Source of the DNA: Azoarcus sp.
Lineage (GTDB): Bacteria; Pseudomonadota; Gammaproteobacteria; Burkholderiales; Rhodocyclaceae
Direction of reading: 5' to 3'
Assembly (NCBI GenBank): GCA_030656215.1
Contig: JAUSOD010000020.1
Coordinates: forward strand, 1-49,000
DNA length: 49,000 nucleotides
In this document: positions 1 to 49,000 of the stretch, one piece after another
Layout: every line of letters begins with the position of its first letter
How positions within the stretch are numbered: the first letter of the stretch is position 1
Translations under genes and position numbers: made by a program
The notes under the pieces: generated by a model
Told to the model about the DNA's origin: nothing
Seen by the model: only the letters and a program-made list of their open reading frames with translations
Databases searched by the model: none

Positions 1-3000
1 TGCGACTGCCACGAGGCCATCTGCCGCAGAGCCTCGTCTGCGATAAACTCGCCGACATGGTAGATCAGGCCAGCCTTCTCGGCGAGGGGAATGAACTTCA
101 GCTGCGGCACCAGTCCATGCACTGGATGTTGCCAGCGCACCAGTGCCTCGACCCCAACCAGTTTGCCGCTGGTGGTGTCGATCTGGGGCTGATACACCAT
201 GAACAACTCGTCATGCTCGACTGCACGGCGCAGACCGATCTCAAGCTGCAGGCGCTCGTCGGCGGCTGCCTTCAGCGCACGGGTAAAGAACTGGTGGGTG
301 CGTTTGCCAGATTCCTTGGCCTGATACATCGCGCCATCGGCGTGTTTGAGCAAGGTTTCAGCATCCTCGCCATCGGTCGGAAACAGGCTGATGCCGATAC
401 TGGCGCTGATCTGGATGTCCTGTCCCATGAGACTGGTCGGCTTATTCAGGAATTCGGCAATCCGGCAGGCAGTCATGTCCGCATCAATTTCCTCTGACTC
501 TTCAATCAACAGTGCGAACTCGTCGCCGCCGAAGCGCGCTACGGTATCGGCATCACGGATGCATTTGCCCATACGCAGGGCAACCTCCTTGAGCAGGTCG
601 TCGCCGGCCTGGTGGCCGAGGGAGTCATTGACGACCTTGAAATTGTCAAGATCGACAAAGAAGATGGCAAAGGTCGTGTTGGTACGGTGCGCACGCGAGA
701 TGGTCTGGCGCACGCGATCGAGGAATAGGCTGCGGTTGGGCAGCCCGGTGAGTTCGTCGTGAGTGGCGAGAAACTCCACCTTCCGCTGCGACTCCTTGAC
801 CAGGGTGATATCGCTGAATATGCCGACATAATTAATGACTTTATGGTCAACATCGTGAACCGTATTAATAGTCAGCCACTGCGGATAAACTTCGCCGCTC
901 TTGCGCTTGTTCCAGATTTCACCCTGCCACCATCCATCGGTGCGCATTTTGGCCCAAAGCTCATCATAAAATTCCGGTTTGTGCTGGCCCGAGCCGAGTA
1001 TTGCAGGGGTCTTGCCCATAACCTCTTCGGCCTCGTACCCGGTGACCGTGGTAAAAGCGCCATTGACAGTGATGATGCGTTGCTCGGCGTCGGTCACCAT
1101 GATGCCTTCGCCGGCCCGGTCGAACACCCGGGCCGCAAGGCGTAGCTGCTCCTCAGCCTGCTTGCGTTCGGTGATGTCGGATGCCTGGGTGCAGATGCTG
1201 CGCACAACCCGGTCGGCGCCAAACAGCGGAAAGCGGATCGACAGCAGATATCGGTCGCCCTCGGCATCGAACAGCCGGTCCTCGGCTTCGACGGGCTTTT
1301 GTAGACGCACCGCCTCGAGTTCCTTACTACGAAAGTCGTCCGCCACTTTGGGTGAAAACACCTGGGCATCGGTTTTGCCGATGACATCTGCTGCTGACAG
1401 ACCGAACGTCTGCTCAAACTGGGAATTGACGAATTCATAGCGACCGGCGAGATCCTTGAGCGTGATCACCGAGGTCGAATTATTCATGATTGCCAGCAGC
1501 GTTTCGTGGCTTTCATTGATGGCCCGCTCCTGACCGAGACGCTCGGTCTGGTCCATCAGCGTAATGACCGCACCTCTGCTACCGGGCTGGGTGGTGTCGT
1601 AGGGCGCCACATGAAGCAGGTGATGACGGTCATTGGAAAATACCGCCTGTTCGATCTGCGTGTTACCCGCGATGGCCTGATCGACCCATAGCGACAGGTC
1701 CGGCATGCCCCGAGGCAGACGCAAATCCTGAATGCGTCGGCCGAGCGACTTGGTTGAGAGCGAGAACAGGGTCGCAGCCGGACCGTTGAAGCGGGTCAAC
1801 TCCATCTGCTGATTGCACACCAGGATCGGGAAGCCGACGCTGTCCTGCACCTTTTCGAGGTCGTTCAGTGCCTCGGCCAGTTCAGCCGATCGTACCTGCA
1901 CCTCTTCGTTGACGGTGGTCAGCTCCTCGTTGGTGGACTGCAGCTCTTCATTTGTTGTCTCCAACTCTTCGTTTGAAGACTGCAGTTCCTCGTTGGCGGC
2001 CTGGATTTCCTCATTGAGTGCCTGCATCTCTTCATTCGAGGTTTCCAGCTCCTCGATGACGGTCTGCAGGCGTTCGCGGGTGGCAACCAGCTCTTCTTCA
2101 AGCGCCTTGATATCACCGATGTTCTCGGAGCCATCAGGTCCTGAGGCCTGAGCAACCCCTGTCTTGGGCTCTGCCACCGGTTCGAAGCAGACCAGAAACG
2201 CGTGGCTACCAACCCCGCGTTCAAGCGGGTGCACACCGAGCCGGATACACTGCTTGCCCTCTTGCACCTTGATGACATGGGGGCGGCCGTGTGCCGAGGC
2301 GTGTTTGTGTTCCGCGTGGTGCACCAGCAATTGCAGATCGGCGCGAAACTCCCGCCGCAGGATGTGTTGGAGATTGAGGCTGGGCTTGCCGGCAGCAACT
2401 GCCAGGTACTGCGAAACATCACCGTGGATGTGCAAAACGTCGAACGTGGAGTTAATCAACAACGCCGCCGGAGCGTAGTAACTCATCAGTGCTTCAAGCA
2501 ACCTTTGCTCGGCATCGGATTTACGCGGCCCATGCGTAGCCGGCTCTCGCCCGTCGGGCAGGCGAAAGGTGGGTGGAATGATGCGCGCATCACCAGGACG
2601 GCGGCGGAACAGACGCGCAGCTTTTTCGGCTACTTCGAACAAGGCGTCCTGCTGGAAAATGCCTTCCGATTTGCCGAGAAAAAGCAGGCCTGAAGTGCGC
2701 AGCCCGTAATGAAAAGTGCCTAATACCTTCGCCTGTAGTTCGTTCTGGAAGTAGATCAGCACATTGCGGCAGCTGACCAGATCCAGACGAAGAAAGGGAG
2801 GGTCCAGTACCATGTCCTGGCGAGCGATCACCACCATGTCGCGCAAGGTGCGCGACACTTCGTAGCAGTTGGAAACCTTGGTGAAATGACGTGCGACAAC
2901 CGCAGGAGGCAGGTCTGCAAGCGCACTCTCGGCATAGCTGCCGCGGCGGGCGACTGCCAGTGCGTTCATGTCAATGTCGGTTGCAAAGATCTGAACGCGA

Positions 3001-4091
3001 TAGTGGACCAACTTCGGACCTAGAATGTCCGCCAGCAGGATGGCAATGCTGTATGCCTCTTCTCCCGTGGCGCAGGCTGCCACCCATATGCGAATCTCAT
3101 CGCCAGGCTGTTTCGGCTGGAGCATCGCGGCGAGCGACTTGCGCAGTGCTTCGAACGCCTCGGCATCGCGAAAGAATGCGGTCACCGAAATCAGAATGTC
3201 CTTGCTCAGACGATCGAGTTCGTCCGGGTCGGTCTCTACCAGAGCCAGGTAATCATCCAGACTCATTACGTGGCGCGCGACCATGCGCCGTTCAATACGT
3301 CGCCACAAGGTGCCCTCCTTGTAGCCACCGAAATCGATCCGGGTGTGATGCTTTACCCGCATCAGCAATTGCTTCAGCGCGGTTGCCGCGGTTTGCGGTT
3401 TTACAGCAATGCTGACCGCCCCGGGAGAACGTGCGATCAGGGCAATCTCGTGTGCAATCGCTTCGGCGGACAACACCCAATCGACACAGCCGGTGTCAAT
3501 GGCGGCCTGGGGCATACCGGCGTATTTGGCGTTGTCCGGGTTCTGGGCAAAGGTAAACCCACCCGAGGCCTTGATCTCCCGCAGACCTGAGGCCCCGTCA
3601 GTACCGGTCCCGGACAGGATGACGCCAATTGCATCCTCTCCCTTGTCGGCCGCCAGCGACGAAAAGAAAGTAGTCACCGATGGGCGAGGCACTGCTTCAC
3701 GTGGCGCGTCATACAGGAAAAAGCGCCCTTCGCGCAGCATGACGTTATGACTGGCCGGCGTCACGTAGACTACGTTGGGCTCCGGGACGGTGCCGTCGGT
3801 AACATCCATCACCGCCATTTCGGTTTCACGCCCAAGCAACTGCACCATCATGCTGCGGTGGGTGGGTGAGAGGTGCTGGATCACCACGTAGGGGATGCCG
3901 AGATCGACCGGCAGAACCGAAATCAGGGCCGAGAGCGCCTCTAGCCCCCCCGCCGATGCGCCGATCCCCACCACATACCGCCTCGGCGTGACGGCGGGCG
4001 AAGCGGTTTCGATCGAGGGCTCAGAAGCGGAAGCACGCGCTGCCCGACGTCGAACAGGCTTGGGTGAAGAATCCAGCTTCTTGGTAGCCAT
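1..4091 (-). CDS. CheB-CheR-PAS-GGDEF-EAL hybrid signalling protein (3' end outside window)
   Basis: The frame is open from ATG 4091 to the left edge (1363 codons, no stop), so the C-terminus is missing. Domains in order: CheB methylesterase (about residues 38-220) with the expected triad S46 (GASAGG), H73 (IQHLSPTH) and D165 (GTGTDGA); CheR methyltransferase (about 240-500) with CATGEEAYS and CRNVLIYF motifs; a long heptad-like coiled coil of repeated NEE(L/M/I)Q units (about 664-737); three PAS-like modules (about 755-1095); GGDEF (motif FGGDEF at 1188-1192, preceded by an RDAD I-site); and EAL (EALVRW, 1315). The GGDEF motif and the visible part of EAL look intact, so the protein may both make and break c-di-GMP; the rest of the EAL domain cannot be seen. 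CheB-CheR-PAS hybrids are a known family. No CheY receiver is present, so regulation of CheB must differ from the chemotaxis enzyme. What it methylates is unknown. Confidence 0.9.
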
Positions 4092-4246
4092 CGGGAATCC
4101 GTGTCGATTGTTACAATATATTTTAATCGAAACAAATTTTATGCGTAGGCATTGTATTCCAGACTTAAGCGCCGCACATGCCGGGCGCGATTGCATGAAT
4201 GATCTGCAGTTTGGTCATGCCCGAAGACGGGAGTGTCCCGGTGGGC

Positions 4247-4786
4247 TCATTCGCTTGCGGCTGCTTTGTCCAACTCGGGAAACAGCACGTCGGTAAAGCC
4301 GAAGCGGCTGAAGTCGCGCACCCGCATCGGATACAGGGTGCCGTTGAGATGGTCGCATTCGTGCTGCACCACGCGGGCGTGGAAGCCTTCCACGCTGCGG
4401 TCGATCGGATTGCCTTCGGGGTCGAAGCCCTGGTAGCGGATGCGTCGGTAACGGGGGACGACCCCGCGCAGGCCCGGCACCGACAGGCAGCCCTCCCAGT
4501 CTTCCTCCTGCTCTTCGCTCAGCGGGGTGATGACCGGGTTGAGCAGGACGGTTCGCGGCACTTCGGGGGCGTCGGGGTAGCGTTCGCTGTGCTCGAAACC
4601 GAAGATCACCACCTGCAGGCCGACGCCGATCTGCGGCGCAGCCAGGCCGACGCCGCCGGCGGCGGCCATGGTGTCGAACATGTCGGTGATGAGCACGCCG
4701 AGCGCCGGCGTGCCGAAGGCGGTGACCGGCGCGGCAGGCTGCAGCAGGCGGGGATCGCCCATCCTGAGTATGGTGTGTACGCTCAT
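4247..4786 (-). CDS. def: peptide deformylase
   Basis: A 179-residue protein that removes the formyl group from the N-terminal methionine of nascent proteins, a cytoplasmic metalloenzyme. All three family motifs are present: [10 protein letters not shown] (45-54), EGCLSVP (98-104, metal ligand C100) and HECDHL (142-147, ligands H142 and H146, catalytic E143). Length is normal. It lies 45 bp downstream of the metal exporter on the same strand and may be cotranscribed. It is not next to fmt, the usual partner of the housekeeping def, so it may be a second copy; that is an inference from context only. Confidence 0.93.
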
Positions 4787-4831
4787 CGGGTGTCGGTCTC
4801 CGGGGAAAGTGGATGCATGCGTCGGCCTGGC

Positions 4832-5740
4832 TCAGCGCAGGCGCAGGATGCGGATTGCGCCGGACAATACCAGCAGGCCGATCAGGGTGCCGATCACCCA
4901 GTCGGGCCATGCCTGCCCGCTCCAGCTCACGAGCAGGCCAGCGGTGATCACGCCAAGGTTGGCCAGGACATCATTGGCCGAGAATATATAGCTTGCTTTC
5001 ATGTGTGCGCCACCGTCGCGATGGCCCGAAATCAGCACCAGGCAGGCAATATTGGCCACCAGGGCCAGCGCGGCGATACCGATCATGGCGATGTCCTCGG
5101 GCATCGAGCCGGCGTACATGCGGCGTGCGGTTTCGCCAAGCGCGCCCAGCGCAAGCAGCAGTTGAAGCAGACCGGCGAGGCGTGCGGCGTTCAGTTTGTG
5201 GCGTGCGGCACGTCCTACTGCATAGAGCGCCACGCCATAGACGGCGGCGTCGGCAAACATGTCCATGGCGTCGGCGATCAGTCCGGCCGAGTGCGCCCAC
5301 CAACCGGCCCCGAGCTCGACCACGAACATGACCGCATTGATCGCCAACAGCATCCACAACACCCTGGCTTGGGCGCGCTCGTCGGCGGGCCGGGTGGCCA
5401 GCGGCGGCGCGTCGGCAAGGGCTAGCGAGGTGGCGAGTTCGGCGCCGTAGCCGAGTGGCAGCAAGCGCTCGAGTATCGCCGCGGCTTCGCCCGCATGGTC
5501 GACGCTCAGGCGGCGGCCGGGAAGATCGAAATGCAGGCCGCTGATCGGACTGTCAGCCAGGCGCATGCGGATCATGTGCTCCTCCGACGGGCAATCCATA
5601 CCCGGGATGTGGAAGATGGAGCGCGTTGTGGCAATTGCCGTTTGTGCCGTCGAGCTCGTGTCGCTACCGTCGGCGTTGCCTGCGCTGCATGCACAGCGAC
5701 CCTGGCAGGATGAAGATGAGGCGGAAGAGGTTGAAGTCAT
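4832..5740 (-). CDS. CDF-type heavy-metal exporter with N-terminal HMA-like domain
   Basis: A 302-residue inner-membrane protein. The N-terminus is Ser/Cys-rich (C12, C16, C18), followed by a heavy-metal-associated domain with GMDCPSEE (C50, about residues 40-105), then about six membrane segments of a cation diffusion facilitator (about 128-300). In TM2 the usual HxxxD metal site reads DMFAD (DxxxD), and in TM5 the usual histidine position is Phe with NDVLAN following, so metal preference may differ from the zinc exporters. It probably exports a divalent metal in exchange for protons. No regulator gene is recognisable beside it. The fusion of an HMA head to a CDF channel is found in a subgroup of cation transporters; the metal cannot be told from the sequence. 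Confidence 0.82.
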   Translation of the reverse strand: MTSTSSASSSSCQGRCACSAGNADGSDTSSTAQTAIATTRSIFHIPGMDCPSEEHMIRMRLADSPISGLHFDLPGRRLSVDHAGEAAAILERLLPLGYGAELATSLALADAPPLATRPADERAQARVLWMLLAINAVMFVVELGAGWWAHSAGLIADAMDMFADAAVYGVALYAVGRAARHKLNAARLAGLLQLLLALGALGETARRMYAGSMPEDIAMIGIAALALVANIACLVLISGHRDGGAHMKASYIFSANDVLANLGVITAGLLVSWSGQAWPDWVIGTLIGLLVLSGAIRILRLR

Positions 5741-5933
5741 GCTGGTGCTTTATCAGCGCTATGCGATATACGGAGTTTAGCGCCTTCTCCCCCGCACCAC
5801 GATCTCGGCGGTGAGCTGTTGCAGGATTCCGGCGACCGCTTCGGATGTGGCCCGCTACCGCTGACAGGGCTAGCCTGCGGGGGCGTTTTCGGCCAAGCTG
5901 TCGGCGTACTCCCTGCCGCTTCCGGATAAATCG

Positions 5934-6338
5934 ATGTCCGTCATTCTTGCTGCCGACCTGCTGCGCCGTGAGGGCGATGCCTGCGGCGATCGCAGTCACC
6001 TCGTCCTGATCTTTTGTGCCGAATGGTGCGGTACCTGCCGTTCCTTTCGCCCGGTACTGGAGATGCTTGCCGCGGCGCATCCGCAGATCGGTTTTGCCTG
6101 GCTCGACATCGAGGATGATGCCGGGCTTGCAGGTGATATCGAGGTCGAGAGCTTTCCGACCGTGGCGATTCTGCGCGGCAGCCAGCCGCTGTACTTTGGC
6201 GCTACGCTGCCGTTGGAGGACGTGGTAGCTCGACTGATCCGATCTGCGCTGAGCGCGGGCGGGCCGCTGGTCGAGGTGCCGGAGGAACTCGGCGCACTGG
6301 CTGCAAGGATCTTCGCCGCCGCGGCACAAGACGGTTGA
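5934..6338 (+). CDS. thioredoxin-like protein
   Basis: A 134-residue protein with a single thioredoxin fold. The redox motif is WCGTC (C32 and C35), not the WCGPC of housekeeping thioredoxin, and ESFPTVAIL supplies the cis-proline. No signal peptide is seen, so it is probably cytoplasmic and serves as a reductase or redox carrier. It stands alone between divergent genes; its 3' end faces rsgA with an 18-bp gap. No clear Shine-Dalgarno precedes ATG 5934, but no alternative start fits the fold better. Confidence 0.85.
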   Translation: MSVILAADLLRREGDACGDRSHLVLIFCAEWCGTCRSFRPVLEMLAAAHPQIGFAWLDIEDDAGLAGDIEVESFPTVAILRGSQPLYFGATLPLEDVVARLIRSALSAGGPLVEVPEELGALAARIFAAAAQDG

Positions 6339-6356
6339 TGGTGATTGTGGTCGGCC

Positions 6357-7295
6357 TTACCAGCCCGGATTGACGCGCCGGGCTTCGGCGATTTCCTTTC
6401 TGATGATGCGGTAGTGCTCGAAGCGGCGCGGATGGATCTCGCCCGATTTGAGGGCGCCCAGCAGTGCGCAGCCCGGTTCGGCTTCGTGGCGGCAGTCGCG
6501 AAAGCGGCATCGACCGAGGTGGGGGCGAAACTCGATGAAGCACTCGGCTACCGTGTCGGCCGACAGGTGGGCCAGGCCGAAAGCCTGCAGGCCGGGGCTG
6601 TCGATCAGCCAGCCGTCTCCGAGCGGGTAGAGGCGGGCGAAGGTGGTGGTGTGTTTGCCGGTGTCGAGTGCGGTGGAGATCTCGCGGGTGGCAGCTTCCG
6701 CTTCGGGCACCAGGGCGTTGGTGAGGGTGGATTTACCCATGCCCGACTGCCCGACCAGGATGCTGCGCTGGCCCGATAGTGCTTGCGTCAGCGCCAGTGC
6801 GCCGTCGAGTGCGGAGACCTCGATGACCTGATAGCCCAGCGCGACGAAGGGTGCCAGTTGCGCCCGGGTGAAGGCGAGGCGGTCTGCGATGTCAGCCTTG
6901 TTGAGCACGATCAGCGGGGTGATGTCCTGGCTCTCGGCCGCCGCGATGCAGCGCGAGATCAATAGATCGGAGAAGCCCGGTTCGGTCGCCACCACGATCG
7001 CGACGTGGCTCAGGTTGGCGGCGATCAGCTTTTCGCGGAACGCGTCCGAGCGCCACAGCAGGTTGTGCCGGGTGTGCAGGTGCTCGATGACGCCCTGTTC
7101 GTGACCGCCGGGTGCGACGTCGACTTCGTCGCCACAGGCATAGATGCTCTTTTTGCCGCGGGTGGAGCAGCGCAGCCGGCCCTGCGCGGTGTTGATTTCG
7201 TAGTGGCGTCCGAAGGCTGCGACGATGGTGCCGGGGATGGTCCCGTTGAGAGGCGCGGCCTTGCCGCGCTTGCTGCTGGCGCCGGGGGTGCTCAC
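6357..7295 (-). CDS. rsgA: ribosome small-subunit-dependent GTPase A
   Basis: A 312-residue circularly permuted GTPase that acts late in 30S subunit assembly. Order of motifs is diagnostic: an OB-fold N-terminus, then G4 (LNKAD), then G1 (GQSGMGKST), then G3 (DSPG), then a C-terminal zinc site with the pattern CRFRDCRHEAEPGC. Length matches the family. Its start overlaps the last four bases of the upstream cytochrome c gene, which suggests cotranscription, although the two functions are unrelated. Confidence 0.95.
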   Translation of the reverse strand: MSTPGASSKRGKAAPLNGTIPGTIVAAFGRHYEINTAQGRLRCSTRGKKSIYACGDEVDVAPGGHEQGVIEHLHTRHNLLWRSDAFREKLIAANLSHVAIVVATEPGFSDLLISRCIAAAESQDITPLIVLNKADIADRLAFTRAQLAPFVALGYQVIEVSALDGALALTQALSGQRSILVGQSGMGKSTLTNALVPEAEAATREISTALDTGKHTTTFARLYPLGDGWLIDSPGLQAFGLAHLSADTVAECFIEFRPHLGRCRFRDCRHEAEPGCALLGALKSGEIHPRRFEHYRIIRKEIAEARRVNPGW

Positions 7296-7609
7296 TTGAA
7301 TTTGTAGTAGTGCTTGTTGAGATAGCCGGCGAGGTGCATTTCGTCTTCCGGGAAAAGGTCGAGATTGAGCATGGTGGTGCAGGCGGTAAGTTGCTGGGTG
7401 AGCGCGCCTGGTGTGTTCACGCGGCGGTCGGTACGAATGTAGATGTCCGAGCCGTCCTTGCCGCCAAATTTCTGTTCATGACAGGCGATGCATTGCTTGG
7501 CGTGGGTTTGCCCGCCGGTGGCGATGTCGGCTTCCGGAAACGGGTTGGCCGCCGCGGGCAGACTCAGCGCGAGGGTGGTGCCCATAGCCATCAGGTGGTG
7601 CAGCTTCAT
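7292..7609 (-). CDS. small periplasmic monohaem cytochrome c
   Basis: A 105-residue protein with a Sec signal peptide (about residues 1-21, ending LPAAA) and one haem site CIACH. A methionine (EDEMHLAGYLNKHYYKF) near the C-terminus can be the sixth ligand. It resembles the short cytochromes c of betaproteobacteria and probably shuttles electrons in the periplasm. It sits between the M48 protease (30 bp upstream) and rsgA (4-bp overlap) on the same strand. A GGAGG-like sequence precedes the ATG. Confidence 0.85.
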   Translation of the reverse strand: MKLHHLMAMGTTLALSLPAAANPFPEADIATGGQTHAKQCIACHEQKFGGKDGSDIYIRTDRRVNTPGALTQQLTACTTMLNLDLFPEDEMHLAGYLNKHYYKFK

Positions 7610-7639
7610 GTTGTCCTCCTTGGTTTTTCTGGCGCTGGC

Positions 7640-8893
7640 TCAGTGGTGTGTCGCTTGCAGCCGGGCAATGCGCAGGGCGGCTGGCGGGTGGGAGTCGAAA
7701 AAGCCGGAGTACACCGGGTCGGGCGTGAGCGTTGAGGCATTGTCACGATAGAGCTTGACCAGTGCGGTGACAAGATTGTGCGCTCGGGTGTGACTGGCGG
7801 CGTAGGCATCGGCCTCGAACTCGTGCCGGCGTGACCAGTGGCTCATCAGCGGGGTGAGCGCGAAGGTGAACCAGGGCAGAACGAGGAAGAATAGCGCCAG
7901 ACCAATGGCAGTGCCGCTCTGCGCCACACCCAGTCCGCTGAAGAACCAGTCCTGGCCGAGTAACCAGCCGAGTAGCGCAAACAGTGCAAGGCTGGCCGGT
8001 GCAAGCACGGCCATACGTTTGATGATGTGGCGGTGGTGGAAGTGACCCAGTTCGTGCGCCAGCACCGCTTCGACTTCGTCCGGACTGAGCTTGTCGAGCA
8101 GGGTGTCGAAAAACACGATCCGCTTCGAGGCGCCAAAACCGGTGAAGTAGGCGTTGCCGTGGGCGGAGCGGCGCGAGCCATCCATCACGAACAAGCCCTT
8201 CGAGCGAAAGCCGCAGCGGGTGAGCAAGGACTCGACGCGGGTCTTGAGCGTCTCGTCTGCGAGCGGGGTGAACTTGTTGAACAGCGGGGCAATGAAAGTG
8301 GGCCAGATCAGCAGCACCAACAGGTTGAAGCCGAGCCATACCGCCCACACCCACAGCCACCAAAGGCTGCCCATCGCCGCCATCAGCCACAGCACGCCGG
8401 TCAGGAGCGGCAGCCCGATGACGATCGCCAGCAGGCCTTGCTTGATGGCATCCGAAACGTACAGGGCAGTAGTCATGCGATTGAAGCCGTAGCGCTTCTC
8501 CAGCGAAAACGTGCGGTACAGGCCAAAGGGCAGATCGACCAGCCAGCCAGCCACGCCGAGCGCAGCAAGGAGCGCGACGCCGTGTGCCAGGGAGCCGCTG
8601 TCGAGCATGTCGGCGGCCAGTTCGCTCAGCCACTGGAGACCGCCGCCAAAGGTGAGTACAAGCACGAAAACGGCCGAGACCGCCAGTTCGACCAGACTCA
8701 GGCGGATGCGGTCCGCGGTGTAGGCCGCGGCGCGCTGGTGGGCTTCCAGGCTGATGCTGTCGGCGAAGGCGGGCGGAACCACATCGCGATGGGTTCGGAC
8801 GTGACGGGCCTGGCGCAGCATCAGCCCAGCCTTGACGAGCAGGCTGGCGGCGAGGACGAGGACGAAAAGCAGGGCGAAAAGGTCTGGGGGCAT
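7640..8893 (-). CDS. M48 family integral-membrane zinc protease (Ste24-like)
   Basis: A 417-residue membrane protein with several hydrophobic segments at both ends. The zinc site is [10 protein letters not shown] (HExxH), with the third ligand in the downstream EFEADAYA motif. Length and the N-terminal membrane bundle match Ste24/CAAX-protease-like M48 enzymes more than the shorter HtpX. In bacteria these probably take part in membrane protein quality control. It is divergent from orn, sharing a 114-bp intergenic region, and heads a possible protease-cytochrome c-rsgA transcript. Confidence 0.9.
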
Positions 8894-9007
8894 CCGGGAA
8901 AGCCGAGAGGAGGTGAGCGGTGCTTATGTGACACAATCGCGGCCTCGATTGTTTCATTTTTTACCGCCGCGCAAGCGCTGCGCGGCGCCTGGAAAGGCTC
9001 AAGGATT

Positions 9008-9556
9008 ATGGCACAGGATCAGAATCACCTGATATGGCTGGACATGGAAATGACCGGCCTCGAACCCGACCGCGATCGCATCATCGAGATCGCGGTGGTC
9101 ATTACCGACAGCAACCTCAATACGGTCGCCGAGGCGCCGGTTATTGTGGTGCATCAGCCCGACGAGGTGCTCGAGGCGATGGATGACTGGAACAAGAAGA
9201 CCCATGGCAACTCCGGCCTGATCGACCGCGTGCGGGCATCGACCGTGTCCGAGGCCGAGGCGGAGGCGCAGATGCTGGCCTTCCTGCAGGAGTGGGTGCC
9301 GGCACGCACCTCGCCGATGTGCGGCAACTCGGTGGGTCAGGATCGTCGTTTCCTGGTCCGCTACATGCAGCAGTTCGAGGCTTGGTTCCACTACCGCAAT
9401 CTGGACGTGTCAACGCTCAAGGAACTGGCCAAGCGCTGGAATCCGGAGGTCTACAAGGGGGTGAAGAAAGCCGGTGCCCACACCGCACTGGCCGACATCC
9501 AGGAGTCGATCGACGAGTTGCGCCACTACCGGGACAACTTCCTGCGCCTGAGCTGA
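9008..9556 (+). CDS. orn: oligoribonuclease
   Basis: A 182-residue 3'-5' exoribonuclease of the DEDDh class, which degrades 2-5-nucleotide RNA and the c-di-GMP breakdown product pGpG. Catalytic residues are visible in WLDMEMTGL (D, E), GQDRRFL (D) and HTALADI (H, D). ATG 9008 was chosen because it matches the conserved N-terminus and follows AAGGAT; the same frame is open far upstream but that part is antisense to the M48 gene. Its role in pGpG removal links it to the two c-di-GMP proteins in this window. Confidence 0.96.
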
Positions 9557-9567
9557 GTGCCCGGCGG

Positions 9568-9723
9568 ATGAAGTGGTCGCGCACGGGCCTCAAACGGCTT
9601 GCCTGGCTACGTCGCCACCGGCGCCTGCTGATCCGGATTGCGCTGGTGGTCGCGTTCTTTTATGTGCTGGGCTACTTCACCCCGCAGGTGAGTTCGCCGG
9701 GCATGTGCAAGATCTACGGCTGA
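9568..9723 (+). CDS. small single-span membrane protein, uncharacterised
   Basis: A 51-residue reading frame 11 bp after orn. It has an arginine-rich N-terminus (residues 4-22) and then one hydrophobic segment (about 23-39, LIRIALVVAFFYVLGYF), which by the positive-inside rule puts the N-terminus in the cytoplasm. No family is recognised. The charge pattern and close spacing to orn support it as a real gene, but the Shine-Dalgarno is weak. Confidence 0.5.
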   Translation: MKWSRTGLKRLAWLRRHRRLLIRIALVVAFFYVLGYFTPQVSSPGMCKIYG

Positions 9724-9730
9724 CGCCCGC

Positions 9731-11353
9731 TCAGCCGCCTTGCCGAAACCTGGCGGCCATGGCCATCAGGCTGGCGGTGGAGGCATCCGGGGTGGCGCCT
9801 TCGCCGCTGGCCAGCGCACGGGCCATGTCCTTGCCGAGTTCCACGCCGTACTGGTCGAACGGGTTGATGCCCCAGATCCAGCCCTGGACGAAAATCTTGT
9901 GCTCGTACAGCGCCATCAGCTGTCCGAGATGGAAGGCGTCCAGTTGCGGCATCAGCAGCGTGGTGCTGGGCTGGTTGCCCGGGCTGACCAGGTGCGGTGC
10001 GAGGCGCTCGGCCGCGGCCTGGTCCATGCCGCGCTGGCGCAGCGCGGCGCGGGCGGTGTCGAGATCGCGGCCTGCCATCAGCGCAGCGGCCTGGGCGAAG
10101 GCGTTGTCCACCAAACCGCACTGGCGAGGGTTGTCGTCACCCACCGGGACGATGAAGTCCAGCGGTACGCCGCGCGTGCCCTGATAAAAAAGCTGGTGGA
10201 AGGCGTGCTGGCCCACGGTGCCGACGCCGCCCCACACGATGGGCGAAGTGGCCACTGCCGTGGTGCTGCCGTCGCGCAGGGTGCGCTTGCCGTTGCTTTC
10301 CATCTCGAGCTGCTGCAACCAGGCCGGGAAGTTGCGCAGGCCATGGGCATAGGGCAGCACGCCGAGGGTTTCAAAGCCCAGAAAATCGGTATTCCACAGC
10401 CCGATCAGCCCCATCCAGACCGGCAGGTTGCGTTCGAAGGGCGTGTCGCGAAAATGTGCATCCATCGCACCGGCACCCGCCAGAAAGGCATCGAACGCGC
10501 TTTCCCCGATGGCAGCCATCAGCGGCAGGCCGATGGCCGACCACACGGAGTAACGGCCGCCGACCCATTCGGGGAGCGGAAACACGCGGTCTGCCGCAAC
10601 GCCGAACGCGGCTGCGGCCGTGACGGCATTGCTCACCGCGGCGAAATGCAGCCCGAGGTCGGCGCTGTCGCCGAGCCCGGCACGTAGCCAGCTACGCGCG
10701 GCCTCCGCATTGGCGAGCGTTTCGGCGGTACTGAAACTCTTTGACGAGATCACGAACAGCGTGGTGGCCGGCTCGGAACGGGAGAGCACTTCGTCCAGCT
10801 CGCGCGGATCGATGTTGGCGACAAAATCGACCTTCAGCCGGGGCGCAGATGAAACGGGCGTGAGTGCTTCGGCTGCCAGGCGCGGGCCGAGGTCGGAGCC
10901 GCCGATACCGATGTTCACCAGATGGCGGATGGTCTGCCCGCTGGCGCCTTTCAGCTCGCCGCGCTGCAGCGCATGGACGAAGCTGCGTACCGCGCTCGTA
11001 TCCGATCCTTTTGCGTCGGGGGCAGGGCAGCTGCCGCGCAGTGCCATGTGGGCGGCGGCACGCTGCTCGGTGAAGTTCACCCGCTCGCCTTTGAACAGAC
11101 TACGCACGCCACCTTCGAGCCCTGCCTCCGCTGCGAGTTGAAGCAATGCGGACACGGACGCGGCATCGATGCGCTGCTTGGAGAAGTCGGCGTACAGCGC
11201 ACCGGACTGCAGCGTGAGGCGGGCAGCGCGCGCCGGGTCTGCGGCAAAGAGTGCAAGGCCCGAGGTGTTGGCCAACTCGTTCGCGCGCTGCTGCAGCATG
11301 GTCCAGGCGGGAAGGTGCTGCGGCGGGCGAAAGGGCACTTTGGTATCAGTCAC
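9731..11353 (-). CDS. pgi: glucose-6-phosphate isomerase
   Basis: A cytoplasmic enzyme of about 540 residues that interconverts glucose-6-phosphate and fructose-6-phosphate. Family signatures are clear: GIGGSDLGP, KSFSTAET, GGRYSVWSAIG and the C-terminal GGVGTVGQHAFHQL with the catalytic histidine region. The frame stays open up to 11500, but that extension overlaps the preceding gene. Alignment by eye to the family N-terminus (PAW near residue 12) points to GTG 11353, with GTG 11368 as an alternative. It follows the membrane glycosyltransferase closely and is probably cotranscribed. Confidence 0.94.
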   Translation of the reverse strand: MTDTKVPFRPPQHLPAWTMLQQRANELANTSGLALFAADPARAARLTLQSGALYADFSKQRIDAASVSALLQLAAEAGLEGGVRSLFKGERVNFTEQRAAAHMALRGSCPAPDAKGSDTSAVRSFVHALQRGELKGASGQTIRHLVNIGIGGSDLGPRLAAEALTPVSSAPRLKVDFVANIDPRELDEVLSRSEPATTLFVISSKSFSTAETLANAEAARSWLRAGLGDSADLGLHFAAVSNAVTAAAAFGVAADRVFPLPEWVGGRYSVWSAIGLPLMAAIGESAFDAFLAGAGAMDAHFRDTPFERNLPVWMGLIGLWNTDFLGFETLGVLPYAHGLRNFPAWLQQLEMESNGKRTLRDGSTTAVATSPIVWGGVGTVGQHAFHQLFYQGTRGVPLDFIVPVGDDNPRQCGLVDNAFAQAAALMAGRDLDTARAALRQRGMDQAAAERLAPHLVSPGNQPSTTLLMPQLDAFHLGQLMALYEHKIFVQGWIWGINPFDQYGVELGKDMARALASGEGATPDASTASLMAMAARFRQGG

Positions 11354-11375
11354 GAAGGTATTGGTCACGATGGCA

Positions 11376-13031
11376 TTAGTCTGGGTCTGAGCGCAGGTAA
11401 AGGCGGAATACTTCGAGCTGTTTTCCACCGCCTCGGCGGAACTCCCAGGCAGTATGCCACCCTTCGGCGGGGTCGGGCGCGCCCGGTTTGCGATCGGCAT
11501 AGGTCAGCAGCAGGCGGCAGGGGGTGGTACCGTCACTGGTGAACGCCGGGCGAATGCCTGCGTAATAGTCGAGCGCACTTCGTACGGCATCGGGTAGCCC
11601 GGTGCTGGCAATGCACTCGGCCTTGTGCGGCACGAGTGCGGCCTGCAAGGAGCTTACTGCGGGACGGTAGCTTCGACCGTAGTCGAACCAGGGCATCAGC
11701 AGCACCACGGCCAGGCACCACAGCATGGTCATGCCCATCGCCCAGTTGGCGGCGGCCCGGGTGGTGGTCCGGGGCAGGCGCCACACCAGCGCCAGCCAGA
11801 TCAAGCAGATGCCGATCCCGATCAGGGGTTGCAGCAGCGTGTCGGTGGGGGTGAAGGACGGCGTGACCCGCGCGATATGACGCGCCAGCCCGGGCGGCCA
11901 GGCGTAGGCCTGAGCGGTCCAGGCGATCCAGACCAGGATCGCGATGACGCCGAAGGTCATGACTGCGAACCAGTCGAAGGCATTGGCGGCCCCGCGGCGC
12001 AGGCTGGGTGCGCCGCCGGCCGCGAGTAGCGCGACTGCCGGCAGCAACGGCAGGGCCGCGGGCGGGGAAAGATCGCCGCCGACCACGATCAGCGCCAGCG
12101 CAAGTGCGGCCGAGAGCAGGGGCAGAAGCCAGCGCAGGGTGAGGATCTGGCGCCGGCCGCGCCACAGGGCCCAGATTGCGATCGGCCACAGCGGCCATGT
12201 AAACCAGCTCAGCAACTCGATGAGACGCGGGATTTCTTCTGCGCTGAGGCCGTGCTGGGTCAGGTCGTTCCATTCGGTGTGGAGCCACAGGGAGAGCAGT
12301 TCCGGCTGGCTCAGATGCACGGCCAGCGGCCACAGCACGCTCAGGGCTGCGGCAATCGAGAGGCCGGCCAGCAGTGCTCCGCTGGCGCGCGGGTTGCGGC
12401 AGTCCGGGCATGAGGTCATGACCAGCAGGAACAGCGGCAAGGTGAGGATGGCACCGGGCAGGCCACCGGCCAGCAAGGCCAGGGCGCTACCCAGTGCGGC
12501 CTGCAGGCTGCCCCCGACCGGTTGCTGAGGCACCCGGGAAAGCCCGTTGAGCACCAGCGCCACCATCGCCATCAGGGCAATCAGGGGCTGGGTTTCGTGA
12601 GCATGCAGCACAAGGCCGAGGCTGCCGAGAGTGAGCAGTGCAGCCGGGGTGCGGGCCGGGCGCCCGTACAGGCGCTCTGCCGCGCGTGCAATCCAGTACA
12701 CCGCGAGGGCGGTAAACAGGGCGCTGGCGAGACGGGCGCCGTCGTGGGGTGGCAGCAGGCTGCCGGTCAGCGTGGCCAGTAGCGCAGCGACCCAGTAATA
12801 GAGCGGAGGGTAATCGGGAAAGGGAAGTCCACCGATGGCAGGGAAGAGCAGTCCTTCGCCCTGCAACATCGAGAACACCGGCCCAAAATAGCGTGCATCG
12901 TCGCCGCGCCATGGCTCGTGACCGGTAAGCCCGGTCAGCAGGTAGAGCCCGACCAGCAGGGTCAGGCCGACAGTGCCGTAGATGCGGCGGTGCAGCAATG
13001 AGGGCGTATAGGGGTCGCTGGGCATGCGCAC
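11376..13031 (-). CDS. ArnT/PMT-like integral-membrane glycosyltransferase
   Basis: A 551-residue protein with about 11-12 hydrophobic segments and a C-terminal periplasmic-type tail. The first loop carries EPWRGDDARYFG, where GT-C/ArnT enzymes have their acidic catalytic residues, followed by PDYPPLYYW. It probably moves a sugar from a polyprenyl-phosphate donor to a lipid or protein in the periplasm; donor and acceptor cannot be told. It lies between rpmE and pgi. Its TAA stop overlaps an ATG (TAATG) that is out of frame with pgi and gives only three codons. Confidence 0.8.
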   Translation of the reverse strand: MRMPSDPYTPSLLHRRIYGTVGLTLLVGLYLLTGLTGHEPWRGDDARYFGPVFSMLQGEGLLFPAIGGLPFPDYPPLYYWVAALLATLTGSLLPPHDGARLASALFTALAVYWIARAAERLYGRPARTPAALLTLGSLGLVLHAHETQPLIALMAMVALVLNGLSRVPQQPVGGSLQAALGSALALLAGGLPGAILTLPLFLLVMTSCPDCRNPRASGALLAGLSIAAALSVLWPLAVHLSQPELLSLWLHTEWNDLTQHGLSAEEIPRLIELLSWFTWPLWPIAIWALWRGRRQILTLRWLLPLLSAALALALIVVGGDLSPPAALPLLPAVALLAAGGAPSLRRGAANAFDWFAVMTFGVIAILVWIAWTAQAYAWPPGLARHIARVTPSFTPTDTLLQPLIGIGICLIWLALVWRLPRTTTRAAANWAMGMTMLWCLAVVLLMPWFDYGRSYRPAVSSLQAALVPHKAECIASTGLPDAVRSALDYYAGIRPAFTSDGTTPCRLLLTYADRKPGAPDPAEGWHTAWEFRRGGGKQLEVFRLYLRSDPD

Positions 13032-13169
13032 TCGTTACGGAAGGCAATGGAGCGGAGCGGGTCCGCAAAGACTGCATTGTATCGGCCTCGCGATGCCGCT
13101 GGCGTGCGCAGCGCACAATCGGGCGGCAGAAGCGGTGGCGATACGGGCAAAGGGATGGCTGCGGACAAC

Positions 13170-13194
13170 AAAAAAGGCAGCCTTAGCTGCCTTT
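13170..13194 (-). terminator. Rho-independent terminator after rpmE
   Basis: Reading on the minus strand, AAAGGCAGC and GCTGCCTTT form a perfect 9-bp stem around a 4-base loop, followed by a T run. It lies 75 bp beyond the rpmE stop and between rpmE and the glycosyltransferase gene, so it separates the two transcripts. Confidence 0.85.
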
Positions 13195-13268
13195 CTTGTG
13201 ATCTTTCTGTCATCTGCCAGGTGGCATCTGCTTCGTCACCTGCGCCGGGTACGACGCAGTGGGACCGA

Positions 13269-13487
13269 TCAGCTAGCGCGCTGAACGTTGCCGTATTTCT
13301 GGCGGAAGCGCTCGACGCGACCCGCGGTGTCGACGATCTTCTGCTTGCCGGTGTAGAACGGATGGCACTCGGAACACACTTCAACGTGCAGCGCCGGCTT
13401 GGCGAGGGTCGAACGGGTGACGAAGACGTTACCGCAGGAGCAGGTTACGTTGACGTCTTTGTAGTTGGGATGGATGTCCGCTTTCAT
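13269..13487 (-). CDS. rpmE: ribosomal protein L31, zinc-binding form
   Basis: A 72-residue protein of the large ribosomal subunit, matching the usual length. It starts MKADIHP and contains C16, C18, C38 and C41, the four cysteines of the zinc-binding (C+) type. The ATG at 13487 was chosen by the conserved N-terminus and a GGAT-type Shine-Dalgarno. No zinc-free paralogue is present in this window. It has its own promoter and terminator and so forms a single-gene transcript. Confidence 0.96.
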
Positions 13488-13545
13488 GTCAGATCCTGGG
13501 TTCGTGCGGGTGGCGGTTGTGACCACCCTCAATTGAAAACACGCG

Positions 13546-13574
13546 ATTATCCTCGTCTCGGGCGGGGATGGCAA
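13546..13574 (-). promoter_or_regulatory. sigma70-type promoter of rpmE
   Basis: On the minus strand TTGCCA (13574-13569) and GATAAT (13551-13546) are separated by exactly 17 bp. Transcription would start about 50 bp upstream of the rpmE start codon. Confidence 0.65.
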
Positions 13575-13639
13575 GCACGCGCCGCGTGCGCTTCGATTAC
13601 AATGGCTGCCCCTTCGATCTGCCACCCACGAGAGACACC

Positions 13640-14620
13640 TTGCGCCTGCTGCTTGCGCCGATGGAGGGCTTGCTGGACGACGTGCTGCGCGCGGTGTTGA
13701 GCCGCATCGGCGGCTACGACTGCGCCGTGAGCGAGTTTGCCCGCGTGTCCGGTTCGGTCCTTCCCCACCGCTGCTTTCGCCGTATCGTGCCCGAGCTCGA
13801 TCATGGCAGCCGGGCCGTGGGCGGGATGCCGGTGCGGGTTCAGCTGCTTGGCTCGGACCCGGTTGCGATGGCCGACAGCGCGGCCCGCCTGGCCGAACTG
13901 GCGCCAGCCGGGGTCGATCTCAACTTCGGATGCCCTGCACCGACGGTCAATCGCCATCGCGGCGGCGCCATCCTGCTCGACGAGCCCGAGGTGCTGCACC
14001 AGATTGCGCTGGCGGTCCGTGCCGCCCTGCCGCTGCATATCCCCCTGACCGCCAAGATGCGGCTCGGCGTGGTCGACAAGGCCCGCGCCCTCGATTGCGC
14101 ACGGGCGCTGGTCGAGGGCGGGGCGGTGGAGCTGGTGGTGCACGCCCGGACCAAGGAAGAGGGTTACCGTCCGCCTGCGCACTGGGAGTGGGTGGGCAGA
14201 ATCGCGGATGTGGTCGATGTGCCGGTGGTGGCCAACGGAGAAGTCTGGACCGCACAGGACTGGGCGCGGTGCCGGGCGGTGTCCGGCGTGCCGGATGTGA
14301 TGCTCGGACGCGGTGCGGTGACCGATCCCTTTCTCGCCCGCCGGATACGCCTTGGACAGGACGATGATGCCGGCGTGCGGGCAGCCGAGTGGGAAACGCT
14401 CAAGCCGCTGATTGCCGAGTTTCGCAACCGGGTGGTGATCAAGGTGGAGCCGCGCCATGCGCCAGGGCGAATCAAGCAGTGGCTGAACATGCTGCGCCGG
14501 CGCTATGAGCAGGCCGACGCGCTGGCTGCCGAGATTCGCGGGCTGAAAACGCTGGTCGAGATCGATCGGGTTTTTGCACTGCATCGCATCGTCGCCGAGC
14601 CCGATCGGGCTGTGGCGTGA
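13640..14620 (+). CDS. dusC: tRNA-dihydrouridine(16) synthase
   Basis: A flavoenzyme of about 326 residues that reduces a uridine in the tRNA D-loop, using FMN and NADPH. The N-terminus ([10 protein letters not shown]) and the cysteine motif [14 protein letters not shown], the VRVQLLG strand and KMRLG are typical of DusC rather than DusA or DusB. TTG 13640 is taken as the start because it places the LLAPMEG strand at the extreme N-terminus as in the family; an in-frame ATG lies upstream at 13568 but adds a non-conserved stretch. The next gene is another likely tRNA-modification enzyme. Confidence 0.9.
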
Positions 14621-14682
14621 TGCTGCCAGCAGTTTGACCTTGCCGCCTGTTTGATGTCGTTACCTGTTATCACGAGGTTCAT

Positions 14683-15351
14683 TTGAGTTACGCCAATTCC
14701 CGTATTCCGATGAGTGCCCAGCAGGCCGTGCATGAACGTCTGACCGATCTGGTGACGCGTCACGTCAACGAGCCGTTCCGCAAGCCGATCAACGAGTACA
14801 ACCGTGTCGCCTTCGAGGCCAGTCTGGCGGGCTGGGATCGTGCCGCGCCGCTGATTCTGGATGCGGGCTGCGGGGTGGGGCACAGCACCATCCAGCTCGC
14901 GCGTGCTTTCCCCGATCACTGGGTGATCGGGGTCGATCAGTCGCAGGATAGGCTGTCCCGGCGCAAACCTTACCCCGAGGCTCTGCTGCCGACGAACATG
15001 GTTTTCGTGCGTGCAGACCTGGTCGATTACTGGCGCCTGGTGAGCGCGTCCGGACTGCGGCTGGCGCGGCACTACATTCTTTACCCCAACCCGTGGCCGA
15101 AGATCGGGCATCTGGCCCGACGCTGGCACGGGCACCCGGTGTTTCCCTTCATTCCTAAGCTCGGGGGAGTACTGGAATGCCGCAGCAACTGGTCGGTCTA
15201 TATTGCAGAGTTCGCCCAGGCCCTGGAGCAGGTGTTGGGGCGCGAGGTGAGCTGGGGTGCCTTCGAGGCACCTTCGCCCCTGACGCCGTTTGAGCGCAAG
15301 TATCGCGATTCGGGCCAGACGCTATATCGTCTGACTGCCGAGCTGGAATGA
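14683..15351 (+). CDS. TrmB-like SAM-dependent methyltransferase
   Basis: A 222-residue Rossmann methyltransferase with motif I LDAGCGVGHST and the acidic end of strand 2 at GVDQS. YPNPWPKIGHLARR and TPFERKYRDSGQ mirror the substrate-binding PDPWPKKRHHKRR and TKFE regions of tRNA (guanine-46-N7) methyltransferase TrmB, but with clear differences. It is probably a TrmB paralogue acting on RNA. The start is TTG 14683 after GAGG; ATG 14710 is possible. Position directly after dusC fits a tRNA-modification role. Confidence 0.78.
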   Translation: MSYANSRIPMSAQQAVHERLTDLVTRHVNEPFRKPINEYNRVAFEASLAGWDRAAPLILDAGCGVGHSTIQLARAFPDHWVIGVDQSQDRLSRRKPYPEALLPTNMVFVRADLVDYWRLVSASGLRLARHYILYPNPWPKIGHLARRWHGHPVFPFIPKLGGVLECRSNWSVYIAEFAQALEQVLGREVSWGAFEAPSPLTPFERKYRDSGQTLYRLTAELE

Positions 15352-15402
15352 AACCGGATCGGACAGCCGTCCGGTCGCCCCTGATTACCCTGGAGAATCA
15401 CC

Positions 15403-16125
15403 ATGACAACTGATGCCGGCAACCCCCACCTGATGGGCGATGAAGCGTTCGAGGCGCTGGAAGAGATCCTCACGTCGGACATCGTGCCCGAGGACTGCAT
15501 GAACCTCGAGATGCTCGACGGCTTCCTGGCCGGCGTGCTGGTCTCGCCGCAACCGATTGCCGTCGAGCGCTGGTTGCCGGGGGTGTGGTCCGCCCACGAG
15601 GATGGGGTCAGCTTCGGCTCGGGACGCGGCGTGCAACGCGCGATCCGGCTGGTGCTGTCCTATTACAACGAGATGGCGACCACGCTCGGGCTCGAGGACG
15701 ATGACGAAACCTGCTGGGAGCCGTTCTGTTTTGCCATCACCGATGGCGACACGATCGGGCTCGGCGACGAATGGATCGAGGGCTTTACCCAGGGGCTCGA
15801 TCTGTGGCGCAAGGATTGGCACGACGGATTGCCCGAGGATGCCGTCGTGGCTGTGCGCGAGACGCTGAACGAGGTGCTGGCGCCGTGGACCGCAGAGGAT
15901 GCGGCGAAGGCCGACGATGAAACCCGGCTTGGCTGGCTGGCGGCCGTTGGCGAGGCGGCCAACGACGTCTTTTCGCACTGGCGCGACCTCGAACTGGCGG
16001 CGCCGCAACCGGTTTCGGTGGATGAACCGCCGCAGCCGGGTGTGGCGGGGCCGGGGCGTAACGACCCGTGTCCGTGCGGCAGCGGCAAGAAGTACAAGAA
16101 ATGCTGCGGCGCCATCGCCGGCTGA
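15403..16125 (+). CDS. YecA/UPF0149-family protein with C-terminal SEC-C zinc motif
   Basis: A 240-residue acidic protein. The N-terminal part (about 1-190) is the helical UPF0149/YecA type ([22 protein letters not shown]). The last 20 residues are a SEC-C metal-binding motif ([18 protein letters not shown]), as at the end of SecA, where it binds zinc and helps contact SecB and ribosomes. The biochemical role of the full protein is not known. It is followed 3 bp later by a YkgJ-like gene. Confidence 0.85.
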
Positions 16126-16128
16126 GCG

Positions 16129-16467
16129 ATGACGGACGACCACTGCACCCGTTGCGGTGCCTGCTGCGCTGCGTTTCGGGTCGACTTCCACGTTTCGGCG
16201 CTTGCAAGCCGGAATGGGGAAGGTGGCGTGCCCGACAGCCTGACCGTGCCGCTCACCGCGAGCTTGTGCCGTATGCGTGGTACCGACGAGGGGCCGCCGC
16301 GCTGCGTGGCGCTGGAAGGGGAGATCGGGCGCTCGGTGCGGTGCACGATCTATGCGGATCGTCCCTCTCCGTGCCGCGACTTCGCGCCCTATGCCGGGCT
16401 CGGCATCGGCGAGGATGGCTGCGACCGCGCCCGGGCGAGGCATGGGCTGCCGCGTCTGACGGGCTGA
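16129..16467 (+). CDS. YkgJ-type cysteine-cluster protein (first copy)
   Basis: A 112-residue protein with the pattern CTRCGACCAAFRV near the N-terminus and further cysteines (C in RCVALEG, RCTIYADRPSPCRDF), the signature of the YkgJ/UPF0153 family thought to bind zinc or iron. ATG 16129 lies 3 bp after the SEC-C gene stop, so the two are probably translated from one message. Function of the family is unknown. Confidence 0.82.
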   Translation: MTDDHCTRCGACCAAFRVDFHVSALASRNGEGGVPDSLTVPLTASLCRMRGTDEGPPRCVALEGEIGRSVRCTIYADRPSPCRDFAPYAGLGIGEDGCDRARARHGLPRLTG

Positions 16468-16521
16468 TGCATTCGCCCAAATTGTATTTGTAATGCGCTG
16501 AAATAAAAGAATAAAAAGGGC

Positions 16522-16549
16522 TTGTTCGGGTGTGGCGAAAGGCTAGAAT
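16522..16549 (+). promoter_or_regulatory. possible sigma70-type promoter for second YkgJ gene
   Basis: TTGTTC (16522-16527) and TAGAAT (16544-16549) are 16 bp apart in the 216-bp gap between the two cysteine-cluster genes, just after an A-rich stretch. The leader would be about 125 bases. Confidence 0.4.
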
Positions 16550-16683
16550 TCGCGCGCCGGATTGGACGGGCCGCAGCCTGATTGCAGCTGACGCGCAGAC
16601 AGGTTTCCTGCATTGCCGGTGGGCCCGGCCGATCCGCAGATGTTCCCGCCCGGGGGCATCCATCACCTTATCGACGGGTCGCC

Positions 16684-17040
16684 ATGGAAACCTTCAATCC
16701 CTGCCTGGACTGCGGCATCTGCTGTACGCACTTCCGGATTTCGTTCTACTGGGGCGAAGCGGACGATGCGCCGGGTGGCTTTGTTCCGGTGGCGATGACG
16801 GAAAAACTCACCCCCTTCCGAAGTTGCATGAAGGGCAGCAACAGCGTGCCCCGCCGCTGCTCGGCACTGCAGGGCACGCTGGGCGAGCACGTGTCGTGCT
16901 CGATCTACGAAAACCGCCCCACCCCGTGCCGCGAGTTTCCGGTGTATCTCGACGATGGCACGCCCAACCCCAAGTGCGATGAACTGCGTGCCACGATCGG
17001 TTTGCCGCCACTGCCCAGTCCCTACCCGAAGGCGGCCTGA
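16684..17040 (+). CDS. YkgJ-type cysteine-cluster protein (second copy)
   Basis: A 118-residue protein with CLDCGICCTHFRI at the N-terminus and RCSALQG, SCSIYENRPTPCREFP later, the same cysteine layout as the neighbouring first copy. The two are clearly paralogues but share only moderate identity, so this is not a recent duplication. ATG 16684 places the cysteine cluster at residue 7 as usual. Metal binding is inferred from the family; the role is unknown. Confidence 0.82.
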   Translation: METFNPCLDCGICCTHFRISFYWGEADDAPGGFVPVAMTEKLTPFRSCMKGSNSVPRRCSALQGTLGEHVSCSIYENRPTPCREFPVYLDDGTPNPKCDELRATIGLPPLPSPYPKAA

Positions 17041-17043
17041 CTC

Positions 17044-17188
17044 AGAGCTTGTGAATAAATCTACTGCGCGGGTCGATTGCTGCGTTGCTCACTCGCTCAC
17101 TCCTCGCCTATCCATCTGATATGTCTCGTCGTTCGCATCGTTCGCGCCTTGCACTCGGCCCGCTCGCGACGATTTCTTCACAAGCTCT
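17044..17188. repeat. 145-bp element with 17-bp terminal inverted repeats (MITE-like)
   Basis: The ends are AGAGCTTGTGAATAAAT (17044-17060) and ATTTCTTCACAAGCTCT (17172-17188), perfect inverted repeats except one base. Complementarity continues imperfectly inward (CGGGTCGATTGC against the inverse of GCACTCGGCCCG), so the whole element could fold into a long hairpin. The interior is rich in GCGAGTGAGC-like short motifs, unlike coding DNA. No transposase is encoded. It ends within the 3' end of the adjacent minus-strand gene and supplies its stop codon. Confidence 0.7.
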
Positions 17189-18075
17189 CCGGCCGTCGCC
17201 ACCCGCTCCTGGGCCACGCTGGTGAGTAGCGCAAGGGGGCCGATGGCGCGCAGAAGCTCGATCTGCTCGGGCCGGCGCACGAACAGCGAACCGGCGAAAC
17301 CCAGCGCATTGACCGAGATGTCCTCGCGCTTTTCGCGGCTGCGGGGTACGAGCATCAGTCCGTCGCGGGTCAGCAGAAGGTTGTAGGCGGGCATCGGATC
17401 CGCCGCCGGCGGCAGGTCGAGCGCACTGCAGGCGCGGGTAAAGGCAGCGTGCAGCTGAGCGCCGCAGTGCTCCGTGGGGGATACCCAGCAGGCTTCATCG
17501 AGACGTACGCAGATGTGACGCCACGGCAGGGCCAAGTTCTCGCCGAACTCGCCCGAGGTGGGCGACAGGCTTGTCATGAAGGATTGCAGACCGCTGTCCG
17601 ACGGAACCCATTGCAGGTGTTTGTGTGGTTGACTGGCGCCGGCGATGGCGCCGCCGTTGTAGAACCCGAGTCCGCCGTGTGCGCGCATGACCAGTGCCAG
17701 CGCGCTGAAATCGGCGACGTTGAGGGGGGCGGTCTGGGCCTCGAACTGACGGGTGATGATCAACAGATGGCGCTCGATCACCGGATATTTGTTGAGTACG
17801 GCCAGATGCCCGGCGCCGAGCTCGGCCACGGTGAGGGAGGGTTCTGGCGGCAGGAAAGGATTGAAGTCCGGCGTGCGGCGGGTGACGGCATCGACCCGGG
17901 CGGCGTCCTTTCGGGCCAGCGATGATACCCAGCGTACCGAGAAATCAAAGCCGTCGTCGTGGACGAGGGTCTGTTCGGTGCGGATCGGCTGCAGGGTGCC
18001 GGTATCGAGTGCGCCGGCGATGGCTTGATCGATCAGGCCGAGCAGGTCGGGCTTGGCGGTGGGCGGGCTGGTCAT
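17089..18075 (-). CDS. Ap4A phosphorylase (ATP adenylyltransferase)-like protein with element-derived C-terminus
   Basis: A protein of about 328 residues related to diadenosine tetraphosphate phosphorylases, members of the HIT superfamily that cleave Ap4A with phosphate. The histidine motif is ASQPHKHLQW, preceded by GGLGFYNGGAIAG; VLNKYPVIERHLLIIT forms the substrate pocket. The start is uncertain: ATG 18075 begins the family-like sequence, while ATG 18114 has a G-rich Shine-Dalgarno-like stretch. The last 30 or so codons lie inside the 145-bp inverted-repeat element, so the natural end was probably near GELV and the tail (QGANDANDETYQMDRRG) is foreign. Confidence 0.82.
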   Translation of the reverse strand: MTSPPTAKPDLLGLIDQAIAGALDTGTLQPIRTEQTLVHDDGFDFSVRWVSSLARKDAARVDAVTRRTPDFNPFLPPEPSLTVAELGAGHLAVLNKYPVIERHLLIITRQFEAQTAPLNVADFSALALVMRAHGGLGFYNGGAIAGASQPHKHLQWVPSDSGLQSFMTSLSPTSGEFGENLALPWRHICVRLDEACWVSPTEHCGAQLHAAFTRACSALDLPPAADPMPAYNLLLTRDGLMLVPRSREKREDISVNALGFAGSLFVRRPEQIELLRAIGPLALLTSVAQERVATAGELVKKSSRAGRVQGANDANDETYQMDRRGVSE

Positions 18076-18179
18076 CGGGACGGGCGGTGGGAGACAATGG
18101 CCACATTGTGACATGATCCCCCGGGGTTCCAGCACCACGCCGGAATGGCAGCCAAGGGTTTTTGAATGAGACGAGTGAC

Positions 18180-18398
18180 ATGACGACGACGTTTGCAGTG
18201 CGTGGCGACTATATCCAGCTCGATCAGCTGCTCAAGGCGGCCAACCTGGTGAGTTCGGGGGGCGAGGCCCATGCCGCGGTTGAGGCTGGCATGGTGCGGG
18301 TCGATGGTCGCGCCGAAACCCGCAAGCGGGCCAAGTTGCGTGTCGGCCAGCGGGTGCTGTTCAATGGCGAGGAGATCGCGCTGGTGGCGGAGGCCTGA
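18180..18398 (+). CDS. small S4-domain RNA-binding protein (YbcJ-like)
   Basis: A 72-residue protein that is almost entirely an S4 RNA-binding domain: IQLDQLLKAANLVSSGGEA, then VRVDGRAETRKRAKLRVGQ, as in E. coli YbcJ. It probably binds structured RNA or ribosomes. ATG 18180 (after GACGAG) fits the usual length; an in-frame ATG at 18162 preceded by AAGGG would add six residues. It is divergent from the Ap4A-phosphorylase-like gene. Confidence 0.85.
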   Translation: MTTTFAVRGDYIQLDQLLKAANLVSSGGEAHAAVEAGMVRVDGRAETRKRAKLRVGQRVLFNGEEIALVAEA

Positions 18399-18426
18399 TT
18401 CCGCTCGCCTGTACCATCGTTCAGTC

Positions 18427-20178
18427 TTAAGGCAGGTGCCGCTTCTCGATCCGCGCAGGTCTGCGCGAGAGCTTTTCCCAGATCCAGCCGTCAGGCAGGT
18501 CGGTGCCGGTCAGGATGTAGTTCAGCGCGTGCTCGTTGGTGATGTTGAGGCCGAATCCGGCGCGTGAGCTGTGCTTGCCTGCGAGCAGGATCTCGTCCCC
18601 GGGGCGCACCGGGGTGTTGGCGGGGGGGATGATCAGATGGTCGTCGTCGTCGCGGTCGAGGTAGAGGACCTCGCAGGCGAGAAACTCGTTCCGGTTTGCG
18701 TGCGAACGCAGCAACTGGTCGAGGGTGATCGTCTCGCCGCGCATCAGCCGCCGGTAAAGCGCCGGCGCGCGGCTCAGGTTGATGCGCTCGCTCCATACGT
18801 CGGGCACTTTCCAGCTCAGCCGCTGGGTCATGTGTTCGAGCAGCGAGGCGCACCATTCCTCGTCGCGGCGGCGGATTTCGTCGAGGAAGGTGGAGAGCAG
18901 GGGGGTGCCGAGAATGGCAAGGCATTCGTGGGCGATGATCTGGCTTGGCACCACCGTGATGTCCGACTCGAACGCGTCGAACAGGGCGTGGTTGGAGTAA
19001 TGGTTCTGGCGCAGCACGACGAACAGATCCTTGTTGAGCTGGCGCGCGGTCACCGCGATCGACAGGTTGTCCACGTCCGAGCTGGTGCTGGCCACGATGC
19101 CCACGGCGTCGCGGATTCCCGCCGCATCGAGGGCCGCCGCACCGGTGCCGTCGCCCTGTATCCAGCGGTGTTCGATGTCGTCCGGCGGCCGCCGGTCGAT
19201 GATGGTGACCGGTACCGATTCCGCATCCATCGCGTCGACCATGAGCCTGCCGAAGCGCCCGTGACCGCATAGGACCCACGAACCGCGCGGTGGGTCGCGG
19301 TGACGTTCGATGGTGGTGCCGGGCAGGCCGGTCAGCCAGCCGAGCAGCTGCCAGGCCGCTGGAGCATGCAGCGCCAGGCCCAGTGCCTCGCCGAACTTCT
19401 CGAACGGATTGATGATGTGGCGGGTGCCGAACGAAGCCATATTGTCTGCGGTTTCGCGGGTTTCGGCGCGGGCCAGGGTGGGCAGGCGCGGCGCCAGCAG
19501 GCGGGCAGCGATCGAGATCGCCAGATTGGCATTGTCGTCGTTGGTCAGGGCGATGACGCCGATGCAGCTCGGGTGGGTCAGGCCGGCATACTGCAGCGTC
19601 TCGGGGTTGCTGGCATCGGCGGCGATTGCGTAGACGTCGGCGGCGTAGCTGTGCAGATCGATTTCGCCAACCTTGGATTCGTCCAGCTCGACGACGACCG
19701 CGCGATAGCCGAGACGATCGAGTGCCTGGCACATCAGGCGCCCGGTCTCGCCATAGCCGCACACCAGATAGAAAGGTTCGCCGAGGCGGCGCACGGCGCC
19801 GACGAAGCCCTGCATGGCGATCGCCTGTTGCAGGTTGCGGTCGGCCAGGATCGCAAACACGGTGCCCAGGGTGTAAGCCCAGCCGATCACCGACATGTAG
19901 ATCGAGAACAGCACCCACAGGCGCTGCTGGTCGGAGAAGGCGTAGGGAATCTCGCCAAAGCCGATCGTGGTGGCGGTGTAGCTGATGAAGTAGAAAGCAT
20001 GGAAGAAGCTCAGGTAATGGACCTTGCCGTCGGGGTCCACGCCCGGCGCCAGCGTGAGCCCGAGCACCGCGATGCTGATGATCGTGATCAGCATGATCAG
20101 CGGCGCCCGCAGGCGTCGCATGATCAGGAAGAAGATGCTGTGATGACGCGCCAGCGGCGGCGTCAGCGGGGTTTTCAT
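18427..20178 (-). CDS. potassium channel with two TrkA-N (RCK) domains
   Basis: A 583-residue inner-membrane protein. Two membrane segments flank a pore loop with the selectivity filter TIGFGE (about residue 70), then two NAD-binding RCK modules follow with Rossmann motifs VCGYGETGR and LCGHGRFGR. This is the layout of ligand-gated K+ channels in which tandem RCK domains form the gating ring. ATG 20178 is chosen because it overlaps the upstream stop (TGATG), which suggests translational coupling; the open frame before it is inside the neighbouring gene. The C-terminal part (RPGDEILLAGKHSS) resembles a TrkA-C end. Confidence 0.88.
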   Translation of the reverse strand: MKTPLTPPLARHHSIFFLIMRRLRAPLIMLITIISIAVLGLTLAPGVDPDGKVHYLSFFHAFYFISYTATTIGFGEIPYAFSDQQRLWVLFSIYMSVIGWAYTLGTVFAILADRNLQQAIAMQGFVGAVRRLGEPFYLVCGYGETGRLMCQALDRLGYRAVVVELDESKVGEIDLHSYAADVYAIAADASNPETLQYAGLTHPSCIGVIALTNDDNANLAISIAARLLAPRLPTLARAETRETADNMASFGTRHIINPFEKFGEALGLALHAPAAWQLLGWLTGLPGTTIERHRDPPRGSWVLCGHGRFGRLMVDAMDAESVPVTIIDRRPPDDIEHRWIQGDGTGAAALDAAGIRDAVGIVASTSSDVDNLSIAVTARQLNKDLFVVLRQNHYSNHALFDAFESDITVVPSQIIAHECLAILGTPLLSTFLDEIRRRDEEWCASLLEHMTQRLSWKVPDVWSERINLSRAPALYRRLMRGETITLDQLLRSHANRNEFLACEVLYLDRDDDDHLIIPPANTPVRPGDEILLAGKHSSRAGFGLNITNEHALNYILTGTDLPDGWIWEKLSRRPARIEKRHLP

Positions 20179-20561
20179 CAGCGTCGCTGCATGATGGTTT
20201 CGGCGATCAGGATGATGACCGAAACGATGTTGGCAAAAAGGGCGCCGCCCGATAGCGAGACCACGCGGGCGGTCATTTCGGAGGTCAGCCCGTCGGCGGC
20301 GATGTGGGCGGCGTAGCCCCACACCATGGCCGCGGCGATCAGTTGCAGGTCGGCCACCAGGCTGGTTGCGAGGTGGATTGCGCCGATCTGGGTACGATCG
20401 CCGAACTTGAGCATGGTGGCGATCAGACTGACGACGATGGCGGCGAACAACTCGTAGATGTCGTGGTGGGCCGGGTCGCCGATGTCGCCGACGAAAAAGC
20501 CGAAGTTCAAGGTGGCGGCGAGCAGGATGAAGAAACCGAAGATGACTTTTTCGAGGTTCAT
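20178..20561 (-). CDS. four-span membrane protein, DUF6394-like
   Basis: A 127-residue, very hydrophobic protein with about four membrane segments (residues 5-25, 35-52, 62-85, 100-122). It resembles the uncharacterised DUF6394 group, though that naming is from memory. Its stop overlaps the start of the potassium channel gene (TGATG), so the two are very probably coexpressed and may form one membrane complex. No catalytic motif is seen. Confidence 0.7.
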   Translation of the reverse strand: MNLEKVIFGFFILLAATLNFGFFVGDIGDPAHHDIYELFAAIVVSLIATMLKFGDRTQIGAIHLATSLVADLQLIAAAMVWGYAAHIAADGLTSEMTARVVSLSGGALFANIVSVIILIAETIMQRR

Positions 20562-20647
20562 GTTGTTCTCGTCAGATGGCTTCAGGCGGGGCTGCGACGC
20601 CCACTCCTGCGAGCGTCAGGGTCTGCGGGCTTCAGGGCTTGCGGGTG

Positions 20648-21049
20648 TCAGGGCGCATTGTGCACCTCGTGCATGTCGCCGTCGACATAGAGCCAGCGGT
20701 CGTCCTCGAACACGAAGCGACTGGTTTCATGCAGACGATGGGCACGGCCGCCGACGCGGTAGCGGGCGATGAACTCCACTTCCGCATGCGTTGCATCGGG
20801 TTGCCGATGGGTGCGGACCTGCAGGCCGATCCATTTGGGCGTCGAGCCCGTGTCGAACAGCGGCGCCGCGGGCCGGGTCGAGGCGTGCCAGGTGTCCAGC
20901 AGGTAGGCCTCGTCGAGCAGGGTGTATGCGGTGTAGCGCGAGCGCATCAGCGCCTCGGCCGATTCCGGCACGCAGCTGCGGTCGATGGCGGGTGCGCAGC
21001 AGCGGCTGAAAGGCTTGCCGGAGGCGCAGGGGCAGAGCGTGGGTTTCAT
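20648..21049 (-). CDS. YchJ-like (UPF0225) SEC-C protein
   Basis: A 133-residue protein starting with a SEC-C type motif (LCPCASGKPFSRCC) and continuing with the NTF2-like fold typical of YchJ (SAEALMRSRYTAYTLLDEAYLLDTWH, FIARYR). ATG 21049 is chosen since it puts the cysteine motif at residue 6 as in the family; the open frame before it reaches into the divergent gene. Function unknown. It is one of two SEC-C proteins in this window. Confidence 0.87.
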   Translation of the reverse strand: MKPTLCPCASGKPFSRCCAPAIDRSCVPESAEALMRSRYTAYTLLDEAYLLDTWHASTRPAAPLFDTGSTPKWIGLQVRTHRQPDATHAEVEFIARYRVGGRAHRLHETSRFVFEDDRWLYVDGDMHEVHNAP

Positions 21050-21164
21050 GGTCGAAAAGGCGGTCTGGGTGCCGCCATTCTGCCCGATCATGACGCTATC
21101 GGCATCGCTCGCGTCATCGGGTATGCTTCGCCGCACTCACTGTGCAGGTTCCGCTTACATTCCA

Positions 21165-21890
21165 ATGAAGTCCGAGACGCATCACCGCATCAAGCACACC
21201 CGCCGCTACCTGATCGTTGGCGTGCTGACTGCTGCGCCGCTGTGGGTGACCTGGCTGGTGTTCGATTTCATCTTTTCGCAGTTGTCGAAGATGGGCACGC
21301 CGTGGGTCGTTGCGCTGGCACGGGCCGCGCGCGGCAATTCGCAGGTGCTCGCGGACCTTCTGCTCCTGCCTGGCTTCCAGTCGCTGCTGGGCGTGGTGTT
21401 TACGCTGCTGGTGTTCTACGTGCTGGGGTGGATCGCAACCCAGGTCATCGGTCAGCGTGTCATCGGCTGGCTGGAGCGGCTGGTGCAGAGCATACCGCTG
21501 GTGGCTGCGATCTATGGCGGCACCAAGCGTTTTCTCACCGCAGTCAAGGAAAAGCCGGCCGGGGTGCAGCGCGTCGTGCTGATCGCGTTTCCGTCACCTG
21601 ACATGAAGGCGGTGGGTTTCGTGACCCGGGTCATTCGCGACGAGGTGACGGGTGAGGAACTCGCAGCGGTCTATGTGCCCACTTCACCCAACCCGACCTC
21701 GGGCTACATCGAGATCGTGCCGGTTTCGCAGGTTGTGTCGACCGACTGGACGATGGATGAGGCAATGAGCTTCGTGATGACTGGCGGTGCCACCTCGCCC
21801 GACCGCATCCGCTTTCGCAATCCGGCGGGGACGGTCGGGGCGGGTGGCGCTGATTCGGCTATGAAGTCGGGGCCGGGCGCCGTGAGTTAG
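21165..21890 (+). CDS. DUF502-family inner-membrane protein
   Basis: A 241-residue protein with two strong membrane segments (about residues 15-38 and 65-92), followed by a soluble domain containing SIPLVAAIYGGTKRF, VVLIAFPSPDMKAVGFVT and VYVPTSPNPTSGY. These are hallmark blocks of DUF502 proteins, which are widespread and uncharacterised in bacteria. ATG 21165 follows the divergent YchJ-like gene start by about 115 bp. No clear operon partner. Confidence 0.85.
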   Translation: MKSETHHRIKHTRRYLIVGVLTAAPLWVTWLVFDFIFSQLSKMGTPWVVALARAARGNSQVLADLLLLPGFQSLLGVVFTLLVFYVLGWIATQVIGQRVIGWLERLVQSIPLVAAIYGGTKRFLTAVKEKPAGVQRVVLIAFPSPDMKAVGFVTRVIRDEVTGEELAAVYVPTSPNPTSGYIEIVPVSQVVSTDWTMDEAMSFVMTGGATSPDRIRFRNPAGTVGAGGADSAMKSGPGAVS

Positions 21891-22040
21891 CGCACATGGG
21901 GACCATACGCCGCGTGCGAGGCTGTAAAACTGCCGTTCATGACCTATTGTTCGATGACGCGCGGGAGTAGAATTCACGCGCTGTCATGCCGTGCTTTTGT
22001 GCTTCAGTGTTGCACTGCACCTCAAGTCTTATAAAAGACA

Positions 22041-22046
22041 TATAAT
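22041..22046 (+). promoter_or_regulatory. TATAAT -10 element upstream of acnB
   Basis: A perfect TATAAT lies 71 bp before the acnB start in an AT-richer patch. No good -35 is seen at 16-18 bp; TTGCAC (22010) is too far at 25 bp. The promoter may therefore need an activator. Confidence 0.4.
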
Positions 22047-22116
22047 CTATCCCGATCCGTGTGGGAGAACCCCGTCCGGAGCCCTGCCAACGTCACAAAA
22101 CTGGAAGGAAGTCGCC

Positions 22117-24714
22117 GTGCTTGAAGCCTATCGCGCCCATGTCGCCGAACGTGCAGCCCTCGGTATCCCGCCGCTGCCCCTGACCAAACAGCAGACCACC
22201 GAACTGGTCGAGCTGCTCAAGAACCCGCCTGCAGGCGAGGAAGCTTTCCTCGTCGAACTGCTCACCCTCCGTGTTCCGGCCGGGGTGGATGATGCCGCCA
22301 AGGTCAAGGCCGAGTTCCTGGCCAAAGTCTCCAAGGGTGACGAAGCCTGTGCGTTGATCTCGCGCGCCAAGGCCACCGAACTGCTTGGCACCATGCTCGG
22401 CGGTTTCAACATCAAGCCGATGATCGACCTGCTCGCCGATGCCGAAGTGGGCCCGGTCGCGGCCGAGGGCCTGAAGAAGACCCTGCTGATGTTCGACTAC
22501 TTCCACGACGTCAAGGACCTTGCGCTGGCCGGTAACGCCAATGCCAAGGCCGTGATGCAGTCGTGGGCCGATGCCGAATGGTTCACCAGCCGTCCGGAAG
22601 TCCCCGCTTCGCAGAAGCTGACCGTGTTCAAGGTCACCGGCGAAACCAACACCGACGACCTGTCGCCGGCGCCCGATGCCTGGTCGCGCCCCGATATCCC
22701 GCTCCATGCGCTGGCCATGCTCAAGAACGCCCGCCCGGGCATCACCCCGGAAGAGCCCGGCGTTCGCGGCCCGATCAAGTTCCTCGAAGACCTGCGTGCC
22801 AAGGGCAACCTGGTCGCCTACGTCGGTGACGTGGTCGGTACCGGCTCCTCGCGCAAGTCGGCGACCAACTCGGTGCTGTGGTTCACCGGCGAAGACATCC
22901 CCTTCGTGCCGAACAAGCGTTTCGGCGGCGTGTGCCTGGGCTCCAAGATCGCCCCGATCTTCTTCAACACCATGGAAGATGCCGGCGCGCTGCCGATCGA
23001 ACTCGATTGCGGCCAGATGGACATGGGCGACGAGATCGAGCTCAAAGTCGATGCCGCCACCGGCAAGGTCACCGCGCTCAAGAACGGCGTTGTGGTTTCC
23101 GAATCGCAGCTCAAGACCCTGGTCATCCTCGACGAAGTGCGCGCCGGTGGCCGCATTCCGCTGATCGTCGGCCGCGGTCTCACCACCAAGGCGCGCGAAG
23201 CGCTCGGCCTGCCGGTGTCCACCCTGTTCCGCCTGCCGCAACCGCCGGTCGATTCGGGCAAGGGCTTCTCGCTGGCGCAGAAGATGGTCGGCCGTGCCTG
23301 CGGCTTCCCCGAAGGCGAGGGCGTGCGCCCCGGCACCTACTGCGAACCGAAGATGACCACGGTCGGCTCGCAGGACACCACCGGCCCGATGACCCGCGAC
23401 GAACTCAAGGATCTGGCCTGCCTCGGCTTCTCCGCCGACCTGGTGATGCAGTCCTTCTGCCACACCGCGGCCTATCCGAAGCTGGTCGACGTCAAGATGC
23501 ACCGCGAGCTGCCGAGCTTCATCAGCACCCGCGGCGGCGTCTCGCTGCGTCCGGGCGACGGCGTGATCCACAGCTGGCTCAACCGCCTGCTGCTGCCCGA
23601 CACCGTCGGCACCGGCGGCGACAGCCACACCCGTTTCCCGATCGGCATCTCCTTCCCGGCCGGCTCCGGCCTGGTCGCCTTTGCCGCCGCCACCGGCGTG
23701 ATGCCGCTGGACATGCCGGAATCGGTGCTGGTGCGCTTCAAGGGCGAGATGCAGCCCGGCGTCACCCTGCGTGACCTGGTCAACGCGATCCCGCTGTACG
23801 CAATCCGCCAGGGTCTGCTGACGGTTGAGAAGAAGGGCAAGAAGAACGTCTTCTCCGGCCGCATCCTCGAGATCGAAGGTCTGCCGGATCTGAAGGTCGA
23901 GCAGGCATTCGAGCTGTCCGACGCGTCGGCCGAGCGTTCCGCTGCGGGTTGTACCGTGCATCTGGACAAGGCGCCGATCGTCGAGTACATGAACTCGAAC
24001 ATCACGCTGATGAAGTGGATGATCGCCAACGGCTACGAAGACAAGCGCACCCTGGGCCGCCGGATCAAGGCCATGGAAGCGTGGATCGCCAACGGCGAGC
24101 TGCTGTCGGGCGATGCCGATGCCGAATACGCCGCCGTGATCGAGATCGACCTGGCCGACATCAAGGAACCGATCGTCGCCTGCCCGAACGATCCGGACGA
24201 CGTCAAGCTGCTGTCCGAAGTCGCCGGCGCCAAGATCGACGAAGTCTTCATTGGCTCGTGCATGACCAACATCGGCCACTTCCGCGCCGCCGGCAAGGTC
24301 CTCGAAGGCAAATCGGACATCCCGGTGCGCCTGTGGATCGCCCCGCCGACCAAGATGGACGCGATGGTGCTCAACGAGGAAGGCTACTACGGCGTGCTCG
24401 GCAAGTCCGGAGCGCGCATGGAGATGCCGGGCTGCTCGCTGTGCATGGGTAACCAGGCGCAGATCCGCAAGGGCAGCACCGCGATGTCGACCTCGACCCG
24501 CAACTTCCCCAACCGTCTCGGTATCGAAACCTTCGTCTATCTCGGCTCCGCCGAGCTGGCCGCAGTGTGCGCCCTGATGGGCAAGATCCCGACGGTGGAG
24601 GAGTACATGTCGCAGGTCGAGGTGGTCAACGCCAAGGCGAAAGACATCTACCGCTACATGAATTTCGACCAGATCGCCGAGTTCAAGGACGTGGCGGATA
24701 CCGTCGAAGTCTGA
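22117..24714 (+). CDS. acnB: bifunctional aconitate hydratase B / 2-methylisocitrate dehydratase
   Basis: A TCA-cycle enzyme of 865 residues, the same length as E. coli AcnB, which interconverts citrate and isocitrate. The [4Fe-4S] ligands are C715 (SCMTNIGHF) and C773 and C776 ([11 protein letters not shown]). The order of domains (N-terminal HEAT-like, then swivel domain with TNTDDLSP, then catalytic domains) is that of the B type. GTG 22117 is the start: GGAAG precedes it at a good distance and the protein then begins MLEAYRAHV like the family. It stands alone, with its own terminator. Confidence 0.97.
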
Positions 24715-24740
24715 TCCAACAGCCAGCTGCAAGCTGCAAG

Positions 24741-24768
24741 AACGGCGCCCCGCGGGGCGCCGTTTTTT
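24741..24768 (+). terminator. Rho-independent terminator after acnB
   Basis: A perfect 24-bp palindrome (AACGGCGCCCCG and its inverse) followed by six Ts, 27 bp after the acnB stop. Confidence 0.9.
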
Positions 24769-24949
24769 ATCGCGAAACTACTTGGCCAGACGGGTGAGTT
24801 CATTCGTGACCAGATTCACAACTGCCATCTGTTATGCCGCGATTTGACCCGCGGTGAACTAAGCTCAAACTGAATCAGGTGCCCAACGAACAGGAGAGCT
24901 TTCACTGCGGCAGTGCCACAATGGATATGAGGTGACGTGAGGTGAGGTG

Positions 24950-27391
24950 ATGAGCTGGCAGATGCCGGATGCGAGCACAGGCGATCACCGCCCGGGCGAG
25001 GCGCCGTGGGCGGGGAGCAGGGGCTTGCGGGTTCTCCGGGCGGTTCATTCCGCGATCATTGCTGCGCGCGATGAAGCGAGCTTGTTGCCGGAAGTCTGCC
25101 GTGCCGTGGTGGACACGGCGGGTTATACGTCGGCCTGGATCGGGCGCCTGACGAAGGATGGCGCGACGGTGCAGCCGGTCGCTGAGCACGGCGCGCTTGA
25201 GGATGACTTCGGGCGGCTGCAGTTGGTGCCGGCGGACCGGTCTGAAGGGGAAGGAGGTATCGGCAAAATCCTCCGCGAGGGACGGCCATGGGTTGTGGCC
25301 AGTCCGGTGCATCGGTTGACGGGCGCGGTAGCGGAATCCGCACCCGCACCCGGTCTGGTTGCAGTGCTGCCGCTGGGTAGCGGAACAGAAGCGATGGGCG
25401 CGCTGATCGTCGGAGATGCAGACCCGAGCGCATTCAATGCGCTTGACCTCGACCTGTTGGGCGACGCCGCCCGCAGCCTTGCGTACGGGATTGAGTCCTT
25501 GCGTTCGGCGCAGAGGCATGCCCGGGCCGAGGATGAGTTGCGCCGTGTCGACCGTGCGCGACGAACGCTGAGCGCCGTCAACCGGACGCTGGTCCGGGCG
25601 GCGAACGAAGAGGCTCTGCTTGTGGATATCTGCCGCATCCTCGTTGAGGAGGGTGGCTATCGCTACGCGTGGGTCGGCTATGCCCTGCATGACGAGGCCA
25701 TGGGCGTGCAGATCATGGCCCATGTCGGGGTCGAAAAGGCGCACCTCGATGGACTGCAGATCACCTGGAACGACACCGAGCGTGGCAGGGGCGCCACCGG
25801 GATTGCGATCCGTACCGGCTTGCCGAGCATCGGTCGCAACATGCTCACCGATCCGGATCTGACGCCGTGGCGTGACGAAGCCCTTCGGCGTGGTTACGCT
25901 GCGATCAGCGCCTTCCCGCTACATGTGGGGGGAGAGGTCATCGGCAATTTGACCATCGCGGCTGCCGAACCGGACGCCTTCGATGCGGCCGAAGCCGACC
26001 TGCTCGGCGAACTCGCCGGCGATCTGGCCTTCGGAATCGAAACCCTGCGCACGCGCGAGCGTAGCCGCCAGGCCGAGGCGGCGATCAAACGGATGGCTGA
26101 ACAGGACCCACTGACCGGCCTGCCCAACCGATGGCGTCTGCGGCTGCGGCTCGACGATGAGATCGGGCGGGCCAGGACGGGCCATCGCCCGCTTGCACTG
26201 TTGATGCTGGGAATAGACCACTTCCAGGAGATAAACGAAACCTTGGGCTATCACCAGGGTGATGCGATGTTGTGCGAGGTTGCCGCCCGTGTCGGGCGTG
26301 CCGTGGTCGATACGGCGAACATCGCGCGTATGGGCGAGGCGGAGTTTGCCATTCTGTTGCCCAACAGCGATGCCGGTGCCGCATCCCGAATGGCACAGCG
26401 GATCCTGACCGAGATGTTCGATCCGGTGGCGATCGGCGAGGTCATGCTCGATGCCGGTGGCAGCATTGGCATTGCGGTGTTTCCCGGTCACGGCACTGAG
26501 TCGGATACCCTCATCCGGCGCGCCAATGTGGCTATGCACCAGGCGCGCCAGCATGGCCACGGGCAGGCACTGTACACCGGTGGGCGGGATCAGGAGTGCG
26601 CGCGGCGGCTGGCGCTGATCGGCGATCTGCACCGGGCCATCGACGGCAACGAATTGCGGCTCTTCTGCCAGCCCAAGGTGCGCTTTTCCAACCGCGAGGT
26701 GTGTGGGGTGGAGGCGCTGGTGCGCTGGGAACATCCGCAACTCGGCATGCTGTGGCCCGATGAGTTCATCGGCCTGGCCGAGCACAGTGGCCTGATCAGC
26801 CCGCTGACCGACTGGGTGATGCAGGCTGCTTTCCGCCAGAGCTATGTGTGGCGCCAGGCTGGGTTGCGGCTGCCCCTTGCGGTCAACCTGTCGGCTCGCG
26901 ATCTACGCGACCCCAAGCTGATCGAGCGGGTGCGCAACCTCCTTGCCACCTGGGGCGGCGAGCCCGAGGGGGTGCAGTTCGAGCTGACCGAAAGCGCACT
27001 GATGCAGGATCCGGCTGGCGGCCTGGAGAGCATGAGGCGCTTGAAGGACCTGGGCATCGAGCTGTTCATCGACGATTTCGGCACGGGCTACTCTTCGCTC
27101 GCCTACTTGCAGAAGCTGCCGGTGGATGCGATCAAGATCGACCGCTCCTTCGTGCTCGACATGCTGTCGGACACTGATTCGGCGGTGATCGTCCGCTCAA
27201 CCATCGACCTGGCCCACGACCTTGATCTGGAAGTGGTGGCCGAGGGGGTCGAAGACCGTGCCGGGTGGTCGCATCTCGCGGCGCAGGGCTGCGACGTCGC
27301 CCAGGGCTATGTGGTCAGTCAGCCGATCCCGGCCGAGGCCTATGCAGAGTGGCGGGCGGATGGGTCGTTCGAGGCCCGGATGATGGCCTGA
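24950..27391 (+). CDS. GAF-GAF-GGDEF-EAL c-di-GMP phosphodiesterase with degenerate GGDEF
   Basis: A protein of 813 residues without membrane segments. Two GAF-like domains (about 25-180 and 205-365) are followed by GGDEF (about 380-540) and EAL (about 555-800). The GGDEF signature reads GEAEF (462-466), so cyclase activity is probably lost. The EAL domain keeps EALVRW (E588), NLSARDL, ELTESAL, IDDFGTGYSS, IKIDRSF, AEGVED and QGYVVSQP, the full set for metal and substrate binding, so it should cleave c-di-GMP to pGpG. ATG 24950 follows GAGGTGAGGTG; GTG 24947 just before it is an alternative. The GAF domains suggest a small-molecule or redox input. Confidence 0.92.
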   Translation: MSWQMPDASTGDHRPGEAPWAGSRGLRVLRAVHSAIIAARDEASLLPEVCRAVVDTAGYTSAWIGRLTKDGATVQPVAEHGALEDDFGRLQLVPADRSEGEGGIGKILREGRPWVVASPVHRLTGAVAESAPAPGLVAVLPLGSGTEAMGALIVGDADPSAFNALDLDLLGDAARSLAYGIESLRSAQRHARAEDELRRVDRARRTLSAVNRTLVRAANEEALLVDICRILVEEGGYRYAWVGYALHDEAMGVQIMAHVGVEKAHLDGLQITWNDTERGRGATGIAIRTGLPSIGRNMLTDPDLTPWRDEALRRGYAAISAFPLHVGGEVIGNLTIAAAEPDAFDAAEADLLGELAGDLAFGIETLRTRERSRQAEAAIKRMAEQDPLTGLPNRWRLRLRLDDEIGRARTGHRPLALLMLGIDHFQEINETLGYHQGDAMLCEVAARVGRAVVDTANIARMGEAEFAILLPNSDAGAASRMAQRILTEMFDPVAIGEVMLDAGGSIGIAVFPGHGTESDTLIRRANVAMHQARQHGHGQALYTGGRDQECARRLALIGDLHRAIDGNELRLFCQPKVRFSNREVCGVEALVRWEHPQLGMLWPDEFIGLAEHSGLISPLTDWVMQAAFRQSYVWRQAGLRLPLAVNLSARDLRDPKLIERVRNLLATWGGEPEGVQFELTESALMQDPAGGLESMRRLKDLGIELFIDDFGTGYSSLAYLQKLPVDAIKIDRSFVLDMLSDTDSAVIVRSTIDLAHDLDLEVVAEGVEDRAGWSHLAAQGCDVAQGYVVSQPIPAEAYAEWRADGSFEARMMA

Positions 27392-27494
27392 AGGGGTGGC
27401 GGACGAAGCGCCCGAGCCGTAGTTGCAGGGCGCGCGCCCTATCGTTGCCCGCCGCCGACGCATGGGACTCTGTGCGCTGCGCAGACCGTTTCAC

Positions 27495-27534
27495 CGCTTA
27501 GGAAAAACTTAGCGTTTCGGCAAGTCCCATTTAG
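27495..27534 (-). promoter_or_regulatory. three-half-site array, CTAAG type, 11/22-bp spacing (array 1)
   Basis: On the plus strand CTTAG (27497), CTTAG (27508) and TTTAG (27530) are spaced 11 and 22 bp. On the minus strand this reads CTAAA-N17-CTAAG-N6-CTAAG. The core CTAAGTTTTTCCTAAGCG (27512-27495) matches 16 of 18 bases of array 2 upstream of the E1 genes, which is in the opposite orientation. It lies 96 bp before the cytochrome c start. It is probably an operator for an OmpR/PhoB-type winged-helix protein. Confidence 0.6.
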
Positions 27535-27629
27535 GAATCGTCCGCGAACAGTGGGTGCAAACTGCGAAACACCTCGGGAACGGGCTGTACAAGCCGCCGG
27601 GGGAACACACCATCCCGCAGGAGACACCC

Positions 27630-28115
27630 ATGTTCAAACTCTCGATGACGCTCGCAGCCGCGGTGCTGCTTGCCGCCCCCCAGATCAGTCTTGCAGGCGA
27701 AGCCAAGCCTGCACGCACGGAGCTCGAGCGAGGCCGCTACCTCGTGCAGATCGCGGGCTGCAACGACTGTCATACACCGGGCTATGCCGCCAGCGACGGC
27801 AAGGTGGCCGAGCGCGAGTGGCTCACCGGCGACCAGCTCGGCTGGCAGGGTCCGTGGGGCACGACTTACGCGGCCAACCTGCGTGCCTATTTCTCCCGCG
27901 TTTCAGAGGCCGAGTGGTTGCAAACAGCGCGTACGGCAAGCTATCGGCCCCCGATGCCGTCGCCGATTCTGCGAGACATGGCGGACGAGGATCTGCGCGC
28001 GCTGTACCGTTTCGTCCGGACGCTGGGCCCGGCCGGCGAGGCGGCACCGGCCTATGTGCCACCCGGACGGGAGCCGATCGGTCCGGTCGTGCGTTTCCCG
28101 ATGCCGCCGGGCTGA
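27630..28115 (+). CDS. periplasmic monohaem cytochrome c
   Basis: A 161-residue protein with a Sec signal peptide (about residues 1-22, ending ISLAG) and one haem motif CNDCH at about residue 46. MPSPILRDMADEDLRALYRFVRTLG provides a likely methionine ligand and the C-terminal helix of a class I cytochrome c. The tail is proline-rich. ATG 27630 follows GGAG. It is the first gene after array 1 and shares strand with the split-barrel-like and regulator genes, so it may be the electron acceptor of the system. Confidence 0.85.
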   Translation: MFKLSMTLAAAVLLAAPQISLAGEAKPARTELERGRYLVQIAGCNDCHTPGYAASDGKVAEREWLTGDQLGWQGPWGTTYAANLRAYFSRVSEAEWLQTARTASYRPPMPSPILRDMADEDLRALYRFVRTLGPAGEAAPAYVPPGREPIGPVVRFPMPPG

Positions 28116-28205
28116 CATGCGCGCCACCATGCCCGAGGACGGGCGGAGGTGCTTGTTTTCACGACAGGTGGCAGCGACGCAAAAGCTGGCTATTATTCCA
28201 GCACG

Positions 28206-28703
28206 ATGCTGGAGCAAAACCCACCGATCCTCGATGCCGCCCATGCCGATTTCGTTGTCGGCGGGGTGTCGATCAATGCGGCAGCCTGCCGTCGCGGCGG
28301 TTTCCCCGCGCTTGCGCGCGGGGTGGGCTGCCGCCTGTCGGCAGACCGCAGCAGTCTGACCCTCCTGTTTGGCGCTGCGGCGGCGGCCGATCTGCTCGAG
28401 GCCGTGCGGCGCAGCGGCGCGATCGCGGCCGTGTTCAGCGATCCGCCCACACACCGGACGGTACAGCTCAAGGGCACCGACGCGCTCGTCTTGCGACCGG
28501 AGCCCGGCGACCGCGAGCTTGTCGCGGGCTATCGCGATACCTTTATGCGCGTGTTGGGCTCGCTCGGTTACAGTGAGGACATGACGCGTGCGCTGCTTGC
28601 GTGCCCGCTTGACGAGCTGGTGACGGTGCGCTTCTCACCCTCGTCCGCGTTCACCCAGACGCCAGGTCCGCGGGCCGGCGAAGTGCTCGGTGGTGCGACA
28701 TGA
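28206..28703 (+). CDS. small split-barrel (PNPOx-like) protein, uncharacterised
   Basis: A protein of about 165 residues. FVVGGVSINAAAC, SLTLLFG and TVQLKGTDALVL look like strands of a pyridoxamine-phosphate-oxidase-like split barrel, a fold that often binds FMN or haem; this assignment is tentative. Start is unclear: ATG 28206 has no Shine-Dalgarno, while GTG 28149 would add 19 residues. A TATTAT sits 10 bp before ATG 28206. Its stop overlaps the next start (ATGA), so it is translationally coupled to the regulator. Confidence 0.6.
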   Translation: MLEQNPPILDAAHADFVVGGVSINAAACRRGGFPALARGVGCRLSADRSSLTLLFGAAAAADLLEAVRRSGAIAAVFSDPPTHRTVQLKGTDALVLRPEPGDRELVAGYRDTFMRVLGSLGYSEDMTRALLACPLDELVTVRFSPSSAFTQTPGPRAGEVLGGAT

Positions 28704-30052
28704 CGATCAAGCTCGATGCCATACGCGAGTGTCTGGAGGGTGTGGTGCCGGGCAATATCGCGACCTGTGCGCCCGATGGCATGCCCAACATCGCCTACCT
28801 GTCGCAGATACAGTATGTCGATGCCGACCATGTGGCCCTGTCCTACCAGTTCTTCAACACCACGCGGCGCAACATCCTTGCCTCGCCCTACGCGCGGGTG
28901 ACGGCGATCGATCCACGCACCGCAGCCCATTACCGGCTGAGCCTGCAGTATCTGCGCACCGAGGATAGCGGGCCCCTGTTCGAGAACATGAAGGCGCGCC
29001 TCGCCGGGATCGCATCGCACACGGGCATGAGCGGCGTGTTTCGCCTGCTCGGTTCCGACATTTACCGCGTGCTCGACATCGAGCGGGTGCCCGGCGAAAG
29101 CCTGCCGCCGCCACCGCCACGACGCAATCTGCTCGCTGCCTTGCGCGCCTGTACCGAGCGCCTGTGCGGCGCGGCCGATCTGGACGATTTGCTCGCACGA
29201 GTGCTCGATGGGCTGGGGGCGCATCTGGACATCGATCATGCGATGGTCCTGATGCTCGACGAAGCGGGCGGATCGCTGTACACGGTGGCCAGCAGAGGTT
29301 ACGCGACGTCCGGAGTCGGCTCCGAGATCGCGCTCGGCGATGGCGTGATCGGTGTTGCGGCGCGCGAGCGAACACCCATCCGCATTGGTCACTTCACCGC
29401 CGAATACAGCTATGGGCGGGCGATTCGCGACAGCCTGGAAAAGAGCGGTGCGGCGGGAATCGAAACCGAAATTCCCCTGCCGGGACTTGCCGAGTCGCGC
29501 AGTCAGCTGGCGGTGCCGATCCTTGCCTGCCAGCGCCTGATCGGCATGCTTTACGTCGAGAGCGCGCAGGATTTGCGCTTCAGCTACGACGACGAGGATG
29601 CGCTGGTCGCACTTGCCGGCCAGCTCGGTGCCGGAATCCGTTTGTTGCAGCAGAGCCAGGAGGCGCACGACGAGCCCGCGGTGCTCACCGAGCCAGCTCC
29701 ACCGTCGGGCGGACAGCCCGTGCTTGTGCGTCACTACCGCGAGAACGACAGCGTATTTCTCGACGGCGACTACCTGATAAAGGGCGTGGCCGGCGCTATT
29801 TTCTGGGCGCTGGTGCGTGATCATGCGGATACGGGCCAGACCCTGTTTTCGAATCGCGAGTTGCGGCTCGACCCGCGGATCCGTCTGCCGGACCTGAGTG
29901 ACAATCTTGAGGCACGGCTGATTTTGCTGGCCCGTCGTCTGCTCGAACGCGGGGCTCCGGTGCGGATCGAAAAGACCGGCCGTGGCCGTTTCCGCTTGTG
30001 TGTCGAGCGCCCACTGACGCTGGTCAGCAGCGGTACTTCCGGGCAAGCCTAA
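28700..30052 (+). CDS. split-barrel/GAF/winged-helix regulator
   Basis: A 450-residue soluble protein. Residues 1-130 look like a PNPOx-type FMN-binding split barrel (GNIATCAPDGMPNIAYLSQIQYVD, NTTRRNILASPYARV). A proline linker follows (about 132-142), then a GAF domain (about 150-315, with ASRGYA and GDGVIGVAARERTPIRI). The C-terminus (about 345-440) fits a winged helix of the OmpR type: LLARRLLERG then IEKTGRGRFRLCV as the wing. It could sense a redox or flavin-linked ligand and bind DNA directly. No receiver domain or phosphorylation site is present. It overlaps the upstream gene by 4 bp and lies between the two CTAAG arrays. Confidence 0.72.
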   Translation: MTIKLDAIRECLEGVVPGNIATCAPDGMPNIAYLSQIQYVDADHVALSYQFFNTTRRNILASPYARVTAIDPRTAAHYRLSLQYLRTEDSGPLFENMKARLAGIASHTGMSGVFRLLGSDIYRVLDIERVPGESLPPPPPRRNLLAALRACTERLCGAADLDDLLARVLDGLGAHLDIDHAMVLMLDEAGGSLYTVASRGYATSGVGSEIALGDGVIGVAARERTPIRIGHFTAEYSYGRAIRDSLEKSGAAGIETEIPLPGLAESRSQLAVPILACQRLIGMLYVESAQDLRFSYDDEDALVALAGQLGAGIRLLQQSQEAHDEPAVLTEPAPPSGGQPVLVRHYRENDSVFLDGDYLIKGVAGAIFWALVRDHADTGQTLFSNRELRLDPRIRLPDLSDNLEARLILLARRLLERGAPVRIEKTGRGRFRLCVERPLTLVSSGTSGQA

Positions 30053-30088
30053 GAATTCCCTCGCAGCATCCTAAGTGTTTGCTAAGCG
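30049..30088 (+). promoter_or_regulatory. three-half-site array, CTAAG type, 22/11-bp spacing (array 2)
   Basis: CTAAG occurs at 30049, 30071 and 30082, at offsets 0, 22 and 33 bp, so all three face the same side of the helix. The core CTAAGTGTTTGCTAAGCG (30071-30088) is 16/18 identical to array 1. It ends four bases before the -35 of the E1 promoter, the position expected for an activator that contacts RNA polymerase. The first half-site overlaps the stop region of the regulator gene. Confidence 0.65.
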
Positions 30089-30091
30089 CGT

Positions 30092-30119
30092 TTGCGCCTG
30101 CGCTTCACGTCGCTAGAGT
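30092..30119 (+). promoter_or_regulatory. sigma70-type promoter of E1 operon
   Basis: TTGCGC (30092-30097) and TAGAGT (30114-30119) are 16 bp apart. Both boxes are imperfect, which fits an activated promoter under array 2. The leader would be about 60 bases. Confidence 0.5.
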
Positions 30120-30184
30120 CTGCACCGACGGACCGGTATCGACTGGTCGGCAGGGCAGACGGTGCGAACAGCGAGGAGGATGGC

Positions 30185-31147
30185 ATGAGCGTGAACACAT
30201 ACGACGGGCGGGTGCAGGATCTGCTGCAGACGATGCTGCTGATCCGGGCCTATGAGGAGCGGGCGGCTGCGCTGCAGGCGGAGTCGGGGGTGCCCGGCAC
30301 GTGTACCTCGGTCGGGCAGGAGGCGTCGGCGGTGGGCGTGGTCGCGGCGCTCGGTGCCGATGACCTGATCCTCACCAACCATCGCAGCGCAGGCCACCTG
30401 CTTGCCCGCGGTGCCGATCCGGGCCGCCTGCTGGCCGAGGTGATGGGGCGCCGCGCGGGCTACTGCAAGGGCAAGAGTGGTTCGCTGCATATTTCTGCGA
30501 AGGAGCTCGGGGTGATCCTGACCTCGACCATCGTCGGCGGCGAACTCGCGCTGGCAACCGGCGTCGGCTTGTCGCAGAAGATGCTCAAACGTCCGGGCGT
30601 GGTGGTCTGCTTCTTCGGCGACGGTGCCGCCTGCGAGGGACGCTTTCACGAGTCGCTCAATCTCGCCGCGGTATGGCAGCTACCGATTCTCTACGTGTGC
30701 GAGAACAATCAGTGGCAGGCCTTCGTGCACCGGCGTGAAACCATGCTCGGCGACAGCATTGCTTCGTGGGCGACACCCTATGGCATCGACAGTGCGACGG
30801 TGGATGGCAACGATGTGGAACAGGTGCGTGCGCTCGCGACCGAGGCCCTGGACAGCATCCGCGCGAGCGGCCGTCCCTTCCTGCTCGAGACTCGAACCTA
30901 CCGTCTGCGCGGTCACTTCGAACCCGATGACCAGGCCTATGTGGACCCCGACGAGCTTGCCGCGTGGCGCGCACGCGATCCATTGCCGCGCCTGCAGGCA
31001 CGCTTGCTTGAGTCAGGGCAGCTCGACGCCCGGGCACTGTCGGCAATGGAGTCCGATGCACAGCGGCGGATCGATGCCGCAGTCGCCTTCGCCATCGATT
31101 CGCCGTATCCGGCGATCGACGAGCTCGTTACCGACGTTTACGCCTGA
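30185..31147 (+). CDS. thiamine-diphosphate-dependent dehydrogenase E1, alpha subunit
   Basis: A 320-residue protein of the pyruvate/branched-chain/acetoin dehydrogenase E1-alpha family. The ThDP motif is GDGAACEGRFHE...ENNQW (GDG-N-NN), and RLRGHFEPDDQAY replaces the HGHS loop. E1-alpha with E1-beta decarboxylates a 2-oxoacid, or cleaves acetoin, and passes the product to a lipoyl E2. No E2 or E3 gene is present here, so the true substrate and acceptor are open. ATG 30185 follows GAGGA. It leads a two-gene operon with the beta subunit. Confidence 0.88.
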   Translation: MSVNTYDGRVQDLLQTMLLIRAYEERAAALQAESGVPGTCTSVGQEASAVGVVAALGADDLILTNHRSAGHLLARGADPGRLLAEVMGRRAGYCKGKSGSLHISAKELGVILTSTIVGGELALATGVGLSQKMLKRPGVVVCFFGDGAACEGRFHESLNLAAVWQLPILYVCENNQWQAFVHRRETMLGDSIASWATPYGIDSATVDGNDVEQVRALATEALDSIRASGRPFLLETRTYRLRGHFEPDDQAYVDPDELAAWRARDPLPRLQARLLESGQLDARALSAMESDAQRRIDAAVAFAIDSPYPAIDELVTDVYA

Positions 31148-31158
31148 GGAGTACCGAG

Positions 31159-32115
31159 ATGGCACACATGACCGTTCAGGAAGCGATCGACCAGGCTCTG
31201 GCCGAGGAGATGGCGCGCGACCCCTCCGTTCTCCTGCTTGGCGAGGGGGTGGCGACCAAGCGCCGGGCGCTGGTGGATGCATTTGGCGCCGAGCGCGTAC
31301 GCAACACACCGCTGGCCGAGGGCATCATCGCCGGCACCGCGGTGGGTGCGGCGGCGACCGGGCTGCGACCGGTGATCGACCTTCTGTTCGCGCCCTTCCT
31401 GTGTTACGCGATGGACGAGCTGGTAAACAGCGCCGGCAAATTGCGCTACCTGTCGGGCGGGCAGTTCTCGTTTCCGCTGGTAACGATGGCAATGACCGGT
31501 GCCGGCTGGGGCGTCGGCGCCCAGCACAACCACAACGTCGAGGCCTGGTTCGCGCACGCACCGGGGCTCAAGGTGGTCATGCCGGCGAGCGTCGCGGACT
31601 TCAAGGGCCTGCTCAAGGCCGCGATCCGTGACCAGAATCCGGTGCTGTTCTTCATCGATATCGGCCTTGCCTACACCAGCGGCGACATACCGGACGGTGA
31701 GCATCTGGTGCCGCTCGGCCAGGCGGTGGTTCGGCGTCCGGGCGAGGCGGTGACCCTGATCTCGTATGCCAAGACCGTGGCTGTGTGCGAACAGGCGGCG
31801 CAGACGCTGGCCGGGCAGGGGATCTCGGCCGAGGTGATCGACCTGCGCACGCTAAAGCCGCTGGACGAGGCAAGCATCCTTGCTTCGGTGCGCAAGACCG
31901 GTCGCGCAGTGATCGTGCACGAAGCCAGCCGCAGTGGTGGCATTGGTGCGGAAGTGGCCGCCACCATCGGCGAGCATGCGTACGACGCGCTCAAGGCCCC
32001 GGTGCTGCGCCTGGCGGGCCCCGACGCGCCGGCCCCGGCGAGCTATCCGCTGGAGCAGGCTTTCGTGCCGCAGCCCGATGCCGTGGTGGCGGCGGTGAAG
32101 CGCTTACTTGGATAG
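31159..32115 (+). CDS. thiamine-diphosphate-dependent dehydrogenase E1, beta subunit
   Basis: A 318-residue transketolase-like partner of the alpha subunit. It has the GEGV start, NTPLAEGIIAGTAVGAA and the C-terminal transketolase domain (EVIDLRTLKPLD, VIVHEASRSGGIGAEVA). At the place where most E1-beta proteins read QHSQS it reads QHNHN, which may alter the active-site channel. It begins 11 bp after the alpha stop with GGAG as ribosome site. Together the two form the usual alpha2beta2 E1. Confidence 0.88.
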   Translation: MAHMTVQEAIDQALAEEMARDPSVLLLGEGVATKRRALVDAFGAERVRNTPLAEGIIAGTAVGAAATGLRPVIDLLFAPFLCYAMDELVNSAGKLRYLSGGQFSFPLVTMAMTGAGWGVGAQHNHNVEAWFAHAPGLKVVMPASVADFKGLLKAAIRDQNPVLFFIDIGLAYTSGDIPDGEHLVPLGQAVVRRPGEAVTLISYAKTVAVCEQAAQTLAGQGISAEVIDLRTLKPLDEASILASVRKTGRAVIVHEASRSGGIGAEVAATIGEHAYDALKAPVLRLAGPDAPAPASYPLEQAFVPQPDAVVAAVKRLLG

Positions 32116-32139
32116 CCGCGTCTTCCACGCGACGGTGGG

Positions 32140-32161
32140 CCGAAGGCGGCGCAGCCTTCGG
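32140..32161. terminator. hairpin after E1 operon
   Basis: CCGAAGGC and GCCTTCGG form a perfect 8-bp stem with a 6-base loop, between the convergent E1-beta and methyltransferase genes. There is no T run on either side, so termination by this hairpin alone is doubtful. Confidence 0.3.
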
Positions 32162-32201
32162 TTGCGGCTCGCGGCCTCATTTGCTCATTCTTGCCGGCCG
32201 G

Positions 32202-32693
32202 TCAGTAGAGGAATGGAATCAACTTGCGAACGCGCTGACGATAGGCCGCATAGTCCGGGAAGCGGGCCATCAGCCAGGCTTCCTCGCGGCGCGACTTGAT
32301 GTCGAAGAACACAAACAGCAGCGCGGCGTAGGCCAGCGTGAGCCAGCCCTGGACGAAGAGTGCCCAGCCAAAAGCCATCAGGATCAATGCGCAGTAGATG
32401 GGGTGGCGCACCACGCCATACAAGCCGCTCTCCACCAGCGTGGCCTCATCCTTGGGGTGGGGCAGCGGAGTGAGGTTGGGGCCGAGGTGGAGGACGGCCA
32501 CGATCGACGCACCCGCTCCAAGCGCAAGCAGGATCCACGCTGCGGATGTTGACACCGTAGTCAACGCCGGCGGCCATTCGGGCAAGCCGAAGGCCGTGCG
32601 CGGGCCCAGTGCGATCAGCGCCAGGATCAGGCCCTGCACGACGACATACCACTCGCCGCGTGCGCCTTTCCACCATGCGGCTCGATCTTTCAT
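32202..32693 (-). CDS. ICMT/PEMT-like membrane methyltransferase
   Basis: A 163-residue membrane protein with about four hydrophobic segments. GLYGVVRHPIYCALILMAFGWAL and the end RVRKLIPFLY are typical of the isoprenylcysteine carboxyl methyltransferase / phospholipid methyltransferase group, in which the RHPxY region and the C-terminal tail bind S-adenosylmethionine. Substrate unknown, perhaps a lipid. ATG 32693 was chosen by the start of the conserved part. It is divergent from the DUF3014-like gene. Confidence 0.82.
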   Translation of the reverse strand: MKDRAAWWKGARGEWYVVVQGLILALIALGPRTAFGLPEWPPALTTVSTSAAWILLALGAGASIVAVLHLGPNLTPLPHPKDEATLVESGLYGVVRHPIYCALILMAFGWALFVQGWLTLAYAALLFVFFDIKSRREEAWLMARFPDYAAYRQRVRKLIPFLY

Positions 32694-32932
32694 GTCCGAC
32701 TCTGAAGTGGTACAAGGCAAACATGATGGGCAACACCCTGCACTGGCGCAAGCTGTCTGCAGTGGCGGGGCCGGGCGGTGAGTGGCACGATGCCGAACAA
32801 GGCGTGCCCCTGCAATGCGACGATGCACTGCAATGGCATGCATGGCCGTGGCAATTGTTATTGTCTCGATCAGGAACGCTGCCGCAGCGGTGGACTCCTA
32901 TCGGGCGTATTCATCGCAATGGAGAGAAGGCA

Positions 32933-33763
32933 GTGAGCTCAACTACAGTAAAACTCGTGGTCGTTGGCGGACTGGCGATCGCTGCCGCCGTGGCCTACCT
33001 GGTCTTGCGTCCGGCTCCCGTGGCGACGGAGTCGCCGACCTCGGTCGTGGTGGCGCCGTCACCGCCACCGGTGAACGAGGCCGTGGGGGTGATAGAGCCG
33101 ACCGTACGTTTTCCGATTCCGGTGCTGGAGGAGGAGCCCGCTGTTGCGGTTGAAGAGAGCGTGCCTGCGCCGGATCTGAATAGCAGCGACACGGTCCTCG
33201 GCGAGGCGCTGGCAGGTCTGTTCGGCTCGGGGGGCTGGAGCGAACTGGTGATCGTGAAGGATCTGGTGCGCCGCATCGTGGTGACGGTGGACAACCTGCC
33301 GGGCGAGCAGATGCCATGGGCGCGCTCGCCGCTTCAGCGGGCCGGAGGCGGATTTCAGGTCGTCGGGGGCGAGGACGGGCTAAGAGTTGCACCGGAAAAT
33401 GCGGCGCGCTACCTTCCCTATGTGCAGTTGGCCGAGGCGGTGAACAGTGCGCGGCTGGTGGCCATGTATGTGCGCCTCTACCCGCTGTTTCAGGCCGCCT
33501 ACGATGAACTGGGCTATCCGTCGGCCTACTTCAACGATCGGCTGGTGGTGGTGATCGACCACCTGCTGGCAGCGCCGGAGCTGACGGAGCCGATTCGGCT
33601 GGTTCAGCCCAAGGTGCGCTACCATTTCGAGGATCCGGCCCTGCAGCAAGCCTCCGCCGGACACAAGATCATGCTGCGCATGGGCGTGGACAATGCCCGC
33701 CGGATCAAGGCAAAACTGCGCGACATTCGCCAGCAGCTGACTGGCGCAGTGCCGCAGAACTGA
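32933..33763 (+). CDS. DUF3014-like membrane-anchored protein
   Basis: A 276-residue protein with one N-terminal membrane anchor (about residues 6-24), a proline-rich periplasmic linker (about 25-75) and a globular domain with SELVIVKDLVRRIVVTVDNLPG, YVQLAEAV and LVRLYPLFQAAYDELGYP, the blocks of DUF3014. GTG 32933 is chosen because GGAGAGAAGG lies just before it; the frame is open further upstream but without family resemblance. Role unknown, probably envelope-associated. Confidence 0.75.
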   Translation: MSSTTVKLVVVGGLAIAAAVAYLVLRPAPVATESPTSVVVAPSPPPVNEAVGVIEPTVRFPIPVLEEEPAVAVEESVPAPDLNSSDTVLGEALAGLFGSGGWSELVIVKDLVRRIVVTVDNLPGEQMPWARSPLQRAGGGFQVVGGEDGLRVAPENAARYLPYVQLAEAVNSARLVAMYVRLYPLFQAAYDELGYPSAYFNDRLVVVIDHLLAAPELTEPIRLVQPKVRYHFEDPALQQASAGHKIMLRMGVDNARRIKAKLRDIRQQLTGAVPQN

Positions 33764-33805
33764 CTCCCCTGCCCGGGCTTGCGGGTGGGGGCAGGTTTGC
33801 GGGCC

Positions 33806-34837
33806 CTAGCGCGCGCTCGGAGTGGGCGGCGTCAGCGCCCAGGCCTGAGCGACAAGCTCGAATGAACGCAATCGCGCGCCGTGATCGAAGATCTGCGCGG
33901 TCAGCATCACTTCATCGGCCGCGGTTTTAGCCAGCAGTGCTTCGAGTTGGGCGCGAACGGTAGTGGGCGATCCGACTGCGGCGCATGACAGCGACTCGTC
34001 TGCGAAAGCCAGCTCGGCCGCGGACCAGTCGCTTTCCCGGAACGCTTCCGGCGGGGGCACGGGGCCGCGCACGCCGCGTGCCATGGCGGCAAAGCGCAGG
34101 CGAAGCGAGCGGAGCAGGTGCTGCGCCTGGTCGTCGGTATCTGCGGCGATGGCGTTGGCGCCGACCATGAAATAGGGCTGTTGCAGTGCCGCCGAGGGGC
34201 GGAAGCCGCTGCGATAAACCTCGATTGCCTGCATCAGGAAGCGCGGTGCGAAGTGGGAGGCAAAGGCGAAGGGTAGCCCCAGATGCGCCGCGAGCTCCGC
34301 ACTGTACAGACTGGAGCCGAGCAGCCAGATCGGCACGTCGAGCCCTGCGCCGGGAACGGCCTGCACCGCCTGATTCGGTACTGCGGGTTTGAAGTAGGCC
34401 TGAAGCTCGAGAACGTCTTGCGGAAAGGACTCGGCGCTGTCCGCGTCGAGGTGGCGGCGCAAGGCTCGCGCCGTGCGCTGGTCGGTGCCGGGCGCCCGCC
34501 CGAGGCCGAGATCGATGCGGCCGGGGAAGAGCGACTCCAGCGTACCGAACTGCTCCGCAATCACCAGCGGGGCGTGGTTGGGCAGCATGATGCCGCCGGC
34601 GCCAACGCGGATGGTGGAGGTTGCGGCGGCAACGTGCCCGATCACCACCGCGGTTGCCGCGCTGGCGATGCCGGTCATGTTGTGGTGCTCGGCCAGCCAG
34701 TAGCGCCCATAACCCCAGCGTTCGGCATGTTGCGCAAGCTCGCGGGTGTTGCGCAGGGCCTCGGCCGGAGTGCTGCCCTGGGTGACCGGGGCGAGGTCGA
34801 GAACCGAGAGCGGAATCCGTGTCGCTGTCTTGCTCAC
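33806..34837 (-). CDS. LLM-class (luciferase-like) flavin-dependent oxidoreductase
   Basis: A 343-residue TIM-barrel flavoprotein. [29 protein letters not shown] and [13 protein letters not shown] are standard blocks of the bacterial luciferase-like group with FMN or F420; the MsnO8/YhbW branch fits best. The substrate is not known. The GTG start at 34837 overlaps the folE2 stop (GTGA), so it is translationally coupled to folate/pterin synthesis, which may hint at its substrate or just share expression. Confidence 0.87.
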
Positions 34838-35643
34838 GCCGTCACGCGCTTGTCGCGCTCGATCAGGGCGTAGGCCGAATGGTTGTGGATGGACTCGAAG
34901 TTCTCCGATTCGACGCCATAGGCATCGATGCGGGGCTCGGCATTAAGGAGGCCGGCGACATCGCGCACCATGTCTTCGACGAACTTGGGATTGTCGTAGG
35001 CACGCTCGGTAACGTACTTCTCGTCCGGGCGCTTGAGCAGACCATAGACCTCGCATGAGGCCTGGCCCTCGACCAGTTGAACGACTTCCTCGATCCACAG
35101 GTGGTCGTTGATCGTGGCGGTGACGGTGACGTGGGAGCGCTGGTTGTGCGCGCCGTACTCGGAGATTTTTTTCGAGCACGGGCACAGGCTGGTCACCGGC
35201 ACCAGCACCTTCATGGTGAATTCGTAGCGGCCGCCTTCATGGATGGTGCCGATGAAGGTGACGTCGTAGTCCATCAGACTGTGCACGCCCGATATCGGCG
35301 CGGCCTTGTCGATGAAGTAGGGGAAGGTCATTTCCAAGTGACCGGTCTCGGCTTCGAGACGGGTCACCATGGCGCGCAGCATCGGCTCGAAGGACTCCAC
35401 CGAAATCTCGCGCTCGTTGCCGTTGAGGATCTCGACAAAGCGCGACATGTGGGTGCCCTTGAAATTATGGGGCAGGCCGACATACATATTGAAAGTTGCG
35501 ACCGTGTGCTGAACGCCGCCCGACTTGTCGCTGACCCTGATCGGGTGACGGATGGCCTTGATCCCGACCTTGTTGATGGCGATCTGGCGGCGGTCGACGC
35601 TGCTTTGAACGTCTGGGATCGCCTGTGCTGCCTGGGTGTTCAT
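34834..35643 (-). CDS. folE2: GTP cyclohydrolase FolE2 (GCYH-IB)
   Basis: A 269-residue enzyme that turns GTP into dihydroneopterin triphosphate, the first step to folate. It is the FolE2 type: [23 protein letters not shown] carries the conserved cysteine and histidines. FolE2 enzymes can use metals other than zinc, unlike FolE1. ATG 35643 starts the conserved part; the open frame before it does not resemble the family. It lies 75 bp after dxs in the same direction. Confidence 0.94.
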
Positions 35644-35717
35644 GCGCTGTTCTCTGTTGTTGTCGGGCGCTGGAGGCCACGCTGGGATCACGATGCTAGC
35701 GTTCCCGACAAAATTAC

Positions 35718-37580
35718 TCAACTATTGGCTGGATAGGCTTGTTCAATACTGGCCAGGATGCCGGCCGTGTCGAGGCCGACCGAGGCCAGCAGCTGGCCCT
35801 GATCGCCATGATCGATGAAACGGTCAGGGAGGCCGAGGCGCAGCATGCGCGGCCGCAGCGCGAGTGCTTCGATGACGCGCGCCACTTCGGATCCGGCGCC
35901 GCCAATGACCGCGTTCTCTTCCAATGTCACGATCAGCTCGTGGCTTGCTGCCAGTTCCACAATGAGGGCTTCGTCGAGCGGCTTGATGAAGCGCATGTTG
36001 ACCACGGTGGCGTCGAGCGCGTCGCCGACTTCGCGCGCGGTCCCGACCATGCTGCCGAACGCGAGCAGCGCTACCCGGCCGCCATGGCGGAGGACTTCAC
36101 CCTTGCCGATGGGCAGGGCGGTCATCTGCTTGACCGGGGCCACGCCCGCGCCGCTGCCGCGAGGGTAGCGCACGGCGGTCGGGCCGTCGTGGCAGACCGC
36201 CGTGTAGAGCATCTGGCGGCATTCGTTCTCGTCCGCGGGCGCCATCACCACCATGTTCGGAATACAGGGCAGATAGGAGAGGTCGAAGGCGCCATGGTGG
36301 GTGGCGCCATCCGCGCCGACCAGGCCGCCACGATCGATTGCGAGCACGACCGGCAGGTTCTGCAAGGCGATGTCGTGGATCAGTTGATCGTAGCCGCGCT
36401 GCAGGAAAGTGGAGTAGATCGCCACCACCGGGCGGAAACCCTCGCAGGCCATCCCGGCGGCGAAGGTCAGTGCGTGCTGCTCGGCAATGCCGACGTCGTA
36501 GTAACGGTCGGGGTATTCCTGCTCGAAACGGACCATGCCCGAGCCTTCGCGCATGGCCGGCGTGATGCCGACCACACGCCGATCGGCGGCCGCCATGTCG
36601 CACAGCCAGTCGCCGAAGACCTGGGTGTAGGTGAGCTTGCCGCCGCCCTTGCCGCTCTGGATGCCGGAGGTGTGGTCGAACTTGGAGACCCCGTGATACA
36701 GGATGGGATCGGCCTCGGCCAGCTTGTAGCCCTGGCCCTTCTTGGTGATCACGTGCAGGAACTGCGGGCCCTTGAGCTTGCGGATGTTGCTCAGGGTCGG
36801 GATCAGGGCGTCGAGATCGTGGCCGTCAATCGGGCCGTAATAATGAAAGCCGAACTCTTCGAACAGCGTGCCCGGTGTGATCAGGCCCTTTACGTGCTCT
36901 TCGACCTTGCGTGCCAGTTCGGCCATCGGCGGGGCGACGCCGAGCACTTTTTCGCCGACGCGGCGTGCGGCGTTATAGGTGGAACCGGACAGCAGGCGGG
37001 CGAGGATTTTGGTAAGTGCGCCCACCGGCGGCGAGATCGACATCTCATTGTCGTTGAGGATCACCAGCAAGTTGATCCCGTCCATGTCGCCGGCGTTGTT
37101 GAGGGCTTCGAAGGCCATGCCTGCCGACATGGCGCCGTCACCGATTACCGCCACGGCACTGCGCTCCTCGCCACGGTCGCGAGCTGCTGCCGCCATGCCG
37201 AGCGCAGCCGAGATGGAGGTCGACGAGTGGGCGGTGCCGAAGGTGTCGTACTCGCTTTCACAGCGTCGTGGAAAGCCGGAGATCCCGCCCCAGTGGCGCA
37301 GCTTGCTCATCGCTTCACGGCGGCCGGTGAGGACCTTGTGGCCATAGGTCTGATGGCCGACATCCCAGACGATACGATCTTCCGGGGTGTTGAAGACATG
37401 GTGCAGGGCGATCGTCAGTTCGACCGTGCCGAGGTTCGACGACAGATGGCCCCCGGTCTTCGAGACGGACTCGATCAGGAATGCGCGAAGCTCGTCTGCG
37501 ATCACGCGCAATTCGCGGCGGTCGAGTGCGCGAAGGTCTGCGGGTGAGGCGATGCGTTCGAGATTTGAGTACGGTGACAT
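35718..37580 (-). CDS. dxs: 1-deoxy-D-xylulose-5-phosphate synthase
   Basis: A 620-residue, full-length ThDP enzyme that joins pyruvate and glyceraldehyde-3-phosphate, the first step of the MEP isoprenoid route. Visible motifs: [16 protein letters not shown] and LNDNEMSIS (ThDP binding), DGATHHG and [11 protein letters not shown] (active-site glutamate). It follows ispA by 23 bp. With ispA and the separate ispH in this window it covers the beginning, the last reductive step and the prenyl elongation of the pathway. Confidence 0.97.
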
Positions 37581-37603
37581 GAGGTAGGCCGGCTGGTGGG
37601 GGC

Positions 37604-38500
37604 TCAGAAGGAGCGATAGACGATGTAGTCGGCCAGCGCGCGGAGGCGGGCGGCACGATCGCCCAGGGGCGCGAGTGCTTGGTGGGCGTCGGCGAGCATT
37701 TCCTGGGCGAGGCGCTTCGCATCGCCCAGTCCAAGCAGGCTCACGTAGGTGGGCTTGTCGTGGTCGGCGTCCTTGCCGGCGGTCTTGCCCAGGGTGGCGG
37801 TATCGGCTTCGGCGTCGAGAATGTCATCCACGACCTGAAACAGCAGGCCGACAAGTTTCGCGAAATGGTCGAGACGACGGAGCTCGTCTGCCGCGACCGG
37901 GGTGCCGGCGTGAGCGCCAAGGAGTACCGAGGCACGGATCAGTGCACCGGTCTTGTGGATGTGCATGAACTCGAGCTCTTCGCGCGACAACTGCTTGCCC
38001 ACTGCAGCAAGATCGATCGCCTGCCCGCCGGCCATGCCGCGCGAGCCGGATGCGCCAGCGAGCAGGCGGATCATCGCGACCTGGCCCGCTGTGTCGATTC
38101 CGGCTGCCTCGTCTGCAAGAACCTGGAAGGCAAGGGTCTGCAGCGCGTCGCCGACCAGAAGTGCGGTCGCTTCGTCGTATTCGACGTGAACGGTGGGCTT
38201 TCCGCGGCGCAGGATGTCGTCGTCCATGCACGGCATGTCGTCATGGACCAGCGAGTAGGCGTGGATCAGCTCGACTGCGCACGCAGCATGGTCAAGGCGC
38301 TCGGCCGGCGCCTCGGCGATCTCGCCGGCGGCGTGCACCAGTAGCGGACGTACCCGCTTGCCGCCGCCGAGCACGGCGTAGCGCATGGCTGCGTGAAGTT
38401 GCGTCGGTGCAAGGCTCGCATCGGGCAGGGCGTTGCCGAGCGCGGCTTCGGTTCGTTGCTGAATTTGTCGCATCCAGTCGGCAAAGTCGTTCTGGCTCAT
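37604..38500 (-). CDS. ispA: farnesyl diphosphate synthase
   Basis: A 298-residue prenyl transferase that makes farnesyl diphosphate from IPP and DMAPP. Both aspartate-rich motifs are present: [10 protein letters not shown] (first, short-chain type with two residues between the paired D groups) and QVVDDILD (second), along with GGKRVRP. Its ATG overlaps the xseB stop (ATGA). Confidence 0.95.
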
Positions 38501-38739
38501 GCATCGCTCCGCGGGACGTCGGGGTTGAAGTCCGTCAGCGCTTCGCCTTCGAGCACGCGGATGCGCTGCTCGGCACCGCTTAGCGTTTCCTGACAGTATT
38601 TGAGCAGGCTGACACCGCGCTGATAGCGCTCGAGCGCGTCTTCAAGCGTGAGACTGCCGGCTTCCATTTGCTGGACGATGGTCTCGAGTTCCGAGACTGC
38701 GGCTTCGAAGGATCTTGGAGCTGACGCCGACTTTGGCAT
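38497..38739 (-). CDS. xseB: exodeoxyribonuclease VII small subunit
   Basis: An 80-residue helical protein with SFEAAVSELETIVQQMEAGSLTLEDAL and YQRGVSLLKYCQETL, the family signature. It partners XseA, whose gene is elsewhere. It is the first gene of xseB-ispA-dxs-folE2-LLM, an order common in proteobacteria for the first three genes. Confidence 0.94.
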   Translation of the reverse strand: MPKSASAPRSFEAAVSELETIVQQMEAGSLTLEDALERYQRGVSLLKYCQETLSGAEQRIRVLEGEALTDFNPDVPRSDA

Positions 38740-38770
38740 GGATCAGGACATGGCGCGGGCAAAGGAGGGA

Positions 38771-38799
38771 AAATAACCGATCCGGCATCTGGCGGTCAA
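38771..38799 (-). promoter_or_regulatory. sigma70-type promoter of xseB-ispA-dxs operon
   Basis: On the minus strand TTGACC (38799-38794) and TTATTT (38776-38771) are 17 bp apart, about 30 bp before xseB. The -10 is weak (3-4 of 6). Confidence 0.45.
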
Positions 38800-38864
38800 A
38801 CCGGGCTTGACTTAAACTAGCGCGTTTATTTTTCCGGATTCTGGTCCAGATAGGGGGTTCGGGG

Positions 38865-39965
38865 ATGTCCGACATCGCGGCCAAGGCGCAGCTGGCTCCG
38901 GCGGTTTCTCAATTGCCGGTTTCATGGTACTTCGACGAGAAGGTTTTCGAGCTGGAGAAGAAACTTCTCTTCGATGCCGGGCCGGGGTACGTTGGCCATG
39001 AGCTGATGGTACCGGAAGTCGGCAATTACCGTTCGCTCGAATGGCTGGACCACTCGAAGCTGCTGTTCCGCACCGAGGCGGGTATCCATCAGTTGTCGAA
39101 CGTCTGTCGCCATCGTCAGGCGATCATGCTGCAGGGTGCAGGCAGGACCGAGCATATCGTTTGCCCGGTTCATCGCTGGACTTACGACCAGCAGGGCACG
39201 CTGCTGGGCGCGCCGCATTTTCCGCGCAATCCCTGCCTCAACCTGAATCGTGATGCACTCGAGAACTGGCAGGGCCTGCTGTTCAAGGGGCCACGCTCGG
39301 CCAATACCGATCTTGCCGGCATGCAGGTGGCGCCGCAGCTGGATTTCACCGGGTACAAGCTCGATCGGGTCGAGGTCCACCAGTGCAATTACAACTGGAA
39401 GACCTTCATCGAGGTCTATCTGGAGGATTACCACGTCGTGCCTTTCCACCCGGGGCTGGGTAGTTTCGTCACCTGCGATGATCTGACCTGGCAATTCGGC
39501 GACTGGTATTCGGTGCAGCGCGTGGGCATCACCTCGCTGGCGAAGCCGGGCTCGCCCACGTATGGCAAGTGGCACAAGGCGATCCAGGACTATTACGGCG
39601 AGAAGACGCCCCGTCATGGTGCGATCTGGCTGACCTACTACCCCAATATCATGGTCGAGTGGTATCCGCACGTGCTGGTGGTGAGCACCCTGATTCCGAC
39701 CGATGTGAACAAGACGACCAACGTGGTCGAGTTCTACTACCCCGAAGACATCGTCGAGTTCGAGCGTGAGTTTGTCGAGGCGGAACAGGCGGCCTACATG
39801 GAAACCGCGATCGAGGATGACGACATCGGCGAGCGCATGGACCGCGGCCGGCTTGCGCTGCTCAAGGAAGGGCGAAACGAGGTCGGGCCGTACCAGTCAC
39901 CGTTCGAGGACGGGATGCAGCACTTCCATGAGTTCTATCGCAGGATCATGGAAGCGCATCTCTGA
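38865..39965 (+). CDS. Rieske-type ring-hydroxylating/choline-monooxygenase-like oxygenase, alpha subunit
   Basis: A 366-residue protein. The Rieske [2Fe-2S] centre is CRHRQ...CPVHRWTYD (CxH, CxxH), and EDYHVVPFHPGLGS carries the two histidines of the mononuclear iron site. This is the catalytic alpha subunit of an aromatic-ring or choline-type oxygenase. No beta subunit, ferredoxin or reductase gene lies nearby, so its electron donor must come from elsewhere. Substrate unknown. ATG 38865 follows GGGG and is divergent from xseB. Confidence 0.88.
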   Translation: MSDIAAKAQLAPAVSQLPVSWYFDEKVFELEKKLLFDAGPGYVGHELMVPEVGNYRSLEWLDHSKLLFRTEAGIHQLSNVCRHRQAIMLQGAGRTEHIVCPVHRWTYDQQGTLLGAPHFPRNPCLNLNRDALENWQGLLFKGPRSANTDLAGMQVAPQLDFTGYKLDRVEVHQCNYNWKTFIEVYLEDYHVVPFHPGLGSFVTCDDLTWQFGDWYSVQRVGITSLAKPGSPTYGKWHKAIQDYYGEKTPRHGAIWLTYYPNIMVEWYPHVLVVSTLIPTDVNKTTNVVEFYYPEDIVEFEREFVEAEQAAYMETAIEDDDIGERMDRGRLALLKEGRNEVGPYQSPFEDGMQHFHEFYRRIMEAHL

Positions 39966-40026
39966 ACGGCGGCGGGTTGAACCCCGCCCTGTGACGGCGG
40001 ATGTGATGGAATTTCTGGTTCCGTAG

Positions 40027-40044
40027 GGTCGGCTTCAGCCGACC
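40027..40044. repeat. REP-like palindrome
   Basis: GGTCGGCT and AGCCGACC form a perfect 8-bp stem with a 2-base loop in the 131-bp gap between two convergent genes. This is a common type of short extragenic palindrome in proteobacteria; whether it is repeated in this genome cannot be seen here. It may also help end transcription. Confidence 0.45.
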
Positions 40045-40096
40045 GCTCCGGTTTCGTGGGGGAGCCTGCGGCACACAGGCTCATCCGTCCCCCTGT

Positions 40097-41035
40097 TCAA
40101 CGGACGTCCTGCAGTTCCTTTGGTAGCGGAAAAGTAACCTTCTCCGGTACGCCGTCGAGGTCACGCACCGCTCCGCTGCTCAGTTGCTTCAGGCGGACGA
40201 TGACATCCTCCACCAACACTTCGGGTGCGGATGCGCCCGCGGTGACGCCGATCCGGCGTTTGCCTTCCAGCCACTGGGGGTCGATCCCCGCCGCGTTATC
40301 CACCAGATAGGCGGGGACTCCGCGCAGTTCCGCAACCTCGCGCAGGCGGTTGGAGTTGGAGCTGTTTTTTGAGCCCACGACAAACACCACATCGGCGTAG
40401 GGGATCATGAGCTTCACCGCATCCTGCCGGTTCTGGGTGGCGTAGCAGATGTCGTCCTTCTTTGGCCCGACGATGCTCGGGAAGCGCTCACGCAAGGCGG
40501 TCACGATAGCGGCTGCGTCGTCGACCGACAGCGTGGTCTGGGTGACATAGGCGAGTTTGTCGGGGTCAGCCACCTGCAGGCCGGCGACGTCGGCGGCGGT
40601 CTCGACCAGATGGATGCCATCCTTCACTTGCCCCATCGTGCCCTCGACTTCCGGGTGGCCCTTGTGCCCGATCATGACGATCTCGCGCCCCTGCTCGCGC
40701 ATGCGGCCAACCTCCAGATGCACCTTGGTGACCAGCGGGCAGGTTGCGTCGAACACGCGCAGGCCGCGCGCATCAGCCTCGTCGCGCACGGCCTGCGAAA
40801 CGCCGTGTGCGCTGAAGATCACCGTATTGCCGGCAGGTACCTCGTCGAGTTCCTCGACGAAGATCGCGCCCTTGGCCCGCAGGTCGTCGACCACGAACTT
40901 GTTGTGCACCACCTCGTGGCGGACGTAGATCGGCGCGCCGTAACGCTGCAGGGCGCGCTCGACGATCTCGATGGCACGCTCGACCCCGGCACAGAAGCCG
41001 CGCGGGTTGGCGAGCAGGATTTCCTTATCGTTCAT
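40097..41035 (-). CDS. ispH: 4-hydroxy-3-methylbut-2-enyl diphosphate reductase
   Basis: A 312-residue [4Fe-4S] enzyme that makes IPP and DMAPP, the last step of the MEP route. The three cluster cysteines lie in GFCAGV (C15), [11 protein letters not shown] and [11 protein letters not shown]; the conserved EGTMGQ, with the catalytic glutamate, is present as well. Last gene of ribF-ileS-lspA-fkpB-ispH, an order widely conserved in proteobacteria. Confidence 0.97.
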
Positions 41036-41063
41036 CTGTTCTCTCGTTGGGTGGAGCCCGGCA

Positions 41064-41492
41064 TCACGAGGTGCCGATGATCTTCACCTCGAAGCGGATG
41101 TGTTTTCCGGCCAGCGGGTGGTTGAAGTCGATCAATGCCGAACCTTCGTCAATCTCGCGTACCAGGCCGGAGTAGCGTGAGCCGTCGGGCGCGGTGAACT
41201 CCATGATACTCATGGCTTCGATCTCCTCGGGTGGCATGTGTTCGCGCAGGACGCGCTCCACCAGTTCCGGGCGGTGGAGGCCAAATGCATCTTCCGGCTC
41301 GAGCTCGAAGACATGATTGCTGTCGATCTCAAGCCCGATGATGAGTTCCTCCATCGCCGGCAGCATTTCGCCCGCACCCATCTGCAGGGTTGCCGGCGTG
41401 GCCTCGAAGGTGCTGATCAGCGGTTGGCCGTTGGGTAGTGTGATGCGGTAGTGAAGGGTGACAAGGCTGTCTGCGGCAACGATCTTGCTCAC
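41064..41492 (-). CDS. fkpB: FKBP-type peptidyl-prolyl isomerase, SlpA-like
   Basis: A 142-residue protein of the SlyD/SlpA group: an FKBP domain ([34 protein letters not shown]) with an inserted chaperone flap, and [17 protein letters not shown] at the end. The histidine-rich tail of SlyD is absent. The GTG start at 41492 overlaps the lspA stop (GTGA). Cytoplasmic folding helper. Confidence 0.93.
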
Positions 41493-42013
41493 GAGGAACG
41501 CTCCGGGTTGGGGTCGGTGTTGTGTCTGTCGCCGCGGAACTGGGCCCACAGCATCAGGCCGACGCCGATGGTGATCGCCGAATCGGCGAGATTGAAGGCC
41601 GGCCAACCGTAGCTGCCGGCATGAAAATAAAGGAAGTCGACCACTGCGCCGTGCATCAGCCGATCGATCACGTTGCCGATGGCACCGCCGATGATCAGCG
41701 CAAAGGCGGCCGGCAGCAGACGTTCGCGGCGGTGCTGGTACATCATCGTCAGCAGCCAGCCGCAGATCACGACCGCCAGCCCGGTAAAGAACCAGCGCTG
41801 CCAACCTGAATGGTCCGCCAGAAAACTGAACGCCGCCCCCGGGTTGAATACCAGTACCAGGTCGAAGAAGCTGGTGACCGGGATTACCTGGCCGTAGTGC
41901 ATGGTGCCGAGCACAATCTGCTTGGTGAGCTGGTCGAGTACGACGATCAGCACGGCCAGCGCCAGCCATGGCGCCATCATGGCAAGGGCCTTGCGCTGAT
42001 CAGGCATGCGCAC
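41489..42013 (-). CDS. lspA: lipoprotein signal peptidase
   Basis: A 174-residue inner-membrane aspartic protease with four membrane segments that cuts signal peptides from prolipoproteins. The two catalytic aspartates lie in [14 protein letters not shown] and FNLADSAIT. Its start overlaps the 3' end of ileS by 14 bp. Confidence 0.95.
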
Positions 42014-44804
42014 GCGTCTCGCCGGCTCCGTGGAGATTGCTCACGCAACGACCGCACAGCGTGGGATGCTCGGCATGGTGGCCGACATCTTCGGTGTAGT
42101 GCCAGCAGCGCTCGCATTTCTGCTTTGCGCTCGCGGTGGCAATGATCTGCTCGTCCTCGGCAGCGTCGACCTGTTTCAGGGTGGCGCTCGAGGTCATGGT
42201 GACGAAGCGGAGATCCTCGCCCAGGCTCTGCATGGCGACGAATTTGTCGGCGGTAAGGCGCAATTCGAGTTCCGCCTGCAGCGAGGAGCCGACCTTGCTT
42301 TCGGTACGCAGGGTTTCGATCACCTTGAGTCCCTCGGCGCGTACTGCACGAATCGTCTCCCAACGTGCAGCCAGGCCGGCTTCGCCCTCCTGTGCCGGTA
42401 GCGCGTGGAAGGTGTGCAGCATCACGCTGTCGTCCGTGCCCGGATTCAGCACCGACCAGGCTTCTTCCGCGGTGAAGGACAGGATGGGCGCCATCAGCTT
42501 GAGCAGCGTCTGGGTGATGTGCCACAGTGCAGTCTGCGCCGCGCGCCGTGGCAGGCTGTCGGCCTTGGTCGTGTACAGACGATCCTTGAGGATGTCGAGG
42601 TAGAAGGCGCCGAGGTCCTCGGCACAGAAGACCTGCAGCGCCTGCACGCTGCGATGGAACTCGAAGCGCGCGTAGTCGGCCTCGGTTTGCTGGGCGAGCT
42701 GGCGGGTGAAGGCCAGTGCGTAGCGATCGATGTCCAGCCATTGCTCGAGCGGAACGGCATCCTTCGCGATATCGAAGTCGGCGGTGTTGGCGAGCAGGAA
42801 GCGCAAGGTGTTACGCACGCGGCGATACACTTCCACGACCCGGTCGAGGATCTCCTTGCTGATCGACAGCTCGCCGGAGTAGTCGGTCGAGGCCACCCAC
42901 AGGCGCAGGACTTCGGCGCCCAGTTTGCCGGTGACTTCCTGCGGCAGGACGACGTTGCCCACCGACTTGCTCATCTTGCGGCCCTGTCCGTCGACCGCGA
43001 AGCCGTGGGTCAGCAGGGCCTTGTAGGGGGCGTGGCCGTCGATCGCGCTGCCGGTCAGCAAGGAAGAATGGAACCAGCCACGGTGCTGATCGGAGCCTTC
43101 CAGGTACAAGTCGGCACGCGGGCCCTCGGCATGTCCGTCATTGTGCGAACCGCGCAGCACATGCCAGTGGGTGGTGCCGGAGTCGAACCACACATCGAGC
43201 GTGTCGCTGATCTTGTCGTAGTGGGCGGCTTCGTCGCCCAGCAGTTCTGTGGCGTCGAGCTTGAACCAGGCCTCGATGCCTTCCTTTTCGACGCGCAGTG
43301 CGACTTCTTCCATCAGCTCGACCGTGCGCGGATGCAGCTCACCGCTTTCCTTGTGCAGGAAGAACGGGATCGGCACGCCCCAGTTGCGCTGGCGCGAGAT
43401 GCACCAGTCCGGACGGTTTGCGATCATGGAGTGCAGCCGTGCCTGGCCCCAGGCGGGGTAGAACTTGGTGGCTTCCACCGCGCGCAGCGCGCGTTCGCGC
43501 AGCGTGGATTGATCGGCCGTTGGGGTGTCCATGCCGACGAACCACTGCGCGGTAGCGCGGTATACCAGCGGGGTCTTGTGGCGCCAGCAGTGCATGTAGC
43601 TGTGGGTGAGCTTGCTGTCGGCGAGCAGGGCGCCCACTTCGCGAAGCTTGTCCACGATCGCCGGGTTGGCCTTCCAGATGTTCATTCCGCCGAAGAAAGG
43701 CAGGTCCGAGACATACTGGCCGCCGCTCATCACGATCGAGATGATTTCATCGTTGGTGCGACCATAGGCGTGCCACGAATTGAAGTCGTCCACGCCATGG
43801 GCCGGCGACGAATGCACGATACCGGTGCCGGCGTCGAGGCCGACGTAATCGGCCAGATAAACCGGCGATGAGCGGTCGTAGAAGGGATGGCGGAACTCGA
43901 TGCGTTCAAGCGCGGCACCCTTTGCCGTGGCCACCACTTGGCCATCGCGCTGGTAGCGTTCGAGGCAGGAGGCGACCAGGTCCTGGGCTAGGATCAGCAG
44001 CCGGTCGCCAATGTCGACGAGCGCGTAATCGAACTCCGGGTGGAAATTCAGCGCCTGGTTGGCGGGAATTGTCCATGGGGTGGTGGTCCAGATGACAGCG
44101 GCGGCAGGCTTGTCCAGTGCAGTCAGGCCGAAGGCCGCAGCTAGCTTGCCCGCGTCGGTGTCGGCAACGGTGAAGGCGACGTCGATCGTGGGCGATTGTT
44201 TGTCAGCGTACTCGACTTCCGCCTCGGCCAATGCCGAGCCGCAGTCGAAGCACCAGTTGACCGGCTTCAGTCCCTTGAACACGTAACCGGCTTTGGTCAT
44301 CTCGGCGAGCGCGCGGATTTCGTTGGCTTCGTTGGCGAAGTCCATCGTGCGATAGGGCTTGTCCCAGTCGCCGAGCACACCGAGGCGGATGAAGTCGGTA
44401 CGCTGGATGTCGATCTGCTCGGCCGCATAGGCGCGGCAAAGTTCGCGTACCTTGTCGGCCGGCAGGTTCTTGCCGTGGGTGACCTCGACCTTGTGCTCGA
44501 TCGGCAGGCCGTGACAGTCCCAGCCCGGCACATAAGGCGCGTCGAAGCCTGCCATTGTTTTCGAGCGGACGATGATGTCCTTGAGGATCTTGTTCAGCGC
44601 ATGGCCGATGTGCAGGCTGCCGTTGGCGTAGGGCGGACCGTCGTGCAGCACGAACTTGGGCCGGCCCGCGCTGGCCGTTCGAATGCGCTGATAGAGTTTC
44701 TTCTGCTGCCACTCCGCGATCCATTTCGGTTCGCGCTTAGGCAGGTCGCCCCGCATCGGGAAAGGGGTGTCGGGCAGGTTCAGCGTTTTGCGGTAGTCGG
44801 CCAT
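42000..44804 (-). CDS. ileS: isoleucyl-tRNA synthetase
   Basis: A 934-residue class I synthetase of normal bacterial length. Signatures: HIGH box ([10 protein letters not shown]), KMSKS box (RKMSKSVGN), the editing domain between them, and a C-terminal zinc finger ([12 protein letters not shown] ... CGRCVSNL). It is the second gene in the ribF operon; 15 bp separate it from ribF. Confidence 0.98.
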
Positions 44805-44819
44805 GGCGTTGGTCTTTGT

Positions 44820-45764
44820 TCAGTCGTGCAGACAATTCGGATTCAGGGTGAACCAGCCGCGCGCGGCGTCTGTGTCACGGGCGATCTGTGCTTTGAGTGC
44901 ATCGAGAGAGGAAAACTTGGTCTCCTCGCGCAGCTTGTGCAGAAAATGGATTCTCGGGTGGGCACCATAACAATCTCCGCTCCATCCGAGTAGGTGGACC
45001 TCAAGACGCGCCTGTCCGGCATCGCTTGCTGTCGGTCGGATCCCTACATTGGCGACGCCAGCGATGCGCGTGGGCTCCAGCCCTTCGACGCCGACCGCAA
45101 AAACGCCCGACAATGGCGGGCGCCGGTGCTTGAGCTGAATGTTGATGGTGGGAAAGCCGAGCTGGCGCCCGATCTTGTCACCATGCATGATTTTTCCCGC
45201 AATGCTGTATGGACGCCCGAGCAATTGCGCAGCGTGAACAAGGTCGCCCGAAGCAAGCGCGTTTCGCACCGCCGAGCTGGATGCACGTTCTCCGGCAATG
45301 GTCAGGGTCGGCATCGACTCGACGCCGAATCCATGTTCGCGTCCTGCCGCTTGAAGCATCGCAAAGTCACCGGTTCGGCGTGCGCCAAAACGAAAGTCGT
45401 CGCCAATGAACAGGTGGCGTACCGCCAGACCCCCGATCAGGACGTCGTCAATGAAACTGGCAGCCGACTGCGCTGCGAAGCGGGCGTCAAATCGACAAAC
45501 ATGGACGCGGTCGACACCGCAGGAGGACAGAAGCAGCAGCTTTTCGCGCAGGGAGGCAAGCCGGGCCGGCGCGTCGTGGGGTGCGAAATACTCGCGCGGA
45601 TGGGGCTCGAAGGTCATGACGACAGCAGGCACGCCCAAGGCGCCGGCTTTGTCGGTAAGCAGCCTGAGAAGCGCCTGATGCCCAAGGTGCAAGCCGTCGA
45701 AGTTGCCGATGGTCAGCACGCAAGCCTGATGTGCCCGTTCGGGGATGCCGCGTAAAACCTGCAT
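44820..45764 (-). CDS. ribF: bifunctional riboflavin kinase / FAD synthetase
   Basis: A 314-residue enzyme that makes FMN and FAD. N-terminal adenylyltransferase: TIGNFDGLHLGHQ; C-terminal kinase: GDKIGRQLGFPTINI. First gene of the ribF-ileS-lspA-fkpB-ispH operon; FMN and FAD would serve the flavoenzymes DusC and LLM oxidoreductase seen elsewhere in the window. Confidence 0.96.
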   Translation of the reverse strand: MQVLRGIPERAHQACVLTIGNFDGLHLGHQALLRLLTDKAGALGVPAVVMTFEPHPREYFAPHDAPARLASLREKLLLLSSCGVDRVHVCRFDARFAAQSAASFIDDVLIGGLAVRHLFIGDDFRFGARRTGDFAMLQAAGREHGFGVESMPTLTIAGERASSSAVRNALASGDLVHAAQLLGRPYSIAGKIMHGDKIGRQLGFPTINIQLKHRRPPLSGVFAVGVEGLEPTRIAGVANVGIRPTASDAGQARLEVHLLGWSGDCYGAHPRIHFLHKLREETKFSSLDALKAQIARDTDAARGWFTLNPNCLHD

Positions 45765-45785
45765 AACCGCCTGAAAAAAGTCGCG

Positions 45786-45791
45786 ATTATA
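45786..45791 (-). promoter_or_regulatory. -10 element of ribF operon
   Basis: A perfect TATAAT on the minus strand, 22 bp before the ribF start codon. No good -35 stands at 16-18 bp. Confidence 0.45.
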
Positions 45792-45811
45792 CCGGCAAAG
45801 GCGGTGCCGAA

Positions 45812-47158
45812 TCAGCCCAGCTGTGCAACCCGGGTGCGAGGTGCCGGCGGATTGTCATCGAAATAACGACGGATTCCGCGCAGGATGGCGTCTGCCATCT
45901 TCTCCTGATAGGCGTTGTCGTTGAGTCGGCGCTCTTCTTCAGGGTTGCTGATGAATGCCGTCTCAACCAGGATTGAAGGGATATCGGGTGCCTTCAGCAC
46001 GGCAAACCCGGCTTGTTCTACGTGGGGCTTGTGCAAGGTGTTGATGTCGCCGAGTTCGGCCAGGACTGCCTTGCCGAGCTTGAGGCTGTCATTGATCGTG
46101 GCCGATTGCGAAAGGTCGAGCAGCGTGCGGGCGAGGTGGCCCTCCTGACGGGCGAGGTTCACGCCACCGATCAGGTCGGCGTTGTTTTCCTTCTGTGCGA
46201 GCCAGCGAGCGGCAGTGCTTGAGGCGCCACTCTCCGAAAGCACGAAAACGGAACTTCCGCGTGCCTCGGGGCGTACAAACGCATCCGCATGAATGGAGAC
46301 GAACAGGTCTGCCTGCACCCGTCTTGCTCGGGTCACACGCTGCGCCAGTGGCACGAAGTAGTCACCATCGCGCGTCAGTACCGCGCGCATGTTGGGCTCG
46401 GCGTCGATCTTCCTCTTCAAACGCTTCGCGATATTGAGCGTGACATTCTTCTCGTAGCTGCCGCCGCGTCCGATCGCGCCAGGGTCTTCGCCTCCATGGC
46501 CGGCATCCAGTACAACCGTAAACAAACGGTTTACCTTGGGGTTGTTTCTGCGATCCTGTCGCGCCACAGGCTCTTTTCTAGGAGCCGTATCCGGGGATGT
46601 CTGGGCGGCCGTTTCGGCCGCCTCGGTCTCCCCTGCTGCCGCATCCATGGGAGATGATTTCCGGATCAGGGCGAGAAGGGGATCAAGCGGAACTGAAGGG
46701 TACAGGTCCAGCACCAGCCGGTGGCCGTAGTCGCCAACCGGCGCAAGCGTGAACACCTGGGGAATGATCTCGCTCTTCAGGTCAACCACTACCCGCACCA
46801 CACCTGGCCGGTTCAACCCGGCCCTGATGCCGCGGATGTATGGATCGGACTCCAGGACCTTGCCCGGTAGTGTCTGCAGTACGCTGTTGAGTTCGATACC
46901 TTCGAGATCGACTACAAGCCGGTCGGGATCCTTCACCAGCATGTGGCTGAAGCTGAGCTGGCTGTTGCCCTCGAGTGTAATTCGCGTGTATTCCTCGGCC
47001 GGCCATACCCTGACTGCCAGCAGACTGCCCGCAGCCATGCCGACAGGGCTGACGATCAAGGCAAGCGAGGCCCCGGCAAACTTCAGCAAGGTTCTCCGAT
47101 TCAGTCCGGACGCTGCGCGGGGCTTGTCCTCAAACTGGTTAACAGTTGGCTTACGCAT
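45812..47158 (-). CDS. amiC: N-acetylmuramoyl-L-alanine amidase AmiC-type, Tat-exported
   Basis: A 448-residue periplasmic enzyme that cleaves the stem peptide from peptidoglycan and helps daughter cells separate. The N-terminus has a twin-arginine signal (LNRRTLLKF at about 19-27, then a hydrophobic stretch), then an AMIN domain (about 48-150), a Ser/Thr/Pro linker and the zinc amidase_3 domain (VLDAGHGGEDPGA, YEKNVTLNI, SIHADAF, VETAFISNPEEE). Its start lies 58 bp inside the end of tsaE, so the two are on one message. Confidence 0.95.
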   Translation of the reverse strand: MRKPTVNQFEDKPRAASGLNRRTLLKFAGASLALIVSPVGMAAGSLLAVRVWPAEEYTRITLEGNSQLSFSHMLVKDPDRLVVDLEGIELNSVLQTLPGKVLESDPYIRGIRAGLNRPGVVRVVVDLKSEIIPQVFTLAPVGDYGHRLVLDLYPSVPLDPLLALIRKSSPMDAAAGETEAAETAAQTSPDTAPRKEPVARQDRRNNPKVNRLFTVVLDAGHGGEDPGAIGRGGSYEKNVTLNIAKRLKRKIDAEPNMRAVLTRDGDYFVPLAQRVTRARRVQADLFVSIHADAFVRPEARGSSVFVLSESGASSTAARWLAQKENNADLIGGVNLARQEGHLARTLLDLSQSATINDSLKLGKAVLAELGDINTLHKPHVEQAGFAVLKAPDIPSILVETAFISNPEEERRLNDNAYQEKMADAILRGIRRYFDDNPPAPRTRVAQLG

Positions 47159-47628
47159 GTCCGCCCCTTTTCTGTTGTTCCCTGGATGCTTGCCTGCCGT
47201 CCGCAGCTGTCAGGATCAAGTTGAATGCGGAGGTCCGGCGCGACAAGATAAGGCGTGGCATGTTGTGGCCACTCCACGATGCACACTCCCGGCCCGGAAA
47301 AATACTCGTCCAACCCAGCATCCAGATACTCTTCAGGTGAATTCAGGCGATAAAAATCAAAGTGATATAAGTCTAATCTAGAAACTACATAAGGTTCAAT
47401 CAAGGTGTACGTCGGGCTCTTGACCTTGCCCTCGTGCCCGAGGGCGCGAAGAACCCCTCGGGTGAGCGTCGTCTTCCCGCTTCCAAGGTTGCCGAGCAAC
47501 CAGATCTTCAGTCCTGGCGCCAGCACGCTGGCCATGGCTGCGCCCAGGTCCAGCGTGTCCTGTTCGTCGTCCAGGTGCATCGACAAGGTGCAGTCGTTAT
47601 CATTTGCAGGGTGAGTAATATGGATCAT
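47101..47628 (-). CDS. tsaE: tRNA threonylcarbamoyladenosine biosynthesis ATPase
   Basis: A 175-residue P-loop protein needed, with TsaB, TsaC and TsaD, for the t6A modification of ANN-reading tRNAs. Walker A is GNLGSGKTT; SPTYTLIEPY, HFDFYRL and IVEWPQ are family blocks. ATG 47628 is preferred over 47634 since GAG lies at the right distance before it. The C-terminal 19 codons overlap amiC. Confidence 0.93.
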   Translation of the reverse strand: MIHITHPANDNDCTLSMHLDDEQDTLDLGAAMASVLAPGLKIWLLGNLGSGKTTLTRGVLRALGHEGKVKSPTYTLIEPYVVSRLDLYHFDFYRLNSPEEYLDAGLDEYFSGPGVCIVEWPQHATPYLVAPDLRIQLDPDSCGRQASIQGTTEKGRTCVSQLLTSLRTSPAQRPD

Positions 47629-47658
47629 GTGCATTTCTCGGCCGAAACGGAGGGCGCT

Positions 47659-48705
47659 GTGGATTGTTCCGCGCTGGCCGACGACATCAGGCAATGGGCC
47701 CGTGACCTCGGTTTTGGTGCGCTGAGTATTTCAGACGTGGATCTTGGGGATGCCGAGCCAGGGCTGGAGCGCTGGCTTGCGGCTGGGTTCCATGGCGAGA
47801 TGCATTATATGGCGCGCCACGGTCTGAAGCGGGCTCGGCCTGCCGAGTTGGTGCCAGGTACGATTCGGGTGATTTCGGTAAGAATGAACTACTGGCCGAA
47901 CGCCGAACCGGCAGGCGCGGTGCTGGCCGATCGTTCGTTGGCCTATGTGTCCCGCTACGCACTCGGTCGCGACTACCACAAGGTTCTTCGTGCCCGTTTG
48001 CAGAAGCTTGCCGATCGCATCGTTGCACGTGCGCCGTCGGCTCACCGGGTGTTTGTCGATTCGGCGCCGGTGCTTGAGGTCGAGCTTGGCGTAAAGGGGG
48101 GGCTCGGCTGGCGGGGAAAGCACACGCTGCTGATTGATCGTGCTGCGGGCTCCTATTTTTTCCTTGGCGAGATTTTCACCGACCTTCCGCTGCCAACTGA
48201 CCCTGGAGCGAGCGCTCATTGTGGGAGTTGTACCTCCTGCATGACGGCGTGTCCAACCGGGGCGATTGTGGCGCCCTATCGGGTCGACGCCAGGCGTTGC
48301 ATCTCTTATCTCACCATCGAGTTGGAGGGGGTGATTCCCGAGGACCTGCGTCCCTTGCTCGGTAATCGTATCTACGGCTGTGACGACTGCCAGCTTGTCT
48401 GTCCCTGGAACCGGTTTGCCCAGAGGTCGGTGGAGCGGGACTTCGAGGTCAGGCACGGGCTGGATTGTGCTTCTCTTGTCAGTCTGTTTGCGTGGTCGGA
48501 GGATGAGTTTCTCGCCCGTACTGCAGGCAGTCCCATTCATCGCATCGGCTACGAGCGCTGGATACGCAATATTGCCGTTGCGCTCGGCAACGCGGAGGGC
48601 GGCCCCGAAGTAATTGAAGCGCTCAGAGCGCGGGAGGAGGGTTCGTCCGCTGTGGTAAGGGAGCATGTGCAGTGGGCGCTTGCTCAGCACGTCCGCGGGG
48701 GGTGA
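47659..48705 (+). CDS. queG: epoxyqueuosine reductase
   Basis: A 348-residue iron-sulfur, cobalamin-using enzyme for the last step of queuosine synthesis in tRNA. Two cluster motifs are seen: CGSCTSCMTACPTG and CDDCQLVCPWN. GTG 47659 is chosen because GGAGG lies five bases before it and the family N-terminus follows; ATG 47620 is an alternative but would overlap the tsaE start. It is divergent from tsaE with 30 bp between starts. Confidence 0.93.
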   Translation: MDCSALADDIRQWARDLGFGALSISDVDLGDAEPGLERWLAAGFHGEMHYMARHGLKRARPAELVPGTIRVISVRMNYWPNAEPAGAVLADRSLAYVSRYALGRDYHKVLRARLQKLADRIVARAPSAHRVFVDSAPVLEVELGVKGGLGWRGKHTLLIDRAAGSYFFLGEIFTDLPLPTDPGASAHCGSCTSCMTACPTGAIVAPYRVDARRCISYLTIELEGVIPEDLRPLLGNRIYGCDDCQLVCPWNRFAQRSVERDFEVRHGLDCASLVSLFAWSEDEFLARTAGSPIHRIGYERWIRNIAVALGNAEGGPEVIEALRAREEGSSAVVREHVQWALAQHVRGG

Positions 48706-48723
48706 TCCTGTTGTTTTTTGGGG

Positions 48724-48761
48724 CGAGCTCTCCGAGCGAAAAACGGAGTGCTTCTTTTTTT
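48724..48761 (+). terminator. Rho-independent terminator after queG
   Basis: AGCTCTCCG and CGGAGTGCT pair in a 9-bp stem with one mismatch around a 9-base loop, followed by TCTTTTTTT, 20 bp after the queG stop. Confidence 0.8.
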
Positions 48762-48782
48762 GAAGTAATTGCTCATCTCCTG

Positions 48783-48810
48783 TTGACGAAGCTTCCTGGC
48801 TGTCTATAAT
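48783..48810 (+). promoter_or_regulatory. strong sigma70 promoter (distal), probable rRNA-type leader
   Basis: TTGACG (48783-48788) and a perfect TATAAT (48805-48810) are 16 bp apart, with a GC-rich discriminator (GCGCACC) after it, as in stringently controlled rRNA promoters. Confidence 0.7.
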
Positions 48811-49000
48811 GCGCACCTCTTCACCGCACAACGCAGTTCGGCTGCGGCGGTCAAGGCAGAAGCAAGCGGAGTTTGTAGTCGGGGAAGTGGTGGTTTCTGT
48901 GGTTTGGAGTTTCGGTGGTAGCGAAACAAATCGAACGACAGGGCTTGACGAGATAAGTTAAGTTGATCATAATCTCGCTTCTCTGCTGCAGGATGCGCAG
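48811..49000 (+). other. non-coding leader of an operon beyond the window
   Basis: No convincing reading frame is seen. The stretch holds a small hairpin (GCAGTTCGGCTGC), GT-rich sequence and the proximal promoter, then CTCGCTTCTCTGCTGC. Promoter strength and arrangement suggest the leader of an rRNA operon, but 16S sequence itself is not inside the window. Confidence 0.4.
48945..48973 (+). promoter_or_regulatory. strong sigma70 promoter (proximal)
   Basis: TTGACG (48945-48950) and CATAAT (48968-48973) are 17 bp apart, followed by CTCGCTTCTCTG. Second of two tandem promoters pointing out of the window. Confidence 0.65.

Follow-up and report, generated by a model that had tools for sequence, protein, structure and literature searches.

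A four-unit operator array predicted to serve a split-barrel/GAF/winged-helix regulator of electron-transfer genes in Azoarcus sp.

Regulators of the OmpR/PhoB type, like PhoB, PhoP and PmrA, bind direct repeats at 11-bp pitch, the spacing also seen in the arrays described here. The PmrA half-sites CTTAAT and CCTAAG, spaced by 5 bp (PMC3973317), have the same core and pitch as these arrays, and the PhoP box keeps defined helical distances to the -10 element and works in both orientations, with different distances (PMC3335776). SARP regulators such as AfsR are activators that have an OmpR-type DNA-binding domain and no receiver domain; this domain is N-terminal and combined with a BTA domain, and the repeats are spaced by 11 or 22 bp near the -10 element (PMC10936776).

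Arrays and genes of the cluster

The window analysed is a stretch of 49,000 nucleotides of an Azoarcus sp. genome (contig JAUSOD010000020.1), which contains the following features:

27495..27536, minus strand: array 1, predicted four-unit operator upstream of cytochrome c, 42 bp as modelled; units 1 to 4, read on the minus strand, are CTAAA (27530-27534), degenerate TTGCC (27519-27523), CTAAG (27508-27512) and CTAAG (27497-27501)
27558..27563, plus strand: putative -10 of the cytochrome c promoter, CAAACT, placed by position
27630..28115, plus strand: cytochrome c, 161 aa, CNDCHT haem motif
28149..28703, plus strand: SB184, PNPOx-like split-barrel protein, no Pfam match
28700..30052, plus strand: REG, putative regulator with a PNPOx_N split barrel, a GAF domain and a winged-helix-like C-terminus
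30047..30088, plus strand: array 2, predicted four-unit operator upstream of E1, 42 bp as modelled; units CTAAG (30049), CTCGC (30060), CTAAG (30071) and CTAAG (30082)
30091-30096: would-be -35 of the E1 promoter, TTTGCG
30114..30119, plus strand: putative -10 of the E1 promoter, TAGAGT, placed by position
30185..31147, plus strand: E1 alpha subunit of a 2-oxoacid/acetoin-type dehydrogenase; the frame opens at 30092
31159..32115, plus strand: E1 beta subunit

The start of E1 alpha was chosen by its Pfam match and ribosome-binding site. The true start of SB184 may be the ATG at 28206, with the first residues of the frame being disordered. The cytochrome c scored under the Pfam cut-offs, and its nearest solved relatives are the cytochrome subunits of fructose and alcohol dehydrogenases.

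An earlier note on this DNA had listed CTAAG at 30049, 30071 and 30082 and a mirror set of CTTAG at 27497 and 27508 and TTTAG at 27530, and all of these were found in the sequence. The shared offsets of 0, 22 and 33 bp stood as well; the count of three units did not. Each array has four units at 11-bp pitch, and the offsets arise because the second unit of the tandem array is weak: it reads CTCGC at 30060 in array 2 and a very poor TTGCC in array 1, and had gone unnoticed. Unit 1 of array 2 overlaps the stop codon of REG. With a leave-one-out matrix trained on other loci, array 1 scored 33.0 bits and array 2 38.8 bits, and a genome-wide model search found these two arrays only, with E-values of 0.0018 and 1.5e-5, respectively.

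Within the window alone, the pattern is weakly above chance: CTAAG-N6-CTAAG with up to one mismatch matched twice, both times exactly, where 0.38 matches are expected, and 6 of 100 window shuffles gave at least two such relaxed matches. The word TTAAG, taken as control, showed the 11/22/33 spacing too; it is no true control because it fits the Y of the unit. The shuffles are what speaks for the view that the matching offsets are a chance repeat. This view is very improbable, and we rejected it on the conservation across loci and the fixed -10 geometry presented below and on the rarity of the pattern in the genome: the only two exact matches in 5.08 Mb are the two arrays, and the reversed pattern matched five times.

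Occurrence of the array in other genomes

Homologues of REG were collected together with their loci, of which L048 (29% partial match) and L129, L133 and L136 (repeats of L004, L005 and L017) were dropped; L019 was omitted from the array alignment because both strands score. With a leave-one-locus-out matrix, the array was found in 57 of 68 REG-carrying loci with 23.7-55.7 bits, the maximum in 68 Markov-simulated loci being 11.2 bits with the same matrix; in the remaining 11 REG loci the matrix scan found no linked array. The arrays precede genes for cytochrome c, E1 alpha/beta, hemerythrin-domain proteins, CcoN-like proteins or diheme cytochromes, the last three being targets in other lineages. 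The CcoN-like target is a small membrane protein that resembles a CcoN/COX1 fragment or DUF2871, and the diheme cytochrome is of the TIGR03806 type.

Tracking was then followed in 121 genomes of the family and 274 genomes of the class, with a model trained in part on members of these samples, namely four REG-positive family genomes and, from the class, G000. A model match was present in 22 of 26 REG-positive versus 2 of 95 REG-negative genomes of the family (E ≤ 0.02) and in 6 of 7 versus 0 of 267 genomes of the class (E ≤ 3e-4). Counted as REG-negative were G005, G017, G100 and G116 with weak REG matches, a further 55 REG matches weaker than 1e-100, and G035, which has an array before cytochrome c and SB184 at the end of a contig, with the hexamer CAGACT at offset 22. 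Three of 34 REG genomes (G434, G144 and G435) had no model match at E ≤ 0.05; G018 and G104 had none at E ≤ 1, and in G104 the matrix found a site of 21.5 bits. Five cytochrome homologues in four REG-negative genomes had no array, nor had the second cytochrome copies of the REG-positive G042 and G049, whereas the cytochrome c gene near REG in G049 (L289) has a 48.1-bit array about 400 bases upstream.

These data also bear on the possibility that a PmrA/QseB-type response regulator, encoded somewhere else, uses the arrays as its boxes and that REG is just a neighbour of that regulator's targets. The half-sites do resemble the PmrA box, and this genome has 19 Trans_reg_C proteins (PF00486), among which REG is not recognised. 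However, the four-unit arrays follow REG over both genome samples and the cytochrome homologues of REG-less genomes are without array, which makes this explanation unlikely.

Promoter geometry and the proposed action of REG

Of 46 cases on the unit-1 side, 36 had the hexamer TANNNT at a distance of 22 bases from the array edge, with a maximum of 5 in 2000 shuffles; on the unit-4 side, 16 of 17 had it 25-27 or 35-37 bases away from the edge. In the window, array 2 has TAGAGT at 26 bases from its unit-4 edge, and array 1 has CAAACT at 22 bases from its unit-1 edge; the latter hexamer deviates from TANNNT in a form, CANACT, that is shared by close relatives. The array leaves the -10 element free and keeps a fixed phasing at the -35 position or upstream of it; a conserved -35 element was not found at the array promoters.

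The fixed distance from operator to -10 also holds in 19 of 19 arrays outside the model (18 distinct), some of which are megabases away from REG; 18 of the 19 precede a known regulon gene. They are part of 26 fetched regions, of which L186, L187, L188, L189 and L190 were checked apart, L337 is the linked array of L036, and L338 (E 0.027) contained neither an array of at least 20 bits nor a regulon gene. Four look-alikes in REG-negative genomes (L186, L187, L189 and L190) had the expected -10 in none of the four cases.

The earlier note had suspected repression or autoregulation, as array 1 points away from the cytochrome gene. That caveat found no support: pointing away is the rule for arrays of at least 20 bits at cytochrome c and hemerythrin targets (38/38), and the -10 lies at a fixed, activator-like distance. 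It is quite unlikely that REG binds the arrays as a repressor or chiefly for autoregulation, even if array 1 precedes an operon that seemingly contains REG and one operator can sit between divergent genes, as in L330. Repression from array 1 is disfavoured because of the -10 geometry, with the array clear of the -10, at or upstream of -35 and phased, next to promoters without conserved -35; arrays that precede genes unlinked to REG also speak against this reading.

The arrays, their conservation, their target genes, the -10 geometry and the tracking with REG are all features read from sequence, and they make it likely that the arrays are the operator of REG, a one-component split-barrel/GAF/winged-helix activator acting on the predicted promoters. 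Probably REG uses the four-repeat array to turn on a few electron-transfer genes. The grouping of cytochrome c, split-barrel protein, regulator and E1 pair into one regulon, put forward earlier, has gained strong support: arrays recur before the same genes in relatives, follow REG across genomes and occur at unlinked copies of target genes. We infer binding by REG, activation, the make-up of the operon and a signal linked to redox state, flavin or haem. REG would be a cytosolic one-component regulator, co-encoded with the small split-barrel protein SB184, that binds in head-to-tail order to four units of 11 bp (YTAAR-N6), of which units 1, 3 and 4 would be strong and unit 2 weak. The promoters would be of the sigma-70 type, with a -10 and no conserved -35; the site of REG would occupy their -35 position or lie just upstream of it, and from this placement we propose that REG activates them. 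The operator would be asymmetric: the unit-1-side promoter, serving cytochrome c, the hemerythrin-domain protein and the diheme cytochrome, would have its -10 at 22 bases from the edge, and for the unit-4-side promoter (E1) this distance would be about 26 or about 36 bases, two values that differ by one turn of the helix. In the window, the genes activated by REG would be E1 alpha/beta and cytochrome c-SB184-REG, the latter amounting to positive autoregulation if these three share one transcript.

A more far-reaching, speculative reading, which we consider doubtful, is that activators of an undescribed split-barrel/GAF/winged-helix family, occurring in Beta-, Gamma- and Alphaproteobacteria, respond to a redox signal linked to flavin or haem and drive a respiratory module. 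One asymmetric four-unit operator might then serve two divergent promoters, each at its own fixed spacing, E1 alpha/beta without linked E2 might pass electrons to c-type cytochromes, and the hemerythrin-domain protein might be an O2 or NO partner.

Predicted structure of REG and SB184 and comparison with known systems

PNPOx_N and GAF were matched in 45 of 45 REG members, and no receiver family was listed; in REG itself, PNPOx_N matched residues 6-79 (28.7 bits, cut-off 28.1) and GAF covers 158-313. The OmpR/PhoB domain at the end of REG is a candidate, drawn from predicted topology and a wing-like motif. AlphaFold2 predicts for the winged-helix-like residues 341-444 an OmpR-like succession of strands and helices, E-E-E-H-E-H-H-E-E-E, mostly with pLDDT >80, and the motif is KTGRGRF. 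Identification by profile as Trans_reg_C failed: the C-terminus has no PF00486 match and no Pfam family shared by all 45 members at E ≤ 10, and hhalign against 15 of the 19 response-regulator domains of the genome gave nothing better than two control domains. Among the 50 best Foldseek matches listed for whole REG there were only GAF-type or split-barrel proteins, the one split-barrel match being in BFVD, and none for the C-terminus.

SB184 adjoins REG in 45 of 45 loci, and co-occurrence cannot separate the two because they are equally tightly linked. SB184, alone or in an obligate complex with REG, might thus be the DNA-binding or sensing part. In the PDB, 93 structures matched its predicted fold (pLDDT 90.7) at E ≤ 0.001; those listed, 50 in number, are chiefly PNPOx-like proteins and place it in the split-barrel fold (Foldseek E 3.5e-7, TM about 0.45). 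In the models, SB184 is a plain split barrel and only REG has a winged-helix-like domain, and we regard the alternative as very unlikely.

With REG as the activator, an unnamed regulator gains a defined predicted operator, defined targets and promoters that can be tested, and a single regulon across many Proteobacteria joins the genes for E1 dehydrogenase, cytochrome c and hemerythrin-domain proteins; because the model finds only two arrays here, the regulon of this organism is small enough for a complete test. A search of an open-access collection of papers gave no description of such a regulator or its targets.

Compared with OmpR/PhoB-type regulators, PmrA/QseB response regulators included, REG lacks the N-terminal receiver domain and has split-barrel and GAF domains in its place, its C-terminus is unrecognised by sequence profiles, and the sites have four units and not two half-sites. 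Like the PhoP box, the array can have a promoter on either side, at different distances from the -10. Unlike in SARP regulators, the winged-helix-like part of REG is C-terminal, behind PNPOx_N and GAF, no BTA-type family was listed, and targets and phylum are different. SB184 shares its fold with PNPOx-like split barrels such as Rv1155 and HupZ, which bind FMN, F420 or haem, and the N-terminus of REG belongs to the PNPOx_N family like such proteins; SB184 differs from them in being paired with a GAF/winged-helix protein and in having no Pfam match. The predicted array promoters match class II activator-dependent promoters, with the operator at -35 and a fixed distance to the -10.

Genes beside and between the two arrays

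The six CTAAG and mirror half-sites claimed by the earlier note were all present in the sequence at the positions it had listed. The two arrays and the genes beside and between them are arranged as follows:

27495-27536 (-), array 1, before the cytochrome c gene
27630-28115, cytochrome c, 161 aa
28149-28703 (+), SB184, a small split-barrel protein; 184-codon frame, no Pfam match
28700-30052 (+), REG, a putative regulator; Pfam matches to PNPOx_N (barely above the cut-off) and GAF, C-terminus unmatched
30047-30088 (+), array 2, before the E1 genes
30185-31147, E1 alpha
31159-32115, E1 beta

The frames of SB184 and REG overlap in ATGA. SB184 was predicted with high confidence to fold as a PNPOx-like split barrel (pLDDT 90.7). 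In the predicted structure of REG (pLDDT 83.7), residues 341-444 begin with three strands and a helix, followed by a short strand, two helices and another three strands, an order which we take to be that of an OmpR-type winged helix. The OmpR/PhoB-type end proposed for REG in the earlier note was not confirmed by sequence comparison: REG was not among the 19 matches of a PF00486 search of the genome, no Pfam family covered the C-terminal part at E<=10 over 45 REG members, and in a profile comparison this part matched 15 response-regulator domains no better than control domains did.

Immediately upstream of array 1, a GAF-GAF-GGDEF-EAL protein is encoded (24947-27391) which, as far as the arrays show, lies outside the regulon. 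Downstream of the E1 pair are a methyltransferase-like gene (32202-32843 (-)) and a DUF3014 frame (32717-33763 (+)), whose apparent opposite-strand overlap is probably due to a start chosen too early; both also follow E1 in one related locus (L004). The E1 alpha/beta genes (30185-32115 in the window) are often located beside c-type cytochromes in the window, 25 E1 loci and three further regions (L184, L330 and L331). Four E2-type proteins are encoded in the genome, but homologues of these (E<=1e-8) were found neither in the 25 E1 loci nor in L184, L330, L331 or the 49-kb window, while the queries recovered themselves and each other. A linked E2 partner is excluded only within the stretches examined.

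The four-unit array, a probable operator, and its co-occurrence with REG

A relaxed CTAAG-N6-CTAAG pair matched twice in the window (mean 0.38; 6 of 100 shuffles reached two), which is only weakly above chance. Genome-wide (113 contigs, 5.08 Mb), however, the exact pair occurred at only two sites, both at these arrays. An initial scan for relatives gave 46 loci, and SB184 adjoined REG in 45 of 45 (the weak L048 left out). Spacing was counted over these 46 loci together with 20 kb from the window (568 kb in all): two CTAAG words stood 11 bp apart nine times, 22 bp twice, and 6 and 33 bp once each. A set of 37 REG genomes contained 20 exact pair sites, seven of them inside fetched REG loci. Addition of 25 family regions and removal of three duplicates gave a final set of 68 loci, including the window. 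The sites of the three-site array described earlier are real, but the other loci reveal four units at a pitch of 11 bp: YTAAR-N6, CTCAG-like-N6, YTAAR-N6 and YTAAR.

When each locus was scored with a matrix trained on the others, 57 of the 68 had an array of at least 23.7 bits (best 55.7); the arrays of the window scored 38.8 and 33.0 bits, and the maximum in one Markov-simulated copy per locus was 11.2 bits. Among 40 aligned arrays, information content was 1.4-1.7 bits per base for TAA in units 1, 3 and 4, and conservation of unit 2 was mainly a single T. No linked array was found in 11 loci (L008, L010, L014, L021, L022, L023, L033, L046, L047, L140 and L146), in several of which a contig end cuts close to REG.

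A sequence-only model built from the 40 arrays was run on 121 family genomes, 26 of which were REG-positive (E<1e-40). Arrays of at least four REG-positive genomes (G000, G115, G031 and G091) had gone into the model. It matched 22 of 26 REG-positive versus 2 of 95 REG-negative genomes at E<=0.02 (Fisher 5e-18), 23 versus 6 at E<=0.05 and 24 versus 10 at E<=1. The two REG-negative genomes matched at E<=0.02 had their matches at contig ends (G054) or within a coding frame (G061), the latter presumably for a ribose-phosphate pyrophosphokinase. Among 274 class genomes, 6 of 7 REG-positive and 0 of 267 REG-negative genomes matched at E<=3e-4; one REG-negative genome (G332) was added at E<=1e-3, and 35 genomes matched overall at E<=0.1. 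The seventh REG-positive class genome (G370) has a 44.7-bit array upstream of cytochrome c. The array was present at REG-positive cytochrome homologues of 47-72% identity, G018 excepted; it was absent at five homologues from four genomes that lack REG (G003, 71%; G051, 55%; G071, 41%; G006, 33% and 32% identity) and at second, unlinked cytochrome copies in REG-positive G042 and G049. In both the family and the class sample, the array tracks with REG.

Probable targets and promoter geometry

Sixty-three arrays of at least 20 bits had a regulon gene within 450 bp, and the nearest such gene defined the side. For 46 arrays, unit 1 was the end that faced this gene (cytochrome c 19; hemerythrin-domain protein, assigned by PF01814, 19; diheme cytochrome 3; CcoN-like 3; E1 2), and for the other 17 it was unit 4 (E1 16, CcoN-like 1). 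On the unit-1 side, TANNNT started exactly at base 22 past the array edge in 36 of 46, with a mean of 0.09 at other offsets; 2000 base shuffles never gave more than 5 at any offset. Among the ten exceptions are the window's own cytochrome promoter, which has CAAACT, and those of close relatives, whose hexamers resemble CANACT. On the unit-4 side, TANNNT started at 25-27 in nine and at 35-37 in seven. At the array edge, where a -35 would fall, no -35 consensus was seen.

Probable targets were also found away from REG. At E<=0.05, 31 of 34 REG genomes matched, including 6 of 9 without an array at the REG locus. In G067, the gene downstream of a match encodes cytochrome c and is 1.9 Mb away from REG; other matches stood before an E1 operon 14 kb away (G094), about 8 kb from REG (G125) and before a hemerythrin gene at 3.83 Mb in G072, with REG copies at 4.25 and 4.81 Mb. 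This combination of two REG copies and an unlinked hemerythrin gene bearing its own array is seen on contig C1 of G072 (L147, L148 and L185).

For an independent test, 19 arrays outside the model (18 distinct) were scored together with their flanks. A known regulon gene lay downstream of 18 of these, and a predicted -10 was present in all 19, in 17 at base 22 (unit-1 side) and in two only at base 36 (unit-4 side). The best sites of four REG-negative genomes (L186, L187, L189 and L190; 25-32 bits) served as negative control, and none had a predicted -10. One of the 19, in L330, is flanked by hemerythrin and E1 genes that diverge from it and has a -10 on both sides. The one array of the 19 without a known regulon gene is in L340 (~4427-6735); it scores 50.4 bits, has a -10 at offset 22 and stands before a secreted-protein-like frame that lacks annotation. 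The next frame reads like a di-haem peroxidase, and these are possible further regulon members. The site in L189 (~4376-4859, REG-negative genome G075) is a weak, array-like one (26.7 bits) with no -10; the gene that closely follows it encodes a CcoN-like small membrane protein, and the site may have decayed.

Proposed mechanism and comparison with known systems

The operator, its targets, the promoter geometry and the tracking with REG are shown at the level of sequence. REG would bind the array as head-to-tail monomers or as two dimers and recruit polymerase to promoters that have no good -35. For the window, the expected outcome would be positive autoregulation, provided that cytochrome c, SB184 and REG form one transcript, and E1 would also be under REG control. 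The target genes encode proteins for electron transfer or of the O2/NO type, so that the split-barrel or GAF domain may plausibly sense a redox signal.

The open-access literature yielded general papers on direct repeats or regulons, and no description of such a regulator or its targets. Hemerythrin genes are noted in benzoate clusters of Rhodocyclales by PMC6449761, which has no mention of 'TAAG', 'GAF' or 'acetoin'. The half-sites resemble the PmrA box, given in PMC3973317 as CTTAAT and CCTAAG with 5-bp spacing; because the two are so similar, the binder cannot be named by motif likeness alone. The co-occurrence tests, run for REG alone, favour REG. According to PMC3335776, Salmonella PhoP boxes are active 12, 23 or 33 nt (direct) or 27, 37 or 48 nt (reverse) from the -10, and according to PMC10936776, SARP repeats are spaced by 11 or 22 bp upstream of the -10. 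The array, too, stands where an activator would.
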